51,972 nucleotides of DNA from Rudaea sp. (GTDB lineage Bacteria > Pseudomonadota > Gammaproteobacteria > Xanthomonadales > Rhodanobacteraceae). Both the position numbers and the translations under genes were made by a program. Shown in pieces: positions 1-51,972 of this stretch. The stretch lies in NCBI GenBank assembly GCA_025451955.1, contig JANWJJ010000084.1, positions 1 through 51,972 of the forward strand, written 5' to 3'. The notes under the pieces are model-generated. The model saw only the letters and a program-made list of their open reading frames with translations, had not been told where the DNA came from and ran no database searches. The number at the start of each line of letters is the position of its first letter. Position 1 is the first letter of the stretch.

Positions 1-304
1 AATAGGGAGGAATAGGGAGGCGACGAAAGTGTACTTCTCGTAACCCCCTGATTCTTAAACCTCTAATGGTCGGGGCGACAGGATTTGAACCTGCGACCCC
101 CTGCCCCCCAGGCACAATCCTATACCGCTGTAACATACTGACATTTCTACAATAATTGTATTTGTACGTGCTCGAATAAACCGCCATTTGCGCTCAATTC
201 GATCAATAGGTTACAAAGCGATAGGGAGGTGAACTGCAGCCGACTAGGTACGAACTTTGACCGGTCGCAACTTGATTGGTTTCGTTCGGTAGACGATCTA
301 GCCT
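1..304. other. Gene-free left end
   Basis: I see no convincing coding sequence here. The first 20 bases are a 10-mer (AATAGGGAGG) repeated twice, and a partial copy recurs near 221. Positions 67-114 hold a partial tRNA-Pro copy, described separately. The rest is relatively AT-rich and contains nothing I can name. A small frame starting at 229 overlaps the end of the glucan synthase gene on the other strand and looks like a shadow. Confidence 0.6.
67..114 (-). repeat. 48-bp direct repeat of tRNA-Pro 3' part (candidate att site)
   Basis: These 48 bases are identical to 42520-42567, the 3' part of the intact tRNA-Pro gene including its encoded CCA, the T-arm, the variable region and part of the anticodon arm. 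Identity stops at 115, so no complete tRNA can form here. The intact tRNA is on the minus strand with its 3' end facing this copy, as expected for an element integrated at a tRNA 3' end whose far end carries the displaced copy. That this is an attachment site is inference. Confidence 0.8.
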
Positions 305-3300
305 TCACTGTCGAATTTCCACTTCTACCTTATGTCTCGCCCCATCATCCACCATTGTTATCAGCTGATCCAGTTGTTCGATCCCATCGACGCACACACG
401 TGTCGACTCCGCTTCGGACTGCGACCGTGAAACGGTAATGTCGTAAAACGACTCGCGATAGCGATAGACTATTTTGCAGCCTGTCCATCCGGTGGGAAGC
501 CGTGGATCGAGATGCAACTGATCGACTCGTAGATCAATGCCAAGCATCGATTCCACGAGGAGGCGATACATCCAGCCAGCCGAGCCGGAGTACCAGGTCC
601 AGCCACCGCGGCCGGTGTGCGGGGCGACAGCGTAGACATCGGCTGCGACCACGTAGGGTTCCACCTTGTATAGTGCGGCAGATTCCGGCGATGTCGAATG
701 ATTCACCGGATTGATCATTTGCAACAGGTCCCAGGCGCGATCAGCCTCGCCCATCGCGAAGAACGCCATCACGGCCCAGATCGCCGCATGCGTGTATTGG
801 CCACCGTTCTCGCGCACGCCCGGCAGATAGCCCTTGATGTAACCGGGATCCAGCGCCGTGCGGTCGAACGGCGGATCGAGCAACTGTACCAGCGCCTGTT
901 CGCGCCGCACCAAGTGCCGATCGAACGAATCCATCGCCGTTTGCCGGCGTAGCGGATCGCCGGCGCCGGACAGCACCGACCAGCTTTGCGCGATGGAATC
1001 AATCCGGCACTCGGAATTGGCGGACGATCCCAGCGGTGTGCCATCGTCGAACCATGCACGCCGATACCATGCGCCATCCCAGGCATGCTGTTCGAGATTG
1101 CTGCGCAACTGTTCGGCGTGGCCACGGCAAAGTTCCACAAAAGCCGCGTCGTCGCGCAGGCGCGCGATCTCGATGAAGCGCGTCAACACGTAGAACAGGA
1201 AAAAGCCCAGCCACACGCTCTCGCCCTTGCCGTGTGCGCCGACATTGTTCATGCCGTCGTTCCAGTCGCCGGTGCCGATCAGCGGCAATCCATGCGCGCC
1301 GAAACTAAGTCCGCGGCGAATGGCGCGGACGCAATGCTCGTACAGATCGGCGCTTTCACCGGATTGCAGCGGCAGATCGTAATACGATTCCTCGTCCGCA
1401 CCGAGCGCGCGGCCTTCGAGAAAATGCGTGCGCTCAGCGAGCACGTCACGATCGCCGCTGCACAGGACGTAGCGCGCCGTCGCCAGCGGCAGCCACAGAT
1501 AATCGTCCGAGCAATGCGTGCGCACGCCGCGGCCCGAAGACGGATGCCACCAATGCTGCACGTCGCCTTGCCGGAATTGGCGCGAGGCGCAGCGCAACAA
1601 CTGTTCGCGCAGCAGCCGCGGCTCGGCGTGCACCAGCGCCATAGCATCCTGCAACTGATCGCGAAAACCGAACGCGCCGCCGGACTGGTAGTAGCCGCTG
1701 CGACCCCATATCCGGCAGGCGATGGTTTGGTACAGCAGCCAGCCGTTGGCAAGTACGTCCAGCGCGGGCTGCGGGGTCTGCACCTGAATGACCCCAAGAG
1801 TGCGCCGCCAATACGCGCGCACGGCATCCAGTGCCGCGCGCGCGGTCCCGGATTTGCGCAAGTGCAGCACCAGCGCACTGGTGTCTTCAACGCCGCGCCC
1901 AACGCCCATCCTGAAAATCAGATCGCGCGATTGGCCCGCGCCGAGCTCGAACGGAATCTGCACCGCCGCGCACGGATCCATCGCCGCGCCCACCTTGCCC
2001 GACAGGCGCGCCCGCGTCATTGCCGCGGGCTCCTGCAGGCTGCCATTGCGGCCGATGAATTCGGTGCGATCGCCGCTTAGCGTACGCACCGCATCGTCGA
2101 CATCAAAAAACGCCACCCGGTCGGCGAATTCCGGATTGAAGCTGTTGCGTGCGAACAGCGCGCCGCTGCCCGAATCGATTTCGCTGACGATGTGCAGCGC
2201 CGATTTCGTGCGCAGGTCGCCAAGCACCCATTCCACGTAGGCGGTGGCGGAAAGTTTGCGCGGTCGCGCCGAAAGATTTTTCACCTTGAGCACGGAAAAC
2301 TTGACCGCCGCATCCAGCGCGACATAAACCCAAAGCTCCGTGGCGATAGCGTCTTCAGTGTGGTCGAATACGCTGTAGCCGAAACCGTGGCGCGTGATGT
2401 ACGCGCCTTCGCCGGGGGCAGGTAACGGCGTCGGCGACCAGTAGCGGCCGGTTTCTTCGTCGCGCAGATAAAACGCTTCGCCGCCCGGGTCGCCGACCGG
2501 ATCGTTGTGCCAGGGCGTCAGGCGATACTCGTGCGCGTTCTCGCTCCAGGTGTAGGCGCTGCCGCTTTCCGAGACCACCGTGCCGAAACCTGCATTGGCC
2601 AAAACATTGACCCACGGCGCCGGTGTCGGCTGGTCCCGCGAGGTCGTGATGACATACTCGCAACCGTCGGCAGCAAATCCGCCGAGCCCGTTGTGCAACA
2701 GCAAGTCGTCGTGTGGCGAAGATGCGGGGGATGAATCCTCCGCACGATAATTGCGCGTTGGAGCAAATCGTGGAATCGACGGTTCCGGCGGATCACGGCG
2801 TTTGATCTGTTCGATAAGGGCACCGCGATTGTCGGACAGAATGACGCGTGCCACGGCTTGCAACAAAATGCGGTCCTCGGCTGCGATCTGCTCAGCGAGG
2901 CGCACAAACACTCCACCCGGACGATCGATCACGCCGGCTTCGACGCCGGAACCGATCAAACCCATGATTTGATCGTGCAACACTTGGCGATAACCGCCAT
3001 GATCGTCGTTCCAGATGACCAAGTCGACGGCAAGGCCCTTCATGCGCCAGTAGGCATGCGCCTGCACCAGCTGGCGGACCGACTCGATATTGGTCGGGTC
3101 CTTGATCTGCAAAAGCACGATCGGCAAATCGCCGGAAATCGCATATCCCCACAAACCGGATTGGCCGCGGCGGTTGTTGACGATCATGCTTTGATCCGCG
3201 CGCAGCGAGCTGTTCGCATAGATAACGCGCCCGGCGAGGCGTCCATAGAGCTGAGCATCGGCCTCGGTCACATTGATCTGGCGCAACGAGACCAGACTGT

Positions 3301-6300
3301 GGGTCCAGGCCAGATCGAATACGCGATCGGCAAGACGGCGATCCTGATATTTCTCCACCAGTGCCAGACACGCTGCGCGCGACTCGCCGACACCGGTGAC
3401 CATGTCGAACGTGACGGATTCTCCCGCGTCAAGCGCTATGCAGTGCTGAACCGCGACAATCGGATCGAGTACGGCGCCTTCGGTGTCCGACAGCGGCGCG
3501 GTGTCTCGCAACGCTTGCGGATCGGCCATGCTGTGGCGTCGACCGATGAATCGCGCGCGATCAGTTTCAAACGAGGTGCGACTGCTGTCGGTTCCATGCA
3601 CCGCCAACAGATGGAACATCCACGGTGGCTGTTCCAGACTCGACCGCGACCGACGTGTGCAAACGATCGCGTTACGCGGCCGAATGATTTCCGTCTGCAC
3701 AAACAGATTGCTGAACACGCGATGCAGCTCATCGGCGATCGCGGGTGCGAGTACAACTTCGGCATAACTTGTTACGTCGAGAACTTTGCGTGTGCGCGAG
3801 CGGTTGATGATACGCACACGTCGCAGTTCGATATCGTCTTCCGGCGAAACGGCAATATCGGTGTGCGTGTCCAAGTCCTGGTCGCGCCGTCGGAACTCGA
3901 TACGCGATTCGGAAAAATTCGCCTCATAGGAATCCGGACGCACACAAGTCGGCTGAAACGTGGTCGACCAGAATTTCCCGGTCTCCACATCGCGCACATA
4001 GCAAAAGGTGCCCCAGTTATCGCAGGTGCTGTCCTCGCGCCAGCGCGTGACCGCGAGATCCTTCCAGCGACTGTAGCCGCCACCCGCATTGCTGACCATC
4101 GCATGATAGCGGCCGTTGGATAGCAGTTGCACGGCAGGCATCGAGGTATTCGGAGTATTGAACGTGCGCACCGGTAGTTCCGGTGATTCTGCAATCACGC
4201 GCGCATCGACGAGGTGGGTATCGTGGAAATACCAGGTGCTGGCCCGCGGAACCCTCTCCTGCAACAGATCCATGGTTGCCTGAAACAGCGGGTCCGATGC
4301 GAATCGTCGCTGCATGGGACGGTCGAGCAGCACCGCAGCCAGCGCCAGCAGGCTCATGCCCTGGTGATGCGCCATGAACGATTGGACCACGGCAAACGTC
4401 TGCCCGCGCCGCAGCCGCGCGACGGTGTAGTCCACCGCTTCGTAGAAGCCGAATTTGCCGATAACGCCCAAGGCGTGCAGCCGCTGCAAATTCGCGCAGG
4501 CTTCTTCGGGTGCCACCATCAGCGCCAACGCGGTTGCATAAGGCGCAATGACGAGATCCTCACCCAATCCGCGTTTGAGCCCAAGTCCGGGGACGCCGAA
4601 TGTGCGATATTGATAGTTCAGCGCAGCATCGACGCCGTTGTACCCGGACTCGGAAACTCCCCACGGCACGCCGCATTGATTGCCGTAGTCGATCTGGCGC
4701 TGCACCGCCACCTTGTTGGTACGGTCGAGCAAGGTGTTTTCGTAAGTTGGCATGACGAGTATGGGCATCAAATATTCGAACATCGAACCGCCCCACGAGA
4801 GCAGCACCGATTTGCCGTCGGCAACCGTAAGCAGGCGGCCGAGCGCGAACCAACTCTCTTGCAACACTTGCCCTTGCGCGATCGCGACGAAATTCGCCAA
4901 GCGCGCTTCCGACGCCAGCAAATCGTAATAGCCGGGATCCTCGCGTCCATCGCTGACGTTGTATCCGATCGTAAACAGATGGCGCTCGTGGTCATAGAGG
5001 AATCCGAAATCCATTTGTGCCAGCTCGTCGCATTGTCGAACCAGGCTCGCGATCGATTGCACCCGCTCGCCGGCACGTTGTATGGACTGTTCCACATGCT
5101 GTCGGAATTCTTCGCGCCATCGGCAAGCAGTCGATCCGGCTTCGGTCGAGCCGGGGTGGGCGGCAAAATGCGCATCCACTTCCTCCAGCAACGCGTGCGC
5201 GATGCGCAGCATGTTGCGCAACGTCGGCACCGGCAGCGCACGTAGCAACTCACCCACCTCGACATGCACAGGAGCCGTCAGCCAGGGGAACAGATAATCC
5301 AGATCGCTGCATACCGCCGCGCATTGTTCAGTCAATGCGCGCGTCCACCACTGCGCTTCTGCATTCGCGTCGTCGTCCGGCTCGGCCGCCAGTTCTGCGG
5401 CCAGATCGGCGAGGCAATCGCGCAGGACGCAGAGCGGCGCAGAGCGATTTTCCGACAGTGTTGTCAGCCTCTTGCCCAACTGCGGCGATATGCCTGAAGA
5501 ATTGGCACCGCGCGCCTGAAGGGCCAGCTCGAAACTATCTAGCATGCCGTCGATCAAACACTCGGCGACAACGCCGTGATCCGGCAATTCGAGCAAGCCG
5601 GCCCGCAGCGTGAGCAGGTGGGCCGCCAGATTGCCGCTGTCGACGGTGGAAATGTACAACGGCTGTAGTGGCTGCAACGATTCAGTGTCGTACCAATTGT
5701 AGAAATGACCGCGATGCCGCTCCAGTGCACTCATGGTTGCGAACGAGTTGCGCGTGCGTTCGACGAGTTGGCCCATGCTCAGATAACCGAAGTCGTGCGC
5801 CGCCAGATTGGCGAGCAACGACAAGCCCATGTTGGTCGGCGATGTGCGATGGGCGATGGCGGCCACCGGGTGCTCTTGCATGTTGTCCGGCGGCAACCAG
5901 TGATCCGGCTGCGCGGTCACGAAAGTTTCAAAAAACGCCCATGTTCGGCGCGCCGCATGCCGCAAGAAAACCTTTTGCTCGGGTCCGAGTACGGCGTGGG
6001 GTCGTTCGCGCGGACGGCCGATCCGCCAGATAGCGAGTGGAGCCAGCAGCCATAGCGCCAGGATCGGCACAGCAACGGCCATTGCATCTGGTCGCGCAGA
6101 CAGCAGGAACACCGCTGTACCGATCGCCAGTAGTGGACAAATCCACATCGCTCGAAGTTCGGCACCGAAGCTGGTACTGCTGGCCCGTGCGAGATTGCTT
6201 GGACGCCATTCCAGCAAGCGTCGGTGCGTCACCAGCAAACGCACGCCGGTACGGACAACGGCATCCAGGGTAAACATCATTTCGTGTGGGAGGCACACGA

Positions 6301-8986
6301 GCATGAGTCCTACTTGCACCAATCGGCGTCCAGCTGATTGCAGCGAAACGCGCAGATGCAGGAAAAACCGCGCGTCCTCGACTGGTTGGAAGAACTCCAG
6401 CATGCTGGCGCCGATGGCCGGCAGCAGGATGCTTCCAAGCACCAGCAGCGTCCACCATCCCGGGTACGGCAACGATGTCCAGCCGAGCACAAAAAGCAGC
6501 GTCAGTGCGGTTGGGGTCAGACTTCGGCGCAAATTGTCCGCGATCTTCCACCACGACAATGCCGAGATCGGGTTGTTCACGATGCCAGTTTCCCCCGGAA
6601 CCCGTGGCAACAACCATCGCGCAATCTGCCAGTCGCCGCGAATCCAGCGGTGCCGCCGACTGACGTCGGCATCGTACGACGCTGGATAGTCTTCGTAGAG
6701 CTGTACATCGCTCAACAACCCCGATCGCGCGTGACAGCCTTCAAGCAAATCGTGACTGAGGATACGGTTTTCGGGAAAGCGTCCGGCCAGCGAATGTTCA
6801 AACGCATCGACATCGTAGATACCCTTGCCAATGAACGAGCCTTCCCCGAACAGATCCTGATAGACGTCCGAAACCACCTGGGTGTACGGATCGATGCCCG
6901 GCTCGCCCGTATGTAGGCGCGAATACCAGGTGCGATTGGCGCTGGTAAGGCTCGCGACGACGCGCGGTTGCAAGATGCCGTAACCGGCACCGATGCGCTG
7001 CAATTTTTTGTCGTAACGGGCGCGATTGAGCGGGTGCGCCATCGTCGCCACCATCTGCGTTGCGGTATCGCGCGGCAGTTGGGTATCGGTATCCAGGGTG
7101 ATGACGAAGCGCACCACAGACAGAATTTCGATGCGGCCAACGATGCTGGAAAACATTTCGCGCGCGCCGCCGCGCAGCAACGCATTCAGATCGCCAAGCT
7201 TGCCGCGTTTGCGCTCGTATCCCATCCAGACGCGTTCTCGCGGATTCCAACGGCGCGGCCGATGGAACAAGAAGAAAATATCTTCTTTTTCCCCTGCATA
7301 TTTTTCGTTGAGCCTGACGATACCCCGCACCGCTGCTTGCACCTGCAATTCGTCGCCCGCGAGGCTCTGTGTGTCCGCGTCGGCAAAATCCGTGAGCAGG
7401 CCAAAGTGCAAATGGCTGTCGCGGTTGGCGAGGAAACGAACTTCAAGCGCCTCGATCAAATCGTCGATGGCTGCCTCATTCCCAAGCATCGTCGGAACGA
7501 CGACCAGCGAGCGGTGCTCAGCGGGAATGCCGTGGGAAAAATCCATCCGCGCGAGTATCCGCGGAGCCACCAAGGCCATGGCCAACCGATTGGCCATAGC
7601 GACGCCCAACTGCATCATGCACAACAGCACACAGATTGCCGTCAGCGCCAGCAATCCGCCATGCACCCCGAGTGTTTGCGCGCAGAACACGAGTGCCGTG
7701 GTAATGCCGATGCCGGGCACCGCGATCGCACTCAGATAGAGAATCAAACGCCACAGGCCGTCCGGCAGCGCGCGCAAGTGGCGATATGTCGGCACGTTTC
7801 GCACAAGTTCGGACATGCCTTCATCGATAAGATAGAACCCGACATGGGCGCCGCGTGTGCCGCCGCCTTCGCGCGCGCGGCACTCCTGCGCCAGATCAAT
7901 AGCGTGGCGCGCGATGTCCTCTTCGGCAATATCACCAGATTTCGCTACTGCCTCGACTACGTGCCGGTAGCGATCGCGTGTTTGAAAATCCATTTGTGCA
8001 TAAGTACCCTCTGGATCCAGTCGCAGAATCCGTTCGGTCAGGCTCATCGATTCGACAAACTCCCGCCAGTCCATGACAGTGAGAAAACGCAGGCTGCCGA
8101 TACTGTTGCTGATCGATACCTGATCGGCGGCCTGCTGCTGGTTTTCCGCATGCACCAGTTGCTCGATCGACAGTCCGGATTCGAGCAGGAACTGCTGAAC
8201 CCAAGTCAGCGGCAAATTCAAAACGGGACCCTGCCCCTGCAACCGTCGCGCAAGCTCGGCCACGAACGAACTCACGATCGGCGGGTTCGATCGTGCCATG
8301 TCAGCAATCACCAGGATCAGATTCTTGGGATCCCGCTCCGCAACCCGGGTCATCTGGTCCGCCCAGCGATCTGCCAGATTACGATGCAGACGATCGTTGG
8401 CGATGCGGCCTGCGACACGGCGCAGATTCTCGATCAAGGCCAGACGCAGCATGATCGGGATCGCCCACAGTTCGCCGAGCTTGAGCGGCGTGACCTTCTG
8501 GTATGCGGCGATAAATCGGCTCAGGCTTTCGCCATCGACGCGCCCATCGCCGTGGGAAATGGTTTCCAGTGCGATGTCGTAAACCCGCGGCAGACCGCCG
8601 GAGCGGCCGTCGCGCAGCCGCGGCAACTCCCAACTGTAGCGTTTCGGCAGATGCATCCTGGCGGTGCGTATCTGCTCTTCAATGAGATAAAAATTGTCCA
8701 GCAGCCATTCACCTGCAGGAGTGATGCGGCGCTCGGTCTTCAGTGCTTCCGCGAGCAAGTTGCAAGCACTCGTCAAAACGCCCCGATTGTCGGCAAGGCG
8801 TGCCAGCAAACGATCGTGCCGCTTGGCCGTGCTGACTTCGTGTGACCTGGCGAGGAACGCGCCGTGCTGTTCCATCTGGTCGGCGCTGAACAGCTCCGAA
8901 CGCAATGGCTGTTCGTCATCGCTCGTCTGCCGCGTGCGGCGGACGTTGCAAAACCAGCTTTTTAGATCCGGCAAGGTTGCAGCCAT
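305..8986 (-). CDS. ndvB: Cyclic beta-1,2-glucan synthase (GT84, glycoamylase-type and GH94 domains)
   Basis: This 2893-residue membrane protein has the usual length of NdvB/ChvB/Cgs proteins, which make cyclic beta-1,2-glucans from UDP-glucose. The N-terminal part holds hydrophobic segments near 412-470 and 822-865. Between them lies a glycosyltransferase domain with LDTDTQLP near 631 and RRHRWIRGDWQ near 777. A PF10091 glycoamylase-type domain lies at about 1320-1560; in this family it performs cyclisation. The C-terminal third is GH94-like, with two beta-sandwich regions (LLSNGRYHAM near 1625) and GTGDWNDGMNNVG near 2570 carrying the expected catalytic Asp. In characterised homologues the GH94 part trims chain length by phosphorolysis. 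The ATG at 8986 has no obvious Shine-Dalgarno sequence. A paralogue of the C-terminal part is encoded at 24001-27909. Whether the product is exported or kept inside cannot be told from sequence. Confidence 0.93.
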   Translation of the reverse strand: MAATLPDLKSWFCNVRRTRQTSDDEQPLRSELFSADQMEQHGAFLARSHEVSTAKRHDRLLARLADNRGVLTSACNLLAEALKTERRITPAGEWLLDNFYLIEEQIRTARMHLPKRYSWELPRLRDGRSGGLPRVYDIALETISHGDGRVDGESLSRFIAAYQKVTPLKLGELWAIPIMLRLALIENLRRVAGRIANDRLHRNLADRWADQMTRVAERDPKNLILVIADMARSNPPIVSSFVAELARRLQGQGPVLNLPLTWVQQFLLESGLSIEQLVHAENQQQAADQVSISNSIGSLRFLTVMDWREFVESMSLTERILRLDPEGTYAQMDFQTRDRYRHVVEAVAKSGDIAEEDIARHAIDLAQECRAREGGGTRGAHVGFYLIDEGMSELVRNVPTYRHLRALPDGLWRLILYLSAIAVPGIGITTALVFCAQTLGVHGGLLALTAICVLLCMMQLGVAMANRLAMALVAPRILARMDFSHGIPAEHRSLVVVPTMLGNEAAIDDLIEALEVRFLANRDSHLHFGLLTDFADADTQSLAGDELQVQAAVRGIVRLNEKYAGEKEDIFFLFHRPRRWNPRERVWMGYERKRGKLGDLNALLRGGAREMFSSIVGRIEILSVVRFVITLDTDTQLPRDTATQMVATMAHPLNRARYDKKLQRIGAGYGILQPRVVASLTSANRTWYSRLHTGEPGIDPYTQVVSDVYQDLFGEGSFIGKGIYDVDAFEHSLAGRFPENRILSHDLLEGCHARSGLLSDVQLYEDYPASYDADVSRRHRWIRGDWQIARWLLPRVPGETGIVNNPISALSWWKIADNLRRSLTPTALTLLFVLGWTSLPYPGWWTLLVLGSILLPAIGASMLEFFQPVEDARFFLHLRVSLQSAGRRLVQVGLMLVCLPHEMMFTLDAVVRTGVRLLVTHRRLLEWRPSNLARASSTSFGAELRAMWICPLLAIGTAVFLLSARPDAMAVAVPILALWLLAPLAIWRIGRPRERPHAVLGPEQKVFLRHAARRTWAFFETFVTAQPDHWLPPDNMQEHPVAAIAHRTSPTNMGLSLLANLAAHDFGYLSMGQLVERTRNSFATMSALERHRGHFYNWYDTESLQPLQPLYISTVDSGNLAAHLLTLRAGLLELPDHGVVAECLIDGMLDSFELALQARGANSSGISPQLGKRLTTLSENRSAPLCVLRDCLADLAAELAAEPDDDANAEAQWWTRALTEQCAAVCSDLDYLFPWLTAPVHVEVGELLRALPVPTLRNMLRIAHALLEEVDAHFAAHPGSTEAGSTACRWREEFRQHVEQSIQRAGERVQSIASLVRQCDELAQMDFGFLYDHERHLFTIGYNVSDGREDPGYYDLLASEARLANFVAIAQGQVLQESWFALGRLLTVADGKSVLLSWGGSMFEYLMPILVMPTYENTLLDRTNKVAVQRQIDYGNQCGVPWGVSESGYNGVDAALNYQYRTFGVPGLGLKRGLGEDLVIAPYATALALMVAPEEACANLQRLHALGVIGKFGFYEAVDYTVARLRRGQTFAVVQSFMAHHQGMSLLALAAVLLDRPMQRRFASDPLFQATMDLLQERVPRASTWYFHDTHLVDARVIAESPELPVRTFNTPNTSMPAVQLLSNGRYHAMVSNAGGGYSRWKDLAVTRWREDSTCDNWGTFCYVRDVETGKFWSTTFQPTCVRPDSYEANFSESRIEFRRRDQDLDTHTDIAVSPEDDIELRRVRIINRSRTRKVLDVTSYAEVVLAPAIADELHRVFSNLFVQTEIIRPRNAIVCTRRSRSSLEQPPWMFHLLAVHGTDSSRTSFETDRARFIGRRHSMADPQALRDTAPLSDTEGAVLDPIVAVQHCIALDAGESVTFDMVTGVGESRAACLALVEKYQDRRLADRVFDLAWTHSLVSLRQINVTEADAQLYGRLAGRVIYANSSLRADQSMIVNNRRGQSGLWGYAISGDLPIVLLQIKDPTNIESVRQLVQAHAYWRMKGLAVDLVIWNDDHGGYRQVLHDQIMGLIGSGVEAGVIDRPGGVFVRLAEQIAAEDRILLQAVARVILSDNRGALIEQIKRRDPPEPSIPRFAPTRNYRAEDSSPASSPHDDLLLHNGLGGFAADGCEYVITTSRDQPTPAPWVNVLANAGFGTVVSESGSAYTWSENAHEYRLTPWHNDPVGDPGGEAFYLRDEETGRYWSPTPLPAPGEGAYITRHGFGYSVFDHTEDAIATELWVYVALDAAVKFSVLKVKNLSARPRKLSATAYVEWVLGDLRTKSALHIVSEIDSGSGALFARNSFNPEFADRVAFFDVDDAVRTLSGDRTEFIGRNGSLQEPAAMTRARLSGKVGAAMDPCAAVQIPFELGAGQSRDLIFRMGVGRGVEDTSALVLHLRKSGTARAALDAVRAYWRRTLGVIQVQTPQPALDVLANGWLLYQTIACRIWGRSGYYQSGGAFGFRDQLQDAMALVHAEPRLLREQLLRCASRQFRQGDVQHWWHPSSGRGVRTHCSDDYLWLPLATARYVLCSGDRDVLAERTHFLEGRALGADEESYYDLPLQSGESADLYEHCVRAIRRGLSFGAHGLPLIGTGDWNDGMNNVGAHGKGESVWLGFFLFYVLTRFIEIARLRDDAAFVELCRGHAEQLRSNLEQHAWDGAWYRRAWFDDGTPLGSSANSECRIDSIAQSWSVLSGAGDPLRRQTAMDSFDRHLVRREQALVQLLDPPFDRTALDPGYIKGYLPGVRENGGQYTHAAIWAVMAFFAMGEADRAWDLLQMINPVNHSTSPESAALYKVEPYVVAADVYAVAPHTGRGGWTWYSGSAGWMYRLLVESMLGIDLRVDQLHLDPRLPTGWTGCKIVYRYRESFYDITVSRSQSEAESTRVCVDGIEQLDQLITMVDDGARHKVEVEIRQ

Positions 8987-9152
8987 TGGTCCGAGTATCG
9001 CCTACGGCGTCGGGAATCGAGCAAGTACATGCAGGCCAGTGTACGTGAACCATGAAGTGCCGCCTGTGAACCGAGGCCGGGCGCAGCGAATGCCGAGGAA
9101 ATTTGCAATTTCGCGCACCAAGCCGGCGACGGGGAAGACCTCATGTGTGGCG

Positions 9153-9392
9153 TCACCCCGCCGGATCGCAGGCGTATCGCACGTCAGCAGTCACGACGCC
9201 ACGCTCACGCAGAACGGCGACACACTTGCCGCGGCGCGCAAGCACGATCAGTTCCTGCTCGCACTCGACCAGATGGACCGCAGACTGGCACAGGCTACAG
9301 TAGCGCACACAGGGACTGTCGATCACGGGTTCCAGCGCTTCCCAGCGCTGTACGCATGGATAGTTCAGATGGCAGTGTTCGATCGCGATCAT
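9153..9392 (-). CDS. Small conserved Cys-containing protein, function unknown
   Basis: This 79-residue protein contains a cysteine cluster (CVRYCSLCQ) and further cysteines, which may bind a metal or form disulfides. I recognise the general look of a small conserved proteobacterial hypothetical but cannot assign a function. It starts 7 bp after the stop of the gene at 9400-9612 on the same strand, so the two are probably co-transcribed. No strong ribosome binding site is visible, consistent with translational coupling. Confidence 0.6.
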   Translation of the reverse strand: MIAIEHCHLNYPCVQRWEALEPVIDSPCVRYCSLCQSAVHLVECEQELIVLARRGKCVAVLRERGVVTADVRYACDPAG

Positions 9393-9399
9393 CGCACCA

Positions 9400-9612
9400 T
9401 CAACCGCAGAATGAATGAACGGCGATGGATGAATTCAGGTCGGCGGGCCGCCAGCTGCGCACGCGCGCGACTTCGTAACCTGACCAGTGCGACCGGAAGG
9501 TACGCTGGGCGTAGGTACCGTCCATCGCAACTTCGCGACGGTCAAGGACGAATTCGACCTGTTGACCTTCATGGGGCAGTTCGGAGGAACTCGTTACCCA
9601 ATCGGCACTCAT
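9400..9612 (-). CDS. Small conserved hypothetical protein
   Basis: This 70-residue protein begins MSADWVTSSSELPHEG. The ATG at 9612 is preceded at good distance by AGGAG, so I prefer it over the longer frame to 9672. It is hydrophilic, with no signal peptide or membrane segment, and contains a short stretch (VEFVLDRREVAMDGTY) that looks like a small beta-rich fold. It lies about 105 bp downstream of a CRP-type palindrome with a GATGAT hexamer 21 bp away facing this gene, so it is probably a member of that regulon. Function unknown. Confidence 0.65.
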   Translation of the reverse strand: MSADWVTSSSELPHEGQQVEFVLDRREVAMDGTYAQRTFRSHWSGYEVARVRSWRPADLNSSIAVHSFCG

Positions 9613-9717
9613 GCTTCTTGCTCCTGATGTGTGGAACGTGCAACGGCAACACTGCATGGGGAGCCGATACATCGATCCGGTGCGTCACCGATCATCCGCG
9701 CCTACCCGGACATCCTC

Positions 9718-9733
9718 TGTGCGGCAACGTACA
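9718..9733 (-). promoter_or_regulatory. CRP-type operator 1 (TGTNCG-N4-CGNACA)
   Basis: On the plus strand the site reads TGTGCG-GCAA-CGTACA, an exact match to the consensus. On the minus strand a GATGAT hexamer (9691-9696) follows after 21 bp, which would place a start of transcription near 9684, before the gene at 9612. It could also serve the opposite strand. Confidence 0.6.
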
Positions 9734-9825
9734 GAGTTAGGCATTAAGCGAACGCATCATCCGGTTTGTGGAAGCGTCTGCGATCGCCTGGGTAGCCTCG
9801 CGCTCCCCGCAGGCTATGCATGCTG

Positions 9826-9841
9826 CGTTCGCTATTGAACA
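9826..9841 (+). promoter_or_regulatory. CRP-type operator 2 (degenerate), before crp paralog 1
   Basis: CGTTCG-CTAT-TGAACA differs from the consensus at two positions. TGATAT follows after 21 bp (9863-9868), giving a predicted transcription start near 9875 and a leader of about 68 bases before the regulator gene at 9943. This suggests autoregulation. Confidence 0.45.
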
Positions 9842-9942
9842 TACGGCACTGGCACTTGCCTTTGATATTGCCACGTAAATAAAATCGCTTATGCCGGTGT
9901 CGGCAATAACGCAAGCAGCGCCAAAGAAGCTCAAGGTCGTCC

Positions 9943-10662
9943 ATGCCTGCTCCCCACGATCTGCGGAAAAATCATCTTCTGCGCGTTCTGCCCGCAGCGG
10001 AATTCGAGCGTCTGTCGCCACACCTTGAACTCGTGCCGATGCCGTTAGGGCAAGTACTGTACGAGTCCGGCAGTCAGTTGCGGCACGTCTATTTCCCCAC
10101 GACGTGCATCGTCTCGCTGCTATATGTCATGGAAGACGGCGCGTCAGCCGAAATTGCCGTGGTCGGCAACGAGGGCATCGTCGGCATCTCGCTGTTCATG
10201 GGCGGCGAGACCACGCCGAGCCGCGCCCTGGTGCAAAGCGCGGGACATGCCTATCGGCTGAAAGGCCAGTTCATGAAAGAAGAATTTACGCGTGGCGCAG
10301 CACTGCAACATTTGCTGCTGCGCTATACCCAGGCGCTGTTAACCCAAATGGCGCAAACGGCGGTGTGCAACCGCCATCATTCGGTCGATCAGCAGTTGTG
10401 TCGCTGGTTGCTGTTAAGTATGGATCGCTTGCCGTCCAACCAGCTCAACATGACCCAGGAATTGATCGCCAACATGCTCGGCGTGCGCCGCGAAGGCGTG
10501 ACCGAAGCCGCCGGCAAATTGCAGGCGACCGGCCTGATTCACTACAACCGCGGCCAAATCACGGTGCTGGACCGACCACGTCTGGAGGCGCAGTGCTGCG
10601 AGTGCTATCAGGTCGTCAAGACAGAATTCGATCGCCTGCTGCCGGACGTGATCGCAACATGA
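9943..10662 (+). CDS. Crp/Fnr-family transcriptional regulator, paralog 1
   Basis: This 239-residue protein has an N-terminal cyclic-nucleotide-binding-like beta barrel (about 10-130), a long dimerisation helix and a C-terminal winged helix-turn-helix, with MTQELIANMLGVRREGVTEA near 167-186 as the DNA-reading part. It has no N-terminal Cys cluster of the FNR type. It is closely similar over its whole length to the protein at 16680-17468, by eye about two thirds identical. The ligand is unknown. A degenerate operator lies about 110 bp upstream, and several perfect palindromes with CRP geometry occur in the surrounding 12 kb, so the two paralogs are the natural candidates for the factor that binds them. 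That link is inference. Confidence 0.9.
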   Translation: MPAPHDLRKNHLLRVLPAAEFERLSPHLELVPMPLGQVLYESGSQLRHVYFPTTCIVSLLYVMEDGASAEIAVVGNEGIVGISLFMGGETTPSRALVQSAGHAYRLKGQFMKEEFTRGAALQHLLLRYTQALLTQMAQTAVCNRHHSVDQQLCRWLLLSMDRLPSNQLNMTQELIANMLGVRREGVTEAAGKLQATGLIHYNRGQITVLDRPRLEAQCCECYQVVKTEFDRLLPDVIAT

Positions 10663-10697
10663 GATCGCTCATTCGCTGCAACTGCCGCAAATAGCGC

Positions 10698-10738
10698 AAA
10701 AAAAAAAAGCGCCAAACCAGGGGAAGAAGTTTGGCGCC
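10698..10738 (-). terminator. Strong intrinsic terminator (minus strand)
   Basis: A 9-bp stem (10709-10717 pairing with 10729-10737, GCGCCAAAC/GTTTGGCGC) with an 11-base loop is followed on the minus strand by 11 T residues (10698-10708). No protein gene lies upstream of it on that strand. The only candidate transcript is the structured interval described as a putative small RNA. Confidence 0.85.
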
Positions 10739-10792
10739 ATGCAGTTTGCCACTGCCCCGATGGCCATCCTGGCCGTGTTGCCGTCCTCACTA

Positions 10793-10819
10793 CGCGGCGC
10801 TCACGCGCGGCATCTTTCG
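10793..10819 (-). repeat. 27-bp repeat, copy 1 (26/27 match to 17469-17495)
   Basis: Read on the minus strand this stretch matches 17469-17495 on the plus strand at 26 of 27 bases, differing at an A/G after CGAAAG. It contains GCGC-GTGA-GCGC, a possible GNRA-capped hairpin. It lies inside the candidate small RNA, downstream of crp paralog 1. Confidence 0.75.
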
Positions 10820-10878
10820 TTGGGTGCGGGGACTTGAACCCGCGAGACAATTAGTACCACGCACTGGAATTGCACCTC

Positions 10879-10894
10879 TGTACGGTAGCGAACA
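10879..10894 (-). promoter_or_regulatory. CRP-type operator 3, facing the candidate small RNA
   Basis: On the plus strand the site reads TGTACG-GTAG-CGAACA, an exact consensus match. On the minus strand GTACTAA follows at the regulon spacing. This would start a leftward transcript at about 10845 that ends at the terminator at 10698-10738. Confidence 0.6.
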
Positions 10895-10978
10895 CATGCC
10901 GCGTATGCATCGACTCACAGCATGTGTTCACTGGTTTGCAGGACACCGGGTGGGTGCCGCGCCGATCGCCGATCGCTA

Positions 10979-10994
10979 TGTGCGCTGGCGTACA
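10979..10994 (+). promoter_or_regulatory. CRP-type operator 4, before the lipoprotein gene
   Basis: TGTGCG-CTGG-CGTACA is followed after exactly 21 bp by TATGAT (11016-11021), a near-consensus -10 box. The predicted start is near 11028, 137 bases before the lipoprotein ATG at 11165. Its centre is exactly 100 bp from that of operator 3. This is the clearest member of the set. Confidence 0.7.
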
Positions 10995-11164
10995 GATTTG
11001 CATGCCACCCGTGTCTATGATCGTTATGTCACCGATTGAACAAGCCTCCAAATCGCTGCTCGCCGATCGGCGCGAAGTACGCATGGCGGATGTTTCGAAG
11101 ATGTGGCTCGGTTCTGATACGCATTGGGGCCGGACCGAAATTTCATCCTTAGTGAGGTAACAAC

Positions 11165-11617
11165 ATGAACACGGCATCGAAGATATTTGTTACGGGTTTG
11201 GTCGTCGCTCTCACAGCATGCGGTATGTCCAGCCAGAGCGATGTGGACAAGGCAACGCATGATCGCGCCGCGGACATAGCCAAAGCGCAACAGGCTGCGC
11301 AACCGGCACTTGACGCCGCCAATCGCGACGTGGCCAAAGCGCAACAAAACGCGAACCTGAAAATCGCGGATGCGCACGCGGATGCGAATCGCAAAATCAA
11401 CAATGCCACCGTAACTCAAACCAAGGAACGGGCCAAAGCCGATTATGACGTCGCCATAACCGCTGCCGATGGTGATATGTCGGTTGAACTAGAAAAATGC
11501 GGCATGCTGACGGCCGACGCGAAAAGCGCGTGCGAGCAGAATGCGCATTCCACGCATGACCGAGCGGTCGCCGCGGCAAAATCGAACTTGGACGCAGCCA
11601 ATCAGCAAGGCAGCTGA
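11165..11617 (+). CDS. Small alanine-rich coiled-coil lipoprotein
   Basis: This 150-residue protein has a lipoprotein signal peptide with the lipobox LTAC (Cys at 19). The rest is Ala/Lys/Asp-rich with repeated AKAQQ-like segments (about 25-100) that should form a long helix or coiled coil, somewhat like Lpp- or OmpA-linked spacer lipoproteins. A pair of cysteines lies near 113 and 123. The ATG has GAGGT at a good distance. Expression is probably controlled by operator 4. The precise role is unknown; an envelope-stress lipoprotein is an inference from context. Confidence 0.75.
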   Translation: MNTASKIFVTGLVVALTACGMSSQSDVDKATHDRAADIAKAQQAAQPALDAANRDVAKAQQNANLKIADAHADANRKINNATVTQTKERAKADYDVAITAADGDMSVELEKCGMLTADAKSACEQNAHSTHDRAVAAAKSNLDAANQQGS

Positions 11618-11706
11618 GGCGAATTGCACCGCCACCATGCAGTCTGATTTTCATCCGATACCAGCACTTGAATCACTTGGTGCATTACCCACATTTGGAG
11701 AAGTCC

Positions 11707-12960
11707 ATGATCATCGCAACCATCCCTGCTGGGCGGTTCCGGTGCGGCACCGCCCAGTTCACCTCAGCTAGCGCCGGATTCAGCCATAACGCCAGATTCA
11801 TCCTGGTGAGTCTGGCATTCATCACGCTGGCCTGCTTTGTTTCCTCGGCATCCGCACAAAGCGTGTCATTGGGCACAACGACCAACTTCGGCGTGTTGGG
11901 TGGTTCCGCGGTCACCAATACCGGCAGCACTGTCGTCAACGGAAACGTAGGCGTCTGGGCGGGCACATCGATCACCGGTTTTCCGCCGGGCAGTATTTTC
12001 CCCGGTTCCGGATCGATGCACTCCGCCGATGCCATCGCCCAGCAGGCGCAGTCGGATCTCACTGCCGCCTACACAGACGCAGCCAACCGCGTGTGCGGAA
12101 CCACTATCGCAAGCAATCTGCTCGGTGGGCTCACGCTAACGCCCGGCGTGTACTGCATGGGCGCAGGCAACCTGACCGGAACGCTCACCCTCGACGGCGC
12201 AGGCGTCTATATCTTCCAGATGGCCAGCTCGCTGACGACGGCATCGGGTGCCTCGGTCGTCCTGCTCAATGGAGCTTCGGCTTGCGACGTGTTCTGGCAG
12301 GTCTCCAGTTCCGCGACCATCGGTACATCCACCAGCATGGCGGGTAACCTTCTGGCGCTCGCCAGCATCACCTTGAATACCGGCGCGAGCTTGAGCGGAA
12401 GAGCCCTCGCCCGCAATGGAGCGGTGACCCTCGACAGCAACAATGTCACGGCCTGCGCTGCTGCCGCCGGACAGAATCCGACCACGATTAGCACGCTGGC
12501 ATCGGCCGCGACTCAACCGGGCGGCGCCATCCACGACACCGCGACTCTGGCAGGAGGCACGTCTCCGACCGGGACAATCATTTTCCAGCTTTTCGGGCCC
12601 AATAACGCCAGTTGCACCGGGACACCCATCTTCACATCGATGACAACGGTGGCCGGCAACGGCAGTTACGATTCCACCGGCTTCGCGCCTTTGGCCGCAG
12701 GCACCTATCAATGGATCGCGGCTTACAGCGGCGATGCCGTCAATGCCGCATCGGTCACCGTCTGCAACGACGCGAACGAAAGCGTAACGACGACATCAGG
12801 ATTCGTTGCCGCCACGCCGACGCTGTCTACCTGGTCGATGGCCATGCTCGCCGCGCTGCTGCTGGGGTTTGCCATCGTGCGAAACCAGACATCACAGACA
12901 AAGCCGCTGCGCTTATCCGCCAGCGACATCGCACCTCGCGATCCAGCATCGAAGCGGTGA
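11707..12960 (+). CDS. DUF3494 ice-binding-like surface protein with IPTL-CTERM tail
   Basis: This 417-residue secreted protein has a signal peptide ending ...SSASA before QSVSLG. It is followed by a DUF3494 (ice-binding-like) beta-solenoid domain (about 40-260, with TPGVYCMGAGNLTGTLTLDG) and an Ig-like domain (about 265-380). The C-terminus is TPTLSTWSMAMLAALLLGF plus a basic tail, which fits the IPTL-CTERM sorting signal. The ATG at 11707 has GGAGA 5-6 bases upstream; a longer frame from a TTG at 11668 has no such site. DUF3494 proteins bind ice or act as adhesins; which applies here is open. The gene lies 89 bp after the lipoprotein gene and may be read with it. Confidence 0.85.
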   Translation: MIIATIPAGRFRCGTAQFTSASAGFSHNARFILVSLAFITLACFVSSASAQSVSLGTTTNFGVLGGSAVTNTGSTVVNGNVGVWAGTSITGFPPGSIFPGSGSMHSADAIAQQAQSDLTAAYTDAANRVCGTTIASNLLGGLTLTPGVYCMGAGNLTGTLTLDGAGVYIFQMASSLTTASGASVVLLNGASACDVFWQVSSSATIGTSTSMAGNLLALASITLNTGASLSGRALARNGAVTLDSNNVTACAAAAGQNPTTISTLASAATQPGGAIHDTATLAGGTSPTGTIIFQLFGPNNASCTGTPIFTSMTTVAGNGSYDSTGFAPLAAGTYQWIAAYSGDAVNAASVTVCNDANESVTTTSGFVAATPTLSTWSMAMLAALLLGFAIVRNQTSQTKPLRLSASDIAPRDPASKR

Positions 12961-13047
12961 TTCTGCGGATGTCGGGATCAAGGGCATCAAGACCGACAGG
13001 ACAACGCGCAATGGAAACGCTGGGGCAAAACCCGCGCACAAAATAGA

Positions 13048-13067
13048 GGTCCGGTCTTAGCCGGACC
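13048..13067. terminator. Possible bidirectional terminator hairpin
   Basis: A perfect 7-bp stem GGTCCGG/CCGGACC with a 6-base loop lies between the convergent genes ending at 12960 and 13101. There is no T-tract on either side, so it may be a weak or Rho-assisted terminator. Confidence 0.45.
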
Positions 13068-13100
13068 CCTAGCATAGCGATTGCTCGCAGGCGAAACAGA

Positions 13101-13265
13101 CTACTTGGTTGCTACTTCCGGTGTTCCATTCCGAGCCGGCTTGTCGCTGGCAACCTTGTCCTTCTGGTTGCGGCCGTGTTCATCGTGCTTGACCGGTGTG
13201 GCCTCGCGCTTTTGATCGTGGCCGGGATTCGACTTCTTCGATTCGTTGTAATTATTGGTATGCAT
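13101..13265 (-). CDS. Small lysine-rich hydrophilic protein, unknown
   Basis: This 54-residue, highly charged protein (MHTNNYNESKKSNPGHDQ...) is rich in Lys, Asp, Asn and His, with no hydrophobic segment, and is probably disordered. The ATG at 13265 is preceded by GGAGA at 9 bases, which supports a real start over the longer frame to 13331. It sits 78 bp after the secreted-protein gene on the same strand, so co-transcription from operator 5 is possible. I do not recognise a family. Confidence 0.5.
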   Translation of the reverse strand: MHTNNYNESKKSNPGHDQKREATPVKHDEHGRNQKDKVASDKPARNGTPEVATK

Positions 13266-13343
13266 GGATTGGTCTCCGTTTGGTGGCCCGTCCCTGGGGA
13301 AAGTCGCATCCTTGCGAGTGCAGATACGCAACGCGCACCATTT

Positions 13344-13799
13344 CTAGTTCGCGCGCGTCAAGGTGAATTTGCCGATGTCGACGCCAAGATCGACACCTTC
13401 ACCATCGCCGGCGAGGGCCAGGGAGACATCACCCTTGGTGAGTACCTGCGCAGTTCCGGATTTGACCACGCCGGCATGGGCTTCGGCTTCGGCGTATGAG
13501 CCGAGAACATCCGAGATGCGATGTATGTCGGAGAAACGCCCGGTTCCACCATCAACATGCGACTTGCCAACGGTCAAGCCTGCGCCTTTGGCAACGATAC
13601 TGACGCGCATCGACTTGCCGTTTTCGCAGGTGACCATCCCGCTGCCTTCCGAGTGCTTGTAAATTGCCGACCAAGTCGAGAGCGAAAATTTCAGCTTGCA
13701 GTCAAGGTTGGCCGAATTTTCCGCGCGCGCGTGGTCGGGATAACCAGTGACGGTTCCGAGTGCGATAAGCGCTCCTGCTATAACTGTTGTACGTTTCAT
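13344..13799 (-). CDS. Secreted protein of unknown function
   Basis: This 151-residue protein has a signal peptide (MKRTTVIAGALIALGTVTG... cleaved near ARA-EN). The mature part is small and beta-rich, with two cysteines (LDCK and VTCENGK) that may pair, and a glycine-rich C-terminal half (LALAGDGEGVDLGVDIGKF). The ATG at 13799 has GGAGA upstream. Operator 5 with a GATGAT hexamer faces it, giving a leader of about 69 bases. It is probably periplasmic or outer-membrane associated. I could not place it in a named family. Confidence 0.75.
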   Translation of the reverse strand: MKRTTVIAGALIALGTVTGYPDHARAENSANLDCKLKFSLSTWSAIYKHSEGSGMVTCENGKSMRVSIVAKGAGLTVGKSHVDGGTGRFSDIHRISDVLGSYAEAEAHAGVVKSGTAQVLTKGDVSLALAGDGEGVDLGVDIGKFTLTRAN

Positions 13800-13901
13800 G
13801 ATTCTTCTCCGTTGATGGGGTTTTGCCATCCATGCCGCACTGCGCGAATGCGCACATTTCGGAATGGGAAAATCATCATCGGCTTTGGTGGCACACTTGT
13901 A

Positions 13902-13917
13902 TGTACGGCGTCGCACA
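13902..13917 (-). promoter_or_regulatory. CRP-type operator 5, before the secreted protein
   Basis: On the plus strand the site reads TGTACG-GCGT-CGCACA, an exact consensus match. On the minus strand GATGAT follows after 21 bp (13875-13880). Transcription would start near 13868 toward the gene at 13799. Confidence 0.65.
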
Positions 13918-13964
13918 CAGACAGGGGCGATCCGGCACAATCCCATCTACCCCCACAACGCATA

Positions 13965-13980
13965 CGTGCGCTACCGTACC
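13965..13980 (+). promoter_or_regulatory. CRP-type operator 6, before the kinase operon
   Basis: CGTGCG-CTAC-CGTACC has two mismatches to the consensus but is followed after exactly 21 bp by GATGAT (14002-14007). Transcription would start near 14014, about 113 bases before the kinase gene. Operators 5 and 6 together form a divergent control region in the 327-bp gap between 13799 and 14127. Confidence 0.5.
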
Positions 13981-14126
13981 GACAGCCGTTAGAACAACCG
14001 CGATGATCTTTCAGCGTCTCGGAAAAGAAGGGCCACTGGCACCATCCGAACTCACGGCCCTCTGCCACTTGCACGATAAGTGCGGTTCATTCTCCGGATC
14101 ATCGTGCGTGTTCTACGGAAATCCCC

Positions 14127-15836
14127 ATGCCAGAAACAGAAAACTATCCCACCCCACTAGGCGATGCCGGCAAGGCGGATCTCAGTGCTGAAGCGCGACG
14201 CCAGCGGGCTTTGCTTAAAGCTGGGGCGTTGCAGAACGCGATCCTGACCAGCGCCAATTTCTCGATCATCGCGACCGACGAGAAAGGCATCATCCAATTA
14301 TTCAATGTCGGCGCCGAGCGCATGCTGGGCTATCAGGCTGCCGAAGTCGTGAACAAGATCAACCCCAGCGATATTCACGACCCGCAAGAAGTGACGGCGC
14401 GCGCCCAGGCTCTGAGCCTCGAACTGGCGACCACCATTGCACCTGGCTTCGAGGCCTTGGCATTCAAGGCATCGCGCGGGATCGAAGACGTTTATGAATT
14501 GACCTATATCTGCAAGGATGGCAGCCGCTTTCCTGCCATCGTGTCGATCACGGCGCTACGCGACGACTATGGCGACATCATCGGATACCTGCTGATCGGC
14601 ACCGACAATTCCGTGCGCAAGCGCGTCGAAACGGAACTGAACGCGGCGATGGCGGCGGCCGAGAAAGCCAATCGGGCAAAAACCGATTTTCTCTCCGGCA
14701 TGAGCCATGAATTGCGTACGCCGCTCAATGCGATCCTGGGCTTCGCCCAGCTCATGGAAATCGGCTCTCCGCTACCCACGCCTCCGCAGAAGCGCAACCT
14801 TGACCAGATTCTCAAGGCCGGCTGGTACCTGCTGGAGCTGATCAATGAAATCCTCGATCTTTCGCTGATCGAGTCTGGCAAGGTGACCCTGTCGCGGGAA
14901 CCTGTATCGCTGGCCGAGGTGATGCTCGAGTGCCGGGCAATGATCGAACCACAGGCCCACAAACGCAGCATCGGGATGAAGTTCCCGCGCTTTGAAACCC
15001 CGTATTTCGTCGAAGCCGATCGGACCCGGGTCAAACAGGTTTTGATCAACCTGCTTTTCAACGCCATCAAGTACAACAAGCCCGGCGGCGCGGTGTCCGT
15101 GGAGTACACCCTGCGGCCGCCAGAATCGATTCGCATCAGCATCAGCGACACCGGTGCCGGGCTGGCTCCGGAACAGGTTGCACAACTGTTCCAACCGTTC
15201 AATCGGCTCGGAAAGGAAACCAGCGCGGAAGAAGGCACCGGCATTGGTCTGGTGGTGACCAAACGGCTGGTTGAATTGATGGGTGGCGTTATAGGGGTGG
15301 ACAGCACCGTCGGCGTAGGCAGCGTGTTCTGGATCGAATTGAGCCTGACGGAGGCACCGCAGCTTGCGGCAAAGGAAACCGAACGCGCGGCGCAGGTGCA
15401 ACCACTGCAACACGACGGTGCACCGCTGCGCACCCTTTTGTATGTGGAAGATAATCCGGCCAACCTGGAACTGGTCGAGCAACTCATTGCGCACCGCCCC
15501 GACCTGCGCCTTTTGAGCGCGGCAGATGCCAACCTGGGTATCGAGTTTGCGCGCGCCTATCAGCCAGAAGTGATTTTGATGGACATCAACCTGCCCGGCA
15601 TCAGCGGGATCGCTGCGCTGAAAATCCTGCGCGCGGACCCATCGACCGCGCACATCCCGATCATCGCGCTCAGCGCCAACGCCGTGCCGCGCGATATCGA
15701 AAAGGCCATCGAAGCCGGATTCTTCAACTATCTGACCAAGCCGATCAAGGTCAACCAGTTCATGGATGCTCTGGACGTGGCCTTGAAATTTGCCGAAACC
15801 GCAGCGGACCTTACGCCGAAGCCGGAACCCGCGTGA
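14127..15836 (+). CDS. Cytoplasmic hybrid sensor histidine kinase (PAS-HisKA-HATPase-REC)
   Basis: The 569-residue protein has a PAS domain (about 40-165), a HisKA dimerisation domain with the phospho-accepting His194 in MSHELRTPLNAILGF, a HATPase domain with an N-box (VLINLLFNAIKYN) and glycine-rich loops (DTGAGL, GTGIGL), and a C-terminal receiver domain with Asp486 in VILMDINLPG. There is no transmembrane segment, so the signal is probably sensed inside the cell through PAS. Its stop codon overlaps the next start (ATGATGA), so the response regulator is translationally coupled. Confidence 0.92.
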   Translation: MPETENYPTPLGDAGKADLSAEARRQRALLKAGALQNAILTSANFSIIATDEKGIIQLFNVGAERMLGYQAAEVVNKINPSDIHDPQEVTARAQALSLELATTIAPGFEALAFKASRGIEDVYELTYICKDGSRFPAIVSITALRDDYGDIIGYLLIGTDNSVRKRVETELNAAMAAAEKANRAKTDFLSGMSHELRTPLNAILGFAQLMEIGSPLPTPPQKRNLDQILKAGWYLLELINEILDLSLIESGKVTLSREPVSLAEVMLECRAMIEPQAHKRSIGMKFPRFETPYFVEADRTRVKQVLINLLFNAIKYNKPGGAVSVEYTLRPPESIRISISDTGAGLAPEQVAQLFQPFNRLGKETSAEEGTGIGLVVTKRLVELMGGVIGVDSTVGVGSVFWIELSLTEAPQLAAKETERAAQVQPLQHDGAPLRTLLYVEDNPANLELVEQLIAHRPDLRLLSAADANLGIEFARAYQPEVILMDINLPGISGIAALKILRADPSTAHIPIIALSANAVPRDIEKAIEAGFFNYLTKPIKVNQFMDALDVALKFAETAADLTPKPEPA

Positions 15837-16657
15837 TGATTACCGAGTCCGAAATTCTCAACGCCAATGTCCTGATCGTCGACGATCAGGAGGCCAATGT
15901 CAGTCTGCTCGAGCAGATGCTGCGCGAAGCCGGCTACATGCATGTTGCCTCGACCATGAATCCGCACGAAGTTTGCAAGTTACACCGCAAGAACCGCTAC
16001 GACCTTATCCTGCTCGATCTGCAGATGCCCGGCATGGACGGATTCCAGGTGATGGAGGGCCTCAAAACCAACGCTGCGGACGGTTACCTTCCAGTCTTGG
16101 TGATCACCGCTCAACCTGGCCACAAGCTGCACGCGTTGCAAGCCGGCGCAAAGGATTTCGTCAGCAAGCCATTCGATCTGATCGAGGTCAAGACGCGCAT
16201 CCACAACATGCTGGAGGTGCGACTGCTGTACAAGAAGCTCGAGAATTACAACTCGGTGCTGGAAAAGACGGTGCAGGAACGAACCGCCGAACTGCGCGAA
16301 AGCGAAGCCCGCTACCGCAGCCTGACCGAACTGGCCTCCGACTGGTACTGGGAACAGGATGAGAACGGTAGCTTCACCAAAGTTTCCGGCCCGGTACTCG
16401 AGATGCTCGGAATCCGGGTCGACGCCTTGGTGGCAGATACAGGCGATGCAGCAGTGGCTGGCTGGAATGAAGCGGAGCAGAAAGAGTTGCAGGCACGCAT
16501 TGTAGCCCGACAGCCCTTCCTCGATTTCGTCTTCAGTCGCGTCAACGCTGACGGTTCGCAACAACAATTTCGCGTGAGCGGGGAGCCGATGTTCAATCAG
16601 TCCTGCCGCTTCATCGGTTACCGCGGAATCGGTGTCGAAACCACCGCCAAGGCATAG
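15833..16657 (+). CDS. Response regulator with PAS domain and no output domain
   Basis: This 274-residue protein has a receiver domain (about 10-130) with Asp62 in LILLDLQMPGMDG and the conserved Lys in VSKPF, then a coiled-coil linker (LEKTVQERTAELRESEARYR) and a PAS domain (about 160-270). The protein ends at GYRGIGVETTAKA, where related proteins usually continue into a GGDEF, EAL or kinase domain, so it appears to lack an effector. It may act by protein contact, for example with the kinase or with the Crp-type protein encoded 22 bp downstream. It overlaps the kinase gene by 4 bases. Confidence 0.88.
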   Translation: MMITESEILNANVLIVDDQEANVSLLEQMLREAGYMHVASTMNPHEVCKLHRKNRYDLILLDLQMPGMDGFQVMEGLKTNAADGYLPVLVITAQPGHKLHALQAGAKDFVSKPFDLIEVKTRIHNMLEVRLLYKKLENYNSVLEKTVQERTAELRESEARYRSLTELASDWYWEQDENGSFTKVSGPVLEMLGIRVDALVADTGDAAVAGWNEAEQKELQARIVARQPFLDFVFSRVNADGSQQQFRVSGEPMFNQSCRFIGYRGIGVETTAKA

Positions 16658-16679
16658 AGCCCAGCAGTCACCGTCAGCA

Positions 16680-17468
16680 ATGTCATCGCCCCACAGTCCG
16701 AATCAGAACCATCTTCTCGCCGCCCTGCCGACGGTGGAATTCGAGCGCCTGGTTGCGCATCTGGAACTGGTCGCGATGCCTCTCGGTGAAATTTTGTACG
16801 AACCTGGCAGACAGATGCGGCACGCCTATTTTCCCACCACCGCCATCGTGTCGCTGCACAATGTCCTGGAGTCGGGTGCATCGGCCGAAACCGCGGGAGT
16901 GGGCAACGAAGGCGTTGTCGGCGTTTCGCTGTTCATGGGCGGCGACACCACGCCGAGCTCGGCCGTGGTGCAGACCGCGGGCCATGCGTATCGACTCGAC
17001 AGTCGCGTACTGAAACAGGAATTCATTCGCGCCGACTTGATGCAGCGTTTGTTGCTACGCTACACCCAGGCGTTGATCACCCAGATTGCGCAGACCGCAG
17101 CCTGCAATCGACATCACTCGATTGAACAGCAATTGTGTCGCTGGCTGTTGCTGACACTCGATCGCGTGTCCACGCGCGAGTTGATCATGACGCAAGAATT
17201 GGTCGCCCGCATGCTCGGGGTGCGCCGGGAAGGCATTACCGAAGCCGCTGGGAATTTGCAGCGCGCCGGTTTTATCCGTTACCGCCGTGGCCATATTGCC
17301 GTGCTTGATCGCTTCGGACTGGAGACCCGCGTGTGTGAGTGCTACGCCATGGTCAAGAAGGAATTGAATCGTCTGCTGTCCGACGTGCAGTATCGCCAAG
17401 GCATTCCAACCGAGTCCGGTCGCCACCTCCAAACAACTGCGCGGATGGAGTCCAGGCCTGCAACCTGA
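16680..17468 (+). CDS. Crp/Fnr-family transcriptional regulator, paralog 2
   Basis: I chose the ATG at 16680 (MSSPHSPNQNHLL), giving 262 residues, because it lies after the previous stop and matches the start of paralog 1; a longer frame from 16632 overlaps the regulator gene. The domain order is as in paralog 1: an effector-binding beta barrel, a dimerisation helix, and a winged helix with MTQELVARMLGVRREGITEA. The recognition helix is nearly identical (MLGVRREG), so both should read similar DNA. It is the third gene of the kinase-regulator-crp operon behind operator 6. Ligand unknown. Confidence 0.88.
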   Translation: MSSPHSPNQNHLLAALPTVEFERLVAHLELVAMPLGEILYEPGRQMRHAYFPTTAIVSLHNVLESGASAETAGVGNEGVVGVSLFMGGDTTPSSAVVQTAGHAYRLDSRVLKQEFIRADLMQRLLLRYTQALITQIAQTAACNRHHSIEQQLCRWLLLTLDRVSTRELIMTQELVARMLGVRREGITEAAGNLQRAGFIRYRRGHIAVLDRFGLETRVCECYAMVKKELNRLLSDVQYRQGIPTESGRHLQTTARMESRPAT

Positions 17469-17495
17469 CGAAAGGTGCCGCGCGTGAGCGCCGCG
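17469..17495 (+). repeat. 27-bp repeat, copy 2
   Basis: It matches 10793-10819 (minus strand) at 26 of 27 bases and begins directly after the stop codon of crp paralog 2. The first copy lies in the candidate small RNA behind paralog 1. Both copies are therefore downstream of a crp gene and upstream of a CRP-type operator, although copy 1 is inverted. Confidence 0.75.
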
Positions 17496-17535
17496 AAGAT
17501 GCATACGACATTATGGTTGCGCGCAATCTTTTCTA

Positions 17536-17551
17536 TGTGCGTTGGCGTACC
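17536..17551 (+). promoter_or_regulatory. CRP-type operator 7, before the DUF1328 gene
   Basis: TGTGCG-TTGG-CGTACC has one mismatch to the consensus. TACGCT (17573-17578) follows after 21 bp as a possible -10 box. The start would be near 17585, about 100 bases before the gene at 17686. A weaker partial copy begins at 17571. Confidence 0.55.
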
Positions 17552-17685
17552 GAGTTACGTTTTCCTTGCATGTACGCTCCGACACACATCGCGCGCAACA
17601 GCACACATATGAATGTATAGCTGGCTCAGGCTCGCAAATCCGCTGCGGTGGATCATGCAATTCACTCATTCCACGAGGTGCCGCC

Positions 17686-17850
17686 ATGTTGCATTACGCA
17701 TTGGTATTTCTGGTTATCGCCCTGATCGCAGGCGTTCTCGGTTTCACTGGTATCGCCGGCGCTTCGGTCGGCATTGCAAAGATCCTGTTTCTCGTATTCA
17801 TCGTCCTGTTTGTGATTTCGCTGATCTTTAGCCGGCGTCGAAACTATTAA
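17686..17850 (+). CDS. DUF1328-family small membrane protein
   Basis: This 54-residue protein consists almost entirely of two hydrophobic helices separated by a glycine-rich turn ([14 protein letters not shown]) and ends in a basic tail (SRRRNY). This is the DUF1328/YtjA pattern. The ATG at 17686 has GAGGTG upstream. It is probably an inner-membrane stress protein of unknown action and may lead an operon with the yqjD-like genes, which start 148 bp later. Confidence 0.8.
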
Positions 17851-17998
17851 TACGTGCCCGTTTTAGCACGGCCGAGCGCGAGCTGGCTGTGCGGGTCGCG
17901 CAGGATATCCGCGGCGAGAAGAAAGCCGATGCCAGCAGTATTGCGGTCGGCCGGTGCAATTTTTTCGTCATCTCACTTGGCAAATCGAGGGCAGCATT

Positions 17999-18277
17999 AT
18001 GAACACCAAAGAAGTAAAGGCACAAATCCACAAGAACGCAGATCACATCGAAAACGGTGTTGCGGCGATGGCCGCGAGCCTCGCCAACGGCGCCGAGGCG
18101 CTTGGCGAACAGCGCGATGAGCTGCAGGACAAGCTGCGTGACTTTGGTCGACGCATGCTCGACAGCACCAAGACGCTAACCGACGAAGCCACCAAGCAGG
18201 CGCGTTTGCGTCCGCTGGCCGTGTTCGGTGTAGCCTTCGTAGCCGGCGTCATCGTTGCTCGCGTCCTGCGTCGTTGA
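17999..18277 (+). CDS. YqjD/ElaB (DUF883) family protein
   Basis: The 92-residue protein has a long amphipathic helix (about 1-65, rich in Lys, Glu and Ala) followed by a C-terminal hydrophobic anchor (LAVFGVAFVAGVIVARVLRR). This is the arrangement of YqjD/ElaB, inner-membrane-anchored ribosome-associated proteins of stationary phase. The ATG at 17999 has GAGG upstream. It heads a run of three genes in the order yqjD-yqjE-yqjK-like. Confidence 0.85.
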   Translation: MNTKEVKAQIHKNADHIENGVAAMAASLANGAEALGEQRDELQDKLRDFGRRMLDSTKTLTDEATKQARLRPLAVFGVAFVAGVIVARVLRR

Positions 18278-18285
18278 CCGAACTG

Positions 18286-18696
18286 ATGATGAACGCCGTA
18301 CCCGCACGTGCGGCCCCGGCAACAAATGATGCAACTGCCACACCCGGCGAAGAATCGCCTGCGCCGCTGGCAACGGCCGCCACGGACCTGGTGCATGCTT
18401 GGGCCAATCTGCTAACCCTTGAGGCAGCCTTAGCGCGCCGTAGTCTGCGCTGGTTGTTGATTGGAACAATTGCAGCCCCTGTGATCGGCCTGAGCGCATG
18501 GCTCGGTCTGAACGTTTTGCTCGTTGCATTTATGCACATGTATACCAGAAGCTGGTTGCTGGCGTTGCTGTTTGGTTCGGGAGTGCAATGCCTGGCGCTC
18601 GCAATCCTGCTGCAACGACTGCGTCGTTGGGTGCGTGATCTTACGCTGCCACAGAGTCGTGCCGCTCTGGCGCAAGCGATGGAGCGCATGTCATGA
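18286..18696 (+). CDS. YqjE-like two-helix membrane protein
   Basis: This protein of about 136 residues has an Ala/Pro-rich N-terminus, two long hydrophobic helices (about 60-85 and 90-115) and an Arg-rich tail, as in the YqjE/holin-like family. The start is uncertain: ATGs at 18286 and 18289 are likely, and a TTG at 18274 would overlap the previous stop. The stop overlaps the next ATG (ATGA). Confidence 0.7.
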   Translation: MMNAVPARAAPATNDATATPGEESPAPLATAATDLVHAWANLLTLEAALARRSLRWLLIGTIAAPVIGLSAWLGLNVLLVAFMHMYTRSWLLALLFGSGVQCLALAILLQRLRRWVRDLTLPQSRAALAQAMERMS

Positions 18697-19040
18697 ACCA
18701 TAACAGCGCACGCGCCCGGGTACACCGCGCAAGAACGGAACTCGATCAAGCTGAACAACAACTCGCGATGCACTGTCAGCCTTGGCGCGAACGTCTGAGT
18801 CGCCATCGACTGTCCTTGCTGGTCGGCGGCGGCTTGCTTGGCGGCTTTGCGCTGGCGACGGCATCACCGCAGCGTTGGTCCCGCGTTGGTGCCACCTTGT
18901 TTGGCAGCGTTGCGTGGCTGGTGCGCTCACCCATCGGGCCGGCCCTGCTGGGTGCTTTGTGGACTGGTATACCAGGCTCCGTCAACGCACACCGCTCACA
19001 TCCGGCCGCTGTTGTCTGTCCGGCATCACCGGACAGGTAA
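18693..19040 (+). CDS. YqjK-like protein
   Basis: The 115-residue protein has a charged N-terminal helix (RARTELDQAEQQLAMHCQPW), a glycine-rich hydrophobic segment (LLVGGGLLGGFALA) and a second hydrophobic stretch. Identification rests mainly on its place after yqjD- and yqjE-like genes and on the overlap with the latter. The last 20 residues look unconserved. Confidence 0.6.
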   Translation: MNHNSARARVHRARTELDQAEQQLAMHCQPWRERLSRHRLSLLVGGGLLGGFALATASPQRWSRVGATLFGSVAWLVRSPIGPALLGALWTGIPGSVNAHRSHPAAVVCPASPDR

Positions 19041-19043
19041 GCG

Positions 19044-20126
19044 ATGAACGCCGAGCCCGATTCCGACGGCGTCGGCCCGACTGCCGTACACCCTACGCGC
19101 AACCGTTTGCTGGCCGGAATCCTCGCGCTGCTTGCGCTGTACGCATGCTCCGCAGCGGCGGTCCTGCTCGTACCGCTGCTGCTGGCAGTGCTCATGAGTC
19201 TGATGCTTGCACCGGCAGTGCGCCTGCTGTGCCGCTGGCACTTGCCGAGAGTGCTGGCCACGTTGCTGGTTCTGCTGTTCACGATCATTTTGACCGGGTC
19301 GCTGTTAGCGAGCCTAGTTGCGCCCGCGCGAGCCTGGATGGCGCAAGTGCCGAAATCGCTTGACCGCATCGAGCTTGCACTGAGCAAGCTGCGCCAACCG
19401 TTGCTGGCAGCCACACATGCCAGCGAGCAGATCACCAAACTTGCAAACATCGGCGGCGGAAGCAAGTCTCAGCGCGTCGTGGACACGGGTCCGAGCCGCA
19501 TCGCGCAAATGCTCAGCGCGACGCCGGCAGCACTCGCCAGCATGATCGCCACCTTGCTGTTGATCTTCATCTTCCTGTTGCACGGCGATGCACTGCTGCG
19601 CAAATTCGTCGAGCTGGCGCCAGCACTGCGAATAAAGAAAGACATTGTGATCGCCACGCGCAGCGCGCAGCACGAACTGTCGACCTATATGATCACGATC
19701 GCCGCGATCAACGGCGTGCTCGGTCTGCTTACATCCGCGGCGCTTTGGTGGCTTGGCGTGGACGATCCGCTGCTCTGGGGAGGCGTGGTCGCGATCCTGA
19801 ATTTCGCACCGTTTGTAGGGCCGATGGTTGCCGTGACGATACTCATCGTGGTCGGCTTCTCGCGCTACGAGACTCCGCTTGCTGCTCTCAGCGTACCTGG
19901 GGTTTTCTTGGTGCTGCACCTGATCGAGGGACAGCTGGTGACACCACTGACCGTTGGGCGCCGGCTGGCGCTGGATCCGGTGATGGTCTTCCTCGCGCTC
20001 ATGCTGTTTGGCTGGCTATGGGGTGTCGCCGGCTTGTTGTTGGCAATGCCGCTACTGACCTGTCTGAGGATCGTTGCCGAGCGCATACCCGCATGGAACA
20101 CACTGGCGATAATGCTGGGAGCATGA
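19044..20126 (+). CDS. AI-2E-type (PerM/YdiK) family permease
   Basis: This 360-residue inner-membrane protein has about eight hydrophobic segments: two near 22-65, one near 72-95, a soluble loop at about 95-165, and the rest C-terminal. It has the family-typical LNFAPFVGPMVA motif near 255 and ends in a hydrophobic cluster. Members of this family export small molecules or ions; TqsA was linked to AI-2 export, but most homologues have no assigned substrate. The start has AGG upstream, 3 bp after the yqjK-like stop. Its stop overlaps the next start (ATGA). Confidence 0.88.
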   Translation: MNAEPDSDGVGPTAVHPTRNRLLAGILALLALYACSAAAVLLVPLLLAVLMSLMLAPAVRLLCRWHLPRVLATLLVLLFTIILTGSLLASLVAPARAWMAQVPKSLDRIELALSKLRQPLLAATHASEQITKLANIGGGSKSQRVVDTGPSRIAQMLSATPAALASMIATLLLIFIFLLHGDALLRKFVELAPALRIKKDIVIATRSAQHELSTYMITIAAINGVLGLLTSAALWWLGVDDPLLWGGVVAILNFAPFVGPMVAVTILIVVGFSRYETPLAALSVPGVFLVLHLIEGQLVTPLTVGRRLALDPVMVFLALMLFGWLWGVAGLLLAMPLLTCLRIVAERIPAWNTLAIMLGA

Positions 20127-21439
20127 GCCTCGCGCAGGAAGGAAGACGAACTTTGAGCAAGCAGCGTAAGACCACAGAGAAGAGAACTCCGGTTTGGCAA
20201 ATGCTAAGCGCCGGATTGATTACGGGTGCAGCCGACGACGATCCGAGCGGCATCGCGACGTATTCCCAAGTTGGCGCCGTGTTCGGCTACGCCACGATGT
20301 GGAGCGTGCTGTTGGCGCTGCCACTGATGATTGCCATCCAGACGATCTGCGCGCGTATCGGGCGCGTCACCGGTGCAGGCATCGGCGCCAATATCCGCAG
20401 GCACTATACGCACGGGCTGGCATATAGCTTGGTATTCGCTCTCGTGATCGCCAATGTCATCAATCTTGCGGCCGACATCGGCGCGATGGGTGCGGCGCTC
20501 AAGCTGTTGATCGGCGGCCCCGCACTGGCGTATACCGCCGCATTCGCGCTGCTCTCGCTCGCGCTTCAGGTGTTCATTCCGTTTTCGTACTACTCGCCTA
20601 TCCTCAAGGTACTTACGCTCAGCCTGTTTGCGTACGTGGCAACCGTTTTCGCAATCGATGTCCCGTGGGGCGAAGTAGCACGGAATGTTTTCATCCCGCA
20701 TATCGCGCTCAATGCCAAGTATGCAGTCGCGATCGTAGCCGTGCTTGGCACCACTATCAGTCCTTATCTGTTTTTCTGGCAAGCCGCGCAGGAGGTGGAA
20801 GAGGTACGCGATGCGGGTAACGATCGAAAACCGCTCACGCACAAGCCACGACAGGGGCCGGACGCGCTGCGGCGTATCGGCATCGACACGATGATCGGCA
20901 TGTTCGTTTCAGAAATCGTGGCATTCTTCATCATCCTTACTGCCGCCGTGGTTCTGAACGCGCACGGCAAAACCGACATCAATTCTGCCGCAGAAGCCGC
21001 GGCCGCATTGCGTCCGCTGGCTGGCCCATTTGCCTTCGCCGTTTTCGCTGCGGGAATCATCGGCACCGGCCTGCTTGCCGTGCCCGTACTGGCCGGGTCT
21101 GCGGCGTATGGTGTGGCCGAAGCGCTTGGCAAACCCTCTGGATTGGAACGCAAACCGCACCAGGCAAAAATCTTCTACGCGGTGCTGATTGTCGCCAGCT
21201 TTGCAGGTGTGCTGCTCAATTTCACGTCCATCGATCCGATCAAGGCGCTCTACTGGAGCGCAGTCTTCAACGGTGTTGCAGCAGTCCCGATCATGGTGGT
21301 GATCATGATGCTCGGCCTGAACCCACGCATCATGGGAACGTTCACCATACCGGCATGGTTGAAGATTCTCGGCTGGATCGCCACGCTCGTCATGGCAACC
21401 GCCGCTGTCGTCATGTTCGCAACCTGGCAAACTTCCTGA
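20123..21439 (+). CDS. NRAMP-like divalent metal transporter
   Basis: The 438-residue protein has the NRAMP fold pattern of about 11 membrane helices. The first unwound-helix motif is DDDPSGIATYSQ instead of the canonical DPGN. The helix-6 motif reads GTTISPYLFFWQ, without the MPH triplet used by Mn/Fe carriers to bind metal. It therefore belongs to a divergent NRAMP branch whose ion is not predictable from sequence. The ATG at 20123 overlaps the previous stop. A cytoplasmic charged loop lies near 230-255. Confidence 0.85.
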   Translation: MSLAQEGRRTLSKQRKTTEKRTPVWQMLSAGLITGAADDDPSGIATYSQVGAVFGYATMWSVLLALPLMIAIQTICARIGRVTGAGIGANIRRHYTHGLAYSLVFALVIANVINLAADIGAMGAALKLLIGGPALAYTAAFALLSLALQVFIPFSYYSPILKVLTLSLFAYVATVFAIDVPWGEVARNVFIPHIALNAKYAVAIVAVLGTTISPYLFFWQAAQEVEEVRDAGNDRKPLTHKPRQGPDALRRIGIDTMIGMFVSEIVAFFIILTAAVVLNAHGKTDINSAAEAAAALRPLAGPFAFAVFAAGIIGTGLLAVPVLAGSAAYGVAEALGKPSGLERKPHQAKIFYAVLIVASFAGVLLNFTSIDPIKALYWSAVFNGVAAVPIMVVIMMLGLNPRIMGTFTIPAWLKILGWIATLVMATAAVVMFATWQTS

Positions 21440-21483
21440 TGTGCACGGCATCGACCTTCGGCTGCAGTGCGATGCGACTCTAA

Positions 21484-21499
21484 TGTTTGCTAGCGAACA
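21484..21499 (+). promoter_or_regulatory. CRP-type operator 8, before the DUF3096 gene
   Basis: TGTTTG-CTAG-CGAACA is a palindrome with one mismatch to the consensus. ATAGCAT follows at 21521 with the 21-bp spacing. Transcription would start near 21533, 31 bases before the ATG at 21564. Confidence 0.6.
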
Positions 21500-21563
21500 G
21501 ACCACAGCGGCTTTGGCGGGATAGCATCCGCTACGTCGCACTTCGCGGATGGAGGATAATTTC

Positions 21564-21716
21564 ATGCACCCCACATTGAGTCTTGGTCCATTGGTTTCGC
21601 TGATCGCCGGCATTATGATTTTGATAATGCCGCGATTACTGAATTACATTGTGGCGATTTATCTGATCGTCATCGGATTGATCGGTTTGTTCGGCACCGG
21701 CAACCTGCATTTGTAA
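21564..21716 (+). CDS. DUF3096 small membrane protein
   Basis: This 50-residue protein (MHPTLSLGPLVSLIAGIMIL...) has two hydrophobic helices and a short turn, with the MPRLLNYIVAIYLI pattern of DUF3096. The ATG is preceded by GGAGG. It is followed 10 bp later by the DUF3309 gene. The function of the family is unknown, and it often occurs with other stress-type small membrane proteins. Confidence 0.8.
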   Translation: MHPTLSLGPLVSLIAGIMILIMPRLLNYIVAIYLIVIGLIGLFGTGNLHL

Positions 21717-21726
21717 GGAGAACATC

Positions 21727-21885
21727 ATGACCTTAGGCACAATCCTGTTGATCGCTCTGGTATTGCTCCTGATCGGCGCGGTCCCGAGCTGGCCGCACAG
21801 CCGCAGTTGGGGATATGGCCCCAGCGGAGGTTTGGGCGTGGTGTTGCTCGTGGTCATCGTGCTGTTGGTCCTGGGACGAATATAA
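21727..21885 (+). CDS. DUF3309 small membrane protein
   Basis: The 52-residue protein has an N-terminal hydrophobic helix, a central WPHSRSWGYGPSGG segment and a second hydrophobic helix, which is the DUF3309 pattern. AGGAG precedes the ATG. It is co-transcribed with the DUF3096 gene. Function unknown. Confidence 0.82.
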   Translation: MTLGTILLIALVLLLIGAVPSWPHSRSWGYGPSGGLGVVLLVVIVLLVLGRI

Positions 21886-21945
21886 GTCGCGCGCTCGGAA
21901 CTTCGACATGCGAGTCACCCATCTGGGCGACCGCATGCGGATATT

Positions 21946-21961
21946 TGTACATTGCCGTACC
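21946..21961 (+). promoter_or_regulatory. CRP-type operator 9, directly before the PLD lipoprotein start
   Basis: TGTACA-TTGC-CGTACC has two mismatches to the consensus and ends 3 bases before the ATG at 21965. The hexamer at regulon spacing (AGAATT, 21983-21988) lies inside the coding region. Either the site blocks translation or transcription, or the true start is further downstream, or the site is not used. Confidence 0.4.
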
Positions 21962-21964
21962 GAC

Positions 21965-23563
21965 ATGCAGCTTTTCAGACTGAGAATTCTGACCCACTCG
22001 TTTGGTGTGCTCGCGTTTGTTGTCCTGCTTGCCGCCTGCTCGTCGCTGCGTCCGGATTTCGTCAAGAACCCTTCAAATGCGTTACCTCCAGTGACGGATA
22101 CGCCGTCGGCGCACTACATCACTGGCGAGTTGAGCCAACATGGCAACGACTCGGGATTTCGTTTGCTCACCAAGAGCACGAACGCACTGATGAGCCGTGT
22201 CGCACTGGCCGATCACGCCGAACATTCAATCGACCTGCAGTATTACATCTTCAAGAACGACGAGACTGGACGCTTGCTCGCACAGCGTCTGCTGGCGGCA
22301 GCGGATCGTGGTGTGCGTGTGCGCATGCTGCTCGACGACATCAATCTGACAGACGAGGATCGGATGCTCGATGCCCTCGATGCGCACCCCAACATCGAAG
22401 TGCGATTGTTCAATCCATTCCGCACACGCAATCCGTCGATGCTGTCAAAGATTGGCCAATTCGTACTGGAAGGGCGCAGGCTTAATCGGCGCATGCACAA
22501 CAAATCGTTCATCGTCGACGGCACCGTGGCAATTGTCGGCGGACGCAACATCGGCAACGACTATTTCGATGCCGGCAGCGACACCAATTTTCGCGATCTC
22601 GATCTGCTGGCGATCGGGCCGGTGGTGCACGAGGCGTCGCGCATTTTCGACGACTACTGGAACAGCGACGCGGCCTATCCGGTCACCGCCTTCCGCAAGT
22701 TGCACGATACCCAGGGCGATCTGACGCGCCTGCGCAAGGCGCTGGCTCGCGACGCGCGCGCCTTTGCGCAATCGGACTATGCGCAAGCCACGCTGGAACA
22801 ATTGCCCGGCGGCGCAACCGCTGACCGCCGCGGCGACTGGTTCTGGGGACCGGCCGTGGTGGTAGCCGATGAACCGGACAAGGTCGATCCTGGCTCGGGC
22901 GGCGATGCGGCGGCGCTGCGCATCGGGCCGACGCTCAAAACGATGGTCGATGCCGCGCACGACGAGGTGCTGCTGGTGTCGCCCTACTTCGTGCCGGGCG
23001 ACAGCGGCACGCGCTTTCTCACCGCGCTGGCGGAACACGGCGTCGCGGTGCGCGTACTCACCAATTCGCTGGCATCGACCGACGAACCGGCCGTGCATTC
23101 CGGCTACGCGCATTACCGCCGCGCGCTGCTCGCTGGCGGCGTGCAATTGTACGAGTTGCAGCCGGCGACCGGCGCGCCGCAGCCGGCAACTGCGGGCGGA
23201 ACCTCATCGAGCGTCAGTTTGCACGCCAAGGCGATGGTGGTGGATAGCACCCACGTTTTCATCGGCTCGATGAACATGGATCAGCGCTCCAAGCTGCTCA
23301 ATACTGAGATGGGCATCATCATCGATTCGGCGCCGCTGGCGCAGGCGGTCGAAAAATTCTTCGACACGGCGATTCTTCCGGAAAACGCGTTTCACGTTGT
23401 ACTGCAAAAGTCACCGGCCAGTCTAACGGGTGCCGCGCAGATGACATGGTTATGGAGCGAAAAAGACGTAGCGAAGAGCGCACACAACGATCCGGGCGCC
23501 TCACGGATGCGGCGTCTGGAAGTTTCCGTGCTGGGCCTGTTGCCCATCGAAGGGTTGCTGTAA
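21965..23563 (+). CDS. Phospholipase-D-type lipoprotein (ClsC/YmdC-like)
   Basis: The 532-residue protein has a lipoprotein-type signal (FGVLAFVVLLAAC) and two phospholipase D catalytic motifs, HNKSFIVDGTVAIVGGRN near 178 and LHAKAMVVDSTHVFIGSMN near 420, each with the HxKx4D signature. Such proteins include cardiolipin synthase C, which joins phosphatidylglycerol and phosphatidylethanolamine; other members are phospholipases. The lipobox suggests anchoring on the periplasmic face. It is slightly longer than E. coli ClsC. The stop overlaps the next ATG by one base. Confidence 0.85.
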   Translation: MQLFRLRILTHSFGVLAFVVLLAACSSLRPDFVKNPSNALPPVTDTPSAHYITGELSQHGNDSGFRLLTKSTNALMSRVALADHAEHSIDLQYYIFKNDETGRLLAQRLLAAADRGVRVRMLLDDINLTDEDRMLDALDAHPNIEVRLFNPFRTRNPSMLSKIGQFVLEGRRLNRRMHNKSFIVDGTVAIVGGRNIGNDYFDAGSDTNFRDLDLLAIGPVVHEASRIFDDYWNSDAAYPVTAFRKLHDTQGDLTRLRKALARDARAFAQSDYAQATLEQLPGGATADRRGDWFWGPAVVVADEPDKVDPGSGGDAAALRIGPTLKTMVDAAHDEVLLVSPYFVPGDSGTRFLTALAEHGVAVRVLTNSLASTDEPAVHSGYAHYRRALLAGGVQLYELQPATGAPQPATAGGTSSSVSLHAKAMVVDSTHVFIGSMNMDQRSKLLNTEMGIIIDSAPLAQAVEKFFDTAILPENAFHVVLQKSPASLTGAAQMTWLWSEKDVAKSAHNDPGASRMRRLEVSVLGLLPIEGLL

Positions 23564-23964
23564 TGCGCATATCCAGAACATACGCGGCGATTTGTTTACT
23601 TTTGCTCATCGCATTCGCAATGCCGCCGGCGTTCGGTCGGCAAGCAAGTGAACAAAGCAGGATCGACTACTTGATCGGCTCGATCGCCGGCTTGCACGAC
23701 GCCCGCTTCATTCGCAACGGCACCGAATACGATTCACAACGCGCAGCCGACCACTTGCGTCTCAAACTTCGCGTGGCCGGCAGCCGCGTCGAAACCGCGG
23801 CGGATTTCATCGCTGATTGCGCGACTGGCTCATCGGTTACAGGTAAGCCATACCAGATCAAGTTCGCGGATGGCCACTTTGTCGCTGTCGCAGCGTTCTT
23901 GCGAAAAAAACTTGCTGCATGGACACGCGAACAGAACCCATTATCGGCGCCAGGCGATCGCTGA
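23563..23964 (+). CDS. DUF5329-family secreted protein
   Basis: This 133-residue protein has a signal peptide (ICLLLLIAFAMPPAFG). Its pattern YLIGSIAGLHDARFIRNGTEY ... AADFIADCATGSSVTGKPY ... DGHFVAVAAFL is typical of DUF5329. It is probably periplasmic. Its start overlaps the PLD gene stop (TAATG), so the two are coupled. It converges on the GH94 gene, with stops 36 bp apart. Function unknown. Confidence 0.82.
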   Translation: MRISRTYAAICLLLLIAFAMPPAFGRQASEQSRIDYLIGSIAGLHDARFIRNGTEYDSQRAADHLRLKLRVAGSRVETAADFIADCATGSSVTGKPYQIKFADGHFVAVAAFLRKKLAAWTREQNPLSAPGDR

Positions 23965-24000
23965 CTGGATTATGGAATTCTTGCGCAAATCCCGTTCGGC

Positions 24001-27000
24001 CTACCCAAGCACCACACGCACACGATGCGCCCCGCCATCGTCGGTCAGCGGAATTCTGGCAACGCAGCTCGGGTCGTCGGCCAGCACCGCGCCGTCAAGT
24101 TCTACACGCGCGACACCACAACTCACGTGCGCCGGATTTTCCACGGTGATTTCGTAACGGGTGATAGTCGCGTCCTTGCCGTGATGACGATAGACGATGG
24201 CGTAACCCGGCCAGGATTTCGGAACGCACGGGTTGAGTGACAGACGATCGCCAAGCAACTGGAACCCCAGAACCGCTTCAAGCCCGGCGCGATACAGCCA
24301 GCCGGCCGAGCCGGTGTACCAGGTCCAGCCACCGCGCCCGATATACGGCGCCACCGAATAGACATCCGCACAGGCGACGTAGGGTTCCACCCGATAACGT
24401 GCGATCGCGTCGGTGCTGTCGCTGTGACGAATCGGATTGAGGATGTCGAACACTTCCGCGGCGCGGTCGCCATTGCCAAGCAGCGCCCACGCGAAAATCG
24501 ACCAGGTCGCGCCATGCGTGTATTGCCCGCCGTTTTCGCGAATGCCTTGCGGATAACCCTTGATGTAACCGGGATTCTCGCGGCTGTTTTCGAACGGTGG
24601 CGTGAACAGCCGATGGATGCGGTTGGTGCGATCGATCAGCATCCGATCGACCGAGGCCATCGCTTGTGCTGCGTGCTGCCGATTAGTCGCACCGGCCAGC
24701 ACACTCCACGATTGCGCGATCACATCAATTCTGCATTCGTCGCTTGAATGTGACCCGAGCGGTGTGCCGTCGTCGTAATAGCCACGACGATACCAGTGGC
24801 CGTCCCAGCCGTTTTCGCCATCGAGCACGTCGCGCAATGCCGTCGCGTAGTCGGTCCATTGGTGGACACGCGCATGATCGCCGCGCGCATCCGCCAAGGG
24901 TGCGAAGGCATCGATGGTCGCGAGCAGGAACCAAGCCATCCAGATACTTTCACCGCAACCCTTGGCGCCGACATTGTTCATGCCGTCGTTCCAGTCGCCG
25001 GTGCCCATCAAGGGCAGGCCGTGAGCGCCACGAGTCAAACTCGAATCGATGGCGCGCGCACAGTGTTCGTACACACTGACGGATTCTTTTCCAGCCGTCG
25101 GCTGGAAAAACGCATCGGTGTCGCCGTCCTTGATCGTCTCGCCTTCCAGGAATGGCAGAGCTTCGTCGAGTAATCCGGTATCGCCGGTAGTGGAAATATA
25201 ATGCGTGGCAGCATACGGCAACCAGATGCGGTCGTCGCTGATGCGCGTGCGGATGCCTTGCCCCGATGGCGGCAACCACCAATGTTGCACATCGCCCTGG
25301 ATGAATTGCCGTGCTGCCGACCGCAACAAATGTTCGCGCGCAACATCGGGGCGCGCGACGCACAACGCCATCACATCCTGCAGCTGATCGCGAAAGCCAT
25401 AGGCACCACTAGCCTGGTAATAAGCCGTGCGCGCCCATACTCGACAGCCCAGCACCTGATACAGCAGCCAATCGTTGAGAAGAATGTCCATCGCCCGATC
25501 CGGCGTGCGTACTTGCACCGTATCGAGCAACTGATTCCATTGCGTTGATACCTCGCGTAATGCGGCACCCAGATCGGCTGTGCGGTATTTCGCAATCAGC
25601 GCCTGCGCGTCGGCACTCGAAGCGGCATCGCCAAGCATGAATACGATTTCGACTTTTTCGCCGGGCGCCAATTCAATCGAGGTTTGCAACGCGCCACAGG
25701 GATCGAGTCCGGCACCGGTGCGTCCGGACAACGCAGCGTTCTGCGTCAGCGCTGCGGGACGATCGACAGCGCCGTGACGACCAAGAAACTCCAGACGGTC
25801 GCCGCTGCACGCCTGTTGCCGTCCACCAAGATCGATGAAGGCCACGCGCTCGGCAAACTCGGCACGCCACGTATTTCGCGCGAATAACGCACCGGTCGGC
25901 GCATCGCGTGAAGTCACGATAAAAGGCGCCGTTACGTTGCCGTTCGCGCCCAACGCCCATTCGACATAACCGGTAATCGACAAATGCCGTGCACGCGCGG
26001 AACGGTTATGCAGGCGTAGCCGTGACAACTTCAGCGGATCGTCCTTCGGCACGAATTGCAGCAAGTTTACGTCGATGCCGTGCGCCGCATGCGCGAAGCG
26101 GGTGTAGCCCTTGCCGTGCTCAATGTTATACGTCGCGCTCGGTACACGGATCGGCAGCGGCGTGGCGCTCCACAAATCGCCGGTATCGTCATCGCGCAGA
26201 TACAACGCTTCGTGCGGCGTGTCGCTGACCGGATCGTTGGGCCACGGAGTCAACGGATTTTGCTGGCTGTTGATCGACCACGTATAGCCACCGCCTTCGG
26301 CCGATACCAGAAAACCGAAGTCGGGATTGGCGATGACATTGATCCACGGCAGCGGCGTGCAGTACTCGTCGGTCAGCGTGATCGCATAGGCTCGTCCCGC
26401 GTCGATAAAGCCGCCGATGCCGTTGTCGAATTCGCACGGTGCAGGCGCGACTGGCAACGTGGATGCCCGCGCGGATTGCAAGCGTTTTGCTGGCACCGCG
26501 ACCGCAACACTGGAATCGTCGTCGCGATTTTCCACTGCGCGATCGGGCAGCCCATCGGCGGCGTCCAGCACGATACGCGCGACCGTGGCCAGACCATCAC
26601 GCAAGGCAGCGGAAATCGCCTTGTCGCGCAGCACGAACACCGCCGCCTGAACCGCATCATGTTCGGCCTTCAACGCGACGTTCTGGGCCTGCACGCACTG
26701 GTCCAGCGACGCATGCAGCGCATCGCCATCGTCGCTCGCAGCGTCGAGGAGTACGACATCGGCCCCGAGCCGCTTGGCTTGCCAGTAACGTTGCGCCAGC
26801 AATAATTCGCGCACGCAGGCCACACCGGATTCGGCCGTGACGCGCGCCAGCACAATGGGACGGTCGCCGGAAATACCGCATGCCCACAGCACAGGCGCGC
26901 CGCCGCTGCCGCGTTCTAGCACGACGGTGGACGCGCGCAGACGGCTGTCGGCAACCAGCAGCGCGCCGACCAGGGTGTCGAAACGCGCGGCTTGCGCGGC

Positions 27001-27909
27001 GTCGATGCCGAGACGTTCACGCTCCGCGATCGCATGCGAGCGAGATCCGGCAAGCACGGCGTCGCCGGCAGCGTTTTCGCGCAACGGCCGCACCAGCGCG
27101 AGCGCCGCGTCGCGCGAATCGGCCAGCGCCGTCCAGAACGCCACGCGCACGCTGGCGCCCGGCGCGATGCGTATGCGCTGGCGCAAGCTGAAAACCGGAT
27201 CAAGCACGCAACCGACGGTGTTCGATAGCACCGCGGCAGGTTGCATCGCCTGCGCATTGCGCAACGTGCGCCCCCGACCGAGAAAGCGCATGCGATCGGT
27301 TTCGAATTCACAGGCGTCGACATCGTCGGACTCGATGACGGCGACATGCGCTGCCCAAATTTGCGCTTCATCCGGTGAGCGCCGCCGGCGCGTTGCCAGC
27401 AGGATCTTGTCCGGCGCAACCCATTCGGTCTGCACGAACATCTTGGAGAACGCCTGATGCGCCGCGTCGGCGCCGGCCGGACCGAGCACCAATTCGGCAT
27501 ACGAAGTCAGTGCGATCTCGCGCGGCGTGCCGCCGCGATTGACGAGGGTGACGCGGCGCAGTTCGATATCGCGATCGGCGGCGATCGCCACTTGCAGCAA
27601 GGTATCCAGCGTGCCGCGGGAATGCGCGACACTGATGCTACCATCCGTCAATGTGGATGCATAGACGTCGGAATAGTCGCCGCAAGGTTGCCACGCCGCG
27701 GACCAGACTTCGCCATTCTCCTCATCGCGCAGCAATATGTAGCTGCCCCAGGCATCGCCGACGGGATCTTCGCGCCAGCGGGTGACGGCAACTGCGCGCC
27801 AAGTACCGTAGCCCGATCCGGCCGCATTCAGCATTGCGGTATAGCGGCCGTTGGACAGCAACTGCGCACTGCGCAGCGGGGATTGCAGCAAGGCTTCGTG
27901 ATTCGACAT
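24001..27909 (-). CDS. Stand-alone GH94 protein, probable beta-1,2-oligoglucan phosphorylase
   Basis: This 1302-residue protein aligns along its length with the C-terminal part (from about residue 1600) of the glucan synthase at 305-8986, without the glycosyltransferase and cyclisation domains. It has an N-terminal beta-sandwich (LLSNGRYTAMLNAAGSGYG), a second one near 480 (DNGIGGFIDAGRAYAI) and an (alpha/alpha)6 barrel with GTGDWNDGMNNVG near 973, holding the expected catalytic Asp. GH94 enzymes of this architecture include 1,2-beta-oligoglucan phosphorylase, which releases glucose-1-phosphate. No signal peptide or membrane segment is visible, so it is probably cytoplasmic. The start at 27909 has AGGAAGG upstream; an ATG at 27930 is possible. 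It is divergent from the GH144-like gene across 62 bp. The substrate is inferred. Confidence 0.85.
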   Translation of the reverse strand: MSNHEALLQSPLRSAQLLSNGRYTAMLNAAGSGYGTWRAVAVTRWREDPVGDAWGSYILLRDEENGEVWSAAWQPCGDYSDVYASTLTDGSISVAHSRGTLDTLLQVAIAADRDIELRRVTLVNRGGTPREIALTSYAELVLGPAGADAAHQAFSKMFVQTEWVAPDKILLATRRRRSPDEAQIWAAHVAVIESDDVDACEFETDRMRFLGRGRTLRNAQAMQPAAVLSNTVGCVLDPVFSLRQRIRIAPGASVRVAFWTALADSRDAALALVRPLRENAAGDAVLAGSRSHAIAERERLGIDAAQAARFDTLVGALLVADSRLRASTVVLERGSGGAPVLWACGISGDRPIVLARVTAESGVACVRELLLAQRYWQAKRLGADVVLLDAASDDGDALHASLDQCVQAQNVALKAEHDAVQAAVFVLRDKAISAALRDGLATVARIVLDAADGLPDRAVENRDDDSSVAVAVPAKRLQSARASTLPVAPAPCEFDNGIGGFIDAGRAYAITLTDEYCTPLPWINVIANPDFGFLVSAEGGGYTWSINSQQNPLTPWPNDPVSDTPHEALYLRDDDTGDLWSATPLPIRVPSATYNIEHGKGYTRFAHAAHGIDVNLLQFVPKDDPLKLSRLRLHNRSARARHLSITGYVEWALGANGNVTAPFIVTSRDAPTGALFARNTWRAEFAERVAFIDLGGRQQACSGDRLEFLGRHGAVDRPAALTQNAALSGRTGAGLDPCGALQTSIELAPGEKVEIVFMLGDAASSADAQALIAKYRTADLGAALREVSTQWNQLLDTVQVRTPDRAMDILLNDWLLYQVLGCRVWARTAYYQASGAYGFRDQLQDVMALCVARPDVAREHLLRSAARQFIQGDVQHWWLPPSGQGIRTRISDDRIWLPYAATHYISTTGDTGLLDEALPFLEGETIKDGDTDAFFQPTAGKESVSVYEHCARAIDSSLTRGAHGLPLMGTGDWNDGMNNVGAKGCGESIWMAWFLLATIDAFAPLADARGDHARVHQWTDYATALRDVLDGENGWDGHWYRRGYYDDGTPLGSHSSDECRIDVIAQSWSVLAGATNRQHAAQAMASVDRMLIDRTNRIHRLFTPPFENSRENPGYIKGYPQGIRENGGQYTHGATWSIFAWALLGNGDRAAEVFDILNPIRHSDSTDAIARYRVEPYVACADVYSVAPYIGRGGWTWYTGSAGWLYRAGLEAVLGFQLLGDRLSLNPCVPKSWPGYAIVYRHHGKDATITRYEITVENPAHVSCGVARVELDGAVLADDPSCVARIPLTDDGGAHRVRVVLG

Positions 27910-27971
27910 GGGTACGGGATCCTTCCTCATGCGTGTACTGTATTCGCGTTTATGGGAACATTCCTGTCACC

Positions 27972-29288
27972 ATGAGTTCCCGTTCCTCCACTCTGGATGC
28001 ACAACTGCGGCATTTGCAGAACAAGGCCTTCGCCTATTTCCAGTACGAGACGAACCCAGGCAACGGACTGGTGGCGGACAAGACCGCGCCGGACTGGCCG
28101 GCCAGCATTGCCGCCATCGGACTGGCGCTGACCAGCTATCCGGTGGCGGTCGAACGCGGCCTGATGACCGAGCACGTCGCGATCCAGCGCACGCTGATCA
28201 CGCTACGCTTCTTCCGCGACAGCGTGCAAGGCGACGCGCCCGATGCCACCGGCTACCGCGGCTTCTACTACCACTTCCTCGACATGCGCAGCGGCAAACG
28301 CGTGTGGCAATGCGAACTGTCCACCGTGGACAGCGCGTTTCTGTTCGCCGGCATGTTGACCGCTGCGGCGTACTTCCGCGCCGATACGCCGGAGCAGCGC
28401 GAGATCCGCGAGCTGGCCGATCTGCTCTACCGGCGCGCGGACTGGGCCTGGGCACAGGCCGCCGATGGCACCATCGGTCACGGCTGGCGACCGGAGAACG
28501 GCTTCATCCCGCATCGCTGGCAAGGCTACGACGAGGGTCTGCTGCTGTACGTGCTGGCGCTGGGATCGCCCACGCATCCGCTGCCGCCGGCTGCGTACAC
28601 CGCCTGGGCCTCCACCTATGAGTGGAAGCGCTGCTACGACATCGATTACCTGTATTGCGGCCCGCTGTTCACCCATCAGTTGTCGCATGTATGGATCGAC
28701 TTCCGCGGCATCCAGGACCCTTTCATGCGTGGCAAGGGCATCGATTATTTCGAGAACAGCCGGCGCGCCACGCAGATCCAGCAGCGCTATGCGATCGACA
28801 ATCCACAAGGCTTCCGCGGCTACGCCGCCGATTGCTGGGGCATCACCGCCAGCGACGGACCGGGTCCGGCTTCGCGGACGATCGACGGCGTGCAGCGCCA
28901 GTTCTATGGCTACGAGGGCCGCGGCGCGCCCTACGGCATCGACGACGGTACGTTGTCGCCGTGGGCGGTGGTGGCATCCTTGCCGTTCGCACCGGAGATC
29001 GTGCTACCCACCGTGCATCACTTCATTCATACGCTGCAACTGCACGACAGCCATCCCTACGGCTTCCGGGCGAGCTTCAACCCTACCTATGCGGACTCAT
29101 CCGGCGCCTCGGACTGCGGCTGGATCTCACCGTGCTTCTTTGGCATAAACACCGGGCCTATCCTGCTGATGGTCGAGAACCAGCGCAGCGGAATGCTGTG
29201 GAAGCTGCTGCACGGTTGCCGCTACCTCGCCGATGGTCTGCGCCGCGCAGGTTTCGGTGGCGGCTGGCTCGATGTCGGCGGAACATGA
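27972..29288 (+). CDS. Glycoamylase-type (PF10091/GH144-like) protein, probable endo-beta-1,2-glucanase
   Basis: The 438-residue protein has the PF10091 glycoamylase fold features: YFQYETNPGNGLVADKT near 20, GYDEGLLLYVLALGSPTH near 180, CGPLFTHQLSHVWIDFR near 230, and GWISPCFFGINTGPILLMVEN near 385. Characterised relatives in GH144 are endo-beta-1,2-glucanases; older annotations call them glucoamylases. No signal peptide is visible, unlike typical secreted GH144 enzymes, so it may act on an internal glucan. It leads a rightward set with gnd and pgl. The ATG at 27972 lacks a strong ribosome binding site. Confidence 0.8.
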   Translation: MSSRSSTLDAQLRHLQNKAFAYFQYETNPGNGLVADKTAPDWPASIAAIGLALTSYPVAVERGLMTEHVAIQRTLITLRFFRDSVQGDAPDATGYRGFYYHFLDMRSGKRVWQCELSTVDSAFLFAGMLTAAAYFRADTPEQREIRELADLLYRRADWAWAQAADGTIGHGWRPENGFIPHRWQGYDEGLLLYVLALGSPTHPLPPAAYTAWASTYEWKRCYDIDYLYCGPLFTHQLSHVWIDFRGIQDPFMRGKGIDYFENSRRATQIQQRYAIDNPQGFRGYAADCWGITASDGPGPASRTIDGVQRQFYGYEGRGAPYGIDDGTLSPWAVVASLPFAPEIVLPTVHHFIHTLQLHDSHPYGFRASFNPTYADSSGASDCGWISPCFFGINTGPILLMVENQRSGMLWKLLHGCRYLADGLRRAGFGGGWLDVGGT

Positions 29289-29375
29289 ACCTCATGGTGC
29301 ATTGCCGGTCATAACCTGCCGCACACTGCCGTTCGTGGCAGCGCTCGCACCACTTCGCCCGACAAGGAGTTTGCA

Positions 29376-30281
29376 ATGGAACTTGGCATGGTAGGTCTGG
29401 GACGCATGGGCGCCAACATGGCGCAACGCCTGGTAACGGGCGGCCACCAGGTGACCGGCTTCGATCCGAACGCGAATGCACGCAAGGCTGTGGAAGCCAA
29501 AGGCGTCGCATCGGCCGAATCGCTGCCGGCATTGGTCACCGCACTGCCGACACCGCGTGTGGTGTGGCTGATGGTGCCATCCGGCAAGATCACCGACGAC
29601 ACCGTCAACGCCTTGCTGCCACTGCTGGCCAAGGGCGACACCGTGATCGATGGCGGCAACTCCAACTACAAGGACAGCGTGCGCCGCGCCAAGCTCTATG
29701 CCGACAATGGCCTCGGCTACGTCGACTGCGGCACCAGTGGTGGCGTGTGGGGGCTAAAGGAAGGTTACAGCATGATGGTCGGTGGCGACGAAAAAACCGT
29801 CGCTGTGCTCAAGCCAATTTTCGAGACGCTCGCGCCGGGCAAGGACCAAGGATGGGGCCGCGTCGGCCTGGTCGGTTCCGGCCACTTCACCAAGATGATT
29901 CACAACGGCATCGAATACGGTTTGATGCAGGCTTACGCCGAAGGCTTCTCGATCCTGCAACACAAGCAGGAATTCGCGCTGGATCTGCAACAAGTCGCCG
30001 AGATCTGGCGCTACGGCAGCGTGGTGCGTTCGTGGCTGCTGGATCTGACCGCTGACGCGCTGAAGAAAAATCCGACCATGCAAGGCATCGCGCCTTACGT
30101 CGTGGATTCCGGCGAAGGCCGCTGGACGGTGGCCGAAGCAATCGATCTCGACGTGCCCGCGCCGATCATCACCGCCTCGCTGATCGAACGTCTGCGTTCG
30201 CGCGACGGCGAATCGTTCACCGACAAGCTGCTGTCGGCGATGCGCAACGAATTCGGCGGTCACGCGATCAAGAAAGAATGA
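29376..30281 (+). CDS. gnd: 6-phosphogluconate dehydrogenase, short decarboxylating type
   Basis: This 301-residue protein has an N-terminal Rossmann fold (GMVGLGRMGANMAQRL), the substrate motifs GGNSNYKDS and GTSGGVWGLKEGYSMMVGG, and the catalytic helix HFTKMIHNGIEYG. It oxidises 6-phosphogluconate to ribulose-5-phosphate and CO2. The short form is often NAD-preferring, but cofactor choice here is untested. AAGGAG precedes the ATG. It lies 87 bp after the GH144-like gene and overlaps pgl by 4 bases. Confidence 0.95.
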   Translation: MELGMVGLGRMGANMAQRLVTGGHQVTGFDPNANARKAVEAKGVASAESLPALVTALPTPRVVWLMVPSGKITDDTVNALLPLLAKGDTVIDGGNSNYKDSVRRAKLYADNGLGYVDCGTSGGVWGLKEGYSMMVGGDEKTVAVLKPIFETLAPGKDQGWGRVGLVGSGHFTKMIHNGIEYGLMQAYAEGFSILQHKQEFALDLQQVAEIWRYGSVVRSWLLDLTADALKKNPTMQGIAPYVVDSGEGRWTVAEAIDLDVPAPIITASLIERLRSRDGESFTDKLLSAMRNEFGGHAIKKE

Positions 30282-30976
30282 ATTCAACGCGCTGGCATGC
30301 CGTCGCGACGCCGGCGGCGCTGGGCGACGCCGCGGTCCAGCGCATTCTGGATGCCGCCACGGACGCCATCGCACGGCGCGGCGAATTCCTGATCGTGCTC
30401 GCCGGCGGCAATACGCCGCGCGATGTCTATTCGATGTTGCGCGGCGCCGTCACCGACTGGTCGCACTGGCGGATTTATTTCGGCGACGAGCGCTGCGCGC
30501 CTACGAACGATCCTGAGCGCAACAGCCAGATGGCGGCGACCACATTGCTCGATCATGTGCCGATCCCGCGCGCGCACATCCATCCGATTCCCGCCGAACT
30601 GGGCGCAACCAAAGCGGCGTCGGCGTATGCAAACACGTTGCACGGCGTCGGCGATTTCGACCTGGTGCTGCTGGGACTCGGCGAAGACGGCCATACCGCC
30701 AGCCTGTTTCCCGGTCGCGATTGGGGCGCCGCACAGGATTCACCCGATACGCTGGCCGTATTCGCCGCGCCCAAACCGCCGCCCGCGCGCGTATCGCTGA
30801 GCGCCGCGCGCCTGAGCCGCGCGCGCGTCGTGCTGTTTCTGGTCGATGGCGAATCCAAGCGCGATGCGGTGGCACGCTGGCGTGCGGGCGCAGATATTCC
30901 CGCCCGCGCCATCCTGCAGCAAGCAGGGGTCGATGTGCTGGTGGAATCCCGATTGTTGTCGCCTGACTGCCACTGA
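30278..30976 (+). CDS. pgl: 6-phosphogluconolactonase
   Basis: This 232-residue protein has the SugarP/DevB-type motifs GGNTPRDVYSMLRG near 43, FGDERCAPTNDPERN near 68 and LGLGEDGHTASLFPG near 130. It hydrolyses 6-phosphogluconolactone, the step between zwf and gnd. It overlaps gnd (ATGA) and converges on the DUF488 gene, with stops only 2 bases apart, so antisense interference between the two transcripts is possible. Confidence 0.93.
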   Translation: MNSTRWHAVATPAALGDAAVQRILDAATDAIARRGEFLIVLAGGNTPRDVYSMLRGAVTDWSHWRIYFGDERCAPTNDPERNSQMAATTLLDHVPIPRAHIHPIPAELGATKAASAYANTLHGVGDFDLVLLGLGEDGHTASLFPGRDWGAAQDSPDTLAVFAAPKPPPARVSLSAARLSRARVVLFLVDGESKRDAVARWRAGADIPARAILQQAGVDVLVESRLLSPDCH

Positions 30977-30978
30977 AG

Positions 30979-31524
30979 TCACAGCAAGCGTTCGCTGCCC
31001 GCCGCCACGTAGATCAGCTCGCCATCGACGATGCGCGCCGGCTGCGTCATCGGATGCGCTGCGGTGTGTTTGGCACCGAGGATATGCACCACCTCGACGC
31101 CCGCCACGCACAAGGCATCGGCGACCATCGAGCGATGGCAGCGCCACCAGACCGCTTCGGAGCACATCAGCGCGGTGCGCGATCGAGCTGCCAGCGTCAG
31201 CAGTTCATCCAGACCCTGCGTGAATTGCGGCGTCATCATGTAATCGGCGTAGCCGCGAAACGAGGCGTTGCGCCAGGCGGTGTTCGGCGAATCCGGCGCG
31301 ACACGGCGGCGGCCGCCGAGCATCGGCAACCATCGATAACCGATTTCATTTTCCGGCAACGTCGCCGCCAAGGCTTCCTTGCCGTATTGCGGATATTTTC
31401 GCGAGCCGGGAAAACTGCGTACATCGGCAATGGCTTGAATATGATATTCGGCGAGCAGGCCGAGAAACTCCTCGATCGGACGGGTCGAATGACCTATCGT
31501 CCAGATCGTTGCGGGTGTGGCCAA
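30979..31524 (-). CDS. DUF488-family protein
   Basis: This protein of about 181 residues contains the DUF488 motifs IWTIGHSTRPIEEFLGLL at its start, RSFPGSRKYPQY, and CSEAVWWRCHRSMVAD, where a Cys-Glu and a Cys-His-Arg pair look functional. No ATG occurs at a suitable place; a TTG at 31524, 18 bp after the transketolase stop, fits best but is uncertain. It is the last gene of the leftward pentose phosphate operon. The biochemical role of DUF488 is not established. Confidence 0.8.
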   Translation of the reverse strand: MATPATIWTIGHSTRPIEEFLGLLAEYHIQAIADVRSFPGSRKYPQYGKEALAATLPENEIGYRWLPMLGGRRRVAPDSPNTAWRNASFRGYADYMMTPQFTQGLDELLTLAARSRTALMCSEAVWWRCHRSMVADALCVAGVEVVHILGAKHTAAHPMTQPARIVDGELIYVAAGSERLL

Positions 31525-31541
31525 GTTTGCGGGGTTGGGCC

Positions 31542-33581
31542 TCAGAGCAACGCCTTGGCGCGCGCGCAAACGTTGTCGACAGTGAAGCCGTACTCGCGTA
31601 GCAGCACATCCGCAGGCGCGGAGGCGCCGAAGCGATTCACGCCCACCCCGGCGCCGTGATCGCCAACCCAGCGTTCCCAACCCTGGCGCACGCCCAACTC
31701 GACGGCGAGCCGCGCCGTTACTGCCGGCGGCAGCACGCTATCGCGATACTCCTGCGATTGCGCCTCGAACAAATCCCAGCTCGGCATCGACACACAGCGC
31801 ACATCGATGCCGTCTTTTTGCAAACGCTCCGCGGCGGCGAGAATCAAACCGACTTCGGAACCGCTGGCAATCAGGATCAACATCGGCTTGGCGTCCGCTG
31901 CATCGCTCAACACATAAGCGCCACGACGCAATCCGTCCGCCGCGGCATAGCGGTTGCGATCCAGGGTCGGCACACTCTGCCGGGTCAAGGCCAGCACGAC
32001 CGGTCGATCGCGCGTTTCCACGGCGACGCGCCAGGCGACCGCGGTTTCGTTCGCATCGCACGGACGAATCAAGCTCAGATTCGGAATCGCACGCAAGTTC
32101 GCCAATTGCTCCAGCGGCTGATGCGTCGGGCCGTCTTCGCCGAGCGCGATGCTGTCGTGAGTGAACACGTTGACGACGTGCAACTTCGACAGCGCAGCGA
32201 GCCGCATCGGCGGGCGCATGTAATCGGAGAAGATCAGAAAGGTGGCGGTGTAGGGAATGAAACCACCATGTGCGGCCATGCCATTGGCGATGGCGCCCAT
32301 CGCGTGTTCGCGCACACCGAAATGCAGATTGCGTCCGGCGTAGCTCCACACTTCGTTCGGCGCGCCCTGTTCATCTGGCTCCTTGCCGGGCGAGAACACG
32401 CCTATCCCCGTGACCGCAGTGAACGTGGACGGATCCAAGTCCGCCGAGCCGCCGCTGATCGCCAGCAACTTCGGCGCAATCGCGCTCAATACTTTGCCGC
32501 CGGCAACGCGCGTGGAGATACCCTTAGCGTCAGTGGGGAATACCGGGATATCGGCGTCCCAGCCTTGCGGCAGTTCACCGTGCAGGCTTTGCTGCAAGGC
32601 TTGGGCGAGTTGCGGATGCGCTTGCGCATATTTGTTGAAGCGCCGGTTCCACGCCGCTTCCGCGCGCTTGCCGCGTTCCTGCGCCTGACGGAAGTGTTGC
32701 AGTGCTGCATCCGGAATCAGGAACGGCGGCTGTTCGGGCCAACCGAGTTTGCGCTTGGTTGCGGCGACATCTTTTTCGCCAAGCGGCGAACCGTGCGCCT
32801 TGAAACTATCTTGCTCCGGCGAACCGTAACCGATATGCGTACGCACCAGGATCAGCGACGGCTTTTTCGTCTGCCTGCATGCGCGCTTGATCGCCTGATC
32901 GATCACGTCCACATCATTGCCATCGGCGACGAACTGCACATGCCAGCCGTAAGCCTTGAACCGCGCCGCGCGATCCTCGGTGAAGGTGATGTCGGTGCCG
33001 GCCGACAAGGTTACATAGTTGTCGTCGTACAGGCAGATGAGTTTGCCAAGTTGCAGATGTCCGGCGAGCGACGCGGCTTCGGACGCCACGCCTTCCATCA
33101 AATCGCCGTCGCTAACGATGGCGTACGTGTGATGATCGACCACGGTGTGGCCGTCGCAGTTGTAGCGTGCGGCGAGCTGCGCCTCGGCCATCGCCATGCC
33201 GACGGCGTTGGCCATGCCTTGGCCTAGCGGACCGGTGGTGACTTCGACACCCGGCGTGTGTCCACGCTCGGGATGTCCCGGCGTCTTGCTGCCCCATTGG
33301 CGGAACTGCTTGATATCGTCGAGCGACAGGTCGTATCCGGTCATGTGCAGCAAACTATACAAAAGCGCCGAACCGTGTCCGGCCGAGAGCACGAAGCGGT
33401 CGCGATTGGCCCACGCAGGATTGGCCGGATGATGTTTCAGAAATTGCGTCCACAACACGTAGGCCATCGGTGCTGCGCCGAGCGGCAGTCCGGGATGGCC
33501 GCTGTCGGCTTTCTGCACCATGTCCACCGACAGGAAGCGAAGAGTGTTGATGCATTGCTGGTCGAGTGCTGGCGTGGTCAT
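31542..33581 (-). CDS. tkt: Transketolase
   Basis: This 679-residue protein has the normal transketolase length. It shows the N-terminal thiamine-diphosphate domain ([18 protein letters not shown] near 28, [13 protein letters not shown] near 157 as the cofactor motif), a pyrimidine domain ([19 protein letters not shown] near 422) and the C-terminal domain. It transfers two-carbon units between pentose phosphates and other sugar phosphates. AGGA lies 8 bases before the ATG. It lies 95 bp after the VIT gene. Confidence 0.96.
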
Positions 33582-33676
33582 GCTAGTTCCTGATCCATTG
33601 TGTGATTGGACACCCCTGCGAGAGTGACCGTGTGTGAGTCAAGTTGCCGTCAAGCCAATAAGGTCGATGGTTTTGC

Positions 33677-34372
33677 TCATGCGGCAGCGCCAAGCAGTGC
33701 GCCGACACCGGCAGTGATCGCCATCGCCAGCGCACCCCAGAAGCCCACGCGCAGCGCGCCGACCGTCACACTGGCGCCGCCCACGCATGCGGAGACGCCG
33801 CCAAGCAACGCGAGGAAGACCAGCGCGGTGACGAAAACGAGTGCGATCACGGTACTTGCTGGAGACAACACGGCAACCAACAACGGCAACGCAGAGCCGA
33901 TGGCAAAACTCGCCGCCGAGGCCGTGGCGGCCTGCAGCGGTCGTGCCCGCAATGCTTCGGTGATGCCAAGCTCGTCGCGGGCATGTGCATCCAGTGCATC
34001 GTGGGCCATCAGCTGCACGGCAACTTGCCTGGCAAGGGCCGGATCCAGCCCGCGACCGACATAGATCGCGGCTAGTTCCTTGTGCTCTCCTTCGTTGTCG
34101 GTGTGTAGCTCTTGGCGTTCCTGCTGCAGCTCGGCCTGCTCGCTGTCGGCTTGCGAATGCACCGACACATATTCGCCCGCCGCCATCGACATCGCCCCCG
34201 CCACCAGTCCGGCCACGCCAGCCACCAGGATGCCGGTGTGACTGGCATGCGCCGCCGCCACACCGAGCAGCAGGCTGGCGGTCGAGACGATGCCGTCGTT
34301 CGCGCCCAGCACGGCCGCGCGCAGCCAGCCGATGTGGCTGGTGCGATGTCGCTCATGATGACGTGCGCGCAT
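33677..34372 (-). CDS. VIT1/CCC1-family transporter
   Basis: The 231-residue protein has the VIT family layout: a first helix with AAVLGANDGIVSTASLLLGV, a second with GLVAGAMSMAAGEYVSV, a charged cytoplasmic helical domain (about 75-145, with EQAELQQERQEL), and three C-terminal helices. Relatives move Fe(II) or Mn(II). AAGGGA precedes the ATG. Its place between pgm and tkt is odd for a metal carrier, and the functional link is not obvious. Confidence 0.88.
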   Translation of the reverse strand: MRARHHERHRTSHIGWLRAAVLGANDGIVSTASLLLGVAAAHASHTGILVAGVAGLVAGAMSMAAGEYVSVHSQADSEQAELQQERQELHTDNEGEHKELAAIYVGRGLDPALARQVAVQLMAHDALDAHARDELGITEALRARPLQAATASAASFAIGSALPLLVAVLSPASTVIALVFVTALVFLALLGGVSACVGGASVTVGALRVGFWGALAMAITAGVGALLGAAA

Positions 34373-34443
34373 GGATTCCCTTCACTGGGTTGTCGTGCGC
34401 ACAGCCATGTGGCGCATGGTGCAGCTTTTGATGCGCTGGTCGA

Positions 34444-36096
34444 TCATGTGCCGCCAAGCGCCGCGTCGACGATCTTCTGCGCTTCAGCCAGAACGCTCTG
34501 CAGGTGGTCCTGGCTCTTGAAGCTTTCCGCGTAGATCTTGTAGATCGCCTCGGTGCCGGACGGTCGCGCGGCGAACCAGCCGCTGGCGGCCACGACCTTG
34601 ATGCCGCCGATCGCCGCGCCATTGCCCGGTGCCTTGTCGAGCACCTGCTCGATTTTTTCGCCGGCGAGCAGGTCGCTCTTCAATTGATCGGGCGACAGCC
34701 TGGCCAGCTTCGCCTGTTGCGCGGGCGTGGCGGCCGCTTCGACACGATCGGCGAACGGTTCACCGAGTTCCTTGGCTAGCTGCGTGTACAGCTCGCCCGG
34801 GTCCTTGCCCTGACGCGCCGTGATCTCGGCCGACAGCAGCGCCGGCACCAGACCGTCCTTGTCGGTGGTCCATACCGAGCCGTCGTGGCGCAGCAGCGAG
34901 GCGCCCGCGCTCTCTTCGCAGCCGAAGCCGAGCGAGCCATCGAACAGGGCTTCGGAAAACCACTTGAAGCCGACGGGCACTTCATACAGCGATCGACCCA
35001 ATCGCTTCACCACGCGGTCGATCAGCGCGGTGGTGACCACGGTCTTGCCGACCGCGGCCTTGGCGTTCCAGTTCGACCGATGCTGGAACAGATAGTCGAC
35101 CAGTACCGACAGGTAACGATTCGGTTCCATCAGGCCCCTGCTGCGGGTAACGATGCCGTGGCGATCGTGGTCGGTGTCGCAGGCGAACGCGACATCGTAT
35201 TGGTCCTTCAGTCCGATTAGTCGCTGCATTGCATACGACGACGATGGATCCATGCGGATCTTGCCGTCCCAATCCACTGTCATGAACGCGAACTGCGGAT
35301 CGACTTCTGCGCTGACCACGGTGAGGTCGAGCTTGTAGCGCTCGGCAATCGGCGCCCAGTAATGCACGCCGGCACCCCCCAGCGGATCGACGCCCATATG
35401 CACGCCGGCGCTACGGATAGCATCGAAGTCGATGATGTTGGCGAGATCGGCGACGTAGTTATTGAGGTAATCGTGTTCGTGGGTCGTGGAGGCCTTGCGC
35501 GCCTGCGCGAACGGCATGCGCTTCACATCTTTCAGACCGCCTTCGAGCAGCGCATTGGCGCGGTTCTGCACCCAACCGGTGATGTCAGTGTCGGCCGGGC
35601 CGCCGTTGGTGGGGTTGTATTTGAAGCCACCGTTGTCCGGCGGATTGTGCGACGGCGTGATCACGATGCCATCGGCGAGGCCACTGGTTCGCCCCTTGTT
35701 GTAGACCAGGATCGCGTGCGAGATCGCCGGCGTCGGCGTGAACTCGCCGCCGGTGGCGATCATCGTCTCGACGCCGTTCGCGGCGAGCACTTCCAGCGCG
35801 TTCTCGAACGCGGGCTGCGACAGTGCATGCGTATCCGCACCGATGAACAACGGGCCGTCGATGCCCTTGCTCTTGCGGTATTCGTAGATCGCCTGGCTGA
35901 TCGCGAGGATGTGCCACTCGTTGAAGCTGCGATCAAACGAGCTGCCGCGATGGCCGGAGGTGCCAAACGCCACGCGCTGCGCGGCCACCGACGGATCGGG
36001 CTTGAGGTCGGCATACGCAGTGAGCAGCTTCGTGATGTCGACCAGGATCGACGCCGGTGCCGGCTTGCCGGCGAGTGGACTGATGATTTGACTCAT
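34444..36096 (-). CDS. pgm: Phosphoglucomutase (alpha-D-glucose phosphate-specific)
   Basis: This 550-residue protein has the active-site serine loop [11 protein letters not shown] near 145, the metal loop DTDHDRHG near 305, the sugar-binding loop CEESAGAS and the phosphate-binding RPSGTE near 510. It interconverts glucose-1-phosphate and glucose-6-phosphate. In this setting it would connect the GH94 phosphorylase product to zwf and also supply glucose-1-phosphate toward UDP-glucose. The ATG at 36096 overlaps the pgi stop, indicating coupled translation. Confidence 0.95.
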
Positions 36097-37763
36097 GCTT
36101 TTCCCGAAGTAGCGTCGTCGCGCAGCTGGCGATAGCGGCGGATCAAGGCGTTGGTCGAACTGTCGTGCGCGAGTTTTGGCTCGTCCTTGCTGGCGATTTC
36201 CGCCGCCGTTGTTTTCGCCAGTTGCTTGCCCAGTTCCACGCCCCATTGATCGAACGAATCGATATTCCAGACGACGCCTTGCACGAACACGGCATGTTCG
36301 TACAGCGCGACCAGCGCGCCAAGGGTTTGTGGATCGAGCCGTTCGGCGAGGATCGTGTTGCTGGGACGATTGCCTTCGCACACGCGATGCGGCACCAACG
36401 CCGGCGGCGTGCCTTCGGCGCGGACCTGATCAGGCGTCTTGCCGAACGCCAGCGCTTCGGATTGTGCGAAAACATTCGCCATCAACAGATCGTGTTGATT
36501 GCCCAGCGGATTCAAGCCTTGGCAGAAGCCGATGAAATCGCAGGGAATCAGACGCGTGCCCTGATGGATCAATTGATAAAACGAATGCTGGCCATTGGTG
36601 CCCGGCTCGCCCCAGAAAATCGGGCAGGTAGAATAATCCACATGTGTACCATTCAGCATGACGTGCTTGCCGTTGCTTTCCATCGTCAGCTGTTGCAGAT
36701 ACGCGGGGAAACGTTTGAGGTATTGCGCGTAAGGCAGCACAGCCACGGCTTCGGCGCCGAGAAAATTGTTGTTCCAAACTGCCAGCAGGCCCATCAGCGC
36801 GGGCAGATTGCGTTCCAGCGGTTCGCTGCGGAAATGTTCGTCCATCGCGCGGAAGCCGGCCAGCATGGCGCGGAAATTCTGCGCACCGATCGCTAGCATG
36901 GTCGACAGGCCGATGGCAGAATCCATCGAGTAGCGGCCGCCGACCCAATCCCAAAACTCGAACATGTTCGCGGTGTCGATGCCGAATTTCTTCACCCCGT
37001 CGGCATTGGTCGATACGGCGACGAAATGTTTCGCGATCGCGCCATTGGCGTCCGTCTCGTCTTCGCCCAAGACCTTCAGGCACCAACTGCGCGCTGCGTG
37101 CGCGTTGGTCAGTGTTTCCAGCGTAGTGAAGGTTTTCGAGCAGATCACGAACAGGGTTTCGGCGGCATCCAGATCGTGCGTGGCTTCGACAAAATCGGTG
37201 GCATCGACGTTGGATACAAAACGGAAATTCATGTCGCGTCGGCTGTAATGGCGCAGCGCCTCGAACGCCATCACCGGGCCAAGATCGGAACCACCGATAC
37301 CAATGTTGACGATATTTCGGATGGGTTTGCCGGTATGCCCTTTCCAGTTGCCGCTGCGCACACGCTCGCTGAAACTCGCCATGCGATCGAGCACGGCTTG
37401 CACGTCCGCCACCACGTCGTGGCCATCGAGCAGGATTTTCTCGCCGGCCGGAGCGCGCAATGCCACATGCAGCACCGCACGATTTTCGGTGGTGTTGATG
37501 CGGTCGCCGCGAAACATCGCGTCGATGCGCGCACGCAAACCGCAGGCGTCGGCGAGTTCGCGCAGCAGGCGCAAGGTGTCGTCGTTGACGCGCTGCTTGG
37601 AATAATCCAGATACAAACCGGCAGCTTCGGCGGTGAGGCGTTCGCCGCGTTGCGGATCGGCGGCGAACAAGTCGCGTAGTTGCGTGGTCTTGATCGCGTC
37701 GCGATGACGCAGCAATGACTGCCACTGTGGGCGTTGGGTCAACGGTGTCGTTTGGGCGTCCAT
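36093..37763 (-). CDS. pgi: Glucose-6-phosphate isomerase
   Basis: This 556-residue protein has the family motifs [20 protein letters not shown] near 153 and [14 protein letters not shown] near 280, with an active-site Lys region near the C-terminus ([13 protein letters not shown]). It interconverts glucose-6-phosphate and fructose-6-phosphate. It lies 1 bp after tal and overlaps pgm by 4 bases. Confidence 0.96.
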
Positions 37764-37764
37764 A

Positions 37765-38856
37765 TCATGCTCCCTTGCCTGCGCTCAGTGCCGCACTCTT
37801 GGTGGCGATGCGTTTGAGCAATTCCTGCCACGATGTGACGAACTTGGCGGCGCCTTCGACTTGCAACCTGGACGCCAACGCGTCGATATCGACGCCTGCG
37901 TTGGCGAAGCGCGTCAGCATCGTTTCACAATCGCCGCCGTCCTCGCGCATCGCGCCGCCGAGTTTTCCGTGATCCGCAAAAGCACGCAAGGTTTTCTCCG
38001 GCATCGTGTCGATGGTGTCGGGAGCGGCGAGCGCGGAAATGTACAAGGTGTCCGCTGCGTCCGGATCCTTGGTGCCGGTGCTGGCCCACAGAAGGCGTTG
38101 CGGCTGTGCGCCGGCTGCGGCGAGTTTCTGCCAGTGCGAAGAGGCCAGCAGCTCGCGATAGGCAAGATAGCTGCGCTGGCCGATCGCGATGCCGAGTTGA
38201 TTGCGTAATTCCGGTGGCACCTTGTCCTTGACCGCGACATCCCAGCGGCTGACAAACAACGACGCCACCGAACCGACCTTCGGATCGAGCCCCTTGGCGA
38301 TACGCCGTTCGATGCCGCGCAGGTAGGCCTCGGCGGCGGCCAGATACTGTTCGCGCGAAAACAGCAAGGTGACGTTGACCGGCACGCCGTTGAAGATCGA
38401 TTCTTCGATCGCCGCAACACCCGCAGGCGTGCCGGGAATCTTCACGAACAGATTGTCGCGCGCGGCCTGGCGATGGATCTGCGTGGCTGCGGCGATGGAG
38501 CCGGCGGTGTCGGCGGCCAGCAGCGGCGAGACTTCCATCGACACCCAGCCATCGACGCCCCCCGTCCGCTGGAAAATTGGCGCGAACAGATCCGCAGCGC
38601 GGCGCAGATCTTCCAGCGCCAGCTCGATGAACAGTACCTCGCCGGATTTGCCCGCGCGGGTTTTTTCGCGGATGCCGGCATCGTAGGCGTCGCCGCTGCC
38701 GATGGCTTCGTCGAAGATCGTCGGGTTCGAGGTCAACCCAGTGATCGAGAATTTGTCGACGTAATCACGCAAGCCGCCGTTGTCGAGCAATTCGCGGGTG
38801 ATGTTGTCCAGCCACAGGCTCTGGCCGAGATCGTGCAATTGCTGCGTGGTGTTCAT
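37765..38856 (-). CDS. tal: Transaldolase
   Basis: The 363-residue protein has the transaldolase signature [14 protein letters not shown] near 40 and [12 protein letters not shown] near 140 with the Schiff-base Lys. The length fits the longer TalA/Tal form found with pgi in high-GC bacteria. It transfers a dihydroxyacetone unit between sugar phosphates. AAGGAGA precedes the ATG, which overlaps the stop of the HAD gene (ATGA). Confidence 0.94.
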
Positions 38857-39554
38857 GCGTTCTCCTTTACGTGTGCGGGCGCGCCCGACGAAAAATACGC
38901 CCGATCGCAAGCGAGCAAATCGCCGATGCGTTCGATGCTGCGGTCCGGTACCGGATCGATCGTGGCGTTGGCCGACGCCGCGGCGTAGTGTCCCTGACGC
39001 ACGAACACGGTGGTCAATTTCGCGCCGAGCGTTCGCTTCATCGCTGCCAGCAATTGCGGCTTGTCGTCGATCATCACGTAATGCTGCGCCGGGAAACGCC
39101 GCTGCATCGCGTCGAGATTCTGTTCCTTGTGCAAACAAACCATGACCCGGCCATCCACCGCATCCCACAATCCACTGCACTGGATCTTGCGTGGCTGGAA
39201 CACGATGTCGCCATCGGAAAGAATGGCGGTAACGCCCAGGTTGCGAAGGTGCGCGATGGCATCGAGCGCTGCGGGATAAAGCTGTTGCGAAAACGGGTAG
39301 TCGAGCAGGAAGGCGGACATGTGCAGCAACGCCGGATCGTCCTCGCAACCGATGCGGAATTGTTCCAGCGTGCCGATATAGTCCGCATAGCCCAGTTCGT
39401 CGCGCCGTGCCGCGTAGATCGACCAGTAGCGGCCACACTCGGCGGCGCCGAAATCGTGTTGCAGCCGTGCGCGCAAATCCGCGCCGAAATGATCGTTGTC
39501 GAGTACGGTGTTATCGACGTCGAGCAGAAATACCAGCGGCGTGAGTTTCAGCAC
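38853..39554 (-). CDS. HAD-family hydrolase
   Basis: This protein of about 233 residues starts with the HAD motif [15 protein letters not shown], has a helical cap (about 35-100), motif II near AILSDGD and motif IV with [12 protein letters not shown]. It is a probable phosphatase of unknown substrate. A GTG at 39554 gives the most compact start; a TTG at 39587 would overlap zwf further. Lying between zwf and tal, it may hydrolyse a sugar phosphate or repair a by-product, which is inference. Confidence 0.82.
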
Positions 39555-40939
39555 GGCGACGTCGCTTCGGGCCTCGGATCGTGCCAACCCTCATCGCCGA
39601 CCACCACCCTCGCCGCCGTCACCGGACCCCAGGTTCCCGGCGCGTATTCCTGAGCCGGCTCGGCATTACCGAGCGCCGGATCGACCACCGCCCACGCAGC
39701 CTCGACGCATTCGTCGCTGGTAAACAGCGCCGCGTCGCCGCGGATAGCGTCGCCGAGCAGGCGTTCGTAGGGAGATTTCTCGCGCTCCGGGCGATGGCGC
39801 GCAATCAGTTCCGCCGCTTCGCCGCACATGTCCTCACCCGGAAGTTTGACCCGCACACCCGCCGAAATCACCACTTCGGGACTCAAGCGGAAACGGAAAT
39901 AGTTCGACTGCGGCGGCGCGATCTCGTCGAACACCGCCAAGGGCGGACACTTCAGATCGACCGTCACCTCGGTCGTGGTGATCGGCAGGCATTTGCCGGC
40001 GCGAATGTAGAACGGCACACCCGCCCAGCGCCAGGTGTCGATATGCAGATGCAGCGCGGCGAAGGTTTCCACATTGGAATCTGGCGCCACGCCTTTTTCG
40101 TCGCGATAGCCCTTGAACTGGCCACGCACCACCTGTTTGGGATCCAGTGGTCGCATCGCGCGGAACAGGCGCAATTTTTCCGCGCGCATGAACCGCGCAT
40201 CGCGGCCGATCGGCGCATCCATCGCCAGCAGCGCGGTCACTTGCAGCAGATGATTCTGCACCACGTCGCGGATGGCGCCGGCTTCCTCGTAGAAGCTGCT
40301 GCGACCCTGCACGCCGAAATTCTCGGCCATCGTGATCTGCACGTTATCGACGTAATTGCGATTCCAGACTGGTTCGAGAAAGGTATTGGCAAAACGGAAG
40401 TACAGCAGATTCTGCACCGCTTCCTTGCCCAGATAATGGTCGATGCGGAAAATCGCCGATTCCGGAAACACTTCGTGCAGCGTCTTGTTCAGCGCCTGCG
40501 CGGACGCCAGGTCGCGGCCGAAGGGTTTTTCCACGACCACGCGCGCGTCGTCGGCACAGTGCGCTTTCGCCAATCCACGCACCACGGTTTCGAACATGCT
40601 CGGTGGAATCGCCAGATAATGGATCGGCCGCTGCGCCTTGCCGAGCGCCTGCTTCAGGCGATCGAACGTGGTCGTATCGTTGTAGTCGCCGTCGACGTAA
40701 TTCAGTTGCGCTGAGAGTTTGGCGAATGCGGCTTCATCCACGCCGCCATTGTTCTGCAAGCTGTCGCGCGCACGATCGCGCAATTTGTCCAGCGTCCAGC
40801 CACCGCGCGATACGCCGATGATCGGCATATCGAGATCATCGCGACGGACCATTGCTTGCAGCGCGGGAAAAATCTTCTTGTACGCCAGGTCGCCGGTGGC
40901 GCCGAAAAAAATCAGGGCATCGGATTTGAGAGCGCCCAT
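39548..40939 (-). CDS. zwf: Glucose-6-phosphate 1-dehydrogenase
   Basis: The 463-residue protein has the nucleotide-binding motif [17 protein letters not shown] near the start and the substrate motif [13 protein letters not shown] near 165, with the conserved EKPFGRD upstream. It oxidises glucose-6-phosphate to 6-phosphogluconolactone with NAD(P). The ATG at 40939 has AGGTG upstream; a longer start at 40969 is less likely. It is the first gene of the leftward operon zwf-HAD-tal-pgi-pgm-VIT-tkt-DUF488. Confidence 0.95.
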
Positions 40940-41136
40940 TTTCACCTGCCTTTTGTCGATTCTCGACACGTTGGTCCTGCATCTCAGTCACACAGGGTAC
41001 GCCGCAGAGACCTCCCTGTAGACGCCATGATGGCCGGAAGGTTCGCGAAAATGCGCGCCGGAGTCATCGCGGCGCACGATCTGTGGCAATCCGCGGAAGC
41101 CTTCGCAATCAAGGCTTCCGCGATTGTCCGCGCAGA

Positions 41137-41940
41137 TCAATGCTGGTTATTGTCACCGCCGTCTTTGTCTTTATTGTCTTTCCTCTCGGGCACCGCTTTT
41201 GCTGCCGGCGCTTTCCGCACCGGCTTGGGTGCGGCCACCGCGTGCGTCGTCACCGTCCTGGATTGAACGGATCGCTGTTCCGTGGCTGGTCTTGGCGCAG
41301 CCGGGCGATGCGTTACCTGCTGTGCGACCTGACTGGCGTGCGCTTGCGGCGCACGCACGTTCGTTGCAACCGGGCGTGCCGGCGCAGTTTTCACGGCTGG
41401 TCTGGCTTGGTGAGCGTGCGAAGTTGCGGCCGGTGCCGCGCGGTCGACCGGCGCACTCGAAGCGCGTGCGCCGCCATGTTCTGCGTCGTGTGAATTTCCG
41501 CGCGACGGATTATTACTTCGCACCGTTACGGCGTGATACTGCGGCCGCACCTGGCTCCAATGTTGGCGTTGACCATACCACGAACGGTTGCGGTAGTGCT
41601 CGCTCCAATACGTTCCGAACACGAAGCTGACGATCGGGATGCCGATGCGCACGCCATATTCGGGAACGAATACGCGCTGTCCTTGATACTCTTCCTGCAG
41701 GAAGTTTCCGGCAATCCAGCCGCGATTGTCCTGTGCGGATACGTCGCACCACGACCAACCATCGACGCAACCGTTGATGGCGACCGACGTGCCAGCGCTC
41801 AACATAACCACGCTCGGATAATCCGAATCCGGTCCGGCGCGCAAATTTACGTTGCCGGTCACGTAACCATCAGCGGCAAAGGCCGATGCGGTTGCGAAGA
41901 TGGAAACCCCCAACGCTGCTGTGGAAAGAATACGTTTCAT
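41137..41940 (-). CDS. Secreted SH3-domain protein with a long basic tail
   Basis: This 267-residue protein has a signal peptide (MKRILSTAALGVSIFATASAFA), then a bacterial SH3 domain (about 25-85, with GNVNLRAGPDSDYPSVVML and GWIAGNFL), and a disordered Ala/Pro/His/Arg-rich tail ending in a Lys/Asp-rich stretch. SH3b domains often bind cell-wall peptides. An ATG at 41946 is possible, but the Shine-Dalgarno distance favours 41940. Operator 10 with TAATTT lies just upstream. Confidence 0.85.
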   Translation of the reverse strand: MKRILSTAALGVSIFATASAFAADGYVTGNVNLRAGPDSDYPSVVMLSAGTSVAINGCVDGWSWCDVSAQDNRGWIAGNFLQEEYQGQRVFVPEYGVRIGIPIVSFVFGTYWSEHYRNRSWYGQRQHWSQVRPQYHAVTVRSNNPSRGNSHDAEHGGARASSAPVDRAAPAATSHAHQARPAVKTAPARPVATNVRAPQAHASQVAQQVTHRPAAPRPATEQRSVQSRTVTTHAVAAPKPVRKAPAAKAVPERKDNKDKDGGDNNQH

Positions 41941-41972
41941 CTGCATTGCCCTCTTGAGCCTGAGGGATCAAA

Positions 41973-42428
41973 TTACGTCATTGGCGCGAAACTCACTGTG
42001 CGATAACGAACATAGGCATTAATGAACACTCCGTCCCAAGGGCGGGTATCACAAACACCACAGGTCGACGTCAATTTCAACATGCGTGGCACGCTCAAGC
42101 CCACGCATATCGCATCGTTGCTTGCCGCGGTGATGCCGGCGATATTGCTCACTTTCGAATCGCTTACGACGGCCATCGCCGAAAGCGGCACAGACTGTCT
42201 CTCTCCGAGCGTGTACCCGGTAAGCTTGAACAGGCGGCCGTACGGAGTGAGTTCCGGAAACTGGCCGCCCGCATGGCAAGCTTGGCAGTTCTGTCCGGTT
42301 TGACGGTTGAAGACCGGTAGCGCCGCTGCATCGTCGGGACACAGCGTCGCAGCGACCGCGATCAATGCCATTCCACATAGAATCGCGCGTGCCAATTTGC
42401 TTCGGAGATCGACGAGAATCGGACACAT
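41973..42428 (-). pseudogene. Truncated cytochrome c-type gene
   Basis: The frame has a signal peptide, a heme-binding motif QNCQACH near 49-52 and a following segment (GGQFPELTPYGRLFKLTGYT) characteristic of the N-terminus of a family of larger (about 400-500 residue) outer-membrane-associated cytochrome c proteins. After roughly residue 95 the similarity is lost. The frame then runs through operator 10 into the promoter of the SH3 gene and stops at 151 residues. I read this as the 5' remnant of a gene whose 3' part was deleted, next to the tRNA end. Confidence 0.65.
41997..42012 (-). promoter_or_regulatory. CRP-type operator 10, before the SH3-domain gene
   Basis: On the plus strand the site reads TGTGCG-ATAA-CGAACA, an exact consensus match. 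On the minus strand TAATTT (41970-41975) follows after 21 bp. The predicted transcription start is near 41963 and the SH3 ATG follows about 23 bases later. It is the only clear copy outside 9.7-22 kb. Confidence 0.65.
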
Positions 42429-42519
42429 GTGCGTAGCAACAATATGACTCCCGATATGACGCCTCGGGATGGCCGAAATCGCTCTGTACCGAACTAAAAT
42501 TGATTTATATACCGCGAAT

Positions 42520-42567
42520 TGGTCGGGGCGACAGGATTTGAACCTGCGACCCCCTGCCCCCCAGGCA
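42520..42567 (-). repeat. 48-bp direct repeat within tRNA-Pro (partner of 67-114)
   Basis: This is the 3' part of the intact tRNA-Pro gene, identical to 67-114. The two copies are 42,453 bp apart and in the same orientation. Confidence 0.85.
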
Positions 42568-42596
42568 GATGCGCTACCAGGCTGCGCTACGCCCCG
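42520..42596 (-). tRNA. tRNA-Pro (anticodon GGG)
   Basis: The 77-base gene folds as a full cloverleaf with acceptor stem CGGGGCG/CGCCCCG, encoded CCA, a T-arm with GTTCAAATC, and an anticodon stem TCTGC/GCAGG around loop CTGGGGG, giving anticodon GGG. It is the intact partner of the partial copy at 67-114. Confidence 0.95.
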
Positions 42597-42607
42597 ACCG
42601 ATTGAGA

Positions 42608-42735
42608 AGTGCGGTCATGGATGACCGCTTTTTGATCTTCGCGATCAAGGATGATCGCACAAATACCTCAAAGTGCGGCCAAGGATAGCCGCTTTTTGAT
42701 TCACGCGATCACAAATGACCGCAAGGCTCAAATTG
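42608..42735. repeat. Two tandem 64-bp units, each with two 18-bp palindromes
   Basis: Palindromes lie at 42611-42628, 42641-42658, 42675-42692 and 42705-42722. The first is GCGGTCATGGATGACCGC and the others are variants around a central GGAT or AAAT. The first and third are followed on the plus strand by TTTTT, so they resemble rightward terminators, yet no rightward gene precedes them. A related palindrome lies at 47848-47865. They fill the gap between tRNA-Pro and the merR stop. Confidence 0.75.
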
Positions 42736-42752
42736 TAGCAGAGTGGACCGAT

Positions 42753-43109
42753 TCAGCGACGCAGGATCTGCAGCACTTCTTCCAGTTCCATGCGCACCTG
42801 GCGCATGATCTGGTTGGAGATGCTGGTTTCCATGCGCGCCTGCTGGCCATCCAAGCGCTGGCGCGCACCGGTGATGGTGAAGCCCTCGTCGTACAGCAGC
42901 GATCGGATCTGGCGGATCATCAGCACGTCGTGGCGCTGGTAATAGCGGCGGTTGCCGCGTCGCTTGACCGGCTTGAGGTTGGGGAATTCCTGCTCCCAAT
43001 AGCGCAACACGTGCGGCTTGACGCCACACAATTCGCTGACTTCACCGATGGTGAAGTAGCGTTTCGCCGGGATGACCGGCAGTTCGCTATTGCTGCCCTG
43101 ATCCAGCAT
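42753..43109 (-). CDS. MerR-family regulator downstream of ihfA
   Basis: The 118-residue protein has an N-terminal MerR-type winged helix ([26 protein letters not shown] near 17-42, [14 protein letters not shown]) and a short C-terminal helix without ligand-binding cysteines. It corresponds to the small MerR-like protein that often follows ihfA in gammaproteobacteria; its role is not established. The start overlaps the ihfA end by 23 bases. Confidence 0.88.
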
Positions 43110-43389
43110 AGGATTCGACCCGGACTTTCAGCTTTTGCCCCGGACGGAACGTGACCACGCGGCGCGCAGAGATTGGAATCTCCTCGCCGGTTTTCGGGTT
43201 CCGCCCCGGACGCTGGTTTTTCTGACGCAGATCGAAATTGCCAAAACCCGACAATTTCACCTGCTCCCCTTTTTCGAGCGCATCACGGACCACATCGAAG
43301 AACGCATCGACGAATTCCTTGGCTTCGCGCTTGTTCAGGCCGACGTCGGTAAACAACCGCTCAGCCATCTCTGCCTTGGTCAACGCCAT
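43087..43389 (-). CDS. ihfA: Integration host factor subunit alpha
   Basis: This 100-residue DNA-bending protein ([13 protein letters not shown]...) has the HU/IHF signature [20 protein letters not shown] near 47-66. The RPGRNP part forms the minor-groove arm tip with the intercalating proline. The ATG at 43389 has GGGGGT upstream; the longer frame to 43467 overlaps pheT and is rejected. It follows pheT by 1 bp, the usual gammaproteobacterial order. Confidence 0.96.
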
Positions 43390-43390
43390 G

Positions 43391-45769
43391 CTACCCCCGT
43401 AATCTGGCACCGCACTCACGTTCCAGGGCGGCGACCGCCCGAGCGACGCAGTGATCCGCGTCCTCATCCGTAAGAGTGCGGGAATCGTCCTGCAAAATCA
43501 AGCCTATAGCGAGACTTTTTACCCCTAAACCGAGATTTGGGCCGCAGTATTGGTCAAAAACAAGCAACTCGCTGAGGGATTTCCCCAGCTCGGCGCGAAC
43601 GGTGGACTCGATATGCGCGTAGATGGCCAGCTCGGGCACCACGATCGCGATATCGCGCCGCACCGACGGAAAGCGCGACAGGCCACGCGCCTGCGGCAGC
43701 TTGCCGGCGTAAACGCGGGCCAGATCGAGTTCGAACACGAGGACATCGTCGTCCAGATCCAGCGCCTTGAGCAGGCGTGGATGCAGGCTGCCGACCACGC
43801 CGGCCGACACGCCGTCGATGCGAACCTCGGCGCTACGTCCCGGATGCAGCCACGCCTCACCGGCTGGCAGGAATTCGATCTGGCCACGCCGTCCGCCGAG
43901 CGCCAGCGTAGTGTCCAGATCGGCCTTCAGGTCGTAAAAATCGAGCTGGCGCTTGTCACCCGTCCAGGACTCCGGCATCGCGCGCCCACAAGCGACGGCG
44001 GCCAGTCGCGGCACCTGTTTCAGTTCGCTCGCCCGCTGCGTGAACACAAGCCCCGTCTCGAACAGGCGCACCCGTTCCTGTTGCCGATTGAGGTTGCGCT
44101 TGAGCGCTTCGATGAGGCCCGGCAGCAGCGAGGTACGCATCACGCCCAAGTCGGCGCTGAGCGGATTGGCTAACGCCACCGCGGCTTCCTCCATCGACCA
44201 GCACCTGAGCAGATCCCGCGCGACGAAGCTATAGCAGATCGCCTCGCGATAGCCGCGCGCGGCCAGTTGCGCACGCACACGCACCGGAGCGACCTGTGCT
44301 TCAGACCGTAATGCCAGGCGCAGTTCGCCGCTTGGCGCGTGCGTCGGCACACGCTCGTAGCCATGCACGCGTGCGATTTCCTCGATCAGATCTTCCTCGA
44401 TGGCGATATCGAACCGGCGCGACGGCGGCGTCGCCAGCCAGCCATCGGCTACCGTGTCCACGCGCATGCCGAGCGCGCGCAGGATGCGTTCGACTTCCGC
44501 GTCGGCCACCGACATGCCGAGTACGCGCGCCAGACGATTCCGGCGCAAACGCACAGCCGCACAGCGTGGCAAATGTTCCGGCAGCACGGCTTCGATTACC
44601 GGCCCCGGCTTACCGCCGGCAATCGCAATCAGCAGCGCCGTCGCACGCTCGATCGCCACGCGCGGCAATTCGGGATCGACACCGCGCTCGAAACGGTGCG
44701 ACGCATCCGTGTGCAATCCGAACTTGCGCGCACGACCCATGATTGCGGCGGGCGCAAAGTGTGCGGCTTCGAGAAACACGTTTTGCGTCGCATCGGTCAC
44801 GCGCGAATCGAGTCCGCCCATGATGCCGGCCAGACCCAGCGGCGCCTTGTCATCGGTTATTAGCAGGCATTCGGCATCGAGTTTCGCTTCGTTGCCATCA
44901 AGCAATTTCAGGGTTTCGTCCGCGCGCGCGCGACGGACATGGATCGAGCCATGCAAACTGCCGGCATCGTAGGCATGCATCGGCTGGCCGAGTTCCAGCA
45001 TGACGTACTGAGTGACATCGACGATCGCGCTGATCGGACGCACGCCGCTGCGGCGCAGACGCGAGGCCAGCCATAACGGCGATTTCGCTGTCGCATCGAT
45101 GCCCTCGATCACGCGACCGCAATAGCGCGGACAATCCGTGCCGGCTTCGAGTCGAACCTCGCGTTGCGCCGTACTCGTCGCCGCGACCGGGTTGCTCGCC
45201 GGTTCGTGCACCGGTGCATCGAACAAGGCGGCCACGTCGTCGGCGAGTCCGCGCAGGCCCAGGCAATCCGGACGATTGGGCGTCAATTTCAGTTCGATGC
45301 TGGCATCCGGCAATCCCAGATATTCCGTGAGCGGCCTGCCGACCGGCGCGTCATCCGGCAATTCCATCAGACCGGACGCGTCGGCCTCGAGATTCAATTC
45401 CTTCGCCGAACACAACATGCCGTTGGATTCGACGCCGCGCAATGCGGCTTTTTTTATTTCTATACCATTCGGGAGTTTCGCGCCGATCGTCGCCAGCGGC
45501 GCTTTCAAGCCGACACGCGCATTCGGCGCACCGCAGACGATCTGCACAGGCTCGCCCTTGCCGATCGCCACTTTGCACACGCGCAGCTTGTCGGCATTCG
45601 GATGCGGCTCGCAGGCGACGATTTCCGCCACGACGACACCTTCCAGGCCCGCGCCAAGAATTTCGATGTTCTCGACTTCCAGGCCCGCCATCGTCAGGCG
45701 GCGGCAAAGTTCGTCGCGGCCGACGCCGGGATTGACGATTTCACGCAGCCAGTTTTCAGAGAATTTCAT
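43391..45769 (-). CDS. pheT: Phenylalanyl-tRNA synthetase beta chain
   Basis: The 792-residue protein has the normal domain order: an N-terminal EMAP-II-like tRNA-binding domain (about 40-150), B3/B4 editing domain (about 210-385), B5 domain (about 400-470), a catalytic-like domain, and a C-terminal FDX-ACB anticodon-binding domain (about 695-790, beginning [15 protein letters not shown]). It forms the alpha2-beta2 enzyme with PheS. It is separated from pheS by 139 bp that hold an inverted-repeat element. Confidence 0.97.
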
Positions 45770-45792
45770 CAGTGTTTTGCCATTTCTTTGTT

Positions 45793-45900
45793 CGTCATTC
45801 CCGCGCAGGCGGGAATCCAGTTCTCGCTCTTTCCCTACAGCTCCGCCACAAAATCAAGAACTGGATTCCGGGCTCCGCCTGTGGCGGCCCCGGAATGACG
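45793..45900. repeat. REP/MITE-like nested inverted repeat between pheS and pheT
   Basis: The outer arms are CGTCATTCC (45793-45801) and GGAATGACG (45892-45900). The inner arms GGAATCCAGTTCT (45812-45824) and AGAACTGGATTCC (45857-45869) pair perfectly. The form CGTCATTCCCGC...GCGGGAATCCAG is a widespread repeat type in proteobacteria. It sits in the transcribed gap of the pheS-pheT operon. Confidence 0.8.
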
Positions 45901-45908
45901 GAAAACCA

Positions 45909-47030
<1,122 letters not shown>

Positions 47031-47053
47031 TCATCCCTGCCCGCACTTTTCAA

Positions 47054-47413
47054 TCACGCCGCGAGGCTGGCTTTCGCTTTTTCTGCGAGGGCGCCAAACG
47101 CCTTGATGTCGTGCACGGCGATATCGGCAAGCACCTTGCGGTCGACCGTGATCTCGGCTTTCTTCAGGCCATTCATCAGGCGGCTGTACGACAAACCGTA
47201 CATGCGCGCCGCGGCATTGATGCGCACGATCCACAGGGCGCGGAACTGACGCTTTTTCTGCTTGCGACCGATGTAGGCGTACTGCAACGCCTTGGTGACC
47301 GCCTGCTTGGCGACACGGAAGACCTTGCGGCGGGCATTGTAATAGCCCTTCGCACGGGACAGGATTTTCTTGTGACGGCGGCGGGCCGTGACACCACGTT
47401 TTACTCGTGCCAT
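47054..47413 (-). CDS. rplT: 50S ribosomal protein L20
   Basis: This 119-residue, very basic protein ([20 protein letters not shown]) binds 23S rRNA early in 50S assembly. It follows rpmI by 11 bp in the usual infC-rpmI-rplT order. In many bacteria L20 represses its own operon by binding the mRNA leader. Confidence 0.98.
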
Positions 47414-47424
47414 TGCTCGTCTCC

Positions 47425-47622
47425 TTAGGCGTAGGGCAGCATGCGCGCAATCCGACCGGAGTCTTCCTTGCGCACGATGTTGGGGCCGCGAAGACCGCGC
47501 TTACGCTTGGTGCTCTTCTTGGTCAGGATGTGGCTCTTGAATGCGTGACCGGCCTTGAATTTGCCGGACGCTGTCTTGCGGAACCGCTTGGCCGCGGCCC
47601 GGTTGGTCTTGATCTTGGGCAT
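47425..47622 (-). CDS. rpmI: 50S ribosomal protein L35
   Basis: This 65-residue basic protein ([20 protein letters not shown]) has the full L35 pattern, including the C-terminal [15 protein letters not shown]. It precedes rplT in the same operon. Confidence 0.98.
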
Positions 47623-47810
47623 GACCCAACTCCTTTAGTTTGTTTTGGTACTCGCCCGAGCGGCGGGTCGCCCCGCCTTTCCATCCCTGCTCGAACTCGC
47701 TTGTTTAAGCCCGCGCGAACGCAGGCAGGTTCCACATCCAGTCGCCCGGATGACGTGGTTTGGCCCACGCAGGGGCCAACATTTTGCAGGCCCTGCCTGC
47801 GAAATGAAGG

Positions 47811-47836
47811 AAAGCAAAAACCACGCTTTTTGCTTT
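47811..47836. promoter_or_regulatory. Hairpin in the infC-rpmI gap
   Basis: A perfect 10-bp stem, AAAGCAAAAA/TTTTTGCTTT, encloses CCACGC in the 263-bp gap between infC and rpmI. It may be a terminator or a leader element of the rpmI-rplT operon. A second 18-bp palindrome lies just beyond it. Confidence 0.5.
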
Positions 47837-47847
47837 CCGTTTTGGAA

Positions 47848-47865
47848 TCGGCCACGGATGGCCGA
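47848..47865. repeat. 18-bp palindrome (TCGGCCACGGATGGCCGA)
   Basis: It has the same layout as the palindromes at 42611-42722: 6- to 7-base arms around a central ANGGAT. It lies 20 bp after the infC stop and seems to be one member of a dispersed repeat family. Confidence 0.6.
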
Positions 47866-47885
47866 TGTCCAAATTCAACTACGTC

Positions 47886-48404
47886 CTATTTCTTCTTTGG
47901 CGCGATCATCATCACCATCTGACGACCTTCAAAGCGCGGGAAACTTTCGATCACCGCTTCCTCGAGAATATCGGCCTGGATACGTTTAACCATCGCCTCG
48001 CCCAGTTCCGTGTGCGCCATTTCGCGGCCCTTGAAACGGACCACGATTTTCACCTTGTCGCCCTCTTCAAGAAAGCGCCGCAGGTTGCGCAACTTGACGT
48101 TGTAATCGCCGTCTTCGGTCGAGGGCCGGAATTTCAATTCCTTGATCTCGACCTGCTTGGTCTTGCGCTTGGCCAGGTTCGCCTTTTTCTGCTGCTCGAA
48201 CCTGAACTTGCCGAAATCCATGATGCGGCAAACCGGCGGATCGGCGTTCGGCTGAATCTCGACCAGATCCATTCCCGCTTCCTCGGCCATGCTCAGCGCC
48301 TCGTCCCGTGTCAGGACACCGGCCTGTTCTCCATCTGCGCCGATCACGCGTACCTGCGGAACACGAATCTCTGTGTTCTTGCGGTTAGTCTTTTCGGTGG
48401 CGAT
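47886..48404 (-). CDS. infC: Translation initiation factor IF-3, with an ATC start
   Basis: The 172-residue protein (I/M)[21 protein letters not shown]... is complete IF-3 only if translation starts at the ATC codon 48404-48402, which has GGAG 8 bases upstream. No ATG, GTG or TTG lies before a GTG at 48347, which would cut off 19 conserved residues. infC in many bacteria uses a rare AUU or AUC start, which lets IF-3 repress its own translation. The rest has the usual N- and C-domains and ends at [10 protein letters not shown]. Confidence 0.95.
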
Positions 48405-48569
48405 AACTCAATCTCCATCAAGCCTGTCGATTCAAGTCCACGCCAGCGGGCGTCCAGGCGGCGCCACAGGCATACAGGGCCGCGGATTCTATAGGGAAAG
48501 TTCACGCCGCGCAAATACCCGGATTGCGCGAACCCTTGTTTTACAAGGGCTTGCGCGACGACTGGGCGA

Positions 48570-50480
48570 TCAACTATCCGCTCCAATCCGCTCGCTGTGC
48601 AAGCGCTCGACGAACCCGGCCAGCGACATGCTGCCCAGATCCTCACCGGCACGCGTGCGCACCGCGACCTGGCCGGCTTCTTTCTCGCGATCACCGATCA
48701 CCAACAGGTACGGCACTTTCTGCAAGGTGTGCTCGCGGATCTTGTAGCCGATTTTCTCGTTGCGCGTATCGGCGGTCGCACGCAAGCCCTGTTTGACCAG
48801 CGATTGCACCACGTCGTCGGCATAGCCGGCTTGGGCATCGGTGATATTCATCACCACCACCTGCACCGGCGCCAGCCAGACCGGGAACAGACCCGCATGG
48901 TGTTCGATCAGGATGCCGATGAAACGCTCCATCGAGCCAACGATGGCCCGATGCAACATGGCCGGACGCTGTTTCTGCGAATGCTCATCCACATATTCGG
49001 CACCGAGGCGCTCCGGCATCATGAAGTCGACTTGCATCGTGCCGACCTGCCAGGCGCGGCCGATCGAGTCCTTGAGGTGATACTCGATCTTGGGCGCATA
49101 GAACGCGCCTTCACCCGGCAGCTCTTCCCACTCGACGCCGGCGGCGCGCAACGCACGTCGCAACATGTCCTCGGTGCGATCCCAGAATTCGTCGGAACCG
49201 ATGCGTTTTTCCGGCCGCAGCGCGAGCTTGATCGCGAGATCGGTAAAACCGAAATCGGCATAGACCTTCATTGCCTGCGCATGAAACGCGGTGACTTCGG
49301 ATTCGACTTGCTCGGGCGTGCAGAAGATGTGGCCATCGTCCTGGGTGAAGGCACGCACGCGCATGATGCCGTGCAGCGCACCCGAGGGTTCGTTGCGATG
49401 GCAGCCGCCAAACTCGCCGTAACGGATCGGCAGTTCGCGGTAACTGTGCAGGCCAGTGTTGAAGATCTGCACATGTCCCGGGCAATTCATCGGCTTGAGC
49501 GCAAAGGTATGTTTTTCCGACTCGGTGAAGAACATGTTTTCCTTGTAATTGTCCCAATGGCCGGATTTTTTCCACAGCGACACGTCCAGCACCTGTGGAC
49601 AGCGCACTTCCTGATAGCCGCTGGATTTGTACACGCCGCGCATGTACTGCTCGACCACCTGCCAGACCGTCCAGCCATTTGGGTGCCAGAACACCATGCC
49701 CGGACTTTCTTCCTGCTGGTGAAACAGGTCGAGCGCCTTGCCGATCTTGCGATGATCGCGTTTCTCGGCTTCCTCGAGCTGAGTCAGATAGGCATTCTGA
49801 TCCTTGTCATTCAGCCAGGCCGTGCCATACACGCGCTGAAGCATTTCGTTGTTGGAATCGCCGCGCCAGTAGGCGCCGGCCAGCTTCATCAGCTTGAAGG
49901 TCTTGAGTCTGCTGGTGTTCGGCACATGCGGGCCACGGCACAAATCCACAAAGTCGCCTTGTGCATAAAGCGACAATTCCTCGTTCGCAGGAATGCTCTC
50001 GATGATCTGCGCCTTGTATTCCTCATGTTTGTCGCGGAAGAACTTCACCGCCGCATCGCGCTGCATCACCGAGCGCGACACCGGCAAGGCTTCGGCCGCA
50101 ATCTTTTTCATCTCGGCTTCGATCTTTTCCAGATCGTCCGGGGTGAATGGCGTCTTGCGCGCGAAGTCGTAGAAAAAACCATTTTCGATCACCGGGCCGA
50201 TCGTGACCTGGGTATCCGGAAACAGTCGTTGCGTCGCCTGCGCCAGCAAATGCGCGGTCGAGTGGCGAATGATGTCGAGCGCCTCGGGACTTTTTTCCGT
50301 GACGATGGCGACATTCGCGTCATGTTCGATGCGGAAACTCGTATCGACGAGTTTGCCGTCGACCTTGCCCGCGAGTGCGGCCTTGGCCAGGCCGGCGCCG
50401 ATTGAAGCGGCGACATCCTGCACCGTAACGGCGTGATCGAACGGGCGTTGACTGCCGTCGGGGAGAGTGATGTTGATCAT
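48570..50480 (-). CDS. thrS: Threonyl-tRNA synthetase
   Basis: The 636-residue protein has the full layout: a TGS domain (about 1-60), an editing domain with [10 protein letters not shown] near 73-82, a catalytic core with the zinc-site Cys in [11 protein letters not shown] near 332 and motif 2/3 elements ([22 protein letters not shown]), and a C-terminal anticodon-binding domain from about 535. GGATGA precedes the ATG. An intrinsic terminator lies just upstream in the leader, described separately. It leads the row thrS-infC-rpmI-rplT. Confidence 0.97.
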
Positions 50481-50495
50481 GGCAATTCATCCAAC

Positions 50496-50522
50496 AAAAA
50501 AAAAGGCGCTGTACGCGCCTTT
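50496..50522 (-). terminator. Terminator in the thrS leader (possible attenuator)
   Basis: An 8-bp stem AAAGGCGC/GCGCCTTT (50502-50522) with a 5-base loop is followed on the minus strand by 9 T residues (50496-50504). It ends about 15 bases before the thrS ATG. There is no minus-strand gene upstream for it to terminate, so it may control thrS by attenuation. Confidence 0.7.
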
Positions 50523-50743
50523 CGGAAACGTCGATACAGCAATCGGGATTCAGGTTTGGAAAATCGTAGTCGACATGTCGCACGCTCGACCGGCGGTTGC
50601 CCACCAGCCACCTCCATCGTTCTGCGGTGGATTCTGCCACCAGCGCGGCCAGCATTCAATTGCGCCTGCATGACTTTCATCCGGTGACACACCTGCCCAC
50701 CACGGTTATTCTCGCCGGATCGCTTTCCTGCACGGAGTACCGC

Positions 50744-51972
50744 ATGCGTCGCATCATCCCCGGATTTCTGGTTTTCGCCGCCTGCTGCGCCTGTGCGACC
50801 GCCCTCGCAGCAGCGGACGGCACCTACGCACGCGATCCGCAGCAAGCGGCGGATACCGCTTACACCGCGAAGATCGCGCAGTACACGACCGACCCGCAAT
50901 TCAATTCGCCGCTGACCGATTATCTTCCGGCATCGACGACGGTGCCGACACCGGCGAAAGTGCTGGGCGATATCGCCGGCGCGCCGAACATGTTGCCGTA
51001 TACAAAAGTCGTGGTGCGCTATTTCGACTTGCTCGCGGCCTCGACGCCGCGGGTTAAAGTATACCGAATCGGCAAGAGCGAGGAGGGCCGCGACATGATC
51101 GCCGTCGCCATTGCCGACGAAGCGCTGATCGCCAATCTCAAGACTAACGATGCGCGTCTGGAGCAACTCGCCGATCCGCGCACGCTGGGCATGGACGACG
51201 CGAAAGCCGAACCGCTGATCGCACAATCCACACCCGTCTACTACATCACCGGCGCCATCCATTCGCCCGAGTCCGGCTCGCCGACAGCCTTGATGGAACT
51301 GGCCTACCGCCTGGCCGTGGACGATGCGCCGTACATCAAGAAAATCCGCACACACGTCATCACGCTCATAACACCCGTTGTCGAAACCGATGGCCGCGAC
51401 CGCATGGTGGATTTGTATAACTGGCACCGCGCCAATCTCGACAAGACCCCGCCACCGCTGATGTATTGGGGTCACTACGTCGCCCACGACAATAACCGCG
51501 ACGCGATGGGACTGACCCTGAATCTGTCGCGCAACGTGCTCGACACCTATCTGGGCTGGCATGCGCAGGTGTTGCACGATCTGCACGAATCGGTGCCGTT
51601 TCTGTACGACAACACGATCGGCGACGGCCCGTACAACGCCTGGGTCGATCCGATCCTGGTCAACGAGTGGCAACAACTGGGCTGGGACAACGTGCAGCAG
51701 CTGACCAAGTTCGGCATGCCCGGCGTGTTCACCCACGGCGACTTCGATACCTGGAGCCCGGGCTACCTGATGTTCATGGCGGCGATGCACAACGGCATCA
51801 GCCGCCTGTACGAAACCTTCGGCAATTCCGGCGCCGATACGGTCGAACGCATTCTGTCGCCCGAGGAATACGCACGCACCTGGTACAAACCCAATCCGCC
51901 GCTGCCGAAAGTGCTGTGGTCGCAGCGTGACAACAACAACTACGAACAATCCGGTCTGCTGACCGCGCTGAA
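50744..51972 (+). CDS. M14-family zinc metallopeptidase, secreted (partial, runs off the window)
   Basis: The first 409 codons are present. A signal peptide (MRRIIPGFLVFAACCACATALA) is followed by an M14 carboxypeptidase-like domain with YYITGAIHSPESGSP near 167, where His and Glu form the HxxE zinc pair, and TPVVETDGRDRM, where substrate-binding residues are expected. A later VLHDLHES may supply the third zinc ligand. It probably acts on peptides in the periplasm. The gene is divergent from thrS across a 263-bp gap. Confidence 0.85.
   Translation, partial: MRRIIPGFLVFAACCACATALAAADGTYARDPQQAADTAYTAKIAQYTTDPQFNSPLTDYLPASTTVPTPAKVLGDIAGAPNMLPYTKVVVRYFDLLAASTPRVKVYRIGKSEEGRDMIAVAIADEALIANLKTNDARLEQLADPRTLGMDDAKAEPLIAQSTPVYYITGAIHSPESGSPTALMELAYRLAVDDAPYIKKIRTHVITLITPVVETDGRDRMVDLYNWHRANLDKTPPPLMYWGHYVAHDNNRDAMGLTLNLSRNVLDTYLGWHAQVLHDLHESVPFLYDNTIGDGPYNAWVDPILVNEWQQLGWDNVQQLTKFGMPGVFTHGDFDTWSPGYLMFMAAMHNGISRLYETFGNSGADTVERILSPEEYARTWYKPNPPLPKVLWSQRDNNNYEQSGLLTAL

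Follow-up and report, generated by a model that had tools for sequence, protein, structure and literature searches.

McaS of E. coli combines two activities, base pairing and CsrA binding, and the TwoAYGGAY RNA (RF01731) carries two GGA hairpins. In Xanthomonas, the small RNA sX13 acts through its CCCC loops on G-rich motifs; it has three C-rich loops, is encoded after polA and is expressed constitutively (PMC3771888). RsmU, a second Xanthomonas RNA, arises by processing of a comEA-like 3' UTR; it binds RsmA, and neither this binding nor its function was abolished when all GGA motifs were changed (PMC7694677). The latter result calls for caution with any argument based on GGA motifs. The same study reports that no homologue of CsrB/RsmX/RsmY/RsmZ-type sequences was found in Xanthomonas (PMC7694677), and it is beside this lack that CsrA-type sites in the small RNAs of a related bacterial family would matter.

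The window (the whole stretch of DNA analysed, 51,972 nucleotides) contains on its minus strand, from 10845 to 10698, what looks like a self-contained RNA gene of about 148 nt with its own promoter and terminator. Compared by description and not by sequence, the predicted RNA resembles sX13 in being a small intergenic RNA of the same order whose apical loops carry CCCC and for which pairing with G-rich ribosome-binding sites is plausible. It differs from sX13 in that its C-rich runs number one or two, in its GGA sites and GNRA hairpin, and in a promoter of the Crp or the sigma-54-like type; the position after polA is not shared either, as the window copy lies between crp paralog 1 (crp1) and a lipoprotein-like gene. 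With the CsrB/RsmY/RsmZ-type antagonists and RsmU it shares the occurrence of GGA motifs, including one within a hairpin loop, and the presence of csrA, which was looked for and found in its own genome. It differs from this group in having mostly two or three GGA motifs, no Rfam match and a Crp-type or sigma-54-like promoter. The likeness to TwoAYGGAY is that both are short RNAs with two GGA sites; a search for that family in 16 genomes of the genus gave no match, and the control of this search also matched nowhere. McaS, going by its general description, is similar in the proposed dual output and the small number of GGA sites.

Our preferred reading, to which we give about an even chance, is that the interval encodes a free-standing small RNA that is activated by a Crp/Fnr paralog and has two activities, binding to CsrA and pairing with G-rich ribosome-binding sites. 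Such an RNA could work like sX13 or RsmU, and membership in either family is not claimed. CsrA-binding small RNAs and small RNAs with C-rich loops are kinds already known; the RNA described here would be a variant of these. The interval, from a soil bacterium, very probably yields a regulatory RNA that belongs to a family unlisted so far and without an Rfam match.

Architecture of the RNA gene and its promoter

Read along the minus strand, the Crp/Fnr-type operator TGTTCGCTACCGTACA (10894-10879), an exact TGTnCG-N4-CGnACA palindrome, is followed after 22 nt by the -10-like TACTAA (10856-10851), which is preceded by TGG and thus forms an extended -10 element (10851-10859), and by a predicted start near 10845, placed from the -10. 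Downstream of the start, the fold contains a 5' hairpin, GCGGG...CCCGC (10826-10843), whose stem is longer in the genome G007. It is followed by H1 (10794-10811), GC.GCGC-GUGA-GCGC.GC, a hairpin supported by alignment and pair counts, with a GNRA tetraloop that reads GUGA, GCGA or GAGA among the copies. The first GGA site (10784-10786) lies outside any conserved hairpin, and the second occupies the loop of H3, GGCC-AGGAU-GGCC (10762-10774), which was recognised from fold and alignment. A G run with the small hairpin GCAGU...ACUGC following GGG (10741-10755, from the fold) precedes the terminator hairpin (10709-10738, from sequence and fold), with the C-rich loop UUCUUCCCCU (loop 10728-10719), and 11 T residues (10708-10698) follow the GCGCCAAAC/GTTTGGCGC stem.

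The initial annotation had proposed an exact operator at 10879, a -10-like TACTAA, a strong terminator with 11 T residues and a position between crp1 (9943-10662, plus strand) and the lipoprotein gene (11165-11617, plus strand), and each of these was confirmed. A simple terminator scan missed the terminator of the window copy, probably because the loop in the fold has 9 nt and the limit of the scan is 8, and a sigma-70 scan (TTGACA/TATAAT) called no promoter at the RNA gene. A tRNA-like stretch, GGGTTCAAGTCCC, was considered separately and was not called as a tRNA.

Two further statements of the initial annotation hold in the main. It had found no coding frame in the interval; an 80-aa frame starting with TTG (10608-10850, minus strand) is in fact open and covers it, but alignment of this region to G007 requires gaps of 1, 2 and 1 bases, so no reading frame is conserved. 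The open frame speaks for a translated short gene, which we nevertheless regard as extremely improbable in view of these frame-breaking gaps and the further length differences in other copies. The several hairpins noted before are present in the fold, but the fold of the window copy is itself unexceptional, with a z-score of -0.81 for a stretch beginning 17 nt before the predicted start; two relatives gave -2.60 and -2.84. The window copy alone folds unremarkably, and the structural evidence comes from the family of copies.

In class II CRP/FNR promoters the centre of the dyad is near -41.5, and an extended -10 lies downstream of it. The half-site TGTnCG with its 4-bp spacer is unlike the TGTGA-N6-TCACA and TTGAT-N4-ATCAA sites of known CRP/FNR proteins. 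An alignment was made of 18 sites chosen upstream of RNA, crp, lipoprotein-like, SH3-like and secreted-protein genes, plus two sites of the genome G008; each of the 18 was oriented towards its own gene, three carried one mismatch, and the better of two neighbouring spacings was scored. The -10-like score was highest at 21-22 nt past the operator (4.9, against a mean over spacings of 2.7 and a standard deviation of 0.54), and the position of the peak was unchanged when the RNA sites were left out (score 5.1). The fit was not universal: in G007 and on contig C23 of the genome G001, the sites ahead of the crp genes lacked this geometry. The spacing, taken together with general knowledge of CRP/FNR promoters, predicts an operator dyad at about -41.5/-42.5, that is, class II geometry.

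The window contains five exact operator palindromes (at 9718, 10879, 10979, 13902 and 41997), which equal 10 matches when both strands are counted. First-order Markov shuffles held 0.13 strand-counted matches each, with a maximum of 2 over 30 shuffles; the consensus had been drawn up after some of the sites were already seen. In the 2.55-Mb genome to which the window belongs, an incomplete assembly in 154 contigs, seven places match exactly, five of them inside the 52-kb window, and the reversed-pattern control matched once. The abundance of the operator in the window exceeds chance.

Copies, conserved structure and promoters in related genomes

Searches of 233 genomes of the taxonomic family yielded 14 full copies of the RNA, one of them tentative, in nine genomes, and the presence of the RNA is patchy. 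The copies are those of the window and G007, six in G001, and one each in G012, G005, G190, G030, G019 and G101. G001 is judged to be a Rudaea MAG (JARLJU010000173.1), and NCBI places Rudaea in the Rhodanobacteraceae, Lysobacterales. BLASTN against 60 relatives detected the RNA in four genomes, the own genome included. A core model built from seven sequences (R1) matched in 9 of the 233 genomes, of which seven were left after reading; the matches L024 and L026 lacked GGA hairpins and terminator and were rejected. A second model built from 12 sequences (R2) matched in 33 of the 233 genomes at E <= 0.01, mostly near 25-30 bits. Nine new R2 matches were examined: that of G019 was clear (37.2 bits) and accepted, that of G101 was kept as tentative with 30.3 bits, a score no better than those of rejected matches, and the remaining seven (L036-L040, L057 and L058) were discarded because they lacked GGA hairpins and terminator or lay inside apparent coding sequence. 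The other weak R2 matches (at most 27.9 bits, known copies aside) stand outside the count of 14. By construction, 12 of the 14 copies are part of R2 and those of G019 and G101 are independent of it, while the copies of G005, G190 and G030 and two of G001 are independent of R1.

In a sample of 299 genomes of the order, partly of the same taxonomic family, no match outside the family exceeded 30.2 bits. The strict pattern of H1 followed by CCAGGAYGGC occurred in three records of a collection of species genomes. None of the 14 copies matched Rfam, either at the gathering level or with the limit relaxed to an E-value of 1; under a limit of 5, three weak matches appeared in the region 9700-11700, namely mir-138 (in crp1), SNORA77 and Xoo2, with E-values of 0.96-1.8. 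Other Rfam matches in the loci of the copies were tRNA genes elsewhere in those loci. In L076 of G019, a selenocysteine tRNA gene (11551-11642) lies about 5 kb from the RNA copy. Among publications on small or noncoding RNAs of Rudaea, Rhodanobacteraceae and Dyella, no title concerned such an RNA.

The conserved structure was assessed in a 12-copy alignment, which was made by hand with the structure in mind and leans towards it; 94.2% of its cells pair. In this alignment, both-sided changes occur at 5 of the 10 pairs of H1 and H3, a value that none of 500 shuffles reached and that lies above all slid versions. Of the five measures used for changes in pairs, one, the count of additional pair types, was not above the shuffles (270/500). 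H1 is complete in the single-sequence fold of 8 of the 14 copies, including that of the window. The stem of H3 is altered in G190 and G030, where the loop retains GGA. All full copies end in a strong hairpin, which in 11 of 14 is followed by a clear T run, and the sequence beyond H1, the GGA sites and the terminator diverges among copies.

The promoters of the copies are of two kinds. The operator and the extended -10 are found together in four copies, exactly in the window and G007 and with one operator mismatch each in G001a and G001b. Five others look sigma-54-dependent: the commonly given -24/-12 consensus is present in full in G001c and G001f, at 14 of 15 positions in G190 and G030 and at 13 of 15 in G012, and 0.6% of shuffled upstream regions reached 13 of 15. 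The upstream regions of G001d, G001e, G005, G019 and G101 contained no recognised promoter. Two of the copies in G001 form a tandem (L069, contig C244, at 5803 and 6045, 242 bp apart), in which a complete sigma-54-like -24/-12 element precedes the first copy and no promoter was recognised for the second.

These features also bear on whether the copies could be structured repeats, perhaps mobile ones, or else 3'-end elements that have spread near crp genes and have no activity in trans. The six copies in G001 would fit such an element, as would a remnant of a second copy directly after crp paralog 2 (crp2) in the window (17470-17519, plus strand), in which H1 is kept and neither GGA hairpins nor a terminator was seen. 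The strong terminal hairpins with their T runs, the recognisable promoters of nine copies, and a divergence outside H1, GGA sites and terminator that is unlike a recent repeat all argue against it, and we consider it very unlikely.

The initial annotation had suggested a search of relatives for conserved structure. The structure found argues for an RNA, but in G008 crp1 and its operators are retained without a detectable copy. The claim of an RNA gene sharing its operator with crp1 and the lipoprotein gene is well supported by conservation, promoter geometry and the terminator.

GGA sites and C-rich runs

In the 42 nt past H1, the 14 copies contain 31 GGA motifs, compared with 16.6 +/- 2.8 expected, and none of 1000 dinucleotide shuffles reached this number; the search models contain GGA columns, by which copies found with the models are biased towards GGA. 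A GGA lies within a hairpin loop in 11 of the 14 copies (60 shuffled sets: mean 2.0, maximum 5), the exceptions being G001b, G001d and G101, and G001b has lost the second GGA (AUGAU). The first GGA of the window copy is partly unpaired (0.67). An unpaired pyrimidine run containing CCC occurs in 13 copies, G101 being the one without (60 shuffled sets: mean 2.4, maximum 6), and in 11 of 14 a CCC lies inside a predicted hairpin loop. The location of this run varies, from the 5' hairpin in some copies to the terminator in others.

Because the copies are related, shuffle tests overstate their independence. Among the six copies found by BLAST only, the GGA total was 12 (6.7 expected; 2 of 1000 shuffles reached 12), a GGA was in a loop in five (shuffles: mean 0.6, maximum 2) and the C-rich run was present in all six (shuffles: mean 1.0, maximum 4). 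With one representative for each evident pair or group, 7 of 10 copies had a GGA in a loop and 9 of 10 had the C-rich run, against shuffle maxima of 4 and 4. Since the enrichments were kept in both subsets, the probability assigned to our reading was left unchanged.

The GGA sites in loops, on which the initial annotation is silent, suggest that CsrA is a partner, and the shape of the RNA suggests CsrA binding together with the blocking of ribosome-binding sites. Each of these outputs might also exist alone. A pure antisense RNA of the sX13 kind, whose GGA loops would be merely structural or pair with C-rich mRNA, would account for the unpaired C-rich runs in nearly all copies, a feature outside the search models; it also has a precedent in the CCCC loops that sX13 directs at G-rich motifs (PMC3771888). 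It would leave unexplained that the first GGA begins 7-8 nt past H1 in 12 of the 14 copies, a position fixed relative to H1, whereas that of the C-rich run shifts, and that in 12 of 14 the second GGA has an unpaired value of 0.78 or more while the stems of H3 vary. We regard this possibility as rather unlikely.

A pure CsrA/RsmA-sequestering RNA with a CsrB/RsmZ-like function, in which the C-rich runs would be accessory and might, for example, close on the GGGG of the same molecule, appears less probable still and is unlikely in our judgement. The GGA statistics and the presence of csrA agree with it, and a GGGGCAG past H3 in the copies of the window, G007, G001a, G190 and G030 could pair with the C-rich run. 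Sequestration as the sole function fits less well with the two or three GGA motifs that most of the RNAs contain and with a C-rich enrichment that equals that of GGA in loops in strength.

The local Crp-like regulon and the proposed mechanism

The product of crp1 contains the Pfam domains cNMP_binding and HTH_Crp_2 and is a likely activator. An exact operator palindrome upstream of crp1 (9718-9733, plus strand) suggests autoregulation. Another exact palindrome (10979-10994, plus strand), with TATGAT 21 nt downstream, precedes the small lipoprotein-like gene, which probably belongs to the same regulon; the gene had no Pfam match and only a weak NCBIfam match far under the cut-off. Two further exact palindromes on the minus strand lie before a predicted secreted-protein gene without a Pfam match (13344-13946; operator 13902-13917) and before a gene that we take to be SH3-like (41137-41946; operator 41997-42012), a label assigned, like that of a presumed vit1-like gene, by reading the sequence and not by family search. 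Homologues of the secreted-protein gene also have the operator, exact in G007 and G008 and with one mismatch in G001:C23. The operators between 9718 and 42012 mark a predicted local Crp-like regulon comprising crp1, the RNA and the lipoprotein-like, secreted-protein and SH3-like genes. Directly beyond the lipoprotein-like gene, two genes from the RNA, is a gene for an ice-binding-like protein (11668-12960), and the gene adjoining the RNA copy of G007 encodes a homologue of this protein.

A crp1-like protein (E <= 1e-30) was found in 5 of 16 genomes of the genus, and in all five an exact operator lies before the best homologue, roughly 70-210 bp ahead of the aligned start. G001 has two further crp fragments; a one-mismatch site accompanies the fragment on C23, and the only site close to the fragment on C24 is the operator of the RNA itself. 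The 11 genomes of the genus without a crp1 homologue still hold one to nine exact operator matches each, so single matches are uninformative and the operator alone is no proof of Crp control. The operator-driven copies of the RNA are confined to genomes with the crp gene (G000, G007 and G001). In G001, one such copy lies directly 3' of a crp gene 68% identical to crp1, and another copy of the RNA lies about 0.85 kb ahead of a crp gene that is truncated at the end of its contig. In G008, which keeps the crp1 gene and its operators, the model searches gave no RNA match, and the RNA is thus dispensable to the regulon of that genome. Nine operator-like sites (seven without mismatch and two with one) surround the crp1 homologue of G008 (L111, 5865-16585), which is 87% identical to crp1; a second crp-like frame nearby contains one TGA.

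The sequence supports the anatomy of the RNA gene, its conservation, the operator with its geometry, and the recurrent GGA and C-rich loops; transcription of the RNA, its activation by Crp, CsrA binding and pairing with mRNAs are what we infer from them. In the proposed mechanism, the crp1 protein, and perhaps also that of crp2, would bind the TGTnCG-N4-CGnACA operator centred near -41.5/-42.5 and activate RNA polymerase at the extended -10 in the class II manner. The same activation would extend to crp1, to the lipoprotein-like gene and to a few nearby genes for predicted secreted proteins. The RNA would begin near 10845 and end at the T-tract at 10698. Its two GGA sites, which are spaced apart and of which one lies in a hairpin loop, may bind and titrate one CsrA/RsmA dimer, and the unpaired C-rich loop may pair with mRNAs at their G-rich ribosome-binding sites. 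For an RNA that acts by titration, two or three GGA sites would be a small number, which counts against this reading.

The initial annotation had further proposed that the RNA arm represses envelope genes, as in other envelope-stress systems, a role to which the pairing results lend no solid support. When the C-rich loop was compared with 22 start regions of the window, the SH3-like gene gave the best pairing, with an energy of -11.3 kcal/mol that 5% of random sites matched, followed by the presumed vit1-like (9%), ice-binding (10%) and secreted-protein (13%) genes, and none of the 22 was significant after correction. For the two counterparts tested in G007, SH3-like and ice-binding, 18% and 48% of random sites were as good.

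On a broader scale, we put forward tentatively, and with some doubt, that the copies represent an RNA family of Rhodanobacteraceae-type bacteria, unlisted so far, with interchangeable Crp-like and sigma-54 promoters and dual outputs as CsrA antagonist and against ribosome-binding sites, and thus a GacA-independent Csr route. If this is true, separate signals would be fed through two promoter types into the same RNA outputs, and the RNA would exemplify one scaffold fitted with both types. It would also offer a testable link from a local Crp-like regulon to the global Csr system.

The contig that holds the regulon also carries pentose-phosphate genes (29376-40969), of which gnd, tkt and zwf were identified by family search and a pgl-like gene by eye. 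In both G190 and G030, a distance of about 2.7 kb separates the RNA from zwf.
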